A DNA stretch of 43,436 nt from a virus: IMG/VR virus record IMGVR_UViG_3300031578_000111, positions 1-43,436 of that record; one strand, given 5' to 3'. Every line of letters starts with the position of its first letter. Positions within the stretch are counted from its first letter, which is position 1. Below the pieces are notes generated by a model. That model saw only the letters and a list, made by a program, of their open reading frames with translations. It did no database searches and was not told the DNA's origin. Below, in pieces: positions 1 to 43,436 of the stretch. The position numbers and the translations under genes were made by a program.

Positions 1-184
1 GTTCATATAAACGTTTTTCTTTTTCTATACAATATCGAATATTTTGCTTTATATCATTTGCTTTTTCTTTAGGAAATTTACCACAATCATTGCAGAAATA
101 TCTTTTTTTATATTCCCCCTTATAAGTTGAATGTCCGTATGGCGATAAATCTATTGAGCCACAATAAGGACAATTATTTATCAA
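1..184 (-). CDS. Metallophosphoesterase, N-terminal part (cut by window edge)
   Basis: This is the first part of the gene present in full at 41611-42528. It starts with TTG at 182-184 behind a strong GGAGGAGG Shine-Dalgarno and runs off the left edge. The visible part encodes a Cys4 zinc-ribbon (CPYC ... CNDC). It is not a second gene; it results from the terminal overlap. Confidence 0.9.
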   Translation of the reverse strand, partial: MINNCPYCGSIDLSPYGHSTYKGEYKKRYFCNDCGKFPKEKANDIKQNIRYCIEKEKRLYE

Positions 185-205
185 ATATCCTCCTCCTTAA
201 TTATT

Positions 206-676
206 TTAATATTCTTTTGGTGGTTCACAAACCCCACCATCACAATTATCTTTCTTCTTATCTTTTTGCTCTTTTTTTTCTTCCTTCAACATAAGCAATA
301 TCTTATCGTTGATAACGAGAAAAGGCGTAAATCCTATAATCCTGTCAACCTCTACTCCATTCTTATAGAAAATCAATACAGGCAACCCTCGAAGCGGTCT
401 AAAATTGTTTAGGAATTTAGGGCTTTTATCTACATCTACCTTGACAAATTTAACTTTTCCTTTATGAAATATAGTCAACCTTTCAATGATAGGATCCATT
501 AACTTACAGTATTTACACCAGGAAGCCCAGAAATCTATTACCACAGGCGCATCGCTTTTAAGCACCTCCGCCTCGTAATTATCGGCGTTCAATTCTATTA
601 TTTCTTCACATAAACCGAATATAGATAATAAACTGATTACACATAAAGTTAAGATGATTGTTTTAAGTATTTTCAT
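206..676 (-). CDS. Exported thioredoxin-like protein
   Basis: A 156-residue protein starting at the ATG at 674-676, preceded by AGAAGGGT; an upstream in-frame start would add 23 residues lying inside the neighbouring gene and ahead of the signal peptide. Residues 1-23 are a Lys-rich then hydrophobic Sec signal. The rest is a thioredoxin fold: VVIDFWASWCKYC with redox cysteines C54 and C57, the FVKVDVD strand, and the cis-proline at P99 (RGLPVLIFY). The tail is Lys-rich with two further cysteines (C..GGVC). No clean lipobox is seen. It should act in the periplasm, reducing or shuffling disulfides, but the partner is unknown. It lies 10 bases downstream of the spanin-like gene and ahead of the phosphoesterase, in the lysis block. 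Confidence 0.88.
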   Translation of the reverse strand: MKILKTIILTLCVISLLSIFGLCEEIIELNADNYEAEVLKSDAPVVIDFWASWCKYCKLMDPIIERLTIFHKGKVKFVKVDVDKSPKFLNNFRPLRGLPVLIFYKNGVEVDRIIGFTPFLVINDKILLMLKEEKKEQKDKKKDNCDGGVCEPPKEY

Positions 677-686
677 AATTACCCTT

Positions 687-1457
687 CTAAAAAGAAATTC
701 GCAATGCCCCGTAAAATTCCTTATCGGTATTGTATCCGAAGGCAAGTTCGATATTATCCCTTATCATATAGCCAACATCACCGCCAACAACAAACCTAAA
801 ATCCTCAAAGTCTTGTATCAGAAGTGATACATTAAGGCTGTAATCTTTTATGCTCAATATTCCTTTAGAGATGATAATCCCGTAAGAATTATCAAAGGAA
901 TAATAACCGCCTGCCTTCAATTTTAGACTTGTTTTCTTAATCGCTATTTCTTCTTCGGCAAGAGTTGGTATAAGTTCTGACAATTTTCTATGCCGAGTTA
1001 TGGTAATACCACTTTCTAAAGAAACAAGATTACCGTCTTTATCTTCATAGATAACTATCTTTTCTTCTCCTTCACCCAAATTAATTAATATCTTATCGGG
1101 ACTTGCCTGAAACTCGTCTATCCTATCTTCAAATACAATCCTTGCAACTTTTATCTTTTCTTCATTAACTACAGGGTCTTTCCTCAATTCAATTAATTCT
1201 TCTTTTTTTGATTCATAGGTTGGAGCTTCTTCTTTTATTACTACAGTCTCTTTCAGGGTATCGCCTACTACCTTCTTTTGTATTTCTGCTAATTCAGTAG
1301 TTAATTTAATTATTATTCCCTGATTATCCCGAAGAATTTCCATTATCTTCAGTTCATTACTTTTTTGATTATTCTGCCATTTCTGGTAATACTGATAGCC
1401 GAAGTAGCCACCGATTATCAATGCTATTACTAAAATGATTACACTAAAGATTTTCAT
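687..1457 (-). CDS. Spanin-like envelope protein (N-terminal TM, OMP-like C-terminus)
   Basis: A 256-residue protein of unrecognised family. Residues 1-23 form one transmembrane helix with no clear cleavage site. Residues about 30-125 are charged and helical, likely coiled coil. Residues about 175-256 alternate polar and hydrophobic residues as beta strands and end in ALRISF, like the terminal-aromatic signature of outer-membrane barrels. The start overlaps the upstream small membrane gene as ATGA. An inner-membrane anchor, a periplasm-spanning stalk and an outer-membrane-seeking end, next to holin and endolysin genes, suggest a spanin-type role in outer-membrane disruption; this is inference. 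It could instead be an unrelated envelope or superinfection-exclusion protein. Confidence 0.6.
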   Translation of the reverse strand: MKIFSVIILVIALIIGGYFGYQYYQKWQNNQKSNELKIMEILRDNQGIIIKLTTELAEIQKKVVGDTLKETVVIKEEAPTYESKKEELIELRKDPVVNEEKIKVARIVFEDRIDEFQASPDKILINLGEGEEKIVIYEDKDGNLVSLESGITITRHRKLSELIPTLAEEEIAIKKTSLKLKAGGYYSFDNSYGIIISKGILSIKDYSLNVSLLIQDFEDFRFVVGGDVGYMIRDNIELAFGYNTDKEFYGALRISF

Positions 1458-1609
1458 TTTTTTATCAGTCCTTTAATCTTCTTGTAAATACCAACACATA
1501 CTTTCTTTATACTTACCCACCAAAAACCTAATACATCTTTAAGGTGAAAAATAAAGAATACGATAGAGATTACTGCGATAATGTAAAAAGCTAATTTTAA
1601 ATAATTCAT
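1454..1609 (-). CDS. Small single-TM protein in lysis cassette
   Basis: A 51-residue protein with one strong hydrophobic helix at residues about 5-22 and a basic C-terminus (KKIKGLIKK). It has an AGGAGA Shine-Dalgarno, and its TGA overlaps the next gene's ATG (ATGA), implying coupled translation. Position and shape suggest a pinholin, antiholin or holin accessory. No family is recognised. Confidence 0.7.
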   Translation of the reverse strand: MNYLKLAFYIIAVISIVFFIFHLKDVLGFWWVSIKKVCVGIYKKIKGLIKK

Positions 1610-1624
1610 AATAATTCTCCTTTC

Positions 1625-2044
1625 TTATTTTTTTATTAAATTATATAAATCAATTACCCTATTTACCCAACCCCTCAAGTAATATTTAGCATTTTCTAAA
1701 CCTGCATAAAATTCTATTCTCTTAAATAGATAATCTTGCCATCCAAGCGAAGAAATTAGAAATTTATTCGCCCTATTTCTACCGCAATTAACCGCAGTAT
1801 CAAAGACTATTAGATTAAGTGGAGAAGGCAATTTATTACAATCGGTTTTCAACCAATAATTTTCATAATAAATCTTTTTTGCTCTTTCTATGGTCATATT
1901 TTTTATATCTTCATTAGGATAAGACTTTTTAGAGATTCCATATTTAGTTTCCCCTCCTGGGTCATTAGAGTCATTACTATATCCGCCTTCCCATTTCAGT
2001 ACAAATTTAATTGCTTTTTCAAATTCATTATTATAGTTGTTCAT
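1625..2044 (-). CDS. Endolysin, glycoside hydrolase family 108-like
   Basis: A 139-residue muramidase-like lysin. The N-terminus has the GH108 signature: a helix, then WEGGYSND..DPGGETKYGIS, with E19 as the expected catalytic glutamate. The middle segment (ERAKKIYYENYW, FDTAVNCG) also fits the family. The usual C-terminal peptidoglycan-binding part is reduced to a short tail, so it is shorter than typical members (about 170-180 residues). No signal peptide is seen, so release probably needs the holin. The start overlaps the upstream holin gene by 14 bases. It should cleave the glycan backbone of peptidoglycan in the periplasm. Confidence 0.88.
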   Translation of the reverse strand: MNNYNNEFEKAIKFVLKWEGGYSNDSNDPGGETKYGISKKSYPNEDIKNMTIERAKKIYYENYWLKTDCNKLPSPLNLIVFDTAVNCGRNRANKFLISSLGWQDYLFKRIEFYAGLENAKYYLRGWVNRVIDLYNLIKK

Positions 2045-2285
2045 CTTCTATTTTTTCTCTTTTCTCCTTAATGCCATTCCTTCCCTTATAGTAAAATCCT
2101 ATTGCTATGGTTACCGCCCCCGTGAAGGAATAATAAAAATCCCGAAAGCCTTCTGGTAACGCTACCTGATTAATAAGCAGTCTATATCCTGCCATAACAC
2201 TAACCAAGCACCATAATGTAAACATTACTCCGCTCATTATTCGTCTAACGAAAAAATTGTGTTGATTAAAATAATCGTTTATCAT
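2031..2285 (-). CDS. Two-TM holin candidate
   Basis: An 84-residue protein with two hydrophobic helices (about residues 17-37 and 50-66) and a highly charged C-terminal tail, the usual layout of class II phage holins. It sits between an XhlA-like gene (ATGA overlap) and the endolysin (14-base overlap). It would open the inner membrane to time lysis. The family call rests on topology and neighbourhood rather than a diagnostic motif. Confidence 0.7.
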   Translation of the reverse strand: MINDYFNQHNFFVRRIMSGVMFTLWCLVSVMAGYRLLINQVALPEGFRDFYYSFTGAVTIAIGFYYKGRNGIKEKREKIEDEQL

Positions 2286-2518
2286 TGTGGTTTCGCCTTA
2301 AACATAGACCATAATATACCAGCTACGGAAACAATAAATGAAACACAACCACTAATTGCCCAAGCAGCACCTTTTATTCCTGCTATACTTTGAGAGTTCT
2401 TATTAATTGCTTTCCATTGTTCTTTGTTATTTGTAACCATTAAATCTACGTTTTTATCAATATGAATAATACTTGTCTCTATTGTAGCCAGCCGTTCTTT
2501 ATTCGTCTTCTCGGCCAT
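2282..2518 (-). CDS. XhlA/hemolysin-like small membrane protein
   Basis: A 78-residue protein: residues 1-48 form a polar amphipathic coiled coil (RLATIETSIIHIDKNVD..), followed by one C-terminal TM helix of about 22 residues and a short basic end. This layout matches the XhlA-type holin-associated proteins of lysis cassettes. Its TGA overlaps the next ATG. The Shine-Dalgarno AAGGAGATGATTTA belongs to the spaced pattern repeated before several structural genes here. It probably assists the adjacent holin. Confidence 0.7.
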   Translation of the reverse strand: MAEKTNKERLATIETSIIHIDKNVDLMVTNNKEQWKAINKNSQSIAGIKGAAWAISGCVSFIVSVAGILWSMFKAKPQ

Positions 2519-2530
2519 TAAATCATCTCC

Positions 2531-4651
2531 TTAATCAAGTCTTATTTCTTTTGTTGGTTCTGTATAAACGGGTTGTCCCTTTGTTGGTTCTGTATAAATA
2601 GGATTACTTTTTGCAGGTTTTGTATAGATAGGATTACTCTTCGCTGGCTCTGTCCAAGAAATATTTGGCTTCGGTGGTTTTGTATAAACGGGTTGTCCCT
2701 TTGTTGGTTCTGTATAAATGGGGTGTTTTATCCACCGGATAAAGGAATCTATTATTGAAATAATTTCAGAAACATTTAGAGTTCCGCCCATAGTAACAGT
2801 ATCTGCTATTGATAAGGTCTCAAAGAAAGTCTTTAAAACAGTCCAACTATCTGCGATACTAAGGGTTTCGGCAAGATTTAATGAACCAGACGTAGTGATG
2901 GTGTCAATTATAGACAGGGTTTCGTAAAAAGTTTTGATACATTGAAAAGTGGCAGAGTCCACTATCTCTAAGGTTTCCGTTAAATTTAATGTTCCTGTTA
3001 GAAGTTTACTATCTGCTATTGATAAGGTCTCAAAAAAAGTAAGCAAACCACTCCAACTATCAACAATACTGAGAGTCTCAGTAAATCCTAATGAACCAGA
3101 CGTAACTTTGGTATCTACAATAGATAAGGTTTCCGCTTTTGCGAGTGTCCCTGACGTTGCCACTGTATCTGCAATGGAAAGGGTTTCTGAAAATTCAAGT
3201 ATTGTTCCTCCCGTTTCCTCACTCCCATAAGCAATCAAAGTATCCCACAAATTATTATATTCTGCTTTTATCCAACCAGCGGTTCTTACTACACTTGAAA
3301 TATGGGTTTCATCAATAAGACCATTAAAGAAAAAACTACTTACTCCACCAGTTAATCTACTTCCTACATAGTAAGGATTTGTAACAGCTGGATAACTTCC
3401 ATCCCCTGTTAATGTTGCAATAAATGCTCCATTTACATAAAAACTAAAATCATTTCCATTTCTTACCCCAACAACGTAATACCAAGTATTCGCATCATAA
3501 GCCGTTTCCCCTACATAACGATTTACACCATCATAGAAGTACCAAGACACTTTAGTAGCATTTAAATCTAATCGGTTGTAAAGTCCCATGCCTTCCATAC
3601 ATACAAGCGTGCCATAAGCCTCAGCAAGATTACCAGTTCTATTGAATAAAACCTCAACCGTATATACTGTTGATAAATCAGGGAGACCATTTAAAGGGTC
3701 GGGCAACCTTATATAATCATTGCTGCCATCAAAATCTTGCCCCAACCCTACCTTGCCCGTTACGCTTGCAGGTTCTCCTGCCCCTTTCTTTGTGCCATTG
3801 TTGTTATTAGAAGTAGAATCTATTATCGTTGATGTTGTAGCGTCAACCATATGATGGACTGCTTTAAGGTCGCCATTCCACACTTTATATCCTGCTATAC
3901 TGCCTATTATTATATAAGCATTTTTCCAATATATTGCTATGCTCCCATTTGTAGAAAAGTTATACCATCTGATAAAATTTATGGCAGCAACGTTTAATTC
4001 TCCACCAACAGTGTCCCAGTCAGATAATGGAATGTAAAATGTTTGATAACTTGCTGTTATCCCCAATCCAGTTAAATCTGTCATAGACCATTCATTTGTA
4101 TCGGGTACACCATGACTCGTAAGTTCAAGTTGTCCATTTGTTGACATAATGGCAGGGTTATCACACTTCAAATCAATTTTTAGATAACCATTGGCTTTAG
4201 TTAACCCTGTGCAATCTACTGCTGTAATTACTTTAGAAGCACCAGCTGGATTTCCCGATGCATATACTTCTGGTAAATAGAGTGTCTTTATTACGGGTAT
4301 ATCACCGATATAAGTTGTATTATCTGCATGGTCAATATCATAATACATATAGAAGTCGGTATTTTCTGTATTAGATATGACCCAGCCATCACGAGAAACG
4401 TGAATTATGGCACTCTCGTTAGCGTCATCCCATTTTTCTATCTCACCGTATAATTGTGTTTCTCCATCTGCTTTAGTAAAAGCTATCTTAAATCGGTTAG
4501 CGTCAGAAGTTAATTCATCAAAGACACAATCTCCGTGAGTGGGAGATAATGTTACTATTACACGAAACCACTCCAAATCAGCAGTATCTATTTTATCTTT
4601 GTCTACGGTAAATTTTATTCTTCTTTTATCCCAGCCATCAAGCCATCCCAT
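2531..4651 (-). CDS. Tail fibre / receptor-binding protein with LamG and ETLSIAD repeats
   Basis: A 706-residue protein. The N-terminus (GWLDGWDKRRIKFTVD) resembles the DUF2341-type beta domain. A concanavalin/LamG-like domain follows (GQDFDGSNDYIRLPD, then DETHISSVVRTAGWIKAEYNN, about residues 265-475). Next come nine tandem repeats of 17-20 residues carrying ETLSIAD or variants (about 488-650). A Pro/Lys-rich repeat tail (YTEPTKGQPV, YTKPAKSNPI) closes the protein. The fold classes and the place between head/tail and lysis genes suggest host-surface glycan binding. The repeats make copy-number variation likely. Preceded by AAGGAG. Confidence 0.78.
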   Translation of the reverse strand: MGWLDGWDKRRIKFTVDKDKIDTADLEWFRVIVTLSPTHGDCVFDELTSDANRFKIAFTKADGETQLYGEIEKWDDANESAIIHVSRDGWVISNTENTDFYMYYDIDHADNTTYIGDIPVIKTLYLPEVYASGNPAGASKVITAVDCTGLTKANGYLKIDLKCDNPAIMSTNGQLELTSHGVPDTNEWSMTDLTGLGITASYQTFYIPLSDWDTVGGELNVAAINFIRWYNFSTNGSIAIYWKNAYIIIGSIAGYKVWNGDLKAVHHMVDATTSTIIDSTSNNNNGTKKGAGEPASVTGKVGLGQDFDGSNDYIRLPDPLNGLPDLSTVYTVEVLFNRTGNLAEAYGTLVCMEGMGLYNRLDLNATKVSWYFYDGVNRYVGETAYDANTWYYVVGVRNGNDFSFYVNGAFIATLTGDGSYPAVTNPYYVGSRLTGGVSSFFFNGLIDETHISSVVRTAGWIKAEYNNLWDTLIAYGSEETGGTILEFSETLSIADTVATSGTLAKAETLSIVDTKVTSGSLGFTETLSIVDSWSGLLTFFETLSIADSKLLTGTLNLTETLEIVDSATFQCIKTFYETLSIIDTITTSGSLNLAETLSIADSWTVLKTFFETLSIADTVTMGGTLNVSEIISIIDSFIRWIKHPIYTEPTKGQPVYTKPPKPNISWTEPAKSNPIYTKPAKSNPIYTEPTKGQPVYTEPTKEIRLD

Positions 4652-4677
4652 AATTTACTCCTTAACTTATAATATAT

Positions 4678-5166
4678 CTAACCTTGTGCCAAAGTTATTG
4701 TACAAATAATGGTAAGTGAGTCAATCGTAATTGCGGCAAACCCCGCAATATTTAATAAAGTTCCTGCTTCTGAGGCATTAAGACAACCGTATTCAACTGC
4801 AGCTATTACAGTAGTAAATACTCCTGTAATAGTAAGAATTTTCGTTCCGCCTGTATGGGCATAAGTTGCTGCAACCCTTTCAGTTTCAGTGGCGGTCAAA
4901 GCAGTTGCAGTTGCATCTCCAGCCGCTCCGTTACCTATTGCCATCCAGCCAAATTCATTAGGTTGTGTAGGATTTCCTATTTGAGCACAAATAGCATCGA
5001 ATCCTGCGTTGGTAATTAGGTTAGGAACTTCTCTATCGAAGGCTAAACTACCATCCTTGTTATGACCAATAAGTCTTACCTTACCGCAGATTCTCAAACC
5101 TTCTTCTGCTTTCTTTATTCCTGACATTTTAAACGAATCACTAATCTTAGTTTTTTCTTCAAACAT
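4678..5166 (-). CDS. Small virion structural / fibre-associated protein
   Basis: A 162-residue protein of a layout common in phage structural modules: a beta segment with VRLIGHNKDGSLAFDREVPNLITNAG, then a conserved-looking MAIGNGAAGDATATALTATETER segment and an all-beta end. Similar small proteins often sit next to tail fibres. It has no TM or signal. It is the last leftward gene before the rightward pilin cassette, on the upstream side. Exact role unknown. Confidence 0.6.
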   Translation of the reverse strand: MFEEKTKISDSFKMSGIKKAEEGLRICGKVRLIGHNKDGSLAFDREVPNLITNAGFDAICAQIGNPTQPNEFGWMAIGNGAAGDATATALTATETERVAATYAHTGGTKILTITGVFTTVIAAVEYGCLNASEAGTLLNIAGFAAITIDSLTIICTITLAQG

Positions 5167-5319
5167 TATTGTTCTCCTTTCTATTTATAATAAAATCAAT
5201 CATATTTATTAATTTCTTATTCAAAAGTTAAATTATTTTTATTATTTATGTCTAAAAACCTCTAATATTGGGAATAATATATATAGAGAGCTCTAAAAAA
5301 AATTAAGGAGGTTTTTGAT

Positions 5320-5799
5320 ATGTTATATTTAAGAAAAAGCAAGAAGGGTTTTACCCTGATTGAATTGATGGTCGTGGTAGCTATAATCGGAGTATTAGTT
5401 TTACTTGGTCTAAGGGCTTATTCTACTCAAAAAGAAAGAGCAATGAATGCTATAGTGAAAGCAAATGCAGCCACTGTTCAGACTATGTTAGTAGGATATT
5501 TTGGAGATCACGATATACTGCAACCTATCGATATAGATGCGGCGCTCGCTTCATCTGGAACTACAACTATCCCATTAGAAAAAATGATAAATCCTTATGA
5601 TAGTGAGACCTCTGTATATGTTGTTGAAGCTGCTACTGGTACCTCTGATTTTGTTCAGACCCCTGTTCTACTCAATGAGGGTATGGCTGTTTGCATATTA
5701 TATGCAAAAAATGATGTATGGGTAAACGCTCGAGGCAAAGATGGAGAATTATTAATGTTACCATCTGATACACGTTCATTGCCAGCTAATAAATATTAA
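5320..5799 (+). CDS. Type IV pilin-like protein (rightward cassette)
   Basis: A 159-residue protein with a textbook class III signal: basic leader MLYLRKSKKG, cleavage after G10, mature Phe+1, Glu+5 (GFTLIE), then a 20-residue hydrophobic helix and the S/T-Q-K-E-R-A helix typical of major pilins and pseudopilins. The globular part is about 110 residues with a single Cys. The Shine-Dalgarno AAGGAGGT (5305-5312) lies 7 bases before ATG and is the strongest nearby. It is the only sizeable plus-strand gene and splits the minus-strand structural operon. Host PilD-type peptidase should process it. It could join or block host type IV pili, or decorate the virion; the role is not decidable here. Confidence 0.9.
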   Translation: MLYLRKSKKGFTLIELMVVVAIIGVLVLLGLRAYSTQKERAMNAIVKANAATVQTMLVGYFGDHDILQPIDIDAALASSGTTTIPLEKMINPYDSETSVYVVEAATGTSDFVQTPVLLNEGMAVCILYAKNDVWVNARGKDGELLMLPSDTRSLPANKY

Positions 5800-5807
5800 C
5801 TAAATGT

Positions 5808-5835
5808 TTGACATATTCTAAATTTGTGATATAAT
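5808..5835 (+). promoter_or_regulatory. Consensus sigma70 promoter after the pilin gene
   Basis: TTGACA (5808-5813), 16 bases, TATAAT (5830-5835): both hexamers are perfect. It begins 9 bases after the pilin stop and reads rightward into a hairpin and two tiny membrane-protein genes. A start near 5842 would put the hairpin within the first 45 nt of the transcript. Confidence 0.85.
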
Positions 5836-5858
5836 TTAATTGCTCAACCATAACATCG

Positions 5859-5895
5859 CCCCTGCGGTGAGGGTACGCAGGGGTCTCCTATTCTT
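5859..5895 (+). terminator. GC-rich hairpin with T-rich tail (terminator or attenuator)
   Basis: CCCCTGCG (5859-5866) pairs perfectly with CGCAGGGG (5876-5883) around a 9-nt loop, followed by a pyrimidine-rich run ending CTTTTT. It fits an intrinsic terminator for the pilin transcript. For RNAs from the promoter at 5808-5835 it would act as an attenuator, or define a tiny RNA of about 55 nt. Confidence 0.7.
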
Positions 5896-5918
5896 TTTAA
5901 AGGAATGATTATTTATAT

Positions 5919-6017
5919 ATGAAAACTTATATGCGGAAGGTCGGTAAGACCTTGCTGTTCGGGTTGGTTATATTGGCTATTGCAGTGGTGGTGTATATGG
6001 TAGGTAATGTATTATGA
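5919..6017 (+). CDS. Tiny single-TM protein, pilin cassette
   Basis: A 32-residue ORF: a basic N-terminus (MKTYMRKVGK) then one hydrophobic helix of about 20 residues to the end. AAGGA lies about 14 bases upstream. Its TGA overlaps the next ATG as ATGA, which supports both being translated. Reads from the consensus promoter just upstream. Confidence 0.6.
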   Translation: MKTYMRKVGKTLLFGLVILAIAVVVYMVGNVL

Positions 6018-6184
6018 ATAATCAAACCAGTAAATTACAAGATGTTATTCTTTTTATTATGAAGATGTTTTACTATGCCGTTGCGGCAATTATAATGTTT
6101 AGATTATTTCAAGCTGATTGGCTTGTGTTTATGTTTGTATGTATAATAATTATTATACTTTACCCTGGTTATTTTAAAAGTTAG
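6014..6184 (+). CDS. Small two-helix membrane protein, pilin cassette
   Basis: A 56-residue ORF with two hydrophobic stretches (about residues 19-31 and 36-50) and few charges. It starts within the stop of the preceding tiny gene. Its 3' end overlaps the convergent ejection-protein gene by 11 bases (6174-6184), closing the cassette. The shape is holin-like; no family recognised. Confidence 0.6.
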   Translation: MNNQTSKLQDVILFIMKMFYYAVAAIIMFRLFQADWLVFMFVCIIIIILYPGYFKS

Positions 6185-8099
6185 GTAATTTTTGTGTTGG
6201 TGCAGATTTATACTTAAAGAAATTCTTCTTAAATATATCAGCCTTTATATCTATTTTCTTTTTAGTAATTGCCTTCTGTTTATCCTCATCTGATAAGTTT
6301 TTATATCTGGGATCTGTTTGTATAAGTTTAAACCATGAATTAAATTTCTTATTAAAATCGTCATTTAATTCTTTAAATCTTTTTTCTCCTACCTTCTCTT
6401 TAAATTGCTGTAATACTACACCGGGATTTTGAGACCAGTCTACATTTTGAGAATAAGTACCTGTACTGATACCTAATCCTTCGGCTATCATTGCAAGTAA
6501 TGTATTGGCTGATTCTGGATCATCTTTTAATTCTTGATAGTTTGTCATTATAATCGGAACAAATAAATCCTTTAATGTGCTTACAGTTGTCGGTTTCTTG
6601 CCTTCAAAATCTCTTGCTTTTAAAAGATTCTTTATTGCTGCTGGTAATGGAGCTAATTTATTTTCAAAAAAATTATAAGCAACTGATAATCTTGTAGATT
6701 CTCCAAATTCTCCTGTCCCTAATCCCTTTACTAATCCCGTTGTACTGCTTTTTGTAGAATTAGTTATCTCTCTGGCAACCAATGTTACTAACGATGCCAT
6801 TCCACCCGTTACGTCAAAACGAGTATTCCCTACCTTTATCTTGCCAAAATCAGCACTGCGAGGATCCCAGTCAACGCTGTCAGGTTTTGCTGCACCGGCA
6901 ATTACGAGTATTGCGGCTGTTCCGCTTATTATTTTTACTAAATTAGCTGCTGCTTGGTATTTAGTAAATGGAGTAACTTTTGGATCACCTAAATGTGCAG
7001 TCAAAACATCAATATGACTTTTAAGTAATCTTGGTGAAAAGAATACATTATTAACTTTATTAGCAATAGGTTCAAGAAATCCCATTCCCCCCCTGCCAGT
7101 TAATGAATTGACTAATTTACCTATACTTTCAAGTTGTGTTTTATCATCTATATCAATATTAGACCTCTCGGCAATTTCCATATATTTATCAAATATATCT
7201 GCTCTTTGTTTATATAAAAAAGCAGTATAAGCGTCTTGACTTGCTTTATAAAATCTACCAATAGCAGGTATCTTTTCAGGTAATCCGCTTGGAAATTCTT
7301 CTTCAATGGTTGCCACTGCCAACCGTGCCTTTTTCATTCTGTCATAGTTTGGTCTTGATACGATATCAGCTTTTACTTCGTTTATTATATTTTTACCGCC
7401 TATAGTTCTGGCAATATCACCAAATGATTTTATAGCATTTTTTGTCCAAATGCCGGGGTTAGTCCAAAGCGTTTTCCAACCTTGCCTAAATAATGCACTA
7501 TTATCCATAGAAGCCACTATTGACCTTGATACACCACCAATATTAACAATACCTTTTCCCAAATGTCCGGGTTTAAGTTGTTCCGATACAGTCATTTTTT
7601 TAGCATTTTCTTTAAGACCGCTTACATAATTACCGAATGCTACCGCTGCCCTTCCATATTCCAGTCTATCCCCGCCTTTGTTTATTGCCTCTTTTTTATC
7701 TGCGGTTAGTTTGGCAAGTTCAGATATCTTATTTGCCTGTTCTATAGTAACTTTTGTCTTTAATTTATGTGCCACCAAATCCTCTAAAAACGCCTTCTCG
7801 CTTGCAGGATTTAATATCTCGGTCATCTTATTAACTCTTGACAGAATATCCCTCTGTGCTTCAGGTTTTATTCCTGAAACTGTTTTAGCCCATGTGATCA
7901 TACCCCGTTGCTGATTCTTTAATAATAACTTGCTCTCAAATAATGAATTGGTGTACTTTGAATGAATTTCTCCCATGAATGTCTGAAAAAAAGTTCGCCT
8001 ACCTTCAGATGACATTTCGGCAAGTTTGGCGGGGTCAATACTCCCGTCTTTTAATTTCTCTATAAATTTATTCGCTAAATTAGCAGGTAAACAATACAT
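6174..8099 (-). CDS. Large presumed internal virion / ejection protein
   Basis: A 641-residue, largely helical protein. The segment about 195-225 (SIVASMDNSALFRQGWKTLW) resembles the conserved stretches of 'large polyvalent protein'-associated domains in phage and mobile elements. A hydrophobic Ala/Ile segment near 390-410 could be a membrane-insertion helix. The C-terminus is Lys-rich. It follows two other long helical genes downstream of the fibre/nozzle module, the usual place of podovirus DNA-ejection proteins. Start chosen at the ATG behind AAGGAAGG. No catalytic motif is evident. Confidence 0.65.
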   Translation of the reverse strand: MYCLPANLANKFIEKLKDGSIDPAKLAEMSSEGRRTFFQTFMGEIHSKYTNSLFESKLLLKNQQRGMITWAKTVSGIKPEAQRDILSRVNKMTEILNPASEKAFLEDLVAHKLKTKVTIEQANKISELAKLTADKKEAINKGGDRLEYGRAAVAFGNYVSGLKENAKKMTVSEQLKPGHLGKGIVNIGGVSRSIVASMDNSALFRQGWKTLWTNPGIWTKNAIKSFGDIARTIGGKNIINEVKADIVSRPNYDRMKKARLAVATIEEEFPSGLPEKIPAIGRFYKASQDAYTAFLYKQRADIFDKYMEIAERSNIDIDDKTQLESIGKLVNSLTGRGGMGFLEPIANKVNNVFFSPRLLKSHIDVLTAHLGDPKVTPFTKYQAAANLVKIISGTAAILVIAGAAKPDSVDWDPRSADFGKIKVGNTRFDVTGGMASLVTLVAREITNSTKSSTTGLVKGLGTGEFGESTRLSVAYNFFENKLAPLPAAIKNLLKARDFEGKKPTTVSTLKDLFVPIIMTNYQELKDDPESANTLLAMIAEGLGISTGTYSQNVDWSQNPGVVLQQFKEKVGEKRFKELNDDFNKKFNSWFKLIQTDPRYKNLSDEDKQKAITKKKIDIKADIFKKNFFKYKSAPTQKLPNF

Positions 8100-8115
8100 A
8101 TTTTATCCTTCCTTA

Positions 8116-10218
8116 TTAACACTGTATTGATAAAATGAACTGTTGCCATGATTGGCTGGTGTTGGCTTTCTTAATCTCATTTTTAATATTGTTGGTTATG
8201 CTTTCTTTTGCTTTAGTTAATATCTGCTTGGGGTATCTTTTACCGGCTCTTTCCTCTAATAATTTGTTGATATCCTGTATAGCTTTAACGGGTGATTCGG
8301 GGTCTCTTTCTGCTGCCAATCTTAATTCTTGGGCTGCTGCCGATGTGCCTGAAACAAGCGGGGAATTTGCTAATTCAGAGGCTAATTCGCCATCTGCGGT
8401 TTTCTTTATATGTTCCTCCATTGCAGTTATTAAGGCAATGCCTTTTAACCCTTCGGGTAATGGTTTATCGCCTCTTATTATTCTTCTTGCTTCATCAATA
8501 TTGGAATTGATTAAGTCAGTTGCCTTCTGTGCCTGCTCTTTAATCACAATAGGAGTATATTCGGCTAAATGACCATATCCTTTAGTTAAGCCCTGCTCGA
8601 TAGATTTTGTTTCGATACTTACGGCTATCTTGCTTACTTTGCCTTTGCCTGTGACTGGTGCAGGTGCTTCAACTCCCGCAGGTTTCTCGGTAACTGGGGC
8701 GGTTTTTATTTCCTCTATTGTTTCTTTAATTTCAGGGTCAGTTTTAGCTTGATTAACAACATTCTCAAAATTAACACTTTTAGTTACGGTATCCATTTGC
8801 GAATATGTTTTATCAATGATGGTCTTAACAAATGTTTTAGGTGCATTGGTTTCATTAACAACACTACTTATAACTACATCTGCACCAGCACCTAATAAGA
8901 AGCCCATAACCCCAGCTTTTGCACTTCCTTCATTCCATTTTCTCGCTTTATCCCAACCCACTTTCGCAACGATATTAGAACCTGCTTCCTGTAAATATTC
9001 CTGACCTGCATTTTCAACGCCTTTAGCCGCCAAACTTATTAATTTTGAAGTAGGTAATTTAGTTAACAAGAAATTAAGTCCTAAATATTCCAATCCTGCT
9101 TCTGTGGTAAAATTGACAGCACCTAAGGCACTTGCCTTTAAAGGTTCTACCCCTGCTTCTCTTGCTTCCTGATAAGTTCTGCCTGAAGCTATTCCACCAA
9201 AAGCAACCGCAGCAGCCCCAGCATTGCCAGTAACCAAAGATACGCCTACCGCAAGAGCTATTGAAGAAGCTCCTGACCCTAATTCAAATAGGAATTTATT
9301 TAATTTAGTTGTATCTGCTGGTGGTAAGTATTTTTCCGTAAATGCTTGATTTGCTTTAATTAATTCCTGACCTTTTTCAGAAACAACTTTACCTGTCTGA
9401 CCAATTTGCTTATTAAGCAGTTTTCTACTGCCATACATTGCTTCAAATATCTTTTTGTCTGCACCTTCCCATTTTGGTTCACTTACAAATTTAGTCGGGT
9501 CGGAAATAACCTGTTCGGTTTCACCCCATTGGCTCATTAGGCTGCCGATAGCCTGTGGCAAGGTGATTATGCCATACCAAACACCTTTAGCAATAGAAGG
9601 GATAGATTTGTTTATATCAGCGAAAACAGGTTTTTCTTCCGGTTTTGATATAGGCAATCCTTCCATTAATGGCTTCGTTCCCAGCAAGGTTATCCCGCCT
9701 ATAGCCTGTCCGCCTGTGCCGATGGGAGTCTTTATAGGTGTGGTTACAGGTGCGGGAGTGGCTACATCTTGCTCTGGTGCGATATTGGCTTTAATCTTAC
9801 TTAACTTTTCTTCTAACGATAGATTAGGTGCTTCTATTGGTGCAGCTTCTTCTGTGGTTGTCTGCAAGTTCAATTTTATCTGCTTCAATTTATCTTCCAG
9901 AGAAAGCTCTTCTTTTGTTTTCACACCTTCAACATACATTCTTGGGTGTCCTTCCAATTTATATTTAGAAGGGAAATGCCCTGTCTCATCTGGTTTTAAC
10001 TTGCCTGTTTCTTTCCATAAAGCCCTGTAATCATAATAATGTAATGGGTTATCAGGGTCTAAATTTAATCCCATTTTTGTAGCAGTATCTTTATATGCTT
10101 TCTGAAATAAATATTCTTCCTCTGGTTGAAGTTTTGTTAATTTTTGCCAGCCAGAAGGTTCTTCCACACCCATATTAAGTTTTATTTGATTAAGTTTTTC
10201 TTGTAAACTTAACACCAT
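8116..10218 (-). CDS. Large presumed internal virion / ejection protein with N-terminal repeats
   Basis: A 700-residue protein. A 12-residue amphipathic motif, LSL(Q/E)(E/D)KLxxIKxN, occurs three times: at the N-terminus, near 104-116 and near 126-138, separated by Pro/Glu-rich linkers. Residues about 310-450 are Gly/Ala-rich and hydrophobic (GASSIALAVGVSLVTG, ASGRTYQEAREAGVEP), resembling membrane-penetrating segments of polyvalent phage proteins. The C-terminal 200 residues are helical. Start overlaps the previous stop (TAATG). It is probably ejected with DNA. The repeated motif could bind a partner virion protein. Confidence 0.65.
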   Translation of the reverse strand: MVLSLQEKLNQIKLNMGVEEPSGWQKLTKLQPEEEYLFQKAYKDTATKMGLNLDPDNPLHYYDYRALWKETGKLKPDETGHFPSKYKLEGHPRMYVEGVKTKEELSLEDKLKQIKLNLQTTTEEAAPIEAPNLSLEEKLSKIKANIAPEQDVATPAPVTTPIKTPIGTGGQAIGGITLLGTKPLMEGLPISKPEEKPVFADINKSIPSIAKGVWYGIITLPQAIGSLMSQWGETEQVISDPTKFVSEPKWEGADKKIFEAMYGSRKLLNKQIGQTGKVVSEKGQELIKANQAFTEKYLPPADTTKLNKFLFELGSGASSIALAVGVSLVTGNAGAAAVAFGGIASGRTYQEAREAGVEPLKASALGAVNFTTEAGLEYLGLNFLLTKLPTSKLISLAAKGVENAGQEYLQEAGSNIVAKVGWDKARKWNEGSAKAGVMGFLLGAGADVVISSVVNETNAPKTFVKTIIDKTYSQMDTVTKSVNFENVVNQAKTDPEIKETIEEIKTAPVTEKPAGVEAPAPVTGKGKVSKIAVSIETKSIEQGLTKGYGHLAEYTPIVIKEQAQKATDLINSNIDEARRIIRGDKPLPEGLKGIALITAMEEHIKKTADGELASELANSPLVSGTSAAAQELRLAAERDPESPVKAIQDINKLLEERAGKRYPKQILTKAKESITNNIKNEIKKANTSQSWQQFILSIQC

Positions 10219-11387
10219 TAAAGCAGTCCTCTCCTCTTTAATTCATTAATAGCCGCCTGATCGCCTGTCAAGGCTAAATCGGCCAATTCATCATCGCCCA
10301 TAGCGGTATAATCTTGCTGTCCCTGCTGTTGTGGAGTACCTTTCATACCTAACCAATTCTTAACTGCATTAACACCCTTTTGTAATGGACCGGGTTGTGG
10401 TGTCTCTGGTGTAGGTTCGGGGATAGGCGCTTCAACAGGTGCGTTTACATCAATACCTATCTGCTTTAAATAATCTTCTACCTGTGTTCTTACATCTGCA
10501 CTTAATGAAGGCTTAATTAGATTATAATTATTTAAAATCTCTGCTTTCTGTTCATCGCCTAATTGGCTGCCACTATTTATATATGCTTTCATTATTCCGT
10601 TAGTGCCAAATAATATATCGTTAGAGTCAACTGCTTTAGTTTTAGTTATTTTCTCAGGTTCTCTTATCGATTCCTGTGTAATACTTGACATATCTATATT
10701 GGGGAATTGATTTTGAAATCCCGCCTTTATCTTATTAAAAGTGGTAGGGTCAGTGTTTATAAATTTAGATAAATAATCAACTGCACCTTTATAATCGGAA
10801 ATTCCCGGTGCTTTCGGAGCAGTAGTCGGCTGTAATCCTTCCAATCCTGGTACACCCTGCCCTGCCATATAGGGCATAGTGTATTCTGTTGGTAATTCTT
10901 TAGCTACCCCAAATACATTATCTAAAGTTTGCTGTTTAGTTTCTTCGTTTCTTATTCCATCTATGGTCTCTTTATTCCATAATTTACTAAATTGTATTCC
11001 AGTTATTTCATCAAGGGCAGATAGATCAGCCTGTGAAAGATATTTATTATCTTTTATTTCTTTGATAAGTGTGGCAAGTAAATCATTCTTGTTGCGTAAG
11101 GTTTGATATTCCTGTGACATTTTTTCTTTATCGAAAGATGATTGAGAAGCATTAAGTTCATCTAAACTTTTAGCATAATCTGACCCTATTTGATTTGCCA
11201 AAACTGCCAACTGTACCTTTTCAGAATAACTAAGTTCATTATCTGATAATTGATATTCTTCAAGTTTGGCATTAAATTCTTCTAATAATTTGCCTGCTCT
11301 TTTCCTTTCTTTTTTAAGTCCTATCTTCTGCACTATGTCACTACTAACTAAATTGCTTCCCGCTTGTAAACCAGTAGCAAAACCCAT
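10218..11387 (-). CDS. Helical virion protein, presumed ejection-module component
   Basis: A 389-residue protein from the ATG at 11385-11387, chosen over a GTG three codons earlier because AAGGA is 10 bases from the ATG and only one from the GTG. Residues about 25-135 are long charged helices. A Pro-rich linker (APIPEPTPETPQPGPLQ) and a short C-terminal helix (DELADLALTGDQAAINELKRRGLL-type end) follow. No motif identifies a function; its place between two other long helical genes suggests an internal virion protein. Confidence 0.6.
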   Translation of the reverse strand: MGFATGLQAGSNLVSSDIVQKIGLKKERKRAGKLLEEFNAKLEEYQLSDNELSYSEKVQLAVLANQIGSDYAKSLDELNASQSSFDKEKMSQEYQTLRNKNDLLATLIKEIKDNKYLSQADLSALDEITGIQFSKLWNKETIDGIRNEETKQQTLDNVFGVAKELPTEYTMPYMAGQGVPGLEGLQPTTAPKAPGISDYKGAVDYLSKFINTDPTTFNKIKAGFQNQFPNIDMSSITQESIREPEKITKTKAVDSNDILFGTNGIMKAYINSGSQLGDEQKAEILNNYNLIKPSLSADVRTQVEDYLKQIGIDVNAPVEAPIPEPTPETPQPGPLQKGVNAVKNWLGMKGTPQQQGQQDYTAMGDDELADLALTGDQAAINELKRRGLL

Positions 11388-11407
11388 TATAATCACATCC
11401 TTTTATA

Positions 11408-12496
11408 TTAAGTAAACCATGCTAATGCTATTTTTCCGACAAAACCAAGAACCCCACCTACTATTTCCCAGAAGGTATCTTTTTTTGCGGCTTCCGCAGC
11501 AGCATCTATCGTCATTTGAGTTAACTGTATGTTTGTTGAAGCTGTAAATTGTGCCATTTCCATATCCCATTTATGAGCTTGTGCCAAATCCTGTTTATTA
11601 TAAGCGTCCTGAATCGCTAACTTATACATATCTACCTGTGCCTGCCATTGATACAGGGTCGGTTGATACTGTCTCCAGCTCTCCTCACTTAAATAAGATA
11701 AGAACTGCACGCCCAGACCTAAAGCATTTTGATAAGAAGCTATCTTCATTAAAGAGTCTTGTATCGCTACATCCCTCATCACGTTAGCCATTGCAATCGT
11801 GCTTTTGGAGGCTAACTTCATGCCTTCACTAAATGCCATACCCGAATCGGATAACCCCTGTGCCGCCATCTTATCTTCTAAATTCCTTTGTGCCTGTGCA
11901 GTGCTGGCATTGATAATTTCGGCTTCCCTCAAGAATAACTGTTCTTTGGTCTCCTCACCCATTCCGATACCGCCCTCTGCAATAATACCCGATATTGCTC
12001 CACCTACCTGACCTGATAACTGCTCTAATTCGGCAGTAGGCTTATAGGGTGGCAAGGTTGGTGCTTGAGGGACTTCCAGATTGGCTATTGTCGGTATGGT
12101 TGATGGAGTAGTCGGTGCTGTAACTATACCTTCTCTATTTACAGTGGGTCCGGCAATCCCTTCATATTCCAAAGGTTCAGGGTGAAATTTGTGCCACTCT
12201 TCCAATGTTCCGGTAAATCCATATTGAGGATTGGTTAATATTCCTGTATTCGGATCGTAAGTTACTCCTGATGGACTTGCCTCTAATTGAGAAGTAGTGG
12301 GGATAGTAGGTGTGGGCGTAGTTGCTCCGCCACTTAATCCTGCTAATTCGGCAGGAGTATATGCTAAACCAGTAGCAGGGTTTTTATAATTTGAAGTAAT
12401 AAAAGTAGTTCCACTATACCAGCCAACGCCATGAGATTTTGAGGGGTCAGCAGCACATTCATAAGGTGTGCTATACCATTGATATGTATTTGCCAT
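11408..12496 (-). CDS. Virion protein, internal-core-like
   Basis: A 362-residue protein. Residues 1-150 are Pro/Thr-rich and low in structure (PTPTIPTTSQLEASP). Residues about 180-340 are helical (ATAQAQRNLEDKMAAQGLSDSG), resembling the small internal protein of podovirus ejection apparatuses. The C-terminus has a hydrophobic helix (IVGGVLGFVGKIALAWF). Preceded by GGAGCGTGATTTC. It lies upstream of the two largest presumed ejection genes and probably belongs with them. Confidence 0.6.
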   Translation of the reverse strand: MANTYQWYSTPYECAADPSKSHGVGWYSGTTFITSNYKNPATGLAYTPAELAGLSGGATTPTPTIPTTSQLEASPSGVTYDPNTGILTNPQYGFTGTLEEWHKFHPEPLEYEGIAGPTVNREGIVTAPTTPSTIPTIANLEVPQAPTLPPYKPTAELEQLSGQVGGAISGIIAEGGIGMGEETKEQLFLREAEIINASTAQAQRNLEDKMAAQGLSDSGMAFSEGMKLASKSTIAMANVMRDVAIQDSLMKIASYQNALGLGVQFLSYLSEESWRQYQPTLYQWQAQVDMYKLAIQDAYNKQDLAQAHKWDMEMAQFTASTNIQLTQMTIDAAAEAAKKDTFWEIVGGVLGFVGKIALAWFT

Positions 12497-12525
12497 GAAA
12501 TCACGCTCCTTAAAATTAAATCCCC

Positions 12526-13086
12526 TTAATTAACTGAAATACTATTTAACTGTAGTATTTTATTGTGTTTTTTAGAATTACAACTCTTACAAGAAGGAAC
12601 TATATTATCCTTTGTATTATTTCCACCTTTTGAGATCGGTATAATGTGGTCTTTGGTCGGCATATTCTCAATTTCAAATTCGGCATTACAATAAAAACAT
12701 CTATAATTATATTTTTCCAAAATATCTAACCATTCTTGATAAGTTAAATTATTGGTAATTTCCTTCATTTTTGTTTGCCTTTTAAATTGACTTCTTCGAT
12801 TATTTGCCTTACCATTTTCTGTTTTAGCATATTCTTTCTGCCATTTGTTATGATATTCCTTCCATTTATCTGATTTACGAAATTTTAGATGTCTTAACTT
12901 ACCCTTTTCACTAATGTTTGCTCTTTTTTGATTTTCTTTCCCTTTTTCTGATTTATTATATTTTTTCTTAGCTAATTTCCCATTCTCTGTTTTTTCATAT
13001 TCTTTTTGATATTTTGATATTTTTTCTATATTATTAATACGATATTTTTTGTTATATTCCTTCATGTATTCTTTTCTGTTAAACAT
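12526..13086 (-). CDS. Free-standing HNH homing endonuclease
   Basis: About 186 residues. The N-terminal 100 residues are Lys-rich with repeated K(T/S)E(N/K)GK motifs, as in phage HNH proteins carrying DNA-binding repeats. The C-terminal half is a zinc-supported HNH domain: CFYC, DHIIPISKGG, a central Asn, then CKSCNSKK. It interrupts the tail-fibre and ejection genes, and its base composition (A/T-rich codons, many Lys and Asn) differs from the neighbours, typical of mobile intron-less homing genes. Start taken at the second of two adjacent ATGs, 5 bases after AAGGGGG. It should nick or cut DNA of related phages lacking the gene. Confidence 0.88.
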   Translation of the reverse strand: MFNRKEYMKEYNKKYRINNIEKISKYQKEYEKTENGKLAKKKYNKSEKGKENQKRANISEKGKLRHLKFRKSDKWKEYHNKWQKEYAKTENGKANNRRSQFKRQTKMKEITNNLTYQEWLDILEKYNYRCFYCNAEFEIENMPTKDHIIPISKGGNNTKDNIVPSCKSCNSKKHNKILQLNSISVN

Positions 13087-13096
13087 CATTTCCCCC

Positions 13097-14419
13097 TTAT
13101 GATTTAAGTTCTTCTTTTACGGAAATACAGACATGAAAATTCCCTTTAGTATTAACTTCAGGCAAATCTATCTTCAATACCTTGACCCCTTTGGTCTTAT
13201 TAGTAATGTCGGTAATGTTAATATTTTGTTGTTTTCCCGAATACGGTCCTTTGTATCCTCTCCATGCTATCGCCTCATCATCAGATACATAAAGACGGTA
13301 AGTGCCAGTAAATGGTTCAGTATATATATCATAAGTAGGTTGATGTAAGACCGTTGTAGTAAATTCTACCCAACCCCCGTATGTTTCACCTGCAGAAGTT
13401 GTAAAAAATGACCTGTAATGATAAGTCGTTTCTGGTGTAAGACCATCTATTTTCATGGTAAAAACATCTACGTTTAAACTTATTCCTGTCTCTCTTATAC
13501 ACCATAAGGCTTCTTCTTCATAACCGTATTCAAATCCCCGTTCAGTTACATCTAATCCGCCTTTACCGGTTATATCGCCATTTGCCAAACAATAGTTATC
13601 CCATATACTTGTAGCAGGTAGAGTAGTAACTGCGGCATCAACGACAGCAAAAGAATACTGATATACTGTATTATGTTGGCTTCCTATGACATATAACTTA
13701 GTTGAATTGGCTCTTAAAAATAAATCCATAACCAGATTGTCCTCTGTTATAAAACCTTTTGATTTATTATCATAAACTGCGGTAGTTATGTCCCAAGGGG
13801 TAGAGAGAGTATATTGGAAGATTAAATTACTACCCAATACATATACTTTAGTGCCATCTGGGATGAAGAAAAAACCATAAAGAACAGATCCTGTTTGTTC
13901 TCTAAAATCACAATATTTATCATCATTGCTTGCAGTACTAATGTCCCAAGGAGTAGAGAGGGTATGTTGATAAACCCTTCTTGAATCACCTCCCCCTACA
14001 TACATTTTAATACCATCTGATTTAAAGAAAAGACCACGAGGATGAGTTTCTCCATAGCCAGGCTTGGTTACATAGGCTTTATCATCATAACTTGCGGTAC
14101 TTATGTCCCAGGGGGTAGAGAGGGTATATTGCCAAGCGTTATCTTGACCATCATCCGTTTTAAACAATTTAGTTCCGCTTGAATCAATGAATATACCGTG
14201 AAGACCTGTTCCCTGTTCAGAAGTATCATAGGATTTACCACTATAACTTGCAGTACTGATGTCCCAGGGGGTAGAGAGGGTATATTGAAAGATTTCATCA
14301 TACCCTGCATACATTTTAGTACCATCTGAACTAAAGAAAACTCTTGAGTAAGTTAGTGTTTCACTACTTACATCATAACTTTTATTATCATAAGTTAAAG
14401 TACTAATGTCCCAAGCCAT
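13097..14419 (-). CDS. Beta-propeller repeat tail protein with Fn3-like domain
   Basis: A 440-residue protein. Residues 1-245 contain five repeats of about 48 residues with the core YTLSTPWDISTASY and a ...DGTKMYV strand, the pattern of propeller-type repeats. The repeats are also conserved in DNA around GTCCC.GGGGTAGAGAG. Residues about 255-355 look like an Fn3-type domain (GLTPETTYHYRSFFTTSAG). The end is beta-rich. Likely an adsorption or fibre component. The near-identical DNA repeats invite recombination and copy-number change. Confidence 0.72.
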   Translation of the reverse strand: MAWDISTLTYDNKSYDVSSETLTYSRVFFSSDGTKMYAGYDEIFQYTLSTPWDISTASYSGKSYDTSEQGTGLHGIFIDSSGTKLFKTDDGQDNAWQYTLSTPWDISTASYDDKAYVTKPGYGETHPRGLFFKSDGIKMYVGGGDSRRVYQHTLSTPWDISTASNDDKYCDFREQTGSVLYGFFFIPDGTKVYVLGSNLIFQYTLSTPWDITTAVYDNKSKGFITEDNLVMDLFLRANSTKLYVIGSQHNTVYQYSFAVVDAAVTTLPATSIWDNYCLANGDITGKGGLDVTERGFEYGYEEEALWCIRETGISLNVDVFTMKIDGLTPETTYHYRSFFTTSAGETYGGWVEFTTTVLHQPTYDIYTEPFTGTYRLYVSDDEAIAWRGYKGPYSGKQQNINITDITNKTKGVKVLKIDLPEVNTKGNFHVCISVKEELKS

Positions 14420-14438
14420 TAAAGATTTATCACTTCCT

Positions 14439-14741
14439 TTACAATGTTACTGGACTTCGATAAGGTAAAGGATAAACGTCTACATAAATATTATTAACTT
14501 TGGTCATTTCTTCGTCTATACGAAAATAGACATAGGCAGGATGAGTATGGTCGGCATATACTTCTGCATTATAGGCAACTACTTCCTTGCCACCCCCGGA
14601 ATCAATTAATAGGCCTCTTTCTTCAAATTCGTCCATTAATTGAATAACTTTAGCGTAAAGGTCATCATAAAATTTTTGTAACTTTTTTATTGCTTCGGCA
14701 TTATTATCTAATTGTGCTAACTTGACTTCTTCGTTAGGCAT
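14439..14741 (-). CDS. Small virion-module protein
   Basis: A 100-residue protein starting at the ATG that overlaps the upstream stop (TAATG); an alternative start five codons earlier lies inside the previous gene. The N-terminal half is a coiled coil (AQLDNNAEAIKKLQKFYDDLY); the C-terminal half is beta-like. It may trimerise a fibre or cap the nozzle. Family not recognised. Confidence 0.6.
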   Translation of the reverse strand: MPNEEVKLAQLDNNAEAIKKLQKFYDDLYAKVIQLMDEFEERGLLIDSGGGKEVVAYNAEVYADHTHPAYVYFRIDEEMTKVNNIYVDVYPLPYRSPVTL

Positions 14742-16867
14742 TATTCGGCACCCCACTCCACTTCCTCGTCACGATAGACAATTTCAATACCTTGAATTTC
14801 CCAATAAAGTTGATTTGACATAGAAGGTCTTAATTTTATTCCTCTACAATGTTGACCTCCACCAGGTAAATTAATTTTATACCACTTTGTTGTCGTGGTA
14901 GTTGCGGTTATAGATTGAGTGACAGAAGTAACTTCATCTGCATCATCTAAAGTATAATTCATCGTTAAGGTTGTTGCTCCTGTGGATTTTACTTTAATAT
15001 AAATATTATATATTTGCTTCCAAGTATCAGGATTCCCGAAAAATAAGAAAGGTAAGGTATCATAAGATTCTATATTAGAATTACCCGTCTCTTTAGCATC
15101 ATAAAGTCCAGAAAAAACATCATAGACCCTGCCTACAGTTGTTGAACCTGCCTTTAAACTGTCTTCCCCATCCTGACCCCACACCGAATATACATTGAAG
15201 GCAAAATCATATATCCCATAAGTGCCATCTTTAAAATCAAAATAGACAGTCTCCGAAGGAACTTCGTCTGTTCCTTTAGGATAAGAAAGTATATACTTCC
15301 CGTCATAAAAACAGGCACAGGATTTATCTATAAAATCCTGATTCATATTCGCTTTTAGATATTTATTTAAAACTACATTTAATTCTTTAACCTGGTCTAT
15401 ATTTACAATATATAAACCGTCTTTATGTAAAAGTATGATATAATTATCACAGTCAACTAATGAACGAGTGGCATAGACACCTTTAGAGGAATAAGAATCT
15501 TTAAACTGGAAATAATCAGAACTTTCTATCTGAACCGATGTTCCCAGTAATCTTTCTACACTGTTTTTGGTAGCCACCTGTAGAGTATGGCATTGGTTTA
15601 TAATCCCGGTGATATTCCGCATATTTCCCACTGCTATCCAGAAATTAGCAGGGAAGTATTCATAATATCGTTTAGAGAAGTAAAGTTTATTGCCTACGCC
15701 TAAATATATCCTTCCCCCTCGTTTACCTATCAATGAAGGGGCATTGGGCGGGGCATTGTGGTTTTCTTCGTGGTAGTTTTCCAGTGAATTAGCCTGAACC
15801 AGTGCATTATCAGATTGGGTACTCAAGAAAGTGGTAGTGGTATTATCAGCCACATATCCGTCATAGTAGAAAGAAGCACCACCGGCAAGAGTCCGATATA
15901 TATTTCTCTTTACAATATTGTAATTAGTGTCTGTATTTACTGGTATGGTAACGGTAATACTATCATTTGCGACTGCGGTTGTTGCAGTAGAGGCATTAGA
16001 GGCATTCCCTTCGTTTCCGTCAGCATCTACATAGGTGACTTTAAACATATAATCCCCAGCCGATAATGAGCCTCCTGAACCAACCGCAGTACCGATGGGG
16101 ATAGCCATACTTTTAATAGATAAAATAATCGTGCCGTCAAAAGTTGAAGTTGGTGTAACGGTTAAACTTGCAGTAGAAGATGAGGTAAATTCATATATTC
16201 CACTTGCCGAGATAGTTGCCTTTGATCCGCCTCCGAAGGCGACAGTAAAACTCCCTGCCGTCCTACCTGTTACGGTATAGGTTATCTGATATATAGTTGC
16301 ACTAACGGCTGCTTTTGACTGGGAAAGTACCGTAGTATTGTCAATCGTATGTTTCCAGCCAGCCGCCCAGCTTCCAGTCCATCCGGTAGAAGTCCAGTCG
16401 GTAGAGAGTAGAAATTCAACACTTAAACCGCCCTGACCAACGCCTGAAACATAAATAATAGTCCCGTTAAACTTCATTAAATTTTCTTTGCCGTTAGCGA
16501 TTAAACATCTGTCTACAAAGTCAACAAAGTAAGCATCAGTATCTGTGGTTACTGTTGCCAGTGAAGAACCAATAGTATGTCCATCCGCTTCAGCCAGAAC
16601 ATAAATATCGGTATCACATACAACCAAGCAATACTTGCCTGACTCGGTCTGCATATAAAAACGGTGCAGGCCTGTTATTTTATGATCTTCACTTATAGGG
16701 TCTCCTGTATTATATTTAGCATAACCAGCCCTTTTTATTAAATTACCCCATTCATCAAATGACATATTTTTGATAGCATTTGCTTCGCGGGGTAAATCTT
16801 TGAGCTTTACTTGACAAAACGGATCGAGGTTGTTTCCAATGCGGAAGATTTTCTTTTTTGAGGCCAT
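14741..16867 (-). CDS. Tail nozzle / DNA-stabilisation-like protein
   Basis: A 708-residue beta-rich protein. The N-terminal region (REANAIKNMSFDEWGNLIKRAGYAKYN.. ITGLHRFY.. DTDIYVL) matches the common layout of P22 gp10-like stabilisation and T7 gp12-like nozzle proteins: an Arg-Gly start module followed by propeller-like repeats. A Ser/Thr-rich Ig-like insert sits near residues 180-330. It directly follows the adaptor gene with a 4-base gap, as expected for a two-part tail tube. Confidence 0.75.
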   Translation of the reverse strand: MASKKKIFRIGNNLDPFCQVKLKDLPREANAIKNMSFDEWGNLIKRAGYAKYNTGDPISEDHKITGLHRFYMQTESGKYCLVVCDTDIYVLAEADGHTIGSSLATVTTDTDAYFVDFVDRCLIANGKENLMKFNGTIIYVSGVGQGGLSVEFLLSTDWTSTGWTGSWAAGWKHTIDNTTVLSQSKAAVSATIYQITYTVTGRTAGSFTVAFGGGSKATISASGIYEFTSSSTASLTVTPTSTFDGTIILSIKSMAIPIGTAVGSGGSLSAGDYMFKVTYVDADGNEGNASNASTATTAVANDSITVTIPVNTDTNYNIVKRNIYRTLAGGASFYYDGYVADNTTTTFLSTQSDNALVQANSLENYHEENHNAPPNAPSLIGKRGGRIYLGVGNKLYFSKRYYEYFPANFWIAVGNMRNITGIINQCHTLQVATKNSVERLLGTSVQIESSDYFQFKDSYSSKGVYATRSLVDCDNYIILLHKDGLYIVNIDQVKELNVVLNKYLKANMNQDFIDKSCACFYDGKYILSYPKGTDEVPSETVYFDFKDGTYGIYDFAFNVYSVWGQDGEDSLKAGSTTVGRVYDVFSGLYDAKETGNSNIESYDTLPFLFFGNPDTWKQIYNIYIKVKSTGATTLTMNYTLDDADEVTSVTQSITATTTTTKWYKINLPGGGQHCRGIKLRPSMSNQLYWEIQGIEIVYRDEEVEWGAE

Positions 16868-16871
16868 TTAA

Positions 16872-17588
16872 TCACCTTTGTCCCCAATCTGGCCATCTTG
16901 TTTTACGATAGAATCGTGCAGGATGGCTTTCAGGTACGATATTATAGGTATCATCCATATCAATATTCAGGAGTTCCTTCATTCTTTGTAAACCAATCTG
17001 GTATTTCTGCCAAAACTTATCACTTCTATTACTTTCCCCTTTTTTCTCCCAACACATTGAAACTACATAATCCCTGATTAGTTTTCTAAAATTGATTAAG
17101 CGGTAATCACCATTAAAGGGTTTAACATCACCTGACATAGCAACGGCTCTCTCAATCTGATAAAACTTAACTGTGGCACCTGCCGATATTTTGCGGTCAA
17201 AACCCAGCATATCACCACGCACATAATAGCGGGAAGGAGTGCCTGTCTGTTCACGCCATTTATTATCACCGAGAACAAGCCTCGCTTGAGTGGTAGGTCG
17301 CAAGGCAACATCATTGTAATAGACCACGCCCTCGTCAATGGCGATGAAGTCATCATCCATCCGGAGTTCCCGTTCATCAAATATATCGTTAGTTTCATCT
17401 ATTAAACCTAAAATAGTATAGGTTTTCCAAGTCCGCAGGCAAAAAGTCTCGTGTCCTATTTCTTCTTGTGCCTCGTTGCTCCAATTAGTTATTTCTGTAT
17501 CCAACCAAAAGCCTTCGGTTGATTCGTTTAATAGACTTCGGACATCAGTATTTATTTTGGCAAGAGTGCTTAATAAAGTATCTGCCAT
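16872..17588 (-). CDS. Head-tail adaptor (gp4/gp11-like)
   Basis: A 238-residue protein with an N-terminal helix pair (LSTLAKINTDVRSLLNES..FWLDTEITNWSNEAQEEIG) characteristic of podovirus adaptor/tail-tubular-A proteins, a central beta insertion, and a C-terminal helical region (RDYVVSMCWEKKGESNRSDKFWQKYQIGLQRMKE). It would dock under the portal and carry the nozzle protein encoded just downstream. Shine-Dalgarno AAGGATGTGATTAT. Confidence 0.82.
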   Translation of the reverse strand: MADTLLSTLAKINTDVRSLLNESTEGFWLDTEITNWSNEAQEEIGHETFCLRTWKTYTILGLIDETNDIFDERELRMDDDFIAIDEGVVYYNDVALRPTTQARLVLGDNKWREQTGTPSRYYVRGDMLGFDRKISAGATVKFYQIERAVAMSGDVKPFNGDYRLINFRKLIRDYVVSMCWEKKGESNRSDKFWQKYQIGLQRMKELLNIDMDDTYNIVPESHPARFYRKTRWPDWGQR

Positions 17589-17600
17589 ATAATCACATCC

Positions 17601-17882
17601 TTACACTGGTTTATATTGAACTAATAATCCAGTAAATTCCAAAACAATAGAACAACCAGTATCTAACTGACAGGGTTTATCAAACATAATAACTTTATTA
17701 TCTTTTGTGCCACAATAGACAGTTAGAAACATATTATCTGTTGCTGCTGTTTTCTCATTATAAAATTTTGCCCACTTTGTCTCACTGTCTGCACTCCACG
17801 CTATTATTGTCTTAATAAATACCGGACCGTTGGCTAATTGAGTAGTTCCTGTGGTAATTAATTTCCATTGCCATACTTCCAT
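17601..17882 (-). CDS. Small beta-rich virion-module protein
   Basis: A 93-residue protein with alternating beta-type segments (LANGPVFIKTIIAWSADS, GCSIVLEFTGLLVQY) and two cysteines. It lies between the scaffold/capsid group and the adaptor. It could be a head decoration or fibre-base protein. No family recognised. Confidence 0.55.
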   Translation of the reverse strand: MEVWQWKLITTGTTQLANGPVFIKTIIAWSADSETKWAKFYNEKTAATDNMFLTVYCGTKDNKVIMFDKPCQLDTGCSIVLEFTGLLVQYKPV

Positions 17883-17885
17883 AAT

Positions 17886-18050
17886 TTAATTCACCTTCTT
17901 TATATTTTTAATGACTTTATTGAATTGATTGATTAATAATTCGGTATCAGATTTTACCAAATCTATCTTCGTTTCTAAATCAGCAATCCGTTTTGCCATT
18001 GGTTTAATTACATAAGTCTCCATGTACTCTTGAGATATAATCATTGACAT
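17886..18050 (-). CDS. Small coiled-coil protein
   Basis: A 54-residue ORF with a GGGGGA ribosome site upstream. Heptad-like pattern across residues 15-52 (AKRIADLETKIDLV). It sits in the structural module, 3 bases from the next gene. Function unknown. Confidence 0.55.
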   Translation of the reverse strand: MSMIISQEYMETYVIKPMAKRIADLETKIDLVKSDTELLINQFNKVIKNIKKVN

Positions 18051-18070
18051 AATTGATATTCCCCCTTTCT

Positions 18071-18247
18071 TTATTTTTTCTTTTTTAACTTTTTATATAT
18101 TGAAGGATGTTTCTCTTTCAAAGTAACATTTATATCTAATGCTTTTTTATGTCTTTTTGCGGCTTCCAAACTTTTAGCCTTTTTGCTCATAGCTTTGCCA
18201 CCATGAAAGACTTTAAACCCATCAACTTGTTTTACCTTATATGGCAT
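18071..18247 (-). CDS. Small lysine-rich protein
   Basis: A 58-residue, strongly basic protein with a good AAGGAGG site. It begins with a short beta segment (YKVKQVDGFKVFHGG) followed by a Lys-rich helix ending KKLKKKK. The layout recalls small phage proteins that bind nucleic acid. Unrecognised. Confidence 0.6.
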   Translation of the reverse strand: MPYKVKQVDGFKVFHGGKAMSKKAKSLEAAKRHKKALDINVTLKEKHPSIYKKLKKKK

Positions 18248-18259
18248 GGTTAGCCCTCC

Positions 18260-18556
18260 TTAAAACTTAAAATTATCCTTTAATACCTGATATAAACCAA
18301 TAGATAACCTTTGTACCACTTCTTCATTTAGAGAATGATTATTATAATTGACGTCTATTGCATGTAGAATTTCATGTAAAAAGGTTTCTTCTATTTCAGA
18401 TTTAGCCCTTGCCTGTTTAGGATAGTATTTACACAGATAAATTACATCAAGATTGTGGTCAGTTTCCCCTACAAAACCTGTTTCTGAAAGTCTCCCATTG
18501 TCCCATACCACTTTGTAATAGTGTCCAGCCACCTTTACCTTATCGGGTATCTTCAT
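18260..18556 (-). CDS. Small zincin-like metallopeptidase
   Basis: A 98-residue protein. The N-terminal half is beta (VKVAGHYYKVVWD, NLDVIYLC). The helix EIEETFLHEILHAID carries the HExxH zinc motif (H61, E62, H65), with a later NEEVVQRLS helix that may supply the third ligand. The size fits small phage zincins of the SprT/ImmA-like kind. It overlaps the previous gene by 17 bases. In a structural module it might process a virion or host protein; the substrate is unknown. Confidence 0.72.
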   Translation of the reverse strand: MKIPDKVKVAGHYYKVVWDNGRLSETGFVGETDHNLDVIYLCKYYPKQARAKSEIEETFLHEILHAIDVNYNNHSLNEEVVQRLSIGLYQVLKDNFKF

Positions 18557-18743
18557 CTAATTCCTCCATTCCTACACTGTCACGGTAGAAGGGTGATTTC
18601 CCATCTATAATATAAAATCGGTCACTGGTATTAATGGGATATTCTATCGTGATTAGTCCATCCTTGTCAGGCTTTATTTCGTGTTCTTTTAATACCTTTA
18701 CAATTTCCTTAATGTCTGCACAAGTAGCTTTTTTCTTATTCAT
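18540..18743 (-). CDS. Small hypothetical protein
   Basis: A 67-residue acidic protein with a helical start (ADIKEIVKVLKEHEI) and a beta segment; preceded by AAGGGGG and overlapping the metallopeptidase gene. No recognised family. Confidence 0.55.
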   Translation of the reverse strand: MNKKKATCADIKEIVKVLKEHEIKPDKDGLITIEYPINTSDRFYIIDGKSPFYRDSVGMEELDEDTR

Positions 18744-18760
18744 ACTTCCCCCTTTAAATT

Positions 18761-19165
18761 TTATTCTTCTATTAACTTGCCTAATTGAACCAAAACAATC
18801 GGCTTTAAATTGATATCGCCTAATTGCTCTAATTTAATCGGTTTGAAGTCAATCTCTATTTTTTCTTCGTTTAACTCGGCAAACTCTTTTTGAAATTTTT
18901 CCATATTCTCATCAGTCAGGTCATATTGTGGCGGGTCAAGTTGCTTTCCGTCTTTGTCTTTCTTCATCAATGGCTTACCGTCCTTGTCTTTCTTGGCTAA
19001 TTTCTCAACCAGTTTTATTCTTGCTTTTTCCATTGCGTCCATTTCAGAACGAATTTTGTCTAAAAACCGAGCCAGCCAGTAAGCAGGTTTAACAGGTATT
19101 TCCTTTGCTAAAATCACGTCAAGACCTGCTGTCATTGCCCTTACTTCGTTAAGAGTAATTTTCAT
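18761..19165 (-). CDS. Hypothetical phage protein (DUF1617-like layout)
   Basis: A 134-residue charged protein with a central helical segment (AYWLARFLDKIRSEMDAMEK) and two tandem KKDKDGK motifs, followed by a beta tail in which a pattern (KPIKLEQLGDINLKPIVLVQLG) is repeated. The N-terminal half resembles the DUF1617-type proteins found in many phage structural modules; this is a weak resemblance. Strong AGGAGG site. Confidence 0.55.
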   Translation of the reverse strand: MKITLNEVRAMTAGLDVILAKEIPVKPAYWLARFLDKIRSEMDAMEKARIKLVEKLAKKDKDGKPLMKKDKDGKQLDPPQYDLTDENMEKFQKEFAELNEEKIEIDFKPIKLEQLGDINLKPIVLVQLGKLIEE

Positions 19166-19189
19166 GTTATTCCTCCTTTCTCATAGATT

Positions 19190-19214
19190 GCCGGGTTTAT
19201 CTATACCACCCGGC
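19190..19214 (-). promoter_or_regulatory. Intergenic hairpin after decoration gene
   Basis: GCCGGGT and ACCCGGC form a perfect 7-bp stem with an 11-nt loop between two genes. No T-tract follows on the minus strand, so it is more likely an mRNA processing or stability hairpin than a strong terminator. Confidence 0.5.
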
Positions 19215-19226
19215 GAAGATTTTTAA

Positions 19227-20774
19227 TCAGTCACTAAATAAGTTTATGTAGTAAGTCTTTGACTGTGTTTTATCATACATCTTTAATTTTCCAGCACCAG
19301 TACTACCATGAGCAGCAGAACTATACATACCACCTACTAATTGGTCAAACTCGATGAAATAATCTGTACCAGCGTTGCCTGGATTTATATACATAATACT
19401 GGTTAATGGAGTAGTGAGTGAGTTATTGCACATACCCACTAAACAATGTACATATGCAGCACTCATATCAGTAGTATTTTGATTCTGGAAAAAACCAGAT
19501 GCTATAACTGTATTTCCACCAGCAGTAAAAGTAGCCGAACCTATTACTGTACCTATTACACCAGCAAAAATAGAAGCACTTGTGCAATTTATGATAGCAC
19601 CATCAACTAAATTCAATACTCCCTGAACTCCAGAGAGATATCCAGCAGTCGAACCAGACCAAGTTTTTAAAGTTGTAAGTCCAGCCCAACCATCAATAGC
19701 ATTACAAGTACCGTATCCTGTACTTGCTGGATTATGATATACATTTGCTCTGACTCCCTTACAACTACCTCCATCTGTCTTACTATATGCAAAGTTAACA
19801 TATACACCTGCTAAACCAGTAGTACCAGTCGTTAAAGCAGTAGAAGAATCACCAACCTGAATAACGTTGCCTGTATATGTACCATTGAAGTCTATACCAG
19901 TAGTACAAGCACCAATACTTATACCAGTAGTACAAGTAGCAATACTTATAGCTGTAGTACCATATGTAGTAACTATCGGATAAGCAGTAGTAAATGAACC
20001 TTGAGCACTCGATAATGGTAAATACCATGCTGTCCTTACACCAGCCGACTCATTGACTGCAATCTGTAAAGTATGGTTATAGAATAACTCGCCTGAACCG
20101 ATTGTCGGAATTGTATTTGCGGCAGCGTGTCCTACTTCAAACAAGATTTTAGAACCAGTACCAGTAGCGCCACCTCTGGTTTCACTAAATACCAAATAGG
20201 GTACATTTGAAAAGTCTGCACTTGCACCAGGTAACGACTGAATATAAACTATGGAATTTGGAATAGCAGCATTATTAGAAGATACTTCTGCCTGAAGAGC
20301 AGCCGATAAACCATTTCCAACTGAAACGCCAGTCATAGTCATTTCAGCCCAAACACCAGCCGCACCCGACATACTGGCAGCGCTTATTGCGACTTTACCG
20401 TGAACTCCAACCATATCTCCTGCTGTCCAACTCGTAGCTGCGTTCACCAAAGAATATAATCCTTTTGCGGCAGTAGCAGTACCGGTAATAGTAATAGTTA
20501 CAGGGTCAGTAAAAACCGAAGATGCCGTAACTGATACATTGACCGTTGGTGCTTCTAAAGTGATTGAGGTATCTGACGCTATAACCAGTGCCCCGTCTGC
20601 ACTTGCACCGATATACATACCACTATCATAAAAATACGCTTTCCCGGTAGTATCGAACATTACATTCTTAATCTTCATACCACCGAAAGAATCACCAGCG
20701 TCATATGCTAATGCAGCGTGTAATTCCCCTTTTCCAAAACCCTCCCCAATGTGTTTGCTGATTGTTTCAGCCAT
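19227..20774 (-). CDS. Head decoration or head-fibre protein
   Basis: A 515-residue protein rich in Gly, Ala, Ser and Thr with many short beta segments, e.g. ITLEAPTVNVSVTAS and a tandem TTGISIGACTTGI pattern. It has no TM or signal. It follows the coat gene by 78 bases, across a GC hairpin, the common place for abundant capsid decoration or head-fibre proteins. Initiation region AAAGGAAGTGATTTTAAATG fits strong late expression. Confidence 0.65.
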   Translation of the reverse strand: MAETISKHIGEGFGKGELHAALAYDAGDSFGGMKIKNVMFDTTGKAYFYDSGMYIGASADGALVIASDTSITLEAPTVNVSVTASSVFTDPVTITITGTATAAKGLYSLVNAATSWTAGDMVGVHGKVAISAASMSGAAGVWAEMTMTGVSVGNGLSAALQAEVSSNNAAIPNSIVYIQSLPGASADFSNVPYLVFSETRGGATGTGSKILFEVGHAAANTIPTIGSGELFYNHTLQIAVNESAGVRTAWYLPLSSAQGSFTTAYPIVTTYGTTAISIATCTTGISIGACTTGIDFNGTYTGNVIQVGDSSTALTTGTTGLAGVYVNFAYSKTDGGSCKGVRANVYHNPASTGYGTCNAIDGWAGLTTLKTWSGSTAGYLSGVQGVLNLVDGAIINCTSASIFAGVIGTVIGSATFTAGGNTVIASGFFQNQNTTDMSAAYVHCLVGMCNNSLTTPLTSIMYINPGNAGTDYFIEFDQLVGGMYSSAAHGSTGAGKLKMYDKTQSKTYYINLFSD

Positions 20775-20802
20775 TTAAAATCACTTCCTTTTTATTTTTT
20801 AC

Positions 20803-20828
20803 GGGGGTAAGAGTTTCGTCCCACCCCC
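20803..20828 (-). promoter_or_regulatory. Hairpin between coat and decoration genes
   Basis: GGGGGT and ACCCCC form a 6-bp GC stem just after the coat gene. It could partly terminate transcription or stabilise the coat mRNA, helping give coat protein higher levels than its downstream neighbours. Confidence 0.45.
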
Positions 20829-20852
20829 TTCCTATTGTGTTATAAGATTAGT

Positions 20853-22091
20853 TTACAGAGCAGTCGGACAAGCGAATATATTTACACCCCACGCACCGTT
20901 AAGCACGAGAGGGCAGTACATATTCTTCCAAGACATAGTTCCGAACATTGCCAACGGGTTAGTTGTGGTAAATTCAGGCGGGCAAATTTCGAATGCTTGG
21001 TCTTTACCAGCTAACTTAATGTTACCAAATGCTTCTCTACCAAAAATGGAAACCATCTGAGGTGCAGCAGAAGCAACATAGGTTGCTAAAGTTCCAGCAG
21101 TATGTTTAAATGGGTGAGTATCTTTATGGAATCTTACGTTAGCAAATTCACCTACTAAATTCCTATAGAGGTCTTTCGGTGCAGCATAATGTTTCAAGTT
21201 GATATATTCGGTATCGTTCATAAAGTCATACTTCATCGCTCCAGCAGGAATAACTCCGTGATAGAAACCATCAGGGAATAAAGGTGTTTCCTGTTCTTCT
21301 AATAAAGCAACTGCCTTCTTAACCAATGCAGCAGTAATCTTATCTCCGGTAGTTAATTCATTGGTAGAAAATATTCTTGCAGTATCTCCAGATTGAGGAA
21401 TCTGCGGTAAGGCAGGAACAGTAATAGTAGTAGAACTTGCATAAGCATAAGTTCTTACTATCCCTTGACATCTTCCACTGGTAAATACAATCACGCCAGT
21501 TCCATCTGTATCTGCAGCAATAGCACTGGGTAAAGAAGTGAATACGGGAACAGTAACAGAACTTGAACTTCCAGTAACAGTTACCACTCCTGACCAAGTA
21601 GTATCACCATCAGCACGTATACCCATAAATCCCTGAGCAAGAACGTTCTGTATCTTCAGATCTAAACTCTTACCTGATTGAATACCAAGTAAAGCTGCCA
21701 AACCACCTAATTTGGGGTCAAATGCAGTCAACCATAACCTTGAAGAAGGTGCAACATAGTTACCGTATTCATCAAGAACTGCAGTAACGGTCTGAGCAAA
21801 ATATTGTTCGGGAGTACCAGTTTGTCCTTCTACAAGTAGAAAATGGTCTGCATCATTAGCTAAAGGTGCATATCGGGTAAATTCAACATTATCACCTTTG
21901 CTTAAAGGTATATCCATATTTGCCTGTTTTTGGGCAAACTGTTGGAATACCAGTTCCGGTTCTCTATTCAGCAAATACGTTGCCTTGTAGAGAGTTTTTA
22001 TATCATTAGCCTTAGCCCCACTTGAAACTCCGGCTATTCTTGCCATTTGGGCGTATGGGGCTGTATCATCTCGAAAATTTGCAATAGTCAT
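20853..22091 (-). CDS. Major capsid protein, N4-gp56-like family
   Basis: A 412-residue protein. The N-terminal segment (YLLNREPELVFQQFAQKQ..IPLSKGDNVEFTRYAPL) matches the N4-gp56 coat-family pattern of an Arg/Glu helix, FAQK, a short loop and (V/I)EF(T/R)RY. EGQTGTPEQYFAQTVTAVLDEYGNYV also fits. The rest has the alternation of HK97-like coat proteins. It follows the Glu/Lys-rich scaffold gene. Shine-Dalgarno AAGGATGTGAATTTTA is of the strong late type seen across this genome. Confidence 0.88.
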   Translation of the reverse strand: MTIANFRDDTAPYAQMARIAGVSSGAKANDIKTLYKATYLLNREPELVFQQFAQKQANMDIPLSKGDNVEFTRYAPLANDADHFLLVEGQTGTPEQYFAQTVTAVLDEYGNYVAPSSRLWLTAFDPKLGGLAALLGIQSGKSLDLKIQNVLAQGFMGIRADGDTTWSGVVTVTGSSSSVTVPVFTSLPSAIAADTDGTGVIVFTSGRCQGIVRTYAYASSTTITVPALPQIPQSGDTARIFSTNELTTGDKITAALVKKAVALLEEQETPLFPDGFYHGVIPAGAMKYDFMNDTEYINLKHYAAPKDLYRNLVGEFANVRFHKDTHPFKHTAGTLATYVASAAPQMVSIFGREAFGNIKLAGKDQAFEICPPEFTTTNPLAMFGTMSWKNMYCPLVLNGAWGVNIFACPTAL

Positions 22092-22143
22092 TAAAATTCA
22101 CATCCTTAGGTCTTTATATTCCCCTTGGATGCCAATTTATTTT

Positions 22144-23175
22144 TTAGAACTCATAATTGATGTTGTATTTCTTTTTTATTCCCTCTTGAATTTTTTTAGG
22201 GTCAACACCACTATCAAGCTGTTCTGCAAAATCAACCGGCTTACTCGCTCTCTTTAAAGTTGTGATATCGGAAGACATAATCTGAGCCTGACTCAAATCT
22301 TCTCCTTCTTCCTTCAACTCTTTCCTTGCTTCCTCAACAGCTTTCTTTTTAATATCTTCTTCTTTCTCAGGTAATCTTTCGGCTACCATTTCACCATAGA
22401 CCACTTCTCTTGCTTCCAATTTATGAATATCAAACAGTTCGGGATTTTTCTTTAAGTGTGCTTCTACTTCGGCTTCTATTTCGGAGTAAGGGATAACTCT
22501 ATCTTTAGTCTTTTCTTTTAAGGCATCTATAACTTTCTTCTTTTCATAACCGTAGTTTTGTCCGTATAGCGGATCAATGGCGGCTTTTAATACTGCATCG
22601 TTATAGGCTTTAACTTGCTTGTTATATTTGATAGGGTCATCGTAATACAGTTCGTCAGGGGGGTAGAGTGGCAGGTTAGCTTTGATAGTCTGCTGATCTT
22701 TAACAACCGCAGACTTTTCATATTCATCTATCTTGGCATTAATTAATTCTAAATCCTTGACTTGCTTCTCTAATTCCTTATTCTTCTGTGATAGTTTAGT
22801 AGAATAAGCCTCTGTTTCCTTTGACATCTTTATCAATTCTTCAGGGGTCTTATTCCTAAACTTATCGGGGATAGCCTCTGTGGGTTCTGTAATTCCTTCT
22901 TCTGCTTCTGTTATCTCTTCTTTCTTCTGCTTGATTTCCTGTTTGGTTTTGACCTGCTTTTCCTTTAGTTCCTTTAGGTCAGGTGCAATCTCTGTGTCCT
23001 TGCTTCCTTTAAGTTTCTCAATTTCGGCTTCAATATTACCTTCTTCTGCTTCTAAAACCTGTTGAGCTTCTTCTAACGAAATCGGGGCGTTAGCGTCTAC
23101 TGGTCTTTTTTCGACAGCCGTATTATCCGCTTGTTCTTGCGAGGCGGTTTTAAGGTTGTTGTCAATTATTTCCAT
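22144..23175 (-). CDS. Capsid scaffold protein
   Basis: A 343-residue, highly charged (Glu/Lys-rich), helical coiled-coil protein with no hydrophobic core segments, between portal-proximal genes and the coat gene. This composition and position are typical of podovirus scaffolding proteins, which help procapsid assembly and leave before DNA packaging. The C-terminal basic end (KKIQEGIKKKYNINYEF) is a plausible coat-binding helix. Confidence 0.8.
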   Translation of the reverse strand: MEIIDNNLKTASQEQADNTAVEKRPVDANAPISLEEAQQVLEAEEGNIEAEIEKLKGSKDTEIAPDLKELKEKQVKTKQEIKQKKEEITEAEEGITEPTEAIPDKFRNKTPEELIKMSKETEAYSTKLSQKNKELEKQVKDLELINAKIDEYEKSAVVKDQQTIKANLPLYPPDELYYDDPIKYNKQVKAYNDAVLKAAIDPLYGQNYGYEKKKVIDALKEKTKDRVIPYSEIEAEVEAHLKKNPELFDIHKLEAREVVYGEMVAERLPEKEEDIKKKAVEEARKELKEEGEDLSQAQIMSSDITTLKRASKPVDFAEQLDSGVDPKKIQEGIKKKYNINYEF

Positions 23176-23220
23176 TTAATTCTAACTCCTTTTTAAATTC
23201 CCCTTGTCCTCTCTGATAGA

Positions 23221-23439
23221 TTAGATATTCGATATAATATCAAGCACATTTGATAATTTAACTGCTGTGTTCATCATAAATTCATTACTTACTTTCTCTA
23301 TACACATATCTATTTTTTTAAGTAATTTTATTTGTAGTGCGTATTGGACATTACTTAGTGAATCATTGTTTACATTTTCTATTATCTTCTTACATCCTTC
23401 ATTCCCTAATTTTTCGAGTTTTTTATCAATTTTATTCAT
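23221..23439 (-). CDS. Small helical hypothetical protein
   Basis: A 72-residue all-helical protein (KKLEKLGNEGCKKIIENVNN) with an AAAGGAGGG site. Lies among small genes between portal and scaffold. Unrecognised. Confidence 0.55.
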   Translation of the reverse strand: MNKIDKKLEKLGNEGCKKIIENVNNDSLSNVQYALQIKLLKKIDMCIEKVSNEFMMNTAVKLSNVLDIISNI

Positions 23440-23454
23440 TATTTTTCCCTCCTT

Positions 23455-23763
23455 TCATTTCTTCTTTTTCTTTTCCTTCCTCTTAATCAATTCTTCCTCA
23501 TCTTCCAAGCCAATCTTGACTTGCGTAGTTATCTCATTTAGCATCGTTTCTATAAAGTCAACCATTAGCCTTTTAGCCTGTATCAGTGCCATATCGGTAT
23601 TTTTGGTATCACATAGATATTCTCTGCACTCTTTCAGCCTGACATCGAAATACTTCTCACGAAGCAGTTTCCAGCCATTGGTGTTGCATAGTTCGATTAG
23701 GTTATGAGCTTCTTGTGCTGATAAGCCGAGTTCCTTTTCTTCGTTGGTTAGGTTGTCTGGCAT
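23455..23763 (-). CDS. Small helical hypothetical protein
   Basis: A 102-residue charged helical protein ending in a Lys-only tail (RKEKKKKK). The GLSAQEAHNLIELCNTNGWKL start is a helix-turn pattern also common in small phage head-module proteins. AAAGGAGGA site; directly follows the next upstream stop. Confidence 0.55.
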   Translation of the reverse strand: MPDNLTNEEKELGLSAQEAHNLIELCNTNGWKLLREKYFDVRLKECREYLCDTKNTDMALIQAKRLMVDFIETMLNEITTQVKIGLEDEEELIKRKEKKKKK

Positions 23764-24123
23764 TTAGTCCTCCTTTCTATCAATAATCTTCATTTCTGGT
23801 ATACCACTATTCCCACTGATATCATCTATAATATTTCCGATAGTCTTTATACCAAAAGCAATATCATCGTATTTATTCGTTACCAATTCTATCGTTACAG
23901 TTTTCTTGAATGTTTTGGGGAAGTATTTTTGCTCTATTTTTTCAATAATGTACAAGGTAAGTTCTTCCCAATTTAACCGATTAAAAACTTCTATTGAAAA
24001 TTTTGTATAACAACCCTTTTGTTTGAAATCTAAAATTAATTCCTCCCACATCTGCATATATTTATTTCTCTCATCAATTAATTTATTTAAGTCCTTAATG
24101 TCTATACTCACTTTATCGTTCAT
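23764..24123 (-). CDS. Hypothetical protein with KYFPK motif
   Basis: A 119-residue protein. An N-terminal coiled coil with YMQMWEELILDF is followed by IIEKIEQKYFPKTFKK. The same layout (YKEMWGWLDNM ... LEQKYFPKNE) recurs in the gene at 29600-30022, so the two may be distant paralogs. Function unknown. Confidence 0.6.
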   Translation of the reverse strand: MNDKVSIDIKDLNKLIDERNKYMQMWEELILDFKQKGCYTKFSIEVFNRLNWEELTLYIIEKIEQKYFPKTFKKTVTIELVTNKYDDIAFGIKTIGNIIDDISGNSGIPEMKIIDRKED

Positions 24124-24137
24124 AATTCTTCCTCCTT

Positions 24138-25976
24138 CTACCCCTTCTGTCCTCCCATTCCTCGTGCTAAGTAGTTTCCCCCAGCAGGCAGGGCAGGGGT
24201 ATTCCTTGCCTGCTGACCAGACCGAGAGGCAGTCCGTGGGGGAGGTTCTGAGGCGTTAGTTTGAGGAGTAACTGGTTTCTTTTCTTCTTCAGGTATCAAT
24301 TCATCTAAATCCTTTATCTTTAGCAGTTCGCCGATACGCCTAATAACTACTTCTAATTTCATAAACGTTTTCATAGCCTGCGAACCATCGGGATTGTTTA
24401 TTGGTATATCATTGCCTAATAAATCTTTTTTAGTTGCAGGTACAGTATATTTTGCCCCGAAAGTAGCAAAGTCAATTAAGTTCTGTATCTCTACTCTCTT
24501 CTCCATGAACCCGCTTATTCCCGTAGGAATAAAGTCAGGGTTACCTTTCATCATGATATCTGCTTTGGTTAGTTCAGTGAGGTTAAATTCTTTAGCTTTC
24601 TTCTCTCCTAATATCCTGACTGCATCAGCCCGCTTGAAGTGCTGTATATTGTGTCTGTATATAATCCCTAATATCTTTCTGAAGGCAGGCTCGATATAAA
24701 ACTTAACCTTTGTATTAATCGGCTGCATAGACTTTTCGGTCATCATGGCCAGTCCAGTAGCAGTCGAATGGACATCTTTTTTGTCAGCCGTAGGCATGAT
24801 TTGCGGAGTTGAACCTGTTATCTCTTCTATAATTCCGTTGATCATGGAGATTAACTGCGGTATTAATTGTATAGTTGAAGCCTGAGCAGTAGTGCTAATC
24901 TCTCTTATAGTATTTAATTCTTTAACCGGCAAGACTCTTCCCGGTCTCATGAGAATAGTCTTTGCCCTACCTAAATAACGACTTACAGCCATTTCATAAG
25001 CTGGATTAGTTACAATGTTTACAAGGTCTGTTAATTTGTTATAAAGGTTGGTGAGCATGGGTGCAAGTGCCTTGATATCATCTCCGCTTCCCATGCCTAC
25101 AATCTCATCTACCATATGGTCATTAACGAAAGGAACGAAGATATCGTTACACCAATAAGGATAAGCACTTGCCCTGATAACTGTATCTTCATGAGCCAGA
25201 ACAATGATAGCCTGTACATATTCATCATCAAAGGGATTCGGTTCGTCGGGGTCATCAATTTGCCCTTCAATTAATCTTTTAGGAACGAGTCCGTGATATT
25301 CTAATGTATCTACTACATCTACATTAAGGCCAATACTTTCTTTAAGGGCGTCAATGTTGAAGTAAACTTTATCTTTCTCTTTTTGCTTGAGGTAAGTTAT
25401 CGGGATATCATCTTTCTCGTATATTTTCCATGAAGATAAATCCTTGCAGTTGGGGTCACTTACGAGCTTCTGCAAGTCAGCACATTCTAAATCCGGCCCG
25501 TCAAAGGTTACTACGTCCTTAACCGTTTTCTTACCTGTCCTCATTTTCTCTACGGTGTGTTTCCAAGGGACATAAGCGACTGCATAACCGTAAAGTACAA
25601 AGTCTTGCAGAATAGGAATCATCTTCTTTTCGATTTCCATTGTGTTTAAGTCATAGATTATCTTTAGCCGCAGGTTTTCGGCATTCTTCTTATCTGATTC
25701 TTCTCCCGGCCCCAGGTCAAACGATTCTGCCCCTTTAGACAGGAGCATGGAGAGATAGAGTGATACGAGGTTGCGGACTACTTTCTTAAGAGTAGGAACG
25801 ATAACATTGCCCTGCCAGTATTCCTTGGCCTCGTTTAGTACGCCGACATACTCTTTTTTTATATCTGCCCAGTTATCCCGAAAGGGTTGCCAGTAATCTA
25901 TACCGATTTTATATTTCTTTAATACAAATTCCTTTAGAACTTCGCCCTTTTTCTTTACTACGGTTTCTTCGTTCAA
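24138..25976 (-). CDS. Portal protein
   Basis: A 612-residue protein with the usual podovirus portal layout: an N-terminal helical part (YWQPFRDNWADIKKEY), a stem region near 290-330 and the helical wing with EITGSTPQIMPTADKKDVHSTATGLAMM. The C-terminus is Pro/Gly-rich and disordered. It follows TerL across one small gene. The start is unusual: no ATG fits, and the reading frame opens at TTG (25974-25976). An ATG 10 bases upstream with a better ribosome site is in another frame and closes after about 25 codons. Either TTG is used or there is an upstream error or frameshift. Confidence 0.88.
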   Translation of the reverse strand: MNEETVVKKKGEVLKEFVLKKYKIGIDYWQPFRDNWADIKKEYVGVLNEAKEYWQGNVIVPTLKKVVRNLVSLYLSMLLSKGAESFDLGPGEESDKKNAENLRLKIIYDLNTMEIEKKMIPILQDFVLYGYAVAYVPWKHTVEKMRTGKKTVKDVVTFDGPDLECADLQKLVSDPNCKDLSSWKIYEKDDIPITYLKQKEKDKVYFNIDALKESIGLNVDVVDTLEYHGLVPKRLIEGQIDDPDEPNPFDDEYVQAIIVLAHEDTVIRASAYPYWCNDIFVPFVNDHMVDEIVGMGSGDDIKALAPMLTNLYNKLTDLVNIVTNPAYEMAVSRYLGRAKTILMRPGRVLPVKELNTIREISTTAQASTIQLIPQLISMINGIIEEITGSTPQIMPTADKKDVHSTATGLAMMTEKSMQPINTKVKFYIEPAFRKILGIIYRHNIQHFKRADAVRILGEKKAKEFNLTELTKADIMMKGNPDFIPTGISGFMEKRVEIQNLIDFATFGAKYTVPATKKDLLGNDIPINNPDGSQAMKTFMKLEVVIRRIGELLKIKDLDELIPEEEKKPVTPQTNASEPPPRTASRSGQQARNTPALPAGGNYLARGMGGQKG

Positions 25977-26010
25977 TGTAATCCATCTCTTTCACCCCTG
26001 TGAATAAGAC

Positions 26011-26184
26011 TTATTTATCTTTATCCCCTTCAATCTTTCTTTCTAACTTTTTCGCAGCCCTTCTTAAATCCTCTGCACTTAGACAATCTTTATTTTTTGT
26101 TTTAACCATCTTAATTTTTTTCATCATTTTTTTATCTTCTTCTTCAGATGAAAAATTATACCATTCGCCATAACCTTCTAACAT
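26011..26184 (-). CDS. Small charged protein between TerL and portal
   Basis: A 57-residue acidic-then-basic helical ORF with a strong GGAGGG site, 13 bases after TerL. Unrecognised. Confidence 0.6.
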   Translation of the reverse strand: MLEGYGEWYNFSSEEEDKKMMKKIKMVKTKNKDCLSAEDLRRAAKKLERKIEGDKDK

Positions 26185-26197
26185 TTTTCCCTCCTTT

Positions 26198-27583
26198 CTA
26201 TAATCCTACATACGGCGAGCATTTCGCCTTGTAATCGTCATCTCGCCAATCTCCATAACTTTCTGCTATCACTGCATTATTCAAAGTATGCAGTCCGATA
26301 ATGTAAGCGTCTGCCTTGTCAGGACTTCTGCCTAAACGTTCTTTAATCTTTTCCTTCGGTTCGATTAATATTTTTCCGTTACGAATCAGATAAGACGCTG
26401 ACGATAATTCCCTGGCTAAATCCTTATCTTCACCCGATTTGCCTTGCCAGGTTAGTTTGATATCCTTTTCGGCAAACCTTCTCCCTGTGTTCCACCACAT
26501 CTCGGCACGCAGATTATGATATTTAGTCTCTTCTTCTGCCTTCTCCGCACTGTTAAAATCTAAGACATTATCGCCCATTTCTCGCAAGCGGTCTGCTACA
26601 CCTGCACCTAATCCAATGACATCTACGCCAATTAAATCAGGGTGTTTCTCCTGCGCCCAGATGTGTATCTTCCCTGCGGTATACATCGTATCTTTCTGCC
26701 CGAATATCATTTCATCTTCGATATCCGTATCATCAAGGCAGTAACAGACCGTAGTATCATCGCCGAACCTTGCTACATCTACCCCGAATACTCGTTTAGG
26801 TCTGCCTATATAGCTTTTAACTACACGTGCGGCGTCCCTTATCCAGATATCTTTAATAACAATATCTGCACCTTCGAGGCTATCCCAGCTTCCCTCAATA
26901 TAGGCCAGTAATAATTCTGGTCTGTGCTTGAAGGCTTCATATATGCTTGCCATATATGTTGGAGGCAAATAAGGATTTTCAGCAGGTAAGGCAGGTATGT
27001 ATATTTTCTTGGGATCATTACCTAAAACAAATTCATCTTTTAAAAAACAGTTTTTAGGATTAGCCGTAAATAATGACTTATACGGTAAAGGTATGCCATT
27101 GACCTTCTGTCGAAACCGGGACATCAAGACTGCAATATTATCTCTGTTACACTCTTCCGCTTGGTCAAGAAAGACTAAACCAAATTCAGCACTACTAAAT
27201 TTGGATACATCTTCTTCCCTGTCTAATCCGCCAAAGGCAAACTTGACTCTATCTTCAATCACAATTTCCTTATCGTGTGACCTGATAACATAATGGCTCT
27301 GCGGTATATTACGTTTCCAGGTTTCTAGAGTGGTATCATTAAAATCTACTGCCCTTGCACGCCCCATGAAGCCCAAGTTAATCGGGTATTTATCAGGCTT
27401 TAGGTTAAACTTTTCTATTACCCAGCTTGCATAGCTATCACATAGCAGACAGCCTATGAAGGTTTTCCCGCCACCCATAGCCCCACCGAAGAGGATAGCT
27501 ATATTGATGTTATTCCAAAAAGCGTCCCAACATTGGGTCTGTTTCTCAGTTAGTTTAATGCGGATATCTTTGGTTTCAGTCAT
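26198..27583 (-). CDS. terL: Terminase large subunit
   Basis: A 461-residue DNA-packaging motor. Walker A GGAMGGGKT (about residues 33-41), Walker B LVFLDQAEE (about 136-144), coupling motif FTANP (172-176). The C-terminal RNase H-like nuclease has FGVDVARFGDDTT (first Asp near 269), a GVDVIGLG segment and a late acidic DKADAY. The ATG at 27581-27583 behind AAGGGGA is chosen over a TTG 24 bases earlier. It cuts concatemers and drives DNA into the procapsid through the portal encoded two genes downstream. Confidence 0.95.
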   Translation of the reverse strand: MTETKDIRIKLTEKQTQCWDAFWNNINIAILFGGAMGGGKTFIGCLLCDSYASWVIEKFNLKPDKYPINLGFMGRARAVDFNDTTLETWKRNIPQSHYVIRSHDKEIVIEDRVKFAFGGLDREEDVSKFSSAEFGLVFLDQAEECNRDNIAVLMSRFRQKVNGIPLPYKSLFTANPKNCFLKDEFVLGNDPKKIYIPALPAENPYLPPTYMASIYEAFKHRPELLLAYIEGSWDSLEGADIVIKDIWIRDAARVVKSYIGRPKRVFGVDVARFGDDTTVCYCLDDTDIEDEMIFGQKDTMYTAGKIHIWAQEKHPDLIGVDVIGLGAGVADRLREMGDNVLDFNSAEKAEEETKYHNLRAEMWWNTGRRFAEKDIKLTWQGKSGEDKDLARELSSASYLIRNGKILIEPKEKIKERLGRSPDKADAYIIGLHTLNNAVIAESYGDWRDDDYKAKCSPYVGL

Positions 27584-27640
27584 ATTCCCCTTAAAATATA
27601 GATACAATCATAAGCGCACCTTCTTTTGCGTGCGTTACAA

Positions 27641-27991
27641 TCAATCCTGAGCATCTTTTTTTTCGGGATTATTGTCAGGATAGCTCTTTTCGATAACAAA
27701 TCGCAGCGGTGATCCGCCTGTTCCGGTAAGTTCATTAATGGTCTTTGTAGGTACATAACGATTAACAAAGTTTTCAAGAAGCCTGTTATCTTTATAAAGT
27801 TCATCTACATAATGTCGTACAATAGCCCTTTTATTAAATTCCTCGTCTTTTATAACTGCTTTAGTTAAATATTTTAAGGTAAGCCCCTTTTTTGGCATCC
27901 TGCCTATTTTATTACCTTTTGCAAAATAACCATTAGGTAAGCGGTCATTATCATTATCGGATTTTATCGGCTTTATCCGTTCGTCTTCCAT
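27641..27991 (-). CDS. Presumed terminase small subunit-like protein
   Basis: A 116-residue protein starting at the ATG overlapping the upstream stop (TAATG). The segment LPNGYFAKGNKIGRMPKKG resembles the DNA-end-recognising N-terminus seen in DUF5681-type small phage proteins, followed by helices (KYLTKAVIKDEEF, DNRLLENFVNRYVP). Its place immediately before TerL suggests the small terminase, which selects DNA for packaging. Confidence 0.55.
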   Translation of the reverse strand: MEDERIKPIKSDNDNDRLPNGYFAKGNKIGRMPKKGLTLKYLTKAVIKDEEFNKRAIVRHYVDELYKDNRLLENFVNRYVPTKTINELTGTGGSPLRFVIEKSYPDNNPEKKDAQD

Positions 27992-28179
27992 TACCAATCA
28001 CTCTCCACTTGTTCTATCGTCACCTTAAAACTTTGCCCCTTCATCATTATCAGTTGTACTACTGCCGCCACATCGCTTGCCGGTATATCTAACTTTATTC
28101 TGCTGTTACCGTCCTGGCCTGCAATGTTGATGGCTGACAAAATGTCAGGCAAAGAGGCTATGAATACTATCTTCTCCAT
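27991..28179 (-). CDS. Small hypothetical protein
   Basis: A 62-residue alpha/beta protein (VFIASLPDILSAINIAGQDG ... GQSFKVTIEQ). Similar small proteins are common next to terminase genes. It overlaps the upstream regulator gene by 35 bases and the downstream gene by 1. Function unknown. Confidence 0.6.
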   Translation of the reverse strand: MEKIVFIASLPDILSAINIAGQDGNSRIKLDIPASDVAAVVQLIMMKGQSFKVTIEQVESDW

Positions 28180-28450
28180 TAAGCATCTTCCTTAATTTAT
28201 TAATTGCTCTGTCCTTTATACCCTGAACTGTCGAGGTAGGTTTATTTAAAATTGAAGCTATTTCACGCACTAAATAGCCTTGATTGCATAACTGAATAAT
28301 TTCTCTTTCGGTTGAGGTTAGCTTTTGTAGGCTCTCTTGGAAGTCCATTGAGGTGATAATATCATCTTCGTTGACTCCATTATCTCCCCAAAGCGGTGTG
28401 GAGGTTTCTGGCGGGTCAAGACCATAATTTATTACTTTATTATTTATCAT
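28145..28450 (-). CDS. Sigma region 4 / LuxR-type HTH regulator
   Basis: A 101-residue protein. Residues about 40-90 (LTSTEREIIQLCNQGYLVREIASILNK..STVQGIKDRAINKLRK) are a region-4-like helix-turn-helix. The N-terminus has no other sigma domains, so it is more like an ArpU-type late activator than a full sigma factor. It heads the packaging and structural genes, consistent with a late-transcription switch. Confidence 0.75.
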   Translation of the reverse strand: MINNKVINYGLDPPETSTPLWGDNGVNEDDIITSMDFQESLQKLTSTEREIIQLCNQGYLVREIASILNKPTSTVQGIKDRAINKLRKMLNGEDSIHSLFA

Positions 28451-28481
28451 ATTGATAAGACATTACACTCCCCTTACCCTA

Positions 28482-28501
28482 ATTGTACAAATATTTGTCA
28501 A
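28482..28501 (-). promoter_or_regulatory. 12-bp palindrome and TTGACA ahead of late genes
   Basis: ACAAATATTTGT (28487-28498) is a perfect palindrome. Overlapping it on the minus strand are TTGACA (28496-28501) and TACAAT (28482-28487), but only 8 bases separate the hexamers, so neither has a good partner. It may be an activator-dependent late promoter or operator. Confidence 0.4.
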
Positions 28502-28538
28502 GTCTGTACGGATTTCAGAAATAATTTCTCCTTTCTAT

Positions 28539-28745
28539 TTATTTAGTAGCATCCTTACAACCCTGTATATATATTATTGCCCCATCATATAATCCACCAT
28601 AAATCATAGATTTAGCATTAATCTTTTGTTCTTCATTTAGTAATTTCTCTTTGCTAATCTTTTTAATTACTTTATCTTCTAACTCAAATCGTTTTAATAA
28701 TCTACTGCAATAATATGTTGGTATAGAATTCAATACATTATTCAA
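28539..28745 (-). CDS. Small hypothetical protein
   Basis: About 68 residues, with helices (FELEDKVIKKISKEKLL). TTG at 28743-28745 is the likely start because GGAGGT lies 7 bases before it; a GTG further upstream overlaps the ribosome site itself. Unrecognised. Confidence 0.55.
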   Translation of the reverse strand: MNNVLNSIPTYYCSRLLKRFELEDKVIKKISKEKLLNEEQKINAKSMIYGGLYDGAIIYIQGCKDATK

Positions 28746-28763
28746 AACTCTCACCTCCTTTTT

Positions 28764-28976
28764 TTATTTATTAAATGGTATTTTCTTTAAGTGAGAATCC
28801 TTTGTTGTGCATTCATAAAAATATAAACTACGCTTTGTTTCTTTATTTATCTTTTCTTTTATAATATTTTCTGGCATATTATTTATCTCTCTTAACTCTT
28901 TTAATAAATCTTGTATATGCCCCGATATATAATTTATGTAATATCTTCTATAATCTATCGCTTCTTTAATTTCCAT
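28764..28976 (-). CDS. Small hypothetical protein
   Basis: A 70-residue helical protein (EAIDYRRYYINYISGHIQDL), with GGAGGT 6 bases before ATG. Unrecognised. Confidence 0.6.
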   Translation of the reverse strand: MEIKEAIDYRRYYINYISGHIQDLLKELREINNMPENIIKEKINKETKRSLYFYECTTKDSHLKKIPFNK

Positions 28977-28994
28977 TAATTACCTCCTTTTTTT

Positions 28995-29032
28995 GCAAGG
29001 GGTAAACTATATTGTTCTAATCTACCCCTTGC
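28995..29032. repeat. 10-bp perfect inverted repeat
   Basis: GCAAGGGGTA (28995-29004) and TACCCCTTGC (29023-29032) can form a 10-bp stem. On the plus strand it is followed by TTTATTTATTTT, and on the minus strand by the next gene's ribosome site. It may stop antisense transcription or sit as a leader hairpin. Confidence 0.55.
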
Positions 29033-29051
29033 TTTATTTATTTTCATTACC

Positions 29052-29225
29052 TCACCATATAAAAGTTTTATCTTCTTTTTTCTTTCTATCTATTGCTTTT
29101 CTCATTTTATCTATTACCTTTTTAAACCTTTCTATGTGCTTATCATTGCAAGATGTAATTATCTGTTCCCTCACACAATAGAAGTCATCTTTTAATTCGT
29201 CCTTTGTAAAATTTACAGTTAACAT
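29052..29225 (-). CDS. Small hypothetical protein
   Basis: A 57-residue basic helical ORF (IERFKKVIDKMRKAIDRKKK) behind GGGGGGTAAGAAA. Unrecognised. Confidence 0.55.
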   Translation of the reverse strand: MLTVNFTKDELKDDFYCVREQIITSCNDKHIERFKKVIDKMRKAIDRKKKEDKTFIW

Positions 29226-29292
29226 TTTCTTACCCCCCTATTAAAAATTTATTATGTGTTCCCAAAACTTAAATTCCAATGGCTCAATAATT

Positions 29293-29613
29293 TCACCTCC
29301 CTTCTAACTTATCTATCGCCTTAACTATATCGTTCAAATCATTCACCAATATATATATCCCGCCTGCACCCTCAACGCATTCCTGAAAATGCTTCTGATT
29401 ATCACTCTGTTTACCCCCCAGTTTCTTCACTTCAATAAATAATACCTTCCCGTTCTTGGCTGCTATGCGGTCAGGAATGCCCTTGTATGCTCCCATTCCT
29501 TGCAGGATATGAAAGTTAAACCAGCCAGTAGCGTTTAAGTAATCCTTCACTTGACGCTTAACCTCATTTTCGCTTATCATATATTTCAGCACTTTGGCTT
29601 TAACCTTTTTCAT
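29293..29613 (-). CDS. VRR-NUC domain nuclease
   Basis: A 106-residue PD-(D/E)XK nuclease of the VRR-NUC group. The N-terminal ENEVKRQVKDYLNATGWFNF, then GIPDRIAAKNGKVLFIEVKKLGG with the catalytic D, E and K, then SDNQKHFQECVEGAGGIYILV, are all in family order. In phages such stand-alone domains act in recombination or on branched DNA. It overlaps the upstream gene by 14 bases. Confidence 0.9.
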   Translation of the reverse strand: MKKVKAKVLKYMISENEVKRQVKDYLNATGWFNFHILQGMGAYKGIPDRIAAKNGKVLFIEVKKLGGKQSDNQKHFQECVEGAGGIYILVNDLNDIVKAIDKLEGR

Positions 29614-30022
29614 CGGTCGCCTCGTTTTTAGGGAAGTATTTTTGCTCTAAATCATACATAATATCCCCTACTTCCTTTTTCCACTTTAGGTTATAGCACA
29701 TACCATTAGCATTAACCATGTTGTCCAACCACCCCCACATTTCTTTATACTTCTTTAGTTCTATATTCTCCACTTTCAACTTCTCGCCTTGCTGGAGTAA
29801 GGGTACAATTGGTTTCAAATCCTCACCTATTGTCTGATATACTTTCCTCCCCATATTGCCAAATAATCTATCAATCGGATAGCCCATTATTTCTTTAAGT
29901 AAATTATTTATTTTGGTAAAATCCTCTTTTGGAATAGGTGTAAAAATATCTTCTGGATATGGATTTGATTTTAAGAAATTTTCTAAAAATTCAATACCTT
30001 TGTTAATTTCCTTAACTTCCAT
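29600..30022 (-). CDS. Hypothetical protein with KYFPK motif
   Basis: A 140-residue helical protein. The C-terminal half (ELKKYKEMWGWLDNM ... DLEQKYFPKNE) recalls the gene at 23764-24123. GGAGGTGAAAAGCG precedes ATG. No function known. Confidence 0.6.
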   Translation of the reverse strand: MEVKEINKGIEFLENFLKSNPYPEDIFTPIPKEDFTKINNLLKEIMGYPIDRLFGNMGRKVYQTIGEDLKPIVPLLQQGEKLKVENIELKKYKEMWGWLDNMVNANGMCYNLKWKKEVGDIMYDLEQKYFPKNEATDEKG

Positions 30023-30206
30023 CGCTTTTCACCTCCTTCTCTTTAAACCACTCCTCATAACTATCTTCTAACATCTCCACTTTATTATTACACTTATCAC
30101 ACTGCCCAACTAAAGACCGCTGAAACGGACAGGACTGCGGGTCTATCTTTAGTTTTATCAAGTTATTGCAGACGGGGTTCGGGCATTCGTAGATGTAGTT
30201 AGACAT
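30012..30206 (-). CDS. Zinc-ribbon small protein
   Basis: A 64-residue protein with ECPNPVCNN and QCDKCNN knuckles and acidic C-terminus. Probably a small DNA- or protein-binding zinc ribbon. Strong GGAGGT site and an 11-base overlap with the next gene. Confidence 0.65.
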   Translation of the reverse strand: MSNYIYECPNPVCNNLIKLKIDPQSCPFQRSLVGQCDKCNNKVEMLEDSYEEWFKEKEVKSDGS

Positions 30207-30643
30207 TAATTAATACCTCCTGTTTCAAAATAACTATCTTCGCATTCTATTGAACAAAATCCGCCATCTTTGGTAGGTATAAAATCTAACTTTACCCCAC
30301 AATATAAACAATTATTTACCTCCTCTATTCCCCCTAACTCCCGCTTTAGTAATATCTTCTCGTCATCATCTGTGCAGTTGTTTATTAGAGCTTCAAGTTC
30401 ACGCTGTCTAATCTTCTTTTTGTGCCACTTATATGCTTCTTTTTTAATATATTCCAACCCACTAAAACTCCACCTTTCAATTATTGCTCTGTTAATAACT
30501 CCCCAATCTATATTTTCAGATGATTTCATACAAAAATAATAAGTTAAAGCAATATTTTTTCGTTTACATTCCTTATGATTAATTTCATTTAATATTGTGT
30601 CCTCACAACACAATAATTCCATTGTAAAATTATCGTTATTCAC
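30206..30643 (-). CDS. Zinc-finger hypothetical protein
   Basis: A 145-residue protein: helical middle (KKEAYKWHKKKIRQRELEALINN) and a C-terminal zinc module (CLYCGVKLDF ... FCSIECED). GTG start (30641-30643) behind GGAGGT, sharing bases with the upstream TGA (GTGA). Such fingers at phage C-termini are usually nucleic-acid-binding; function here unknown. Confidence 0.65.
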   Translation of the reverse strand: MNNDNFTMELLCCEDTILNEINHKECKRKNIALTYYFCMKSSENIDWGVINRAIIERWSFSGLEYIKKEAYKWHKKKIRQRELEALINNCTDDDEKILLKRELGGIEEVNNCLYCGVKLDFIPTKDGGFCSIECEDSYFETGGIN

Positions 30644-30801
30644 TTTTTACCTCCTATTTCTATATACCAAAGTAATTTATTCTGTGCCTCAATTAAATCC
30701 TCAACTCGATTGGTGAGGTTTATCAGGCCTACGAAACTGATTATCACCATGATGATTAGGATGATGATAATGGTACGTTTGACACGGTATAGGTTAGTCA
30801 T
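30640..30801 (-). CDS. Small single-TM protein
   Basis: A 53-residue protein with a basic N-terminus and a very hydrophobic helix (IIIILIIMVIISFVGLI) followed by a short amphipathic helix. GGAGG site. One of several small inner-membrane proteins in the early region. Confidence 0.65.
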   Translation of the reverse strand: MTNLYRVKRTIIIILIIMVIISFVGLINLTNRVEDLIEAQNKLLWYIEIGGKK

Positions 30802-30802
30802 T

Positions 30803-30913
30803 TTATTCCTCCCACTTTTCGCCAGTCCAGAATTTGTAATATTTCAGTATATCTAATTTAGAAATTCTACCCCAAATTTTTACCCACATCTTAATATAAT
30901 TTTTCGTTATCAT
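30803..30913 (-). CDS. Tiny Trp-rich basic protein
   Basis: A 36-residue ORF with five Trp and many Lys (IKMWVKIWGRISK), strong GGAGG site, ending just ahead of the next start. Amphipathic, could be membrane-associated. Unrecognised. Confidence 0.5.
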   Translation of the reverse strand: MITKNYIKMWVKIWGRISKLDILKYYKFWTGEKWEE

Positions 30914-30929
30914 TTTATTTTTCCTCCCT

Positions 30930-31286
30930 TCACCCGATTATCGGGCGATTAATAATATTATAAATTAAATACTGATCCCGTCGTGTAACCTTTCCAGATT
31001 TGACATACTGTATTCCCTTCTTTGGATCATTATTGATTCGAGTATTTATTGCCCTTTGAGCTAAAAACTCCGGACTAAATTTTGGCTTTGCCCCTTTATG
31101 CACCCCTTTTTTATGCCAATCACTACCTTTAACCTTTACACCCCACATATATAATCTATGACATAAAGTATTAATTTTAGCATCATATTCATCAGCAAGT
31201 TCTATTATGTCAACGCCATTATTGTACATTTCGATTATCTTAACTTTATCAGATCGTAGCCTAGCACTAATAAGGTTTCTATTCAT
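30930..31286 (-). CDS. HTH DNA-binding protein
   Basis: A 118-residue basic protein with a helix-turn-helix-like N-terminal part (KVKIIEMYNNGVDIIELADEYDAKINTLCHRLYMWGV), resembling the small homeodomain-like proteins of phages. The C-terminus is basic. Likely DNA-binding; target unknown. Confidence 0.6.
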   Translation of the reverse strand: MNRNLISARLRSDKVKIIEMYNNGVDIIELADEYDAKINTLCHRLYMWGVKVKGSDWHKKGVHKGAKPKFSPEFLAQRAINTRINNDPKKGIQYVKSGKVTRRDQYLIYNIINRPIIG

Positions 31287-31759
31287 TATTTTTCCTCATC
31301 GAATATTATTATTTTGCCTTTTAGGATGTGGATGTTATAATGCTCAATTAGCTTTTTTAACGATGTCATGCTACATACAGAATTTACGCAGTTAGTTTGA
31401 TTATCGATATCAATTAAATTATAAATATATCCACTTCCATCATCCATAAAACGTTTATTTATAGATCCATAAAATTTACAACTACCCCAAAAGTAACTAC
31501 AAAAGCACGGAAACTTTATCTTATCCAGATTCTCGCCGTTAACCCAGTTGCCCTTACGTTTATTTCTCTCCATCATACAAATATATTCTTGCCCACACCT
31601 ATAACATTCTTTAAACATTCTACATTTTTCTTTTTTCCTCACTTTCACTATCTTTGTTTCCAAATACGGTCTACTCACTTTTTTCACCTCCTTTTCTTCT
31701 ATAATTCCTTCATTATCGGGACTAAAAGCATAAACATATCTATAAATTTTTTTAACCAT
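31286..31759 (-). CDS. Cys-rich hypothetical protein
   Basis: A 157-residue protein with at least ten cysteines, including CYRCGQEYIC and a CFCSYFWGSC cluster, so likely metal-binding. Basic N-terminus. Overlaps neighbours by 1-8 bases. Unrecognised. Confidence 0.6.
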   Translation of the reverse strand: MVKKIYRYVYAFSPDNEGIIEEKEVKKVSRPYLETKIVKVRKKEKCRMFKECYRCGQEYICMMERNKRKGNWVNGENLDKIKFPCFCSYFWGSCKFYGSINKRFMDDGSGYIYNLIDIDNQTNCVNSVCSMTSLKKLIEHYNIHILKGKIIIFDEEK

Positions 31760-31916
31760 TCTTATTTAACCTCCTTATTTCTTTCAATTTTATTTCCTCT
31801 TTCAAATTCGCTATCCTACATTCATCACTGCAGAACAAATCCTTTGCGAATACATTCTCGGTCAATTCGGTATAGTATTCTTTCCCACAATGCCAACAGA
31901 ATACTTGAATTTTCAT
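31752..31916 (-). CDS. Small zinc-ribbon protein
   Basis: A 54-residue protein with CWHCGKEYY and FCSDECR, a treble-clef-like zinc ribbon, then a charged helix. The ATG at 31914-31916 behind AGGAGG is preferred to a start 13 codons earlier. Confidence 0.65.
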   Translation of the reverse strand: MKIQVFCWHCGKEYYTELTENVFAKDLFCSDECRIANLKEEIKLKEIRRLNKNG

Positions 31917-31917
31917 A

Positions 31918-32712
31918 TTAACCTCCTTTCTCTTTCCTTCTGCGATACTTCTCATCCTGCCCTAACCACATCCAAACCAACTTCTCCACGCCTCCGGCAA
32001 TAGCAATTTCCTTTTTGTATCGAAGTGGATCAGTTAAGAACTTCCCCTTATATATATCCTGTAGTAAGTAATTAATATTAAGATTGGGATATTTACCGGA
32101 GAACATTTTTATACGCCAGTTATCAAGCCCATACCAGCATTTATCCTTGAAGTCAAATTCTAACGGATCAGTTTCTTTTTTTATTTCATTAATGTCAGAG
32201 GCTTGCCTCTCTCTCTCTTTATCTTTACTTTCCTTTACTTTACTTTCCTTTACTTTACTTTGTGGACAAATGTCAACATTTATCCCATTGCTTGTGGGTA
32301 ATTGTATACATTTAACCGTAGGCACTATACCTAATTGTTGACATATTGCCTCTTTAGTGGGTTTTTCAATGATTCGTCTTTTATAGACATCACCGATATT
32401 ATCGATAAAATTCTGGCAGAAAATGATTTTATGCTCCCATAATTCCTTATCGATATTCCCCAGTTCTATTAAGACTTCGATAATCTTGTCTACAGTTTCC
32501 TCATTCACCCGGATATATGCTAACAGATACTCCCAGGTGGAGGGGTCATTGCAGTCAATATAATGACCCTCATTATCCCCCAGCAATTCTAATAGTTTAA
32601 ACCAGAAGGCATAACCATCATTGCCGAATTTGTTTTCTAAGATGAAAATGGTCTTACCTTTTTTGATAATATGAGGAAAGTAATCGACAGTAGCCTTCGT
32701 TCTTTTTGACAT
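31918..32712 (-). CDS. Replication initiation-like protein (Lin1244/Lin1753-like N-terminus)
   Basis: A 264-residue protein. Residues 8-110 (DYFPHIIKKGKTIFILENKFGNDGYAFWFKLLELLGD) match the Lin1244/Lin1753-like (DUF4373) winged-helix domain that stands in for DnaD-type primosome proteins in many phages. A low-complexity linker (KVKESKVKESKDKERER) joins it to a C-terminal basic domain. It probably recruits host helicase or primosome, since no polymerase or helicase is encoded. Confidence 0.78.
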   Translation of the reverse strand: MSKRTKATVDYFPHIIKKGKTIFILENKFGNDGYAFWFKLLELLGDNEGHYIDCNDPSTWEYLLAYIRVNEETVDKIIEVLIELGNIDKELWEHKIIFCQNFIDNIGDVYKRRIIEKPTKEAICQQLGIVPTVKCIQLPTSNGINVDICPQSKVKESKVKESKDKERERQASDINEIKKETDPLEFDFKDKCWYGLDNWRIKMFSGKYPNLNINYLLQDIYKGKFLTDPLRYKKEIAIAGGVEKLVWMWLGQDEKYRRRKEKGG

Positions 32713-32775
32713 ATTTATTTAATTGACCTCCTAAAATAATGATTCTGGGATAGCTTTACCCATCCCGATAAAACT

Positions 32776-33558
32776 TTATTCAAACATAACTCTTTGGTCT
32801 GGATTCTTTCTTTTTTTTTGATCTTCATAAAGCCACCAATTAAACATTTCCTCACCACTATTCCATCTATCCACGCTTTTATTTCCCTTGGTTTTTCTAT
32901 TCTCATATAGTTTTTCAAATGCTTTTATAAATGCATTTACATATCTTGGATATTTTTCTGCTTCCATGATTCTGTGTTTATGAGTTGCAAATGGACAAAA
33001 TAAACATCCAATACGACTCCAACCTTTATCATAAAGATTACAATAAGGAATATTAAATTTATGAATAAATTCCCATACTTCTTCATTTGTCCAATCTATA
33101 ATGACATTTAGATATTGTTTTAATTTGTCTCTATAACAAGTTTCAAGCATTCTTCTTTTGGATCTTCTACAAGATTCATCCCATCTAATTCCTGTAATTA
33201 CAATTCTCCCCGAACCCCCTCTTTCTTTATATTCGCTACAACACCACCGTCTATGTCTCAGAGGAAATCCTCTTTTTGTCAGTTCTGTTAGGAAGGGTTT
33301 GACAGGATGGTCAATTTTTACATCAGGATGATATTTTTTTATGAAGTATATTAATTCTGGTGGATCAATAGTTGTATTATTGTAATGTGCATCATAGATA
33401 ACACCAGCCATATCAGCTAATTTTTTAATAACTATACTATCTTTGCCGCCACTAAAAGCGAGATAATAACCACCCGAAGGCTCAAACTGTTGTAATCTTT
33501 TAATAGCAATTTGAATCTTATTAATTGTTTCTCCAAATATAGTTTTTTCAATTAGCAT
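32776..33558 (-). CDS. PAPS-reductase-like ATP pyrophosphatase
   Basis: A 260-residue protein of the PAPS reductase / adenine-nucleotide alpha-hydrolase family. PP-loop YLAFSGGKDSIVI, then HRRWCCSEYK, ITGIRWDESCRRS, and a C-terminal CLFCPFATHKHRIMEAEKYP. The cysteines fit an Fe-S or zinc-binding variant as in DndC-like enzymes. The ATG at 33556-33558 is chosen over an upstream start inside the previous gene. Phage relatives are linked with sulfur chemistry or DNA/tRNA modification; no phosphorothioation partner is present, so its substrate is open. Confidence 0.85.
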   Translation of the reverse strand: MLIEKTIFGETINKIQIAIKRLQQFEPSGGYYLAFSGGKDSIVIKKLADMAGVIYDAHYNNTTIDPPELIYFIKKYHPDVKIDHPVKPFLTELTKRGFPLRHRRWCCSEYKERGGSGRIVITGIRWDESCRRSKRRMLETCYRDKLKQYLNVIIDWTNEEVWEFIHKFNIPYCNLYDKGWSRIGCLFCPFATHKHRIMEAEKYPRYVNAFIKAFEKLYENRKTKGNKSVDRWNSGEEMFNWWLYEDQKKRKNPDQRVMFE

Positions 33559-33560
33559 AT

Positions 33561-33923
33561 TTACCCCATCCTCTCCAACCAACTCAACTGCACCATCTCC
33601 TTCTTCCTCGCCTTCTCAGCCAGGCAATTCCTGTTCAGGTTTCTCGCCCTCAATAGTATGCTTATCCCCTTGTGCCTTAACTCCTTGTAACAACTCGTTC
33701 TTTCATCTTCGGTATCATACCAGTAATAACCACCTCTGGGAGTGCTGATAATAGGTGCGCCGGCATCGATTAGCTCACGAAGGATTATTCGGGTGCGCCG
33801 GTCGGTGATATTAGTACCACCCATAGCAAGGCACTCTTCGGTTATCTCTGCTTGAGTTCGCTTATTGCTATCGCCTACGTAGGATTTGATGATACGTAAT
33901 ATGATGGAATGGCAGTCATTCAT
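33561..33923 (-). CDS. Winged-helix regulator-like protein
   Basis: A 120-residue protein. Residues about 20-70 (RTQAEITEECLAMGGTNITDRRTRIILRELIDAG..IISTPRGGYYWYD) have a winged-helix pattern with a wing ending GGYYW, as in phage and plasmid replication regulators. It ends right before the PAPS-reductase-like start. DNA target unknown. Confidence 0.65.
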   Translation of the reverse strand: MNDCHSIILRIIKSYVGDSNKRTQAEITEECLAMGGTNITDRRTRIILRELIDAGAPIISTPRGGYYWYDTEDERTSCYKELRHKGISILLRARNLNRNCLAEKARKKEMVQLSWLERMG

Positions 33924-34279
33924 TTAATCGCCTCCGGTTTTTTTGCTTTATTAAGATTGCATTTTATTAACTTTTCTGCTTCTTTTTGTGTTATTAATTC
34001 ATTTTTACGCAAAGCTACTATGTATCCTAAACAAAAACAAAAAGCATCATTGCTATTGTGAACAGGGTAAACTTCACTTTTGAAAAATTTCTTGATTTCC
34101 TTAACTTCCATTAACCAGTCTCCTTTCTTTTTTAACAATAGACATATTTTGGGTCTTATGCCTGCCCTACTTAAAATGAAATAACCTGAAGATGTTTTTA
34201 TTTTAGGACAGTAAAATCTCATTTTCCCTCTTTTATTAATCATTTTTATATGTGGACATTCAAAACAAGTTTTATACAT
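33920..34279 (-). CDS. Cys-containing hypothetical protein
   Basis: A 119-residue protein with an N-terminal CFECPH ... YCPK cluster, a basic middle and a helical C-terminus (MEVKEIKKFFKSEV onward looks like a separate module). It overlaps both neighbours. Unrecognised. Confidence 0.55.
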   Translation of the reverse strand: MYKTCFECPHIKMINKRGKMRFYCPKIKTSSGYFILSRAGIRPKICLLLKKKGDWLMEVKEIKKFFKSEVYPVHNSNDAFCFCLGYIVALRKNELITQKEAEKLIKCNLNKAKKPEAIK

Positions 34280-34493
34280 GTTCTGAACTTTTTATATAAT
34301 CTATCCTAAAATACCAATCATTATTTTGTAATTTTTTATTTTGGCAATCTTGACAGACGATTACAAATCCATTTATATGCTGGCTAATAAAATGTCTATG
34401 AGCTATTAAACTCAATTCTTTATCCTTCCCACAAAAAATACATTCTAAACAAAAATTGGTATCTTTATTTATATTACCTATCTTACCTTTCAT
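34272..34493 (-). CDS. Zinc-binding small protein
   Basis: A 73-residue protein with CLECIFCGKDKE, a His cluster (AHRHFISQH) and VCQDCQNKK, resembling small HNH-like or zinc-knuckle folds without a clear catalytic HNH triad. Confidence 0.6.
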   Translation of the reverse strand: MKGKIGNINKDTNFCLECIFCGKDKELSLIAHRHFISQHINGFVIVCQDCQNKKLQNNDWYFRIDYIKSSEHV

Positions 34494-34660
34494 TTATTTT
34501 TTTCCTCCTTTCTTATTGATATATCCCTTATTTGTCCTGTAGGAAATTTAACTCTTACAAAACCATTACCATTCGGAAACATCTCTAAAATCTTTAATAC
34601 TCTTACTTTATAATTTTCTTCTCCTTGATATTTTATTTTGATTATTTGTCTCTCTTTCAT
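34490..34660 (-). CDS. Small hypothetical protein
   Basis: A 56-residue basic beta-rich ORF (RQIIKIKYQGEENYKVRVLKI) with GGAGG site; its TGA overlaps the next ATG. Unrecognised. Confidence 0.55.
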   Translation of the reverse strand: MKERQIIKIKYQGEENYKVRVLKILEMFPNGNGFVRVKFPTGQIRDISIRKEEKNK

Positions 34661-34759
34661 CTAATCCTCCTTAATATTTACTGTGATAAATCCCATATCT
34701 TTCAATGCTTTAATATATTTTTTAAAAAAATAGTCATCAGGAAAATATGCACAAGCCAT
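34661..34759 (-). CDS. Tiny hypothetical protein
   Basis: A 32-residue ORF (MACAYFPDDYFFKKYIKALK...) with a strong GGGAGGTGAATAA start region, directly abutting its neighbours. Unrecognised. Confidence 0.5.
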   Translation of the reverse strand: MACAYFPDDYFFKKYIKALKDMGFITVNIKED

Positions 34760-35017
34760 TTATTCACCTCCCTTAAATTGAAATCCAATAAAAATATTTA
34801 CTATATCCTCAGACAAATATTTTAGTGTCTTTTTTTGCTCTTTTTTAGCTTCTTCTAAATTTTTTGACTCTATACCTAATGCTTTTCTAATATCATATCT
34901 TTTTTCTATTTTATAATTTCCATCCAGTTTTGACTTATAAATATAATAAAACAATCTATTGTTAATTAATTCTTTTATTTGTTTTTTTAATCCTTGAATA
35001 TTATTATTTAATACTAT
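34760..35017 (-). CDS. Coiled-coil protein with apparent AUA start
   Basis: The only standard start in frame is a TTG (34952-34954) with no ribosome site. Upstream, the frame stays open and coding-like (LNNNIQGLKKQIKELINN, a heptad pattern) back to ATA at 35015-35017. A strong GGAGGT (35026-35031) lies exactly 8 bases before that ATA. The likely product is 85 residues, mostly coiled coil. Either a non-canonical AUA start is used or a former ATG has mutated. Confidence 0.5.
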   Translation of the reverse strand: MVLNNNIQGLKKQIKELINNRLFYYIYKSKLDGNYKIEKRYDIRKALGIESKNLEEAKKEQKKTLKYLSEDIVNIFIGFQFKGGE

Positions 35018-35081
35018 CTATTTTCACCTCCAATTCTTCCAGTTCTTTTTTATAGAAATCGCTTAAAAAATTATAGTTTTT

Positions 35082-35216
35082 TTATAGTTCCCCCGCAATA
35101 TCAATCAATTTATCTCTTACTGTAAGCACCACAGAATAAGCGATTTCAGGCAAAACTATTATTATGGCAACGAGAACTATAATTATTAATTCGGCAAGGT
35201 TAAGCAAGGATTTCAT
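35082..35216 (-). CDS. Small TM protein, paralog of 35718-35870
   Basis: A 44-residue protein: MKSLLNLAELIIIVLVAI-type TM helix, then VLPEIAYSVVLTVRDKL. It aligns along its length with the 50-residue product of 35718-35870. Its ATG overlaps the methyltransferase stop (ATGA). Membrane role unknown. Confidence 0.65.
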   Translation of the reverse strand: MKSLLNLAELIIIVLVAIIIVLPEIAYSVVLTVRDKLIDIAGEL

Positions 35217-35737
35217 ACCTCATTCCCCCACACATCCCAACCTTCTCTCTTTTCCCTTGCGAATATATCTATTCTCGGTTCTTTCGTATTTTCTCTCAAA
35301 ACATCATAAAAGATATTTGGCTTTCTTGAATGCTTCCCTCTCTTTTCGTAAAACATCGAAGGAATAAATTTACCTCTCTTTTTAATTCCCATCTTCCCTC
35401 TGTAGGCATATATTATCCATTCAACCCTTCTGTAAATACCGTTAACGGGAACTCCTATCCCTTTATCCCATGCAAAAAAATCCATATATCTAAAATCCCA
35501 TGCTTTTAATATCTCAAAGCAAAAAGGTATTTTAGAGGTTATAGACCATAAGAACAAATCACACCTATCATCAGCAAAATTATTAATAGGGAAATTTATT
35601 ATTTCTTCATTACTCATTAGAGGATATGGCATTGGTTTTCCTGTTCTATAATATTTTAAATTCTTCAAATTGTTCTTAACTGCCCACGGGAAGTCAATTA
35701 CTGCTGTCTGGTATTTCTTATTCGGGAATGATATCAT
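35213..35737 (-). CDS. MT-A70-like adenine methyltransferase with DFPW motif
   Basis: A 174-residue protein with the MT-A70 order: an N-terminal YQTAVIDFPWAVKN, then CDLFLWSITSKIPFCFEILKAWDFRY, and late EWIIYAYRGK..KRGKFIPSMFYEKRGKHSRKP with the KHSRKP signature. The catalytic tetrapeptide is DFPW instead of the usual DPPW, so activity is uncertain. The ATG at 35735-35737 is chosen over the adjacent GTG. It would methylate adenine N6 in DNA (protection from restriction) or RNA. Flanked on both sides by paralogous small TM genes. Confidence 0.8.
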   Translation of the reverse strand: MISFPNKKYQTAVIDFPWAVKNNLKNLKYYRTGKPMPYPLMSNEEIINFPINNFADDRCDLFLWSITSKIPFCFEILKAWDFRYMDFFAWDKGIGVPVNGIYRRVEWIIYAYRGKMGIKKRGKFIPSMFYEKRGKHSRKPNIFYDVLRENTKEPRIDIFAREKREGWDVWGNEV

Positions 35738-35870
35738 CACAACTCCCCACCATCTCCATCACCTTATCCCTTACCCTGAGCACAAGGCTGTAACAAATCT
35801 CAGGCGTTACGATAAGCACGGCAACGCAAACTATAATTGTTAATTCGAGAAAGTTAAGTAGGGTTTTCAT
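35718..35870 (-). CDS. Small TM protein, paralog of 35082-35216
   Basis: A 50-residue protein: MKTLLNFLELTIIVCVAVLI helix then TPEICYSLVLRVRDKVMEM, closely matching the product of 35082-35216. It overlaps the methyltransferase start by 20 bases. The two copies bracket the methyltransferase gene, suggesting a small duplication. Confidence 0.65.
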   Translation of the reverse strand: MKTLLNFLELTIIVCVAVLIVTPEICYSLVLRVRDKVMEMVGSCDDIIPE

Positions 35871-36037
35871 CTTATCTCCCTCCAATTATCTAATGGACAC
35901 CAACTTTGAATATAGTCAACATCTTCAATTTGTGAATGCTCTTTACCACATGCAAGGCCATGTATCGGTGCATAAAGATAATCGCAATTTAAGCATTTAT
36001 CAATCTTTTTCCCATCACAATCTTTATATATCTTCAT
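35867..36037 (-). CDS. Small Cys-rich protein
   Basis: A 56-residue protein (MKIYKDCDGKKIDKCLNCDYL...) with Cys pairs and an IQSWCPLDNW end. It shares the WCPL(D/E)(N/D) end with the next gene. The ATG at 36035-36037 is preferred to an upstream in-frame start. Confidence 0.6.
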   Translation of the reverse strand: MKIYKDCDGKKIDKCLNCDYLYAPIHGLACGKEHSQIEDVDYIQSWCPLDNWREIR

Positions 36038-36212
36038 CGTCGGCCTCCTTGTAATCTTCGAGTGGACACCATTTAGGAATAGTAGAAGCATATTTAATAT
36101 TTCTTAAATTCTTTTTGTAACAACAATAGCATTTCTCGGATATAACCCATGCTTTGTCATCACAAGACAAACACTTTTCGATAATTGTTTTCCTTATTAA
36201 CCATTTTTTCAT
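36024..36212 (-). CDS. Small Cys-rich protein
   Basis: A 62-residue protein with CLSCDDK, CYCCYKKNL and IPKWCPLEDY, a metal-binding layout common in small phage proteins. Related by its end to 35867-36037. Overlaps neighbours by 4-14 bases. Confidence 0.6.
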   Translation of the reverse strand: MKKWLIRKTIIEKCLSCDDKAWVISEKCYCCYKKNLRNIKYASTIPKWCPLEDYKEADDEDI

Positions 36213-36418
36213 TCTATCCGCCCTTCTCTTTCCATAATCTCATGCGCCCTTTTATCCCCCTTAATAGCATCTTTCTCTTCATCGGTCAGGCCACCCTCGT
36301 TATCATCTGTCCAACCATCGCAAGTATCTTTTTCATACAAGTCAAACTCGCCTCGTGCCTCGCAATAACACAAATCACCATTGTAATATTTACAAGCTCC
36401 GCAAATATAATCTGACAT
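36209..36418 (-). CDS. Small Cys-rich protein
   Basis: A 69-residue protein with CGACKYYNGDLCYCE and a CDGWTDD segment, resembling the small 'C-x2-C-x-YY' phage zinc proteins. Acidic C-terminus. GGGGTAAAGGAA start region. Confidence 0.6.
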   Translation of the reverse strand: MSDYICGACKYYNGDLCYCEARGEFDLYEKDTCDGWTDDNEGGLTDEEKDAIKGDKRAHEIMEREGRIE

Positions 36419-36473
36419 TTCCTTTACCCCTTTAATTTAATCTAACTAATAAAATATAAAATGAATAATAGCA

Positions 36474-36499
36474 GGCGGGTCTCGATAGGCTGACCCGCC
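36474..36499 (-). terminator. GC-rich hairpin after the 36509 gene
   Basis: GGCGGGTC and GACCCGCC form a perfect 8-bp stem with a 10-nt loop just past the stop codon on the minus strand, followed by a T-rich but interrupted run. A likely weak or partial terminator within the early operon. Confidence 0.6.
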
Positions 36500-36508
36500 C
36501 TGGAGGTA

Positions 36509-37669
36509 CTACTCGGTGTCTTTTGGTATGTCTTCGTCGGTAACTTCCTGATCTGTCTTAATCGCTACCAGTAAAGCATCATAAACCTCTGGATGGTCGC
36601 AAATATAAGTCTTAACTTGAGAAACTGCTATACCGTCATAAAAGATTTTATGTCTTGTTCCTATATCAATTATCTCTCCCCAAGTATTGACTTTATAGGC
36701 TCTTGCTACTGTTTCAACTTCGGCAAGTTTAGTCTGCTTTTCCTCAAAAATCTTTTTTACTTCTTCGGGAGTTCTCAAACTGGTTTTCCCTAATTCCCTT
36801 GCCGTTTTCAAATCAGCTTCTCGTTGATTAATTGCTTTATTTTCCTTGACCAAATCTTCTTTCTTTTTCTCTAACAGTGCCTCTCTTGCTTTGGCTCCTT
36901 CTTCAGTTTCTTCTACAATGACCGCCCCATCTTCCTTTGAATCGTAGACATGGTTTTTATCCTCTTCGGGTGCTTCAATCTCGTATTTCTTGTTTTGCCC
37001 AAAAAACAATTTTTTACCGTTCTGCAATTTAGAAAGGTCTTCTTCGGTAATATCAAGTTCCAATTGCAGGGTATAATGGATTTGTTTTTTCCCCTCGTTG
37101 TGGGTTTCCTTTGGTACCCTCCTGAGCTTAAAAGGTACGAAGGCTATCTGATCATTTAATAAGGCTCTGGCATAGTCAATCCCGCTGTTGATATCTACGA
37201 TGCTGTGATAACTTGACAGGTCAATCTGATATACCCCTCCAATCTTTATTCCCGGCATCATAAAAACTAAACTTGCTCTTTGCTGGCATTTACCACTGTC
37301 CAGTAATTCACAAGGACATTCCCGTTCTTCCATATTTTTCGTTTCCTCATTAAGCCTTAAAGCAGTTTCACCATCTCCCCGGCACTTCAAACCCATACTG
37401 CTTCCATACCATTTGTAGCATTGCGGGAATATTACTTCTGGATCGTTCATAGGAAAAGCAATATTCAATTCTTTTGGCTCATCTCCATAGAATTTTTTAA
37501 TCTCTGCCGGACAGACAAAGTAATCAGTCTCTGAAGGATATTCCTTCCCGGTCTTTTGTGATACTTTTTTGATTCCCAATCTAATCTTGCCTAACCTCGG
37601 CAACCTTCTAATCGCAGACAACCCGCTAATCCGGGTATATTTTTGTCTAAAAACATTCTCACCGTTCAT
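36509..37669 (-). CDS. 'Metal-binding / RDF-like' phage protein
   Basis: About 386 residues. The N-terminal part (GLSAIRRLPRLGKIRLGIKK..TGKEYPSETDYFVCP) matches the phage family often labelled hydrolase/metal-binding or recombination directionality factor. Cys residues (CYKWYGSSMGLKCRG, ECPC, GKC) suggest zinc binding. A helical middle (about 255-330) follows. It lies at the head of the DNA-metabolism genes. The second ATG (37667-37669), 8 bases after AGGAGG, is preferred to the first. No integrase is present, so a directionality role is doubtful; a general DNA-binding role is more likely. Confidence 0.7.
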   Translation of the reverse strand: MNGENVFRQKYTRISGLSAIRRLPRLGKIRLGIKKVSQKTGKEYPSETDYFVCPAEIKKFYGDEPKELNIAFPMNDPEVIFPQCYKWYGSSMGLKCRGDGETALRLNEETKNMEERECPCELLDSGKCQQRASLVFMMPGIKIGGVYQIDLSSYHSIVDINSGIDYARALLNDQIAFVPFKLRRVPKETHNEGKKQIHYTLQLELDITEEDLSKLQNGKKLFFGQNKKYEIEAPEEDKNHVYDSKEDGAVIVEETEEGAKAREALLEKKKEDLVKENKAINQREADLKTARELGKTSLRTPEEVKKIFEEKQTKLAEVETVARAYKVNTWGEIIDIGTRHKIFYDGIAVSQVKTYICDHPEVYDALLVAIKTDQEVTDEDIPKDTE

Positions 37670-37808
37670 TTCCATTTCCTCCTAATTTTTTATTTTCTTT
37701 TTGCCATAAATACTTCTCATAAGAAGTTGGCTTAAATAAGTTTTCATTACTGCGTCTTTTTCTATCTTCTAATACTTCCTGTTCTTCCTCTACGGTGTTA
37801 CCGTTCAT
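37659..37808 (-). CDS. Small hypothetical protein
   Basis: A 49-residue basic ORF (EVLEDRKRRSNENLFKP) starting at the ATG at 37806-37808; an in-frame ATG 12 codons upstream is possible but overlaps the neighbour more. Unrecognised. Confidence 0.5.
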   Translation of the reverse strand: MNGNTVEEEQEVLEDRKRRSNENLFKPTSYEKYLWQKENKKLGGNGNER

Positions 37809-38016
37809 TCTTGCCCTGTATATCGCTATATGTTTCAATGTCATCTAACTTTTTCCTCCCTATCTTTTTTAGTATCCGGTTAAAGCATTCAGGATTAATC
37901 GGGATTTTTTTATATTGCTTTTTCTCTTTAAATTGTCTTGTAAAAACTGTATCGCAAAGCATCTCCTTTTTTATCCCAGCTCTGTTACACATTTCATCAA
38001 ATTCTTCGTTTTTCAT
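37798..38016 (-). CDS. Small hypothetical protein
   Basis: A 72-residue basic protein (QFKEKKQYKKIPINPECFNRILKK) with a GGGGGAAA start region. Unrecognised. Confidence 0.55.
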   Translation of the reverse strand: MKNEEFDEMCNRAGIKKEMLCDTVFTRQFKEKKQYKKIPINPECFNRILKKIGRKKLDDIETYSDIQGKNER

Positions 38017-38044
38017 TTCATTTTCCCCCTTAATTAATATTTTC

Positions 38045-38170
38045 TTACCACTTACAACGCCCGTAACGCTTCATAGACTTCCCCTTTCTATTAGATTTTT
38101 CATTTCGCCGTAACCAATCTGTTCTCCAAATCATTACTACGAAAAGTATAAAGATTATGATTAATCCCAT
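38045..38170 (-). CDS. Tiny single-TM protein
   Basis: A 41-residue protein: MGLIIIFILFVVMIW helix followed by a strongly basic tail. Strong GGAGGAATAG site. Possibly an inner-membrane protein with cytoplasmic basic end; unrecognised. Confidence 0.6.
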   Translation of the reverse strand: MGLIIIFILFVVMIWRTDWLRRNEKSNRKGKSMKRYGRCKW

Positions 38171-38194
38171 CAGCTATTCCTCCCTTCATTTTTT

Positions 38195-38302
38195 CTATCC
38201 CAGCAACCTAACCAAGCCCATCAGCTTAATTACGAAATATACCGTCAAAGCTAACACGAGCAAGCCTGCGATAATGCTTGCGTTAAGATTGAACCTTGTC
38301 AT
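38195..38302 (-). CDS. Tiny single-TM protein
   Basis: A 35-residue protein with a central hydrophobic helix (ASIIAGLLVLALTVYFVI). GGAGGAGGT site inside the previous gene's end. Unrecognised. Confidence 0.6.
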   Translation of the reverse strand: MTRFNLNASIIAGLLVLALTVYFVIKLMGLVRLLG

Positions 38303-38459
38303 AGTTGACCTCCTCCTTATATTTATATATGTCTTCTCGTAATAAGCTTAATATCTTTATTTCTTTTAATTCATTTACTCTATTACCATCGATATAAATT
38401 TCTTCATCTTTGATATATACTCTGACTGTTATAAATTTCTTTTTTCTACCTCTTTTCAT
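38283..38459 (-). CDS. Small basic protein
   Basis: A 58-residue protein beginning with a basic cluster (KRGRKKKF), then beta and acidic helix segments. It follows the stem-bounded leader element at 38519-38592. Overlaps the next gene by 20 bases. Unrecognised. Confidence 0.55.
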   Translation of the reverse strand: MKRGRKKKFITVRVYIKDEEIYIDGNRVNELKEIKILSLLREDIYKYKEEVNYDKVQS

Positions 38460-38518
38460 TATAATTTCCCTCCACTTTTAATTTGGATCACAAAATTCAT
38501 TCTCCACTTCCAATACTG

Positions 38519-38592
38519 CCTGCCCCGATATGTGTAAGCGTTTTACTTTTTAAGCCTGGATAGTGTCGGCTGCCAGGCCAACCCAGGGCAGG
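38519..38592 (-). promoter_or_regulatory. Stem-bounded leader element, copy B
   Basis: CCTGCCC (38519-38525) pairs with GGGCAGG (38586-38592); inside is another perfect stem, GCCTGG/CCAGGC. On the minus strand it opens with AATCATGCCTGCCCTG, identical over 16 bases to the start of copy A (38876-38960). It sits in the 5' leader of the 38283-38459 gene. Looks like a repeated structured leader; function unknown. Confidence 0.55.
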
Positions 38593-38609
38593 CATGATTT
38601 TATTTTGTT

Positions 38610-38852
38610 TTATTTATCTCCTTCATTTTCGGAATCTATTTCTGGGAGTATTCCATATAACACTTGAGTTATTTCTTGAGATGGAATGGAATTATTTAAA
38701 ATATAAAACTTTTTATTTTTACCTAAATAAAATTCAAATTTCATCATTTCTCTACATCCTGTTTTGATAAAAATAACCCCCGTTCCATTAAATTGATTGT
38801 ATAATTTATCTTTTGATACTTTTGTTAATTTTAATTCTTTATTGATAGACAT
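38610..38852 (-). CDS. Small hypothetical protein
   Basis: An 80-residue alpha/beta protein from the ATG at 38850-38852, chosen for its GGAGGT ribosome site; an upstream in-frame start lies inside the leader element. No recognised domain. It is the first gene after the attenuator and leader copy A, and directly precedes copy B. Confidence 0.6.
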   Translation of the reverse strand: MSINKELKLTKVSKDKLYNQFNGTGVIFIKTGCREMMKFEFYLGKNKKFYILNNSIPSQEITQVLYGILPEIDSENEGDK

Positions 38853-38875
38853 CCTTTTTACCTCCCTTACTATTA

Positions 38876-38960
38876 CCTGCCCCGGCAACACTCCGCCTTT
38901 AATCGGCTAATCTGCACCTAACAAGCATTTTTCTTGTAGGCTGTTTTCTCACAGGGCAGG
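38876..38960 (-). promoter_or_regulatory. Stem-bounded leader element, copy A
   Basis: CCTGCCC (38876-38882) pairs with GGGCAGG (38954-38960), enclosing an internal hairpin (CAAG/CTTG). On the minus strand its first 16 bases equal those of copy B, but the interiors differ. It lies between the attenuator and the first small gene, 24 bases from that gene's ATG. Confidence 0.55.
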
Positions 38961-38978
38961 CATGATTAAAATAAAAAA

Positions 38979-39052
38979 AGCCAAATAAAAAAGCCCAAAC
39001 ATCTACAGGCTCACCGTAAACCTGTTTAATGTCTGGGTTTAGTATTTTGGCT
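38979..39052 (-). terminator. Nested terminator, likely an attenuator after the repressor gene
   Basis: On the minus strand AACCCAGACAT (39039-39029) pairs with ATGTTTGGGCT (39002-38992) around an inner ACAGG/CCTGT stem, then TTTTTT. An outer AGCCAAA/TTTGGCT stem is followed by TTTTTTTATTTT. A segment just after the repressor gene (39136-39128, ATGTCTGGG) pairs perfectly with the first strand and would break this terminator, giving a three-segment switch layout. Confidence 0.6.
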
Positions 39053-39168
39053 ATTAAATTTAATTATATTTTTCTAAGATATTATCATATGGTTTACATA
39101 CGATATATTATAGGACGTTGACAAGAGCCCAGACATCCAAAATATTCTATTGTAATTAATCTGGATAT

Positions 39169-39399
39169 TTAAGCACCATATACAGTTTTCCCCTTTATTA
39201 TCTTAATTTTATAATTATATTGTTCTATAATTTTATCAATTACTCTTTTAGTATTTTGACCTTGTGGGATAGTCTCGCCTTTTCTATATCTATAATAAGT
39301 AGCCAGGCTAATCCCGATAATATGAGCCATAGTTATAGGACTAATTTGATGCTTATCAGCAATCTCCATTAGTTTTTTAATTCTTTCATCTTTTATCAT
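39169..39399 (-). CDS. XRE-type repressor-like HTH protein
   Basis: A 76-residue single-domain HTH protein: residues about 17-55 (ISPITMAHIIGISLATYYRYRKGETIPQ) form the helix-turn-helix, with a short C-terminal helix. No dimerisation or peptidase domain is seen, so it is Cro-like in size. It has its own near-consensus promoter with a palindrome over the -10, suggesting autoregulation. It heads the whole leftward early operon. Confidence 0.78.
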   Translation of the reverse strand: MIKDERIKKLMEIADKHQISPITMAHIIGISLATYYRYRKGETIPQGQNTKRVIDKIIEQYNYKIKIIKGKTVYGA

Positions 39400-39412
39400 T
39401 TTTTCACCCTAA

Positions 39413-39444
39413 CTAATATTAGCACATGAGAATTATTTTGTCAA
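39413..39444 (-). promoter_or_regulatory. Repressor promoter with palindromic operator
   Basis: On the minus strand: TTGACA (39444-39439), 17 bases, TAATAT (39421-39416). CTAATATTAG (39413-39422), a perfect 10-bp palindrome, covers the -10. The repressor ATG follows within 20 bases behind AGGGTG. The arrangement implies repressor binding over its own -10. Confidence 0.8.
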
Positions 39445-39667
39445 CATTTATTTTACTATTTTCAAGAAATAATTTAAAATATCTTTTACCCTGCTAAAAT
39501 TACATGCTGTAACCCTTTAAAATAGCCAATATCGTTTTTTAGATACCTACAACTGCCGTAGTAGCAAATTGTGCCTTTTACATAGATTATAGCGTTAAGA
39601 TATGAATATCAACGATTATTTATGCAAAATAAGGGTCATTTTATACCCTGTGGGGGTATATAATAAA

Positions 39668-39694
39668 ATAGCCCGGCTCTCGTATCCGGGCTAT
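39668..39694. repeat. Perfect 9-bp hairpin
   Basis: ATAGCCCGG and CCGGGCTAT pair perfectly around a 9-nt loop. On the plus strand, CAGGAGG and a four-codon ORF (MNPG, 39707-39721) follow. It may terminate any leftward transcript entering the control region; neither strand has a clean T-tract. Confidence 0.5.
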
Positions 39695-39877
39695 CAGGAG
39701 GAAAAAATGAATCCAGGGTAAAACCCGCCTGGCCGGGATAAGGCTTCTCAATCTTATACACTAAAGTTAACGGATATGGCATGTATCGTGTCTATAATCG
39801 TGTAGTCAAGATAGACTTCGATTGTAGTATTTACTATATACCATATACTATATACTATCCCATATTCTTTACATATA

Positions 39878-40000
39878 TGGTTGCCTATCCTGGCAGGATT
39901 TCAACCTCGCATCTGGTGGGATTTTGCTTTCAGCTATTAGCTTACTAACCGTTCTTCCCGTTTCATTAATACCAGCGTCCTAAACGCTTCAGAATAGGCA
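39878..40000 (-). ncRNA. tRNA-like folded RNA candidate
   Basis: On the minus strand the ends TGCCTATTCTG and CAGGATAGGCA pair over 11 bp (one G-U), and the 3' end carries ACCA as in an encoded tRNA tail. Next to it is a T-arm-like hairpin (GCGAGG TTGAAAT CCTGC, one bulge) and other small hairpins (AGCG/CGCT, TTAG/CTAA). At 123 nt it is not a normal tRNA and no anticodon arm is clear. It may be a degenerate tRNA or another structured RNA. Confidence 0.35.
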
Positions 40001-40189
40001 GTTCGTTATAGTACCGCTATTTGGTATAAAACAATACTAATTTGTTACTGTATCGTTACCTTTTCGTTACTGTAATCATCACTTATTGCAGAAAAGAGAA
40101 ATAACATAATCTGTTGTTATCATATCCTGCAAACAGGGGACGCCGTTAACGTCATAGACGCCCCCGTTACTCCTTCTACACATGGCAGG

Positions 40190-40249
40190 CGAGCTAATAT
40201 TTTGGATGATGGTCTAATATATTAGATGATGAGCTAATCAAAATATGCT
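40190..40249. repeat. 20-bp iteron-like tandem repeats
   Basis: Two full 20-bp units and a partial third share (G/T)(A/G)G(C/T)TAAT and GATGAT at fixed spacing (starting 40190, 40210 and 40230). The third runs into the 3' end of the next gene. Such spaced repeats usually bind an initiator or repressor. Confidence 0.5.
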
Positions 40250-40473
40250 AAAAATTTCTTCTTGTATTCATCCCCGCCATCGGTATATGGTTCGTCTATC
40301 AAGAAATTTTCATATAAATCCAAACAAGCATATTTAAAATCCATAATTGCTTTTTCTTCGGTATCACCTTCTCCGTATATTTCTAAATCTTCATTTTCTA
40401 CGATGTAAAGTTTTTCTATTTTTACTTCAAATGGTTTTTTTAATTTTTTATCAAAAAGTTCGTTTATAAGCAT
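40234..40473 (-). CDS. Small acidic protein
   Basis: A 79-residue protein from the ATG at 40471-40473 behind GGAGATTGA. The segment YIVENEDLEIYGEGDTEEKAI recalls the fold of small HicB-like or phage partner proteins, but this is weak. Acidic C-terminus. Confidence 0.6.
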   Translation of the reverse strand: MLINELFDKKLKKPFEVKIEKLYIVENEDLEIYGEGDTEEKAIMDFKYACLDLYENFLIDEPYTDGGDEYKKKFLAYFD

Positions 40474-40475
40474 AT

Positions 40476-40583
40476 TCAATCTCCTTCAAAATATAATAGT
40501 CGCCCGAGCAATGTTAATTCCGCATCATTCTTTTCCTCTGGCGTACCATTTTCTAATTTCTCTAACAATTCTTCGTATGTCAT
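40476..40583 (-). CDS. Tiny acidic protein
   Basis: A 35-residue helical ORF (TYEELLEKLENGTPEEKND) behind GGAGTATATT. Directly precedes the 79-residue gene. Unrecognised. Confidence 0.5.
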   Translation of the reverse strand: MTYEELLEKLENGTPEEKNDAELTLLGRLLYFEGD

Positions 40584-40642
40584 AATATACTCCTAAATAC
40601 TATACTTAAAAGTCTACTAAATTGGATTGTCTCCAATTATGT

Positions 40643-40750
40643 CTATAATTTGTCTTTTAACGCTTCTCTAATCTCCTCATTCGGAGCATCTTCAATCTTC
40701 CAGCCCCGCCTGATTTTTTCAAGCCAGATATCAATAATATATATTTCCAT
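40643..40750 (-). CDS. Tiny hypothetical protein
   Basis: A 35-residue ORF (MEIYIIDIWLEKIRRGWKIE...) with AAGGA about 10 bases upstream. First gene after the long noncoding stretch. Unrecognised; borderline. Confidence 0.4.
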   Translation of the reverse strand: MEIYIIDIWLEKIRRGWKIEDAPNEEIREALKDKL

Positions 40751-40858
40751 TAATTAACTGTCCTTAACTGTATACATTTATATTTTTCTGTATACCTATT
40801 CATCCACATATCTTTGCAAGTGTAGAGGTTTGTTACAGTTCACTGATTAATGAATAAT

Positions 40859-40887
40859 CCTACGGCGTGAACATTAATTGCCGTAGG
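40859..40887. repeat. 8-bp perfect hairpin
   Basis: CCTACGGC (40859-40866) and GCCGTAGG (40880-40887) pair perfectly around a 13-nt loop in the noncoding region. No T-tract. Confidence 0.5.
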
Positions 40888-40996
40888 TTATGTACAATGT
40901 GTAATAAGTTGCCTTGTTAGGGTTGCAATATGTGACCTCAAGTTGCTATATTAGGAATGCAATATTATACTTTAGAGTATATTCGTGTCCTCGTGG

Positions 40997-41027
40997 GACG
41001 CTTGGTGCATTCCAAGTGTCATTTTAT
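40997..41027 (+). terminator. Hairpin with T-rich tail, plus strand
   Basis: GACGCTTGG and CCAAGTGTC form a 9-bp stem (one G-U) with a 6-nt loop, followed by ATTTTATT. A plausible rightward terminator, though no rightward gene is seen before it. Confidence 0.4.
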
Positions 41028-41061
41028 TCAGCCACATCAGTATATCTGCACTTTCGATATA

Positions 41062-41094
41062 ACAGCCAGAGTACAGCCAGAGTAACAGCCAGAG
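41062..41094. repeat. Three ACAGCCAGAG direct repeats
   Basis: Copies at 41062-41071, 41073-41082 and 41085-41094, spaced 11-12 bases, i.e. about one helical turn. Could bind a protein cooperatively on one DNA face. Confidence 0.6.
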
Positions 41095-41309
41095 CTTATT
41101 CCACTAATGCCACTTTTATGGAAAATCTGGCATTGGTAGATTTTTGCCTGCTTTTTGTGGTAGCTATGGTTACGTATTCCATAACCTATTATTTCTTTTG
41201 TTACAGGCTGAAAACCCGTCAGGGTGCGCATTGTTAAGAGGCGTAACGAGTATATATAAGGTAGTCATATAAACTACCTAACCGATATAATTAATCGGGG
41301 AGTCGTATA

Positions 41310-41513
41310 ATTGCCTGACCTATAAAAGCCATTTTCCGATATTTTCCTGATTTATCTTAGAGCGTTAACCCATAACATCAGGTGTATTTAGGGGACTTGA
41401 CAGATTGCTGTGTACCTTCCTGTTCTACCCTCGACGGTATCTTGCCTTAGTGGACTAAGCTAAAGCTCAGACTTTCTTACCACCTACGTGAGTTATCCGA
41501 TAGGTCAGGCAAT
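41310..41513. repeat. 14-bp inverted repeat next to tmRNA-like RNA
   Basis: ATTGCCTGACCTAT (41310-41323) and ATAGGTCAGGCAAT (41500-41513) are perfect inverted copies about 176 bases apart. The second lies one base from the encoded CCA of the tmRNA-like RNA. In a minus-strand transcript they would close a domain directly behind the CCA, containing at least one more stem (CTGAGC/GCTTAG). Confidence 0.65.
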
Positions 41514-41514
41514 A

Positions 41515-41620
41515 TGGTGGAGGCGTCGGGAATCGAACCCGAGTGTAGCTTTTCGCACCTGTTAGGATTGCCCTACTCCTATTTAGCGGTGTTATTCTGC
41601 TATCGAAACCTTACGCCCCC
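41515..41620 (-). ncRNA. tmRNA-like tRNA domain (106 nt) without mRNA-like domain
   Basis: On the minus strand: 5' GGGGGCG pairs with CGCCTCC, with a G3-U wobble at the third pair, the alanyl-tRNA synthetase identity element kept in tmRNA. The D-loop region reads TAAGGTTTCGATAGC, matching the tmRNA consensus. The T-arm is TCGGG TTCGATT CCCGA, and the 3' end encodes ACCA. Between the halves are only about 58 nt (versus roughly 300 in tmRNA), foldable into UAGC/GCUA, CACC/GGUG and UAGGA/UCCUA stems. The tag frame and pseudoknots are absent. Its 5' end overlaps the phosphoesterase 3' end by 10 bases. It may be alanylated and bind SmpB as a decoy, or be a decayed tmRNA. Confidence 0.65.
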
Positions 41621-42528
41621 ATATTATCTACATACTTGCTTAAATCCCTAAATAATGGATTATATAAATCAGGGTAACCATTTTCAATAATCAAAAATCC
41701 TTGATTCCATAAGGGATAAGTATTTGTAGTCTGTATATAAGCTACCTTGTTTGAATCAAACAACCCCCCACTATTAATAACAACATATTTGCCACTCTCA
41801 CTAACAGACATATCGCAAAAGTGACCATGTGCAGAAATAATATTCATTTCGTATTTACCCGCTAAACGATAGGGGATCCTACCTTTGATCTGACTGTAGT
41901 TTTTGGGGTGACATATTCTCCATTTCTTATTACCCGAAGTTAATATAATATGATCCCGATTAGTAATCTGATATTTATCAATATTGTCAGTGAATAATCT
42001 AAATATATCTCTCAAATTAAGTTTACCTTTAAAAATTGCCATCAATCTATATATTTCATGATTACCCATATTGATAATTATTTCTTTAAAGTTATCTTCT
42101 AATATATGTAGTGCCTTCATGGTTTCCGTTCTCTCAAATGTAAAATTCCTTGCTTCTTCTTCCTCCGGTAATCTTTGTTCAAAATATGAGAAGGCATCTA
42201 CATTAAGTAAATCACCATCAATAATACAGGTATTAATCTTTTTTTCTTGTGAAACGTTTAGCATAATATTAAATAATTTTTTATCATGTAATGGGATATG
42301 AACGTCACAGATTATCATGCTTTTTTTTCGCGTAAGTTGTAAGGGTTCATATAAACGTTTTTCTTTTTCTATACAATATCGAATATTTTGCTTTATATCA
42401 TTTGCTTTTTCTTTAGGAAATTTACCACAATCATTGCAGAAATATCTTTTTTTATATTCCCCCTTATAAGTTGAATGTCCGTATGGCGATAAATCTATTG
42501 AGCCACAATAAGGACAATTATTTATCAA
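41611..42528 (-). CDS. Calcineurin-like metallophosphoesterase with N-terminal zinc ribbon
   Basis: A 305-residue protein. Residues 1-40 are a Cys4 zinc ribbon (CPYC..CNDC). The catalytic domain has DVH (75-77), GDLLN (105-109), GNHE (155-158) and a late AHGHFCD, the metal ligands of the calcineurin-like family. TTG start behind GGAGGAGG. The gene continues the leftward operon after the thioredoxin gene across the circle junction. Phage members are thought to act on nucleic acid ends or signalling nucleotides; substrate unknown. Its last codons overlap the tmRNA-like RNA. Confidence 0.85.
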   Translation of the reverse strand: MINNCPYCGSIDLSPYGHSTYKGEYKKRYFCNDCGKFPKEKANDIKQNIRYCIEKEKRLYEPLQLTRKKSMIICDVHIPLHDKKLFNIMLNVSQEKKINTCIIDGDLLNVDAFSYFEQRLPEEEEARNFTFERTETMKALHILEDNFKEIIINMGNHEIYRLMAIFKGKLNLRDIFRLFTDNIDKYQITNRDHIILTSGNKKWRICHPKNYSQIKGRIPYRLAGKYEMNIISAHGHFCDMSVSESGKYVVINSGGLFDSNKVAYIQTTNTYPLWNQGFLIIENGYPDLYNPLFRDLSKYVDNMGA

Positions 42529-42549
42529 ATATCCTCCTCCTTAATTATT

Positions 42550-43020
42550 TTAATATTCTTTTGGTGGTTCACAAACCCCACCATCACAATTATCTTTCTT
42601 CTTATCTTTTTGCTCTTTTTTTTCTTCCTTCAACATAAGCAATATCTTATCGTTGATAACGAGAAAAGGCGTAAATCCTATAATCCTGTCAACCTCTACT
42701 CCATTCTTATAGAAAATCAATACAGGCAACCCTCGAAGCGGTCTAAAATTGTTTAGGAATTTAGGGCTTTTATCTACATCTACCTTGACAAATTTAACTT
42801 TTCCTTTATGAAATATAGTCAACCTTTCAATGATAGGATCCATTAACTTACAGTATTTACACCAGGAAGCCCAGAAATCTATTACCACAGGCGCATCGCT
42901 TTTAAGCACCTCCGCCTCGTAATTATCGGCGTTCAATTCTATTATTTCTTCACATAAACCGAATATAGATAATAAACTGATTACACATAAAGTTAAGATG
43001 ATTGTTTTAAGTATTTTCAT
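42550..43020 (-). CDS. Exported thioredoxin-like protein (repeat copy)
   Basis: Same gene as 206-676, seen again through the terminal overlap. See that entry for domains and start. Confidence 0.88.
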   Translation of the reverse strand: MKILKTIILTLCVISLLSIFGLCEEIIELNADNYEAEVLKSDAPVVIDFWASWCKYCKLMDPIIERLTIFHKGKVKFVKVDVDKSPKFLNNFRPLRGLPVLIFYKNGVEVDRIIGFTPFLVINDKILLMLKEEKKEQKDKKKDNCDGGVCEPPKEY

Positions 43021-43030
43021 AATTACCCTT

Positions 43031-43436
43031 CTAAAAAGAAATTCGCAATGCCCCGTAAAATTCCTTATCGGTATTGTATCCGAAGGCAAGTTCGATATTA
43101 TCCCTTATCATATAGCCAACATCACCGCCAACAACAAACCTAAAATCCTCAAAGTCTTGTATCAGAAGTGATACATTAAGGCTGTAATCTTTTATGCTCA
43201 ATATTCCTTTAGAGATGATAATCCCGTAAGAATTATCAAAGGAATAATAACCGCCTGCCTTCAATTTTAGACTTGTTTTCTTAATCGCTATTTCTTCTTC
43301 GGCAAGAGTTGGTATAAGTTCTGACAATTTTCTATGCCGAGTTATGGTAATACCACTTTCTAAAGAAACAAGATTACCGTCTTTATCTTCATAGATAACT
43401 ATCTTTTCTTCTCCTTCACCCAAATTAATTAATATC
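43031..43436 (-). CDS. Spanin-like protein, C-terminal part (cut by window edge)
   Basis: The C-terminal part, about 135 codons, of the gene at 687-1457, truncated by the end of the window. Not a separate gene. Confidence 0.9.
   Translation of the reverse strand, partial: ILINLGEGEEKIVIYEDKDGNLVSLESGITITRHRKLSELIPTLAEEEIAIKKTSLKLKAGGYYSFDNSYGIIISKGILSIKDYSLNVSLLIQDFEDFRFVVGGDVGYMIRDNIELAFGYNTDKEFYGALRISF

Follow-up and report, generated by a model that had tools for sequence, protein, structure and literature searches.

A phage-borne tmRNA reduced to its tRNA-like domain and the viral RNA family to which it belongs

The locus and the architecture of the RNA

The window analyzed here, by which we mean the whole stretch of 43,436 nucleotides of the viral record IMGVR_UViG_3300031578_000111, is bounded by a perfect direct terminal repeat of 1092 bp (1-1092 and 42345-43436), and hence the contig is probably a complete genome, terminally redundant or circular, with 42,344 unique bases. 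Its capsid and terminase matches lie below 60% identity, and its AGGAGG-type ribosome-binding sites and 36% G+C presumably argue mildly against a Bacteroidota host. Scanning the whole window with cmscan recovered a sole over-threshold Rfam match, to the tmRNA model RF00023 at 41515-41620 on the minus strand (51.9 bits, E 1e-17; gathering cut-off 47 bits). An earlier note, made from the letters alone, had described at this position both tmRNA termini, the D-loop signature, the G3-U wobble, the T-arm and an encoded CCA within 106 nt, lacking the tag frame and pseudoknots, and had set this covariance model as a test. The alignment, which spans the model from end to end (positions 1-374) and has 59 nt where the model has a middle of ~326 positions, and direct reading of the sequence bear out that description.

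The features of the RNA and of its upstream flank are collected in Table 1. The D-loop reads GGUUUCGA, the P2 stem consists of four pairs (UAGC/GCUA), and the G3-U wobble pairs RNA positions 3 and 100 (41618 and 41521); the alanine identity elements G3-U70 and A73 are both present. There is no mRNA-like domain with a tag frame, the 59-nt middle being devoid of conserved codons; the pseudoknots PK1-PK4 are likewise absent, with no room for them in 106 nt, and the insert is instead built of nested hairpins. The anticodon arm of a canonical tRNA is also missing, its place being taken by the P2-like stem with its long insert. Over the window ARAGORN called neither a tRNA nor a tmRNA at 41515-41620, so the tmRNA-finder check proposed alongside the covariance model came out negative; this blindness explains how such genes could go unannotated. 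Without constraints, the fold of minimum energy (-34.6 kcal/mol, z -2.3) pairs the T-arm differently; by nearest-neighbour energies the tRNA-like fold (-30.5 kcal/mol) comes out 4 kcal/mol weaker. The argument for the fold therefore rests on covariation rather than on energy.

Table 1. Features of the RNA and its upstream flank, in window positions
Feature	Position	Strand	Evidence
tRNA-like-domain-only tmRNA, 106 nt including encoded CCA	41515..41620	-	RF00023 51.9 bits; model R1 56.7 bits
Acceptor stem 5' strand GGGGGCG, G3 = 41618	41614..41620	-	7/7 paired; pairs 5-7 co-vary (at least 134 distinct sequences)
tmRNA-type D-loop signature GGTTTCGA	41603..41610	-	direct reading
P2 stem 5' strand TAGC	41599..41602	-	P2 covariation in family: several pair types per position
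Second insert helix, 5' strand CACC	41588..41591	-	direct reading and fold
Insert capping helix, 5' strand TAGGA	41577..41581	-	paired changes in L012, L026/L029
Insert capping helix, 3' strand TCCTA	41563..41567	-	paired changes in L012, L026/L029
Second insert helix, 3' strand GGTG	41556..41559	-	direct reading and fold
P2 stem 3' strand GCTA	41546..41549	-	followed by linker CAC
Linker CAC between P2 and T-stem	41543-41545	-	NAC-type 3-nt linker in most members
T-arm TCGGG-TTCGATT-CCCGA	41526..41542	-	T-stem pairs 1-3 co-vary
Acceptor 3' strand CGCCTCC, discriminator A and encoded CCA	41515..41525	-	U partner of G3 = 41521; control scans
Metallophosphoesterase-like gene, upstream	41611..42528	-	PHROG 221, E 1.8e-13; Pfam Metallophos just under cut-off
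Possible promoter TTGAAA-17-TATAAT, ~39 nt upstream of RNA	41659..41687	-	11/12 consensus matches

The 3' end of the upstream metallophosphoesterase-like gene, stop codon included, extends over the initial 10 nt of the RNA. The possible promoter is not conserved in the relatives of the window RNA, and upstream of the family members at large we found neither a conserved promoter nor a clear enrichment of one, which makes the promoter evidence weak. Elsewhere, the phage codes for a protein with a PAPS-reductase domain (32776-33582, minus strand, E 7e-21) and for a Gp3-like recombination directionality factor domain (36509-37675, E 3e-46); no integrase was found in this phage.

Directly downstream of the RNA lies an element of ~198 nt (41313-41510, minus strand), which is closed by a perfect 11-bp stem, GCCTGACCTAT/ATAGGTCAGGC, and which by eye holds motifs resembling a reduced RNase P RNA, namely GAAAGTC, AGATAAAT and GGCTT before the closing stem; no Rfam model of RNase P matches it at E<=10. 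A tRNA occupies its place in the close relatives, the next element after the RNA being tRNA-Thr in L026/L029 and tRNA-Trp in L012. Two other phage contigs with tRNA arrays carry small class A RNase P RNAs, one of 207 nt (L083 10596-10802, 118.5 bits) and one of 198 nt (L089 1378-1575, 63.8 bits, below the cut-off of 100), and we regard these as candidate phage-encoded minimal RNase P RNAs; of the 20 matches to an RNase P pattern, 18 proved to be one conserved stretch that is not RNase P.

A phage family under covariation

Pattern scans over 2.9 million viral contigs yielded, once chance spans over tRNAs were removed (L021, L022, L039 and L040 among them), at least 175 loci with at least 134 distinct sequences that share a head-only plan, i.e. 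a tmRNA-type acceptor stem, D-loop signature, capped P2 stem and T-arm with no message. The tally counts loci with a fully paired acceptor stem and includes the window, two cultured Streptomyces phages and one bacterial copy, discussed below. Among the viral contigs, 46 stretches combined tmRNA ends with a spacing of 40-70 nt from D-loop to T-loop motif, at least 120 more had a shorter spacing, and a pattern with a TTCAA T-loop contributed 10. Constancy of the D- and T-loops is partly imposed by these patterns, and since TTCGA was itself part of the search, that of the D-loop within the family is not independent evidence. Counted to the discriminator base, members range from 59 to 108 nt, the shortest being the tRNA-like domain and the P2 hairpin alone; most fall in a class of 77-81 nt that bears a small CC-loop-GG hairpin within P2. 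The CCA is encoded at 54 of the 175 loci listed. In L004, L010 and L041 ARAGORN calls a 343-nt tmRNA with a 30-residue tag, which looks spurious and in whose 3' end a head-only RNA of 85 nt is contained.

The closest relatives match the window at 96.7% identity (L026/L029, over 41509-41630), 97.3% (L027, 41515-41626) and 90.7% (L012, 41515-41620), and in them identity ends within about a dozen bases of the RNA termini and the flanks differ. This match of the RNA against divergent flanks indicates that it is conserved as a separate unit. The capping helix of the insert reads TGGGA with TCCCA in L012, and TGGGA with TTCCA, by means of a G-U pair, in L026/L029. By contrast, the triplet runs GCA GAA TAA and GCT AAA TAG, which the earlier note had raised as minimal resume-and-stop signals, are not conserved: the latter becomes GCT AAA TGG in L012, L026 and L029, and both are absent in L008 and L044, so they are best put down to chance. 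In L002 (6905-6990) an RNA in the same place, next to a neighbour protein that is 86% identical, has exchanged its T-loop for a short GAGA-type cap, and its acceptor stem carries compensatory changes with G3-U70 kept. Together with the broken T-stem of L012, this indicates that the elbow is not always kept.

A search of related phages for compensatory changes in the acceptor and T stems had been proposed, and such changes are present. Among the long-form members, a set of 35 distinct sequences exceeds every one of 2000 shuffles at pairs 5-7 of the acceptor stem, 1-3 of the T-stem and 1-7 of P2, and shifting the P2 partner by 1-3 bases lowers pairing from 88% to 34-43%. Similarly, from an alignment of 25 sequences of the ~79-nt class, RNAalifold recovers the same fold unaided, with double changes in 16 of 23 pairs; the named structure, in which 15 of 22 pairs show double changes, is paired in 97.8% of cells as against 72.1% in shuffles, and the covariation score is 0.647 as against 0.129. 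Independent drift of the two halves, named in the earlier note as a refuting outcome, is not seen, as both halves co-vary. A covariance model (R1), trained on copies of the ~79-nt class from other phages with the window outside the training set, recognizes the window RNA at 56.7 bits (E 5.5e-10) and scores all other family members at no less than 47.9 bits apart from L012, whose T-stem is broken (25.6 bits), whereas the tRNAs and full tmRNAs of the test set score at most 38.8 bits. Judged by this covariation, the support for the tRNA-like fold of the family is decisive, and the window RNA is not a relic.

We then examined the alanine signal by means of control scans of viral contigs in which the other letters of the pattern were fixed. 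With U70 the pattern found 46 stretches, and with G3-C70 none; an A3-U70 control gave 13 stretches, none of which passed the acceptor and P2 criteria, these reading as fortuitous matches across ordinary tRNAs or the ends of tmRNAs. As neither the C70 nor the A3 control holds true members, the alanine identity pair appears to be kept under selection, and G3-U70 looks obligatory in the family. Covariation and these controls together favour the earlier description of the RNA as a free-standing, putatively alanylatable tRNA-like molecule without a message.

The long-form pattern, run over the genomes of 84,980 prokaryote species, gave 22 matches with one true copy (L054 1414-1521, plus strand), a head-only tmRNA that a Candidatus Uhrbacteria genome carries besides a full-length one; the other 21 run across tRNAs or full tmRNAs or are partial matches of unclear nature. 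Model R1, applied to ~1,380 genomes of four phyla behind strict prefilters that may miss weak copies, again returned that copy, together with a single match of borderline score (45.3 bits). As the all-genome scan addressed the long form, phage-specificity of the short form is drawn from the R1 search. These results suggest that the head-only family is nearly all viral, with almost no copies in bacterial genomes. No full-length tmRNA was found in the viral carriers checked, and no SmpB gene in 42 carrier phages, so the partner, if any, must be the SmpB of the host. Unannotated members occur in the Streptomyces phages Shaeky (42932-43010, within a tRNA array and 4 nt from tRNA-Phe) and pSt2308 (33356-33433); the annotated tmRNAs of Kumao and BillNye are 407 and 296 nt long.

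Proposed function and its rivals

From sequence comparison it is established that the tRNA-like elements are kept, that the message is absent and that a large phage family shares this state. That we are dealing with a chance match or a misread tRNA would fit the silence of ARAGORN and an energy-optimal fold unlike that of a tRNA, yet it is refuted by the at least 134 distinct co-varying relatives and by the gap in R1 scores noted above, quite apart from the E-value of 1e-17 to tmRNA, and we give it virtually no credence. A leftover attachment site or tmRNA fragment, stranded by integration into ssrA, might be expected given that tmRNA genes are common integration sites (PMC10865867), and a tyrosine integrase is indeed present in 9 of 51 carriers. 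Against this, no tyrosine integrase match came from the window phage or from 41 further carriers, none of the 51, the window included, has a resolvase-type recombinase, and attachment fragments usually keep the 3' part only, whereas here both halves and P2 co-vary; covariation thus disfavours this origin, which we hold to be very improbable.

We posit that the window RNA is a transcribed and processed head-only tmRNA which acts as a chargeable decoy of the host tmRNA, a proposal that we consider moderately probable; the decoy or modulator role offered by the earlier note is the best available reading. The RNA would be co-transcribed with the upstream gene, or a weak local promoter would drive it, and RNase P and tRNA 3' processing would mature it from phage transcripts. 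The host alanyl-tRNA synthetase (AlaRS) would charge it via G3-U70, and host SmpB and EF-Tu would bring the charged RNA into stalled ribosomes; it may in this way compete with the host tmRNA for SmpB, AlaRS, EF-Tu and the stalled ribosomes themselves (for general background on trans-translation see PMC8012679). Having replaced the host tmRNA in the ribosome, it may even accept the nascent chain; with no resume codon it would add no degradation tag, tagging would be lost from the infected cell, and its stalled complexes would be left to other release routes. A pure sponge for SmpB would not predict the strict G3-U70, given that the DS6A-like precedent molecule, described below, inhibits irrespective of whether it can be charged; from this pairing of strict identity with charge-independent inhibition we infer a natural role for charging beyond SmpB binding. 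The lost T-loop of L002, the broken T-stem of L012 and the lack of a conserved promoter weigh against the decoy.

The strict G3-U70 also fits a molecule that needs charging and ribosome entry for another end, namely a tag-less rescue RNA which, charged with alanine, enters with host SmpB and frees stalled ribosomes untagged to the benefit of the phage, without being mainly an inhibitor. Organelles offer parallels, in that the tmRNA of mitochondria is found alongside SmpB although it apparently has no tag frame, which is missing as well from two plastid tmRNAs of ~65 bp; however, full trans-translation may be impossible without the stop codon of the tag (PMC11915505), and the sole phage-type molecule tested inhibits tmRNA, which leaves such a rescue role rather unlikely. 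Less likely still is that the RNA serves in anti-defence or as nuclease bait, an anticodon-less molecule absorbing a toxin or defence protein that acts on tRNA acceptor ends or on tmRNA. The phage-specific distribution would suit such a bait, as would the 32 of 175 listed loci with a same-strand phage tRNA within 1.5 kb, some at a distance of 1-9 nt; the remaining 143 have no nearby tRNA gene, and a general bait needs no specific alanine identity.

Returning to the chargeable decoy, a broader version holds that phages of many lineages generally turn charged head-only tmRNAs against host trans-translation, as alanine-charged competitors inside the ribosome and not as mere SmpB sponges, with the 77-81 nt RNAs and their conserved CC-loop-GG hairpin cap as a distinct class; we would place about even weight on it. 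More generally, the family suggests a widespread phage means of jamming or bypassing the host rescue of stalled ribosomes. Tagging by tmRNA is nearly universal among bacteria, and how phages handle it has been little explored; at least 134 versions with a strict alanine signal make a phage block of trans-translation a testable question, and the members in the cultured phages Shaeky and pSt2308 make the test feasible now. Furthermore, model R1 and the pattern offer annotators a means of detecting a gene that ARAGORN overlooks or labels wrongly.

Comparison with known systems

Relative to the standard bacterial tmRNA (RF00023), the window RNA shares the G3-U70 acceptor stem, D-loop signature, start of P2, T-arm and CCA, but the family, at 59-108 nt as against ~360 nt, has neither tag reading frame nor pseudoknots. 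The permuted two-piece tmRNA (RF04321, with cyanophage and pelagiphage versions) likewise parts the tRNA-like from the mRNA-like piece and also occurs in phages (PMC9004378), the tmRNAs of S-CRM01 and S-SSM7 being permuted by sequence order. The window RNA differs in running from 5' half to 3' half as one 106-nt unit closed by the P2 hairpin; no separate coding piece was found for it, and the permuted model reaches 19.6 bits on it against a cut-off of 47, matching the 3' half only. Tag-less tmRNAs of mitochondria and plastids also keep the tRNA-like domain in the absence of a tag frame (PMC11915505), but these are organellar genes and not phage ones, the mitochondrial forms usually being permuted and served by a nuclear-encoded SmpB.

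The nearest precedent is Mycobacterium phage DS6A, whose tmRNA is cut to little beyond the tRNA-like domain (Mao et al. 2009, as relayed in PMC4131195 and PMC11915505). According to these accounts, a DS6A-like molecule strongly inhibits the endogenous tmRNA in E. coli, perhaps by titrating SmpB (PMC4131195, PMC11915505), and does so irrespective of whether it can be charged (PMC4131195). Compared by its published description, the DS6A RNA resembles ours in being phage-borne and consisting of a tRNA-like domain with little else, but is a single case, whereas the window RNA has 106 nt, a structured insert and a large co-varying family. A 2025 tmRNA database of 97,179 sequences includes 79 phage tmRNAs and nine of standard form without a tag frame (PMC11915505), and in the open-access literature searched a phage-wide head-only family is not reported. 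The head-only phage case itself is known from DS6A, while the size of the family, its covariation, its alanine constraint and its phage-specificity appear to be new.
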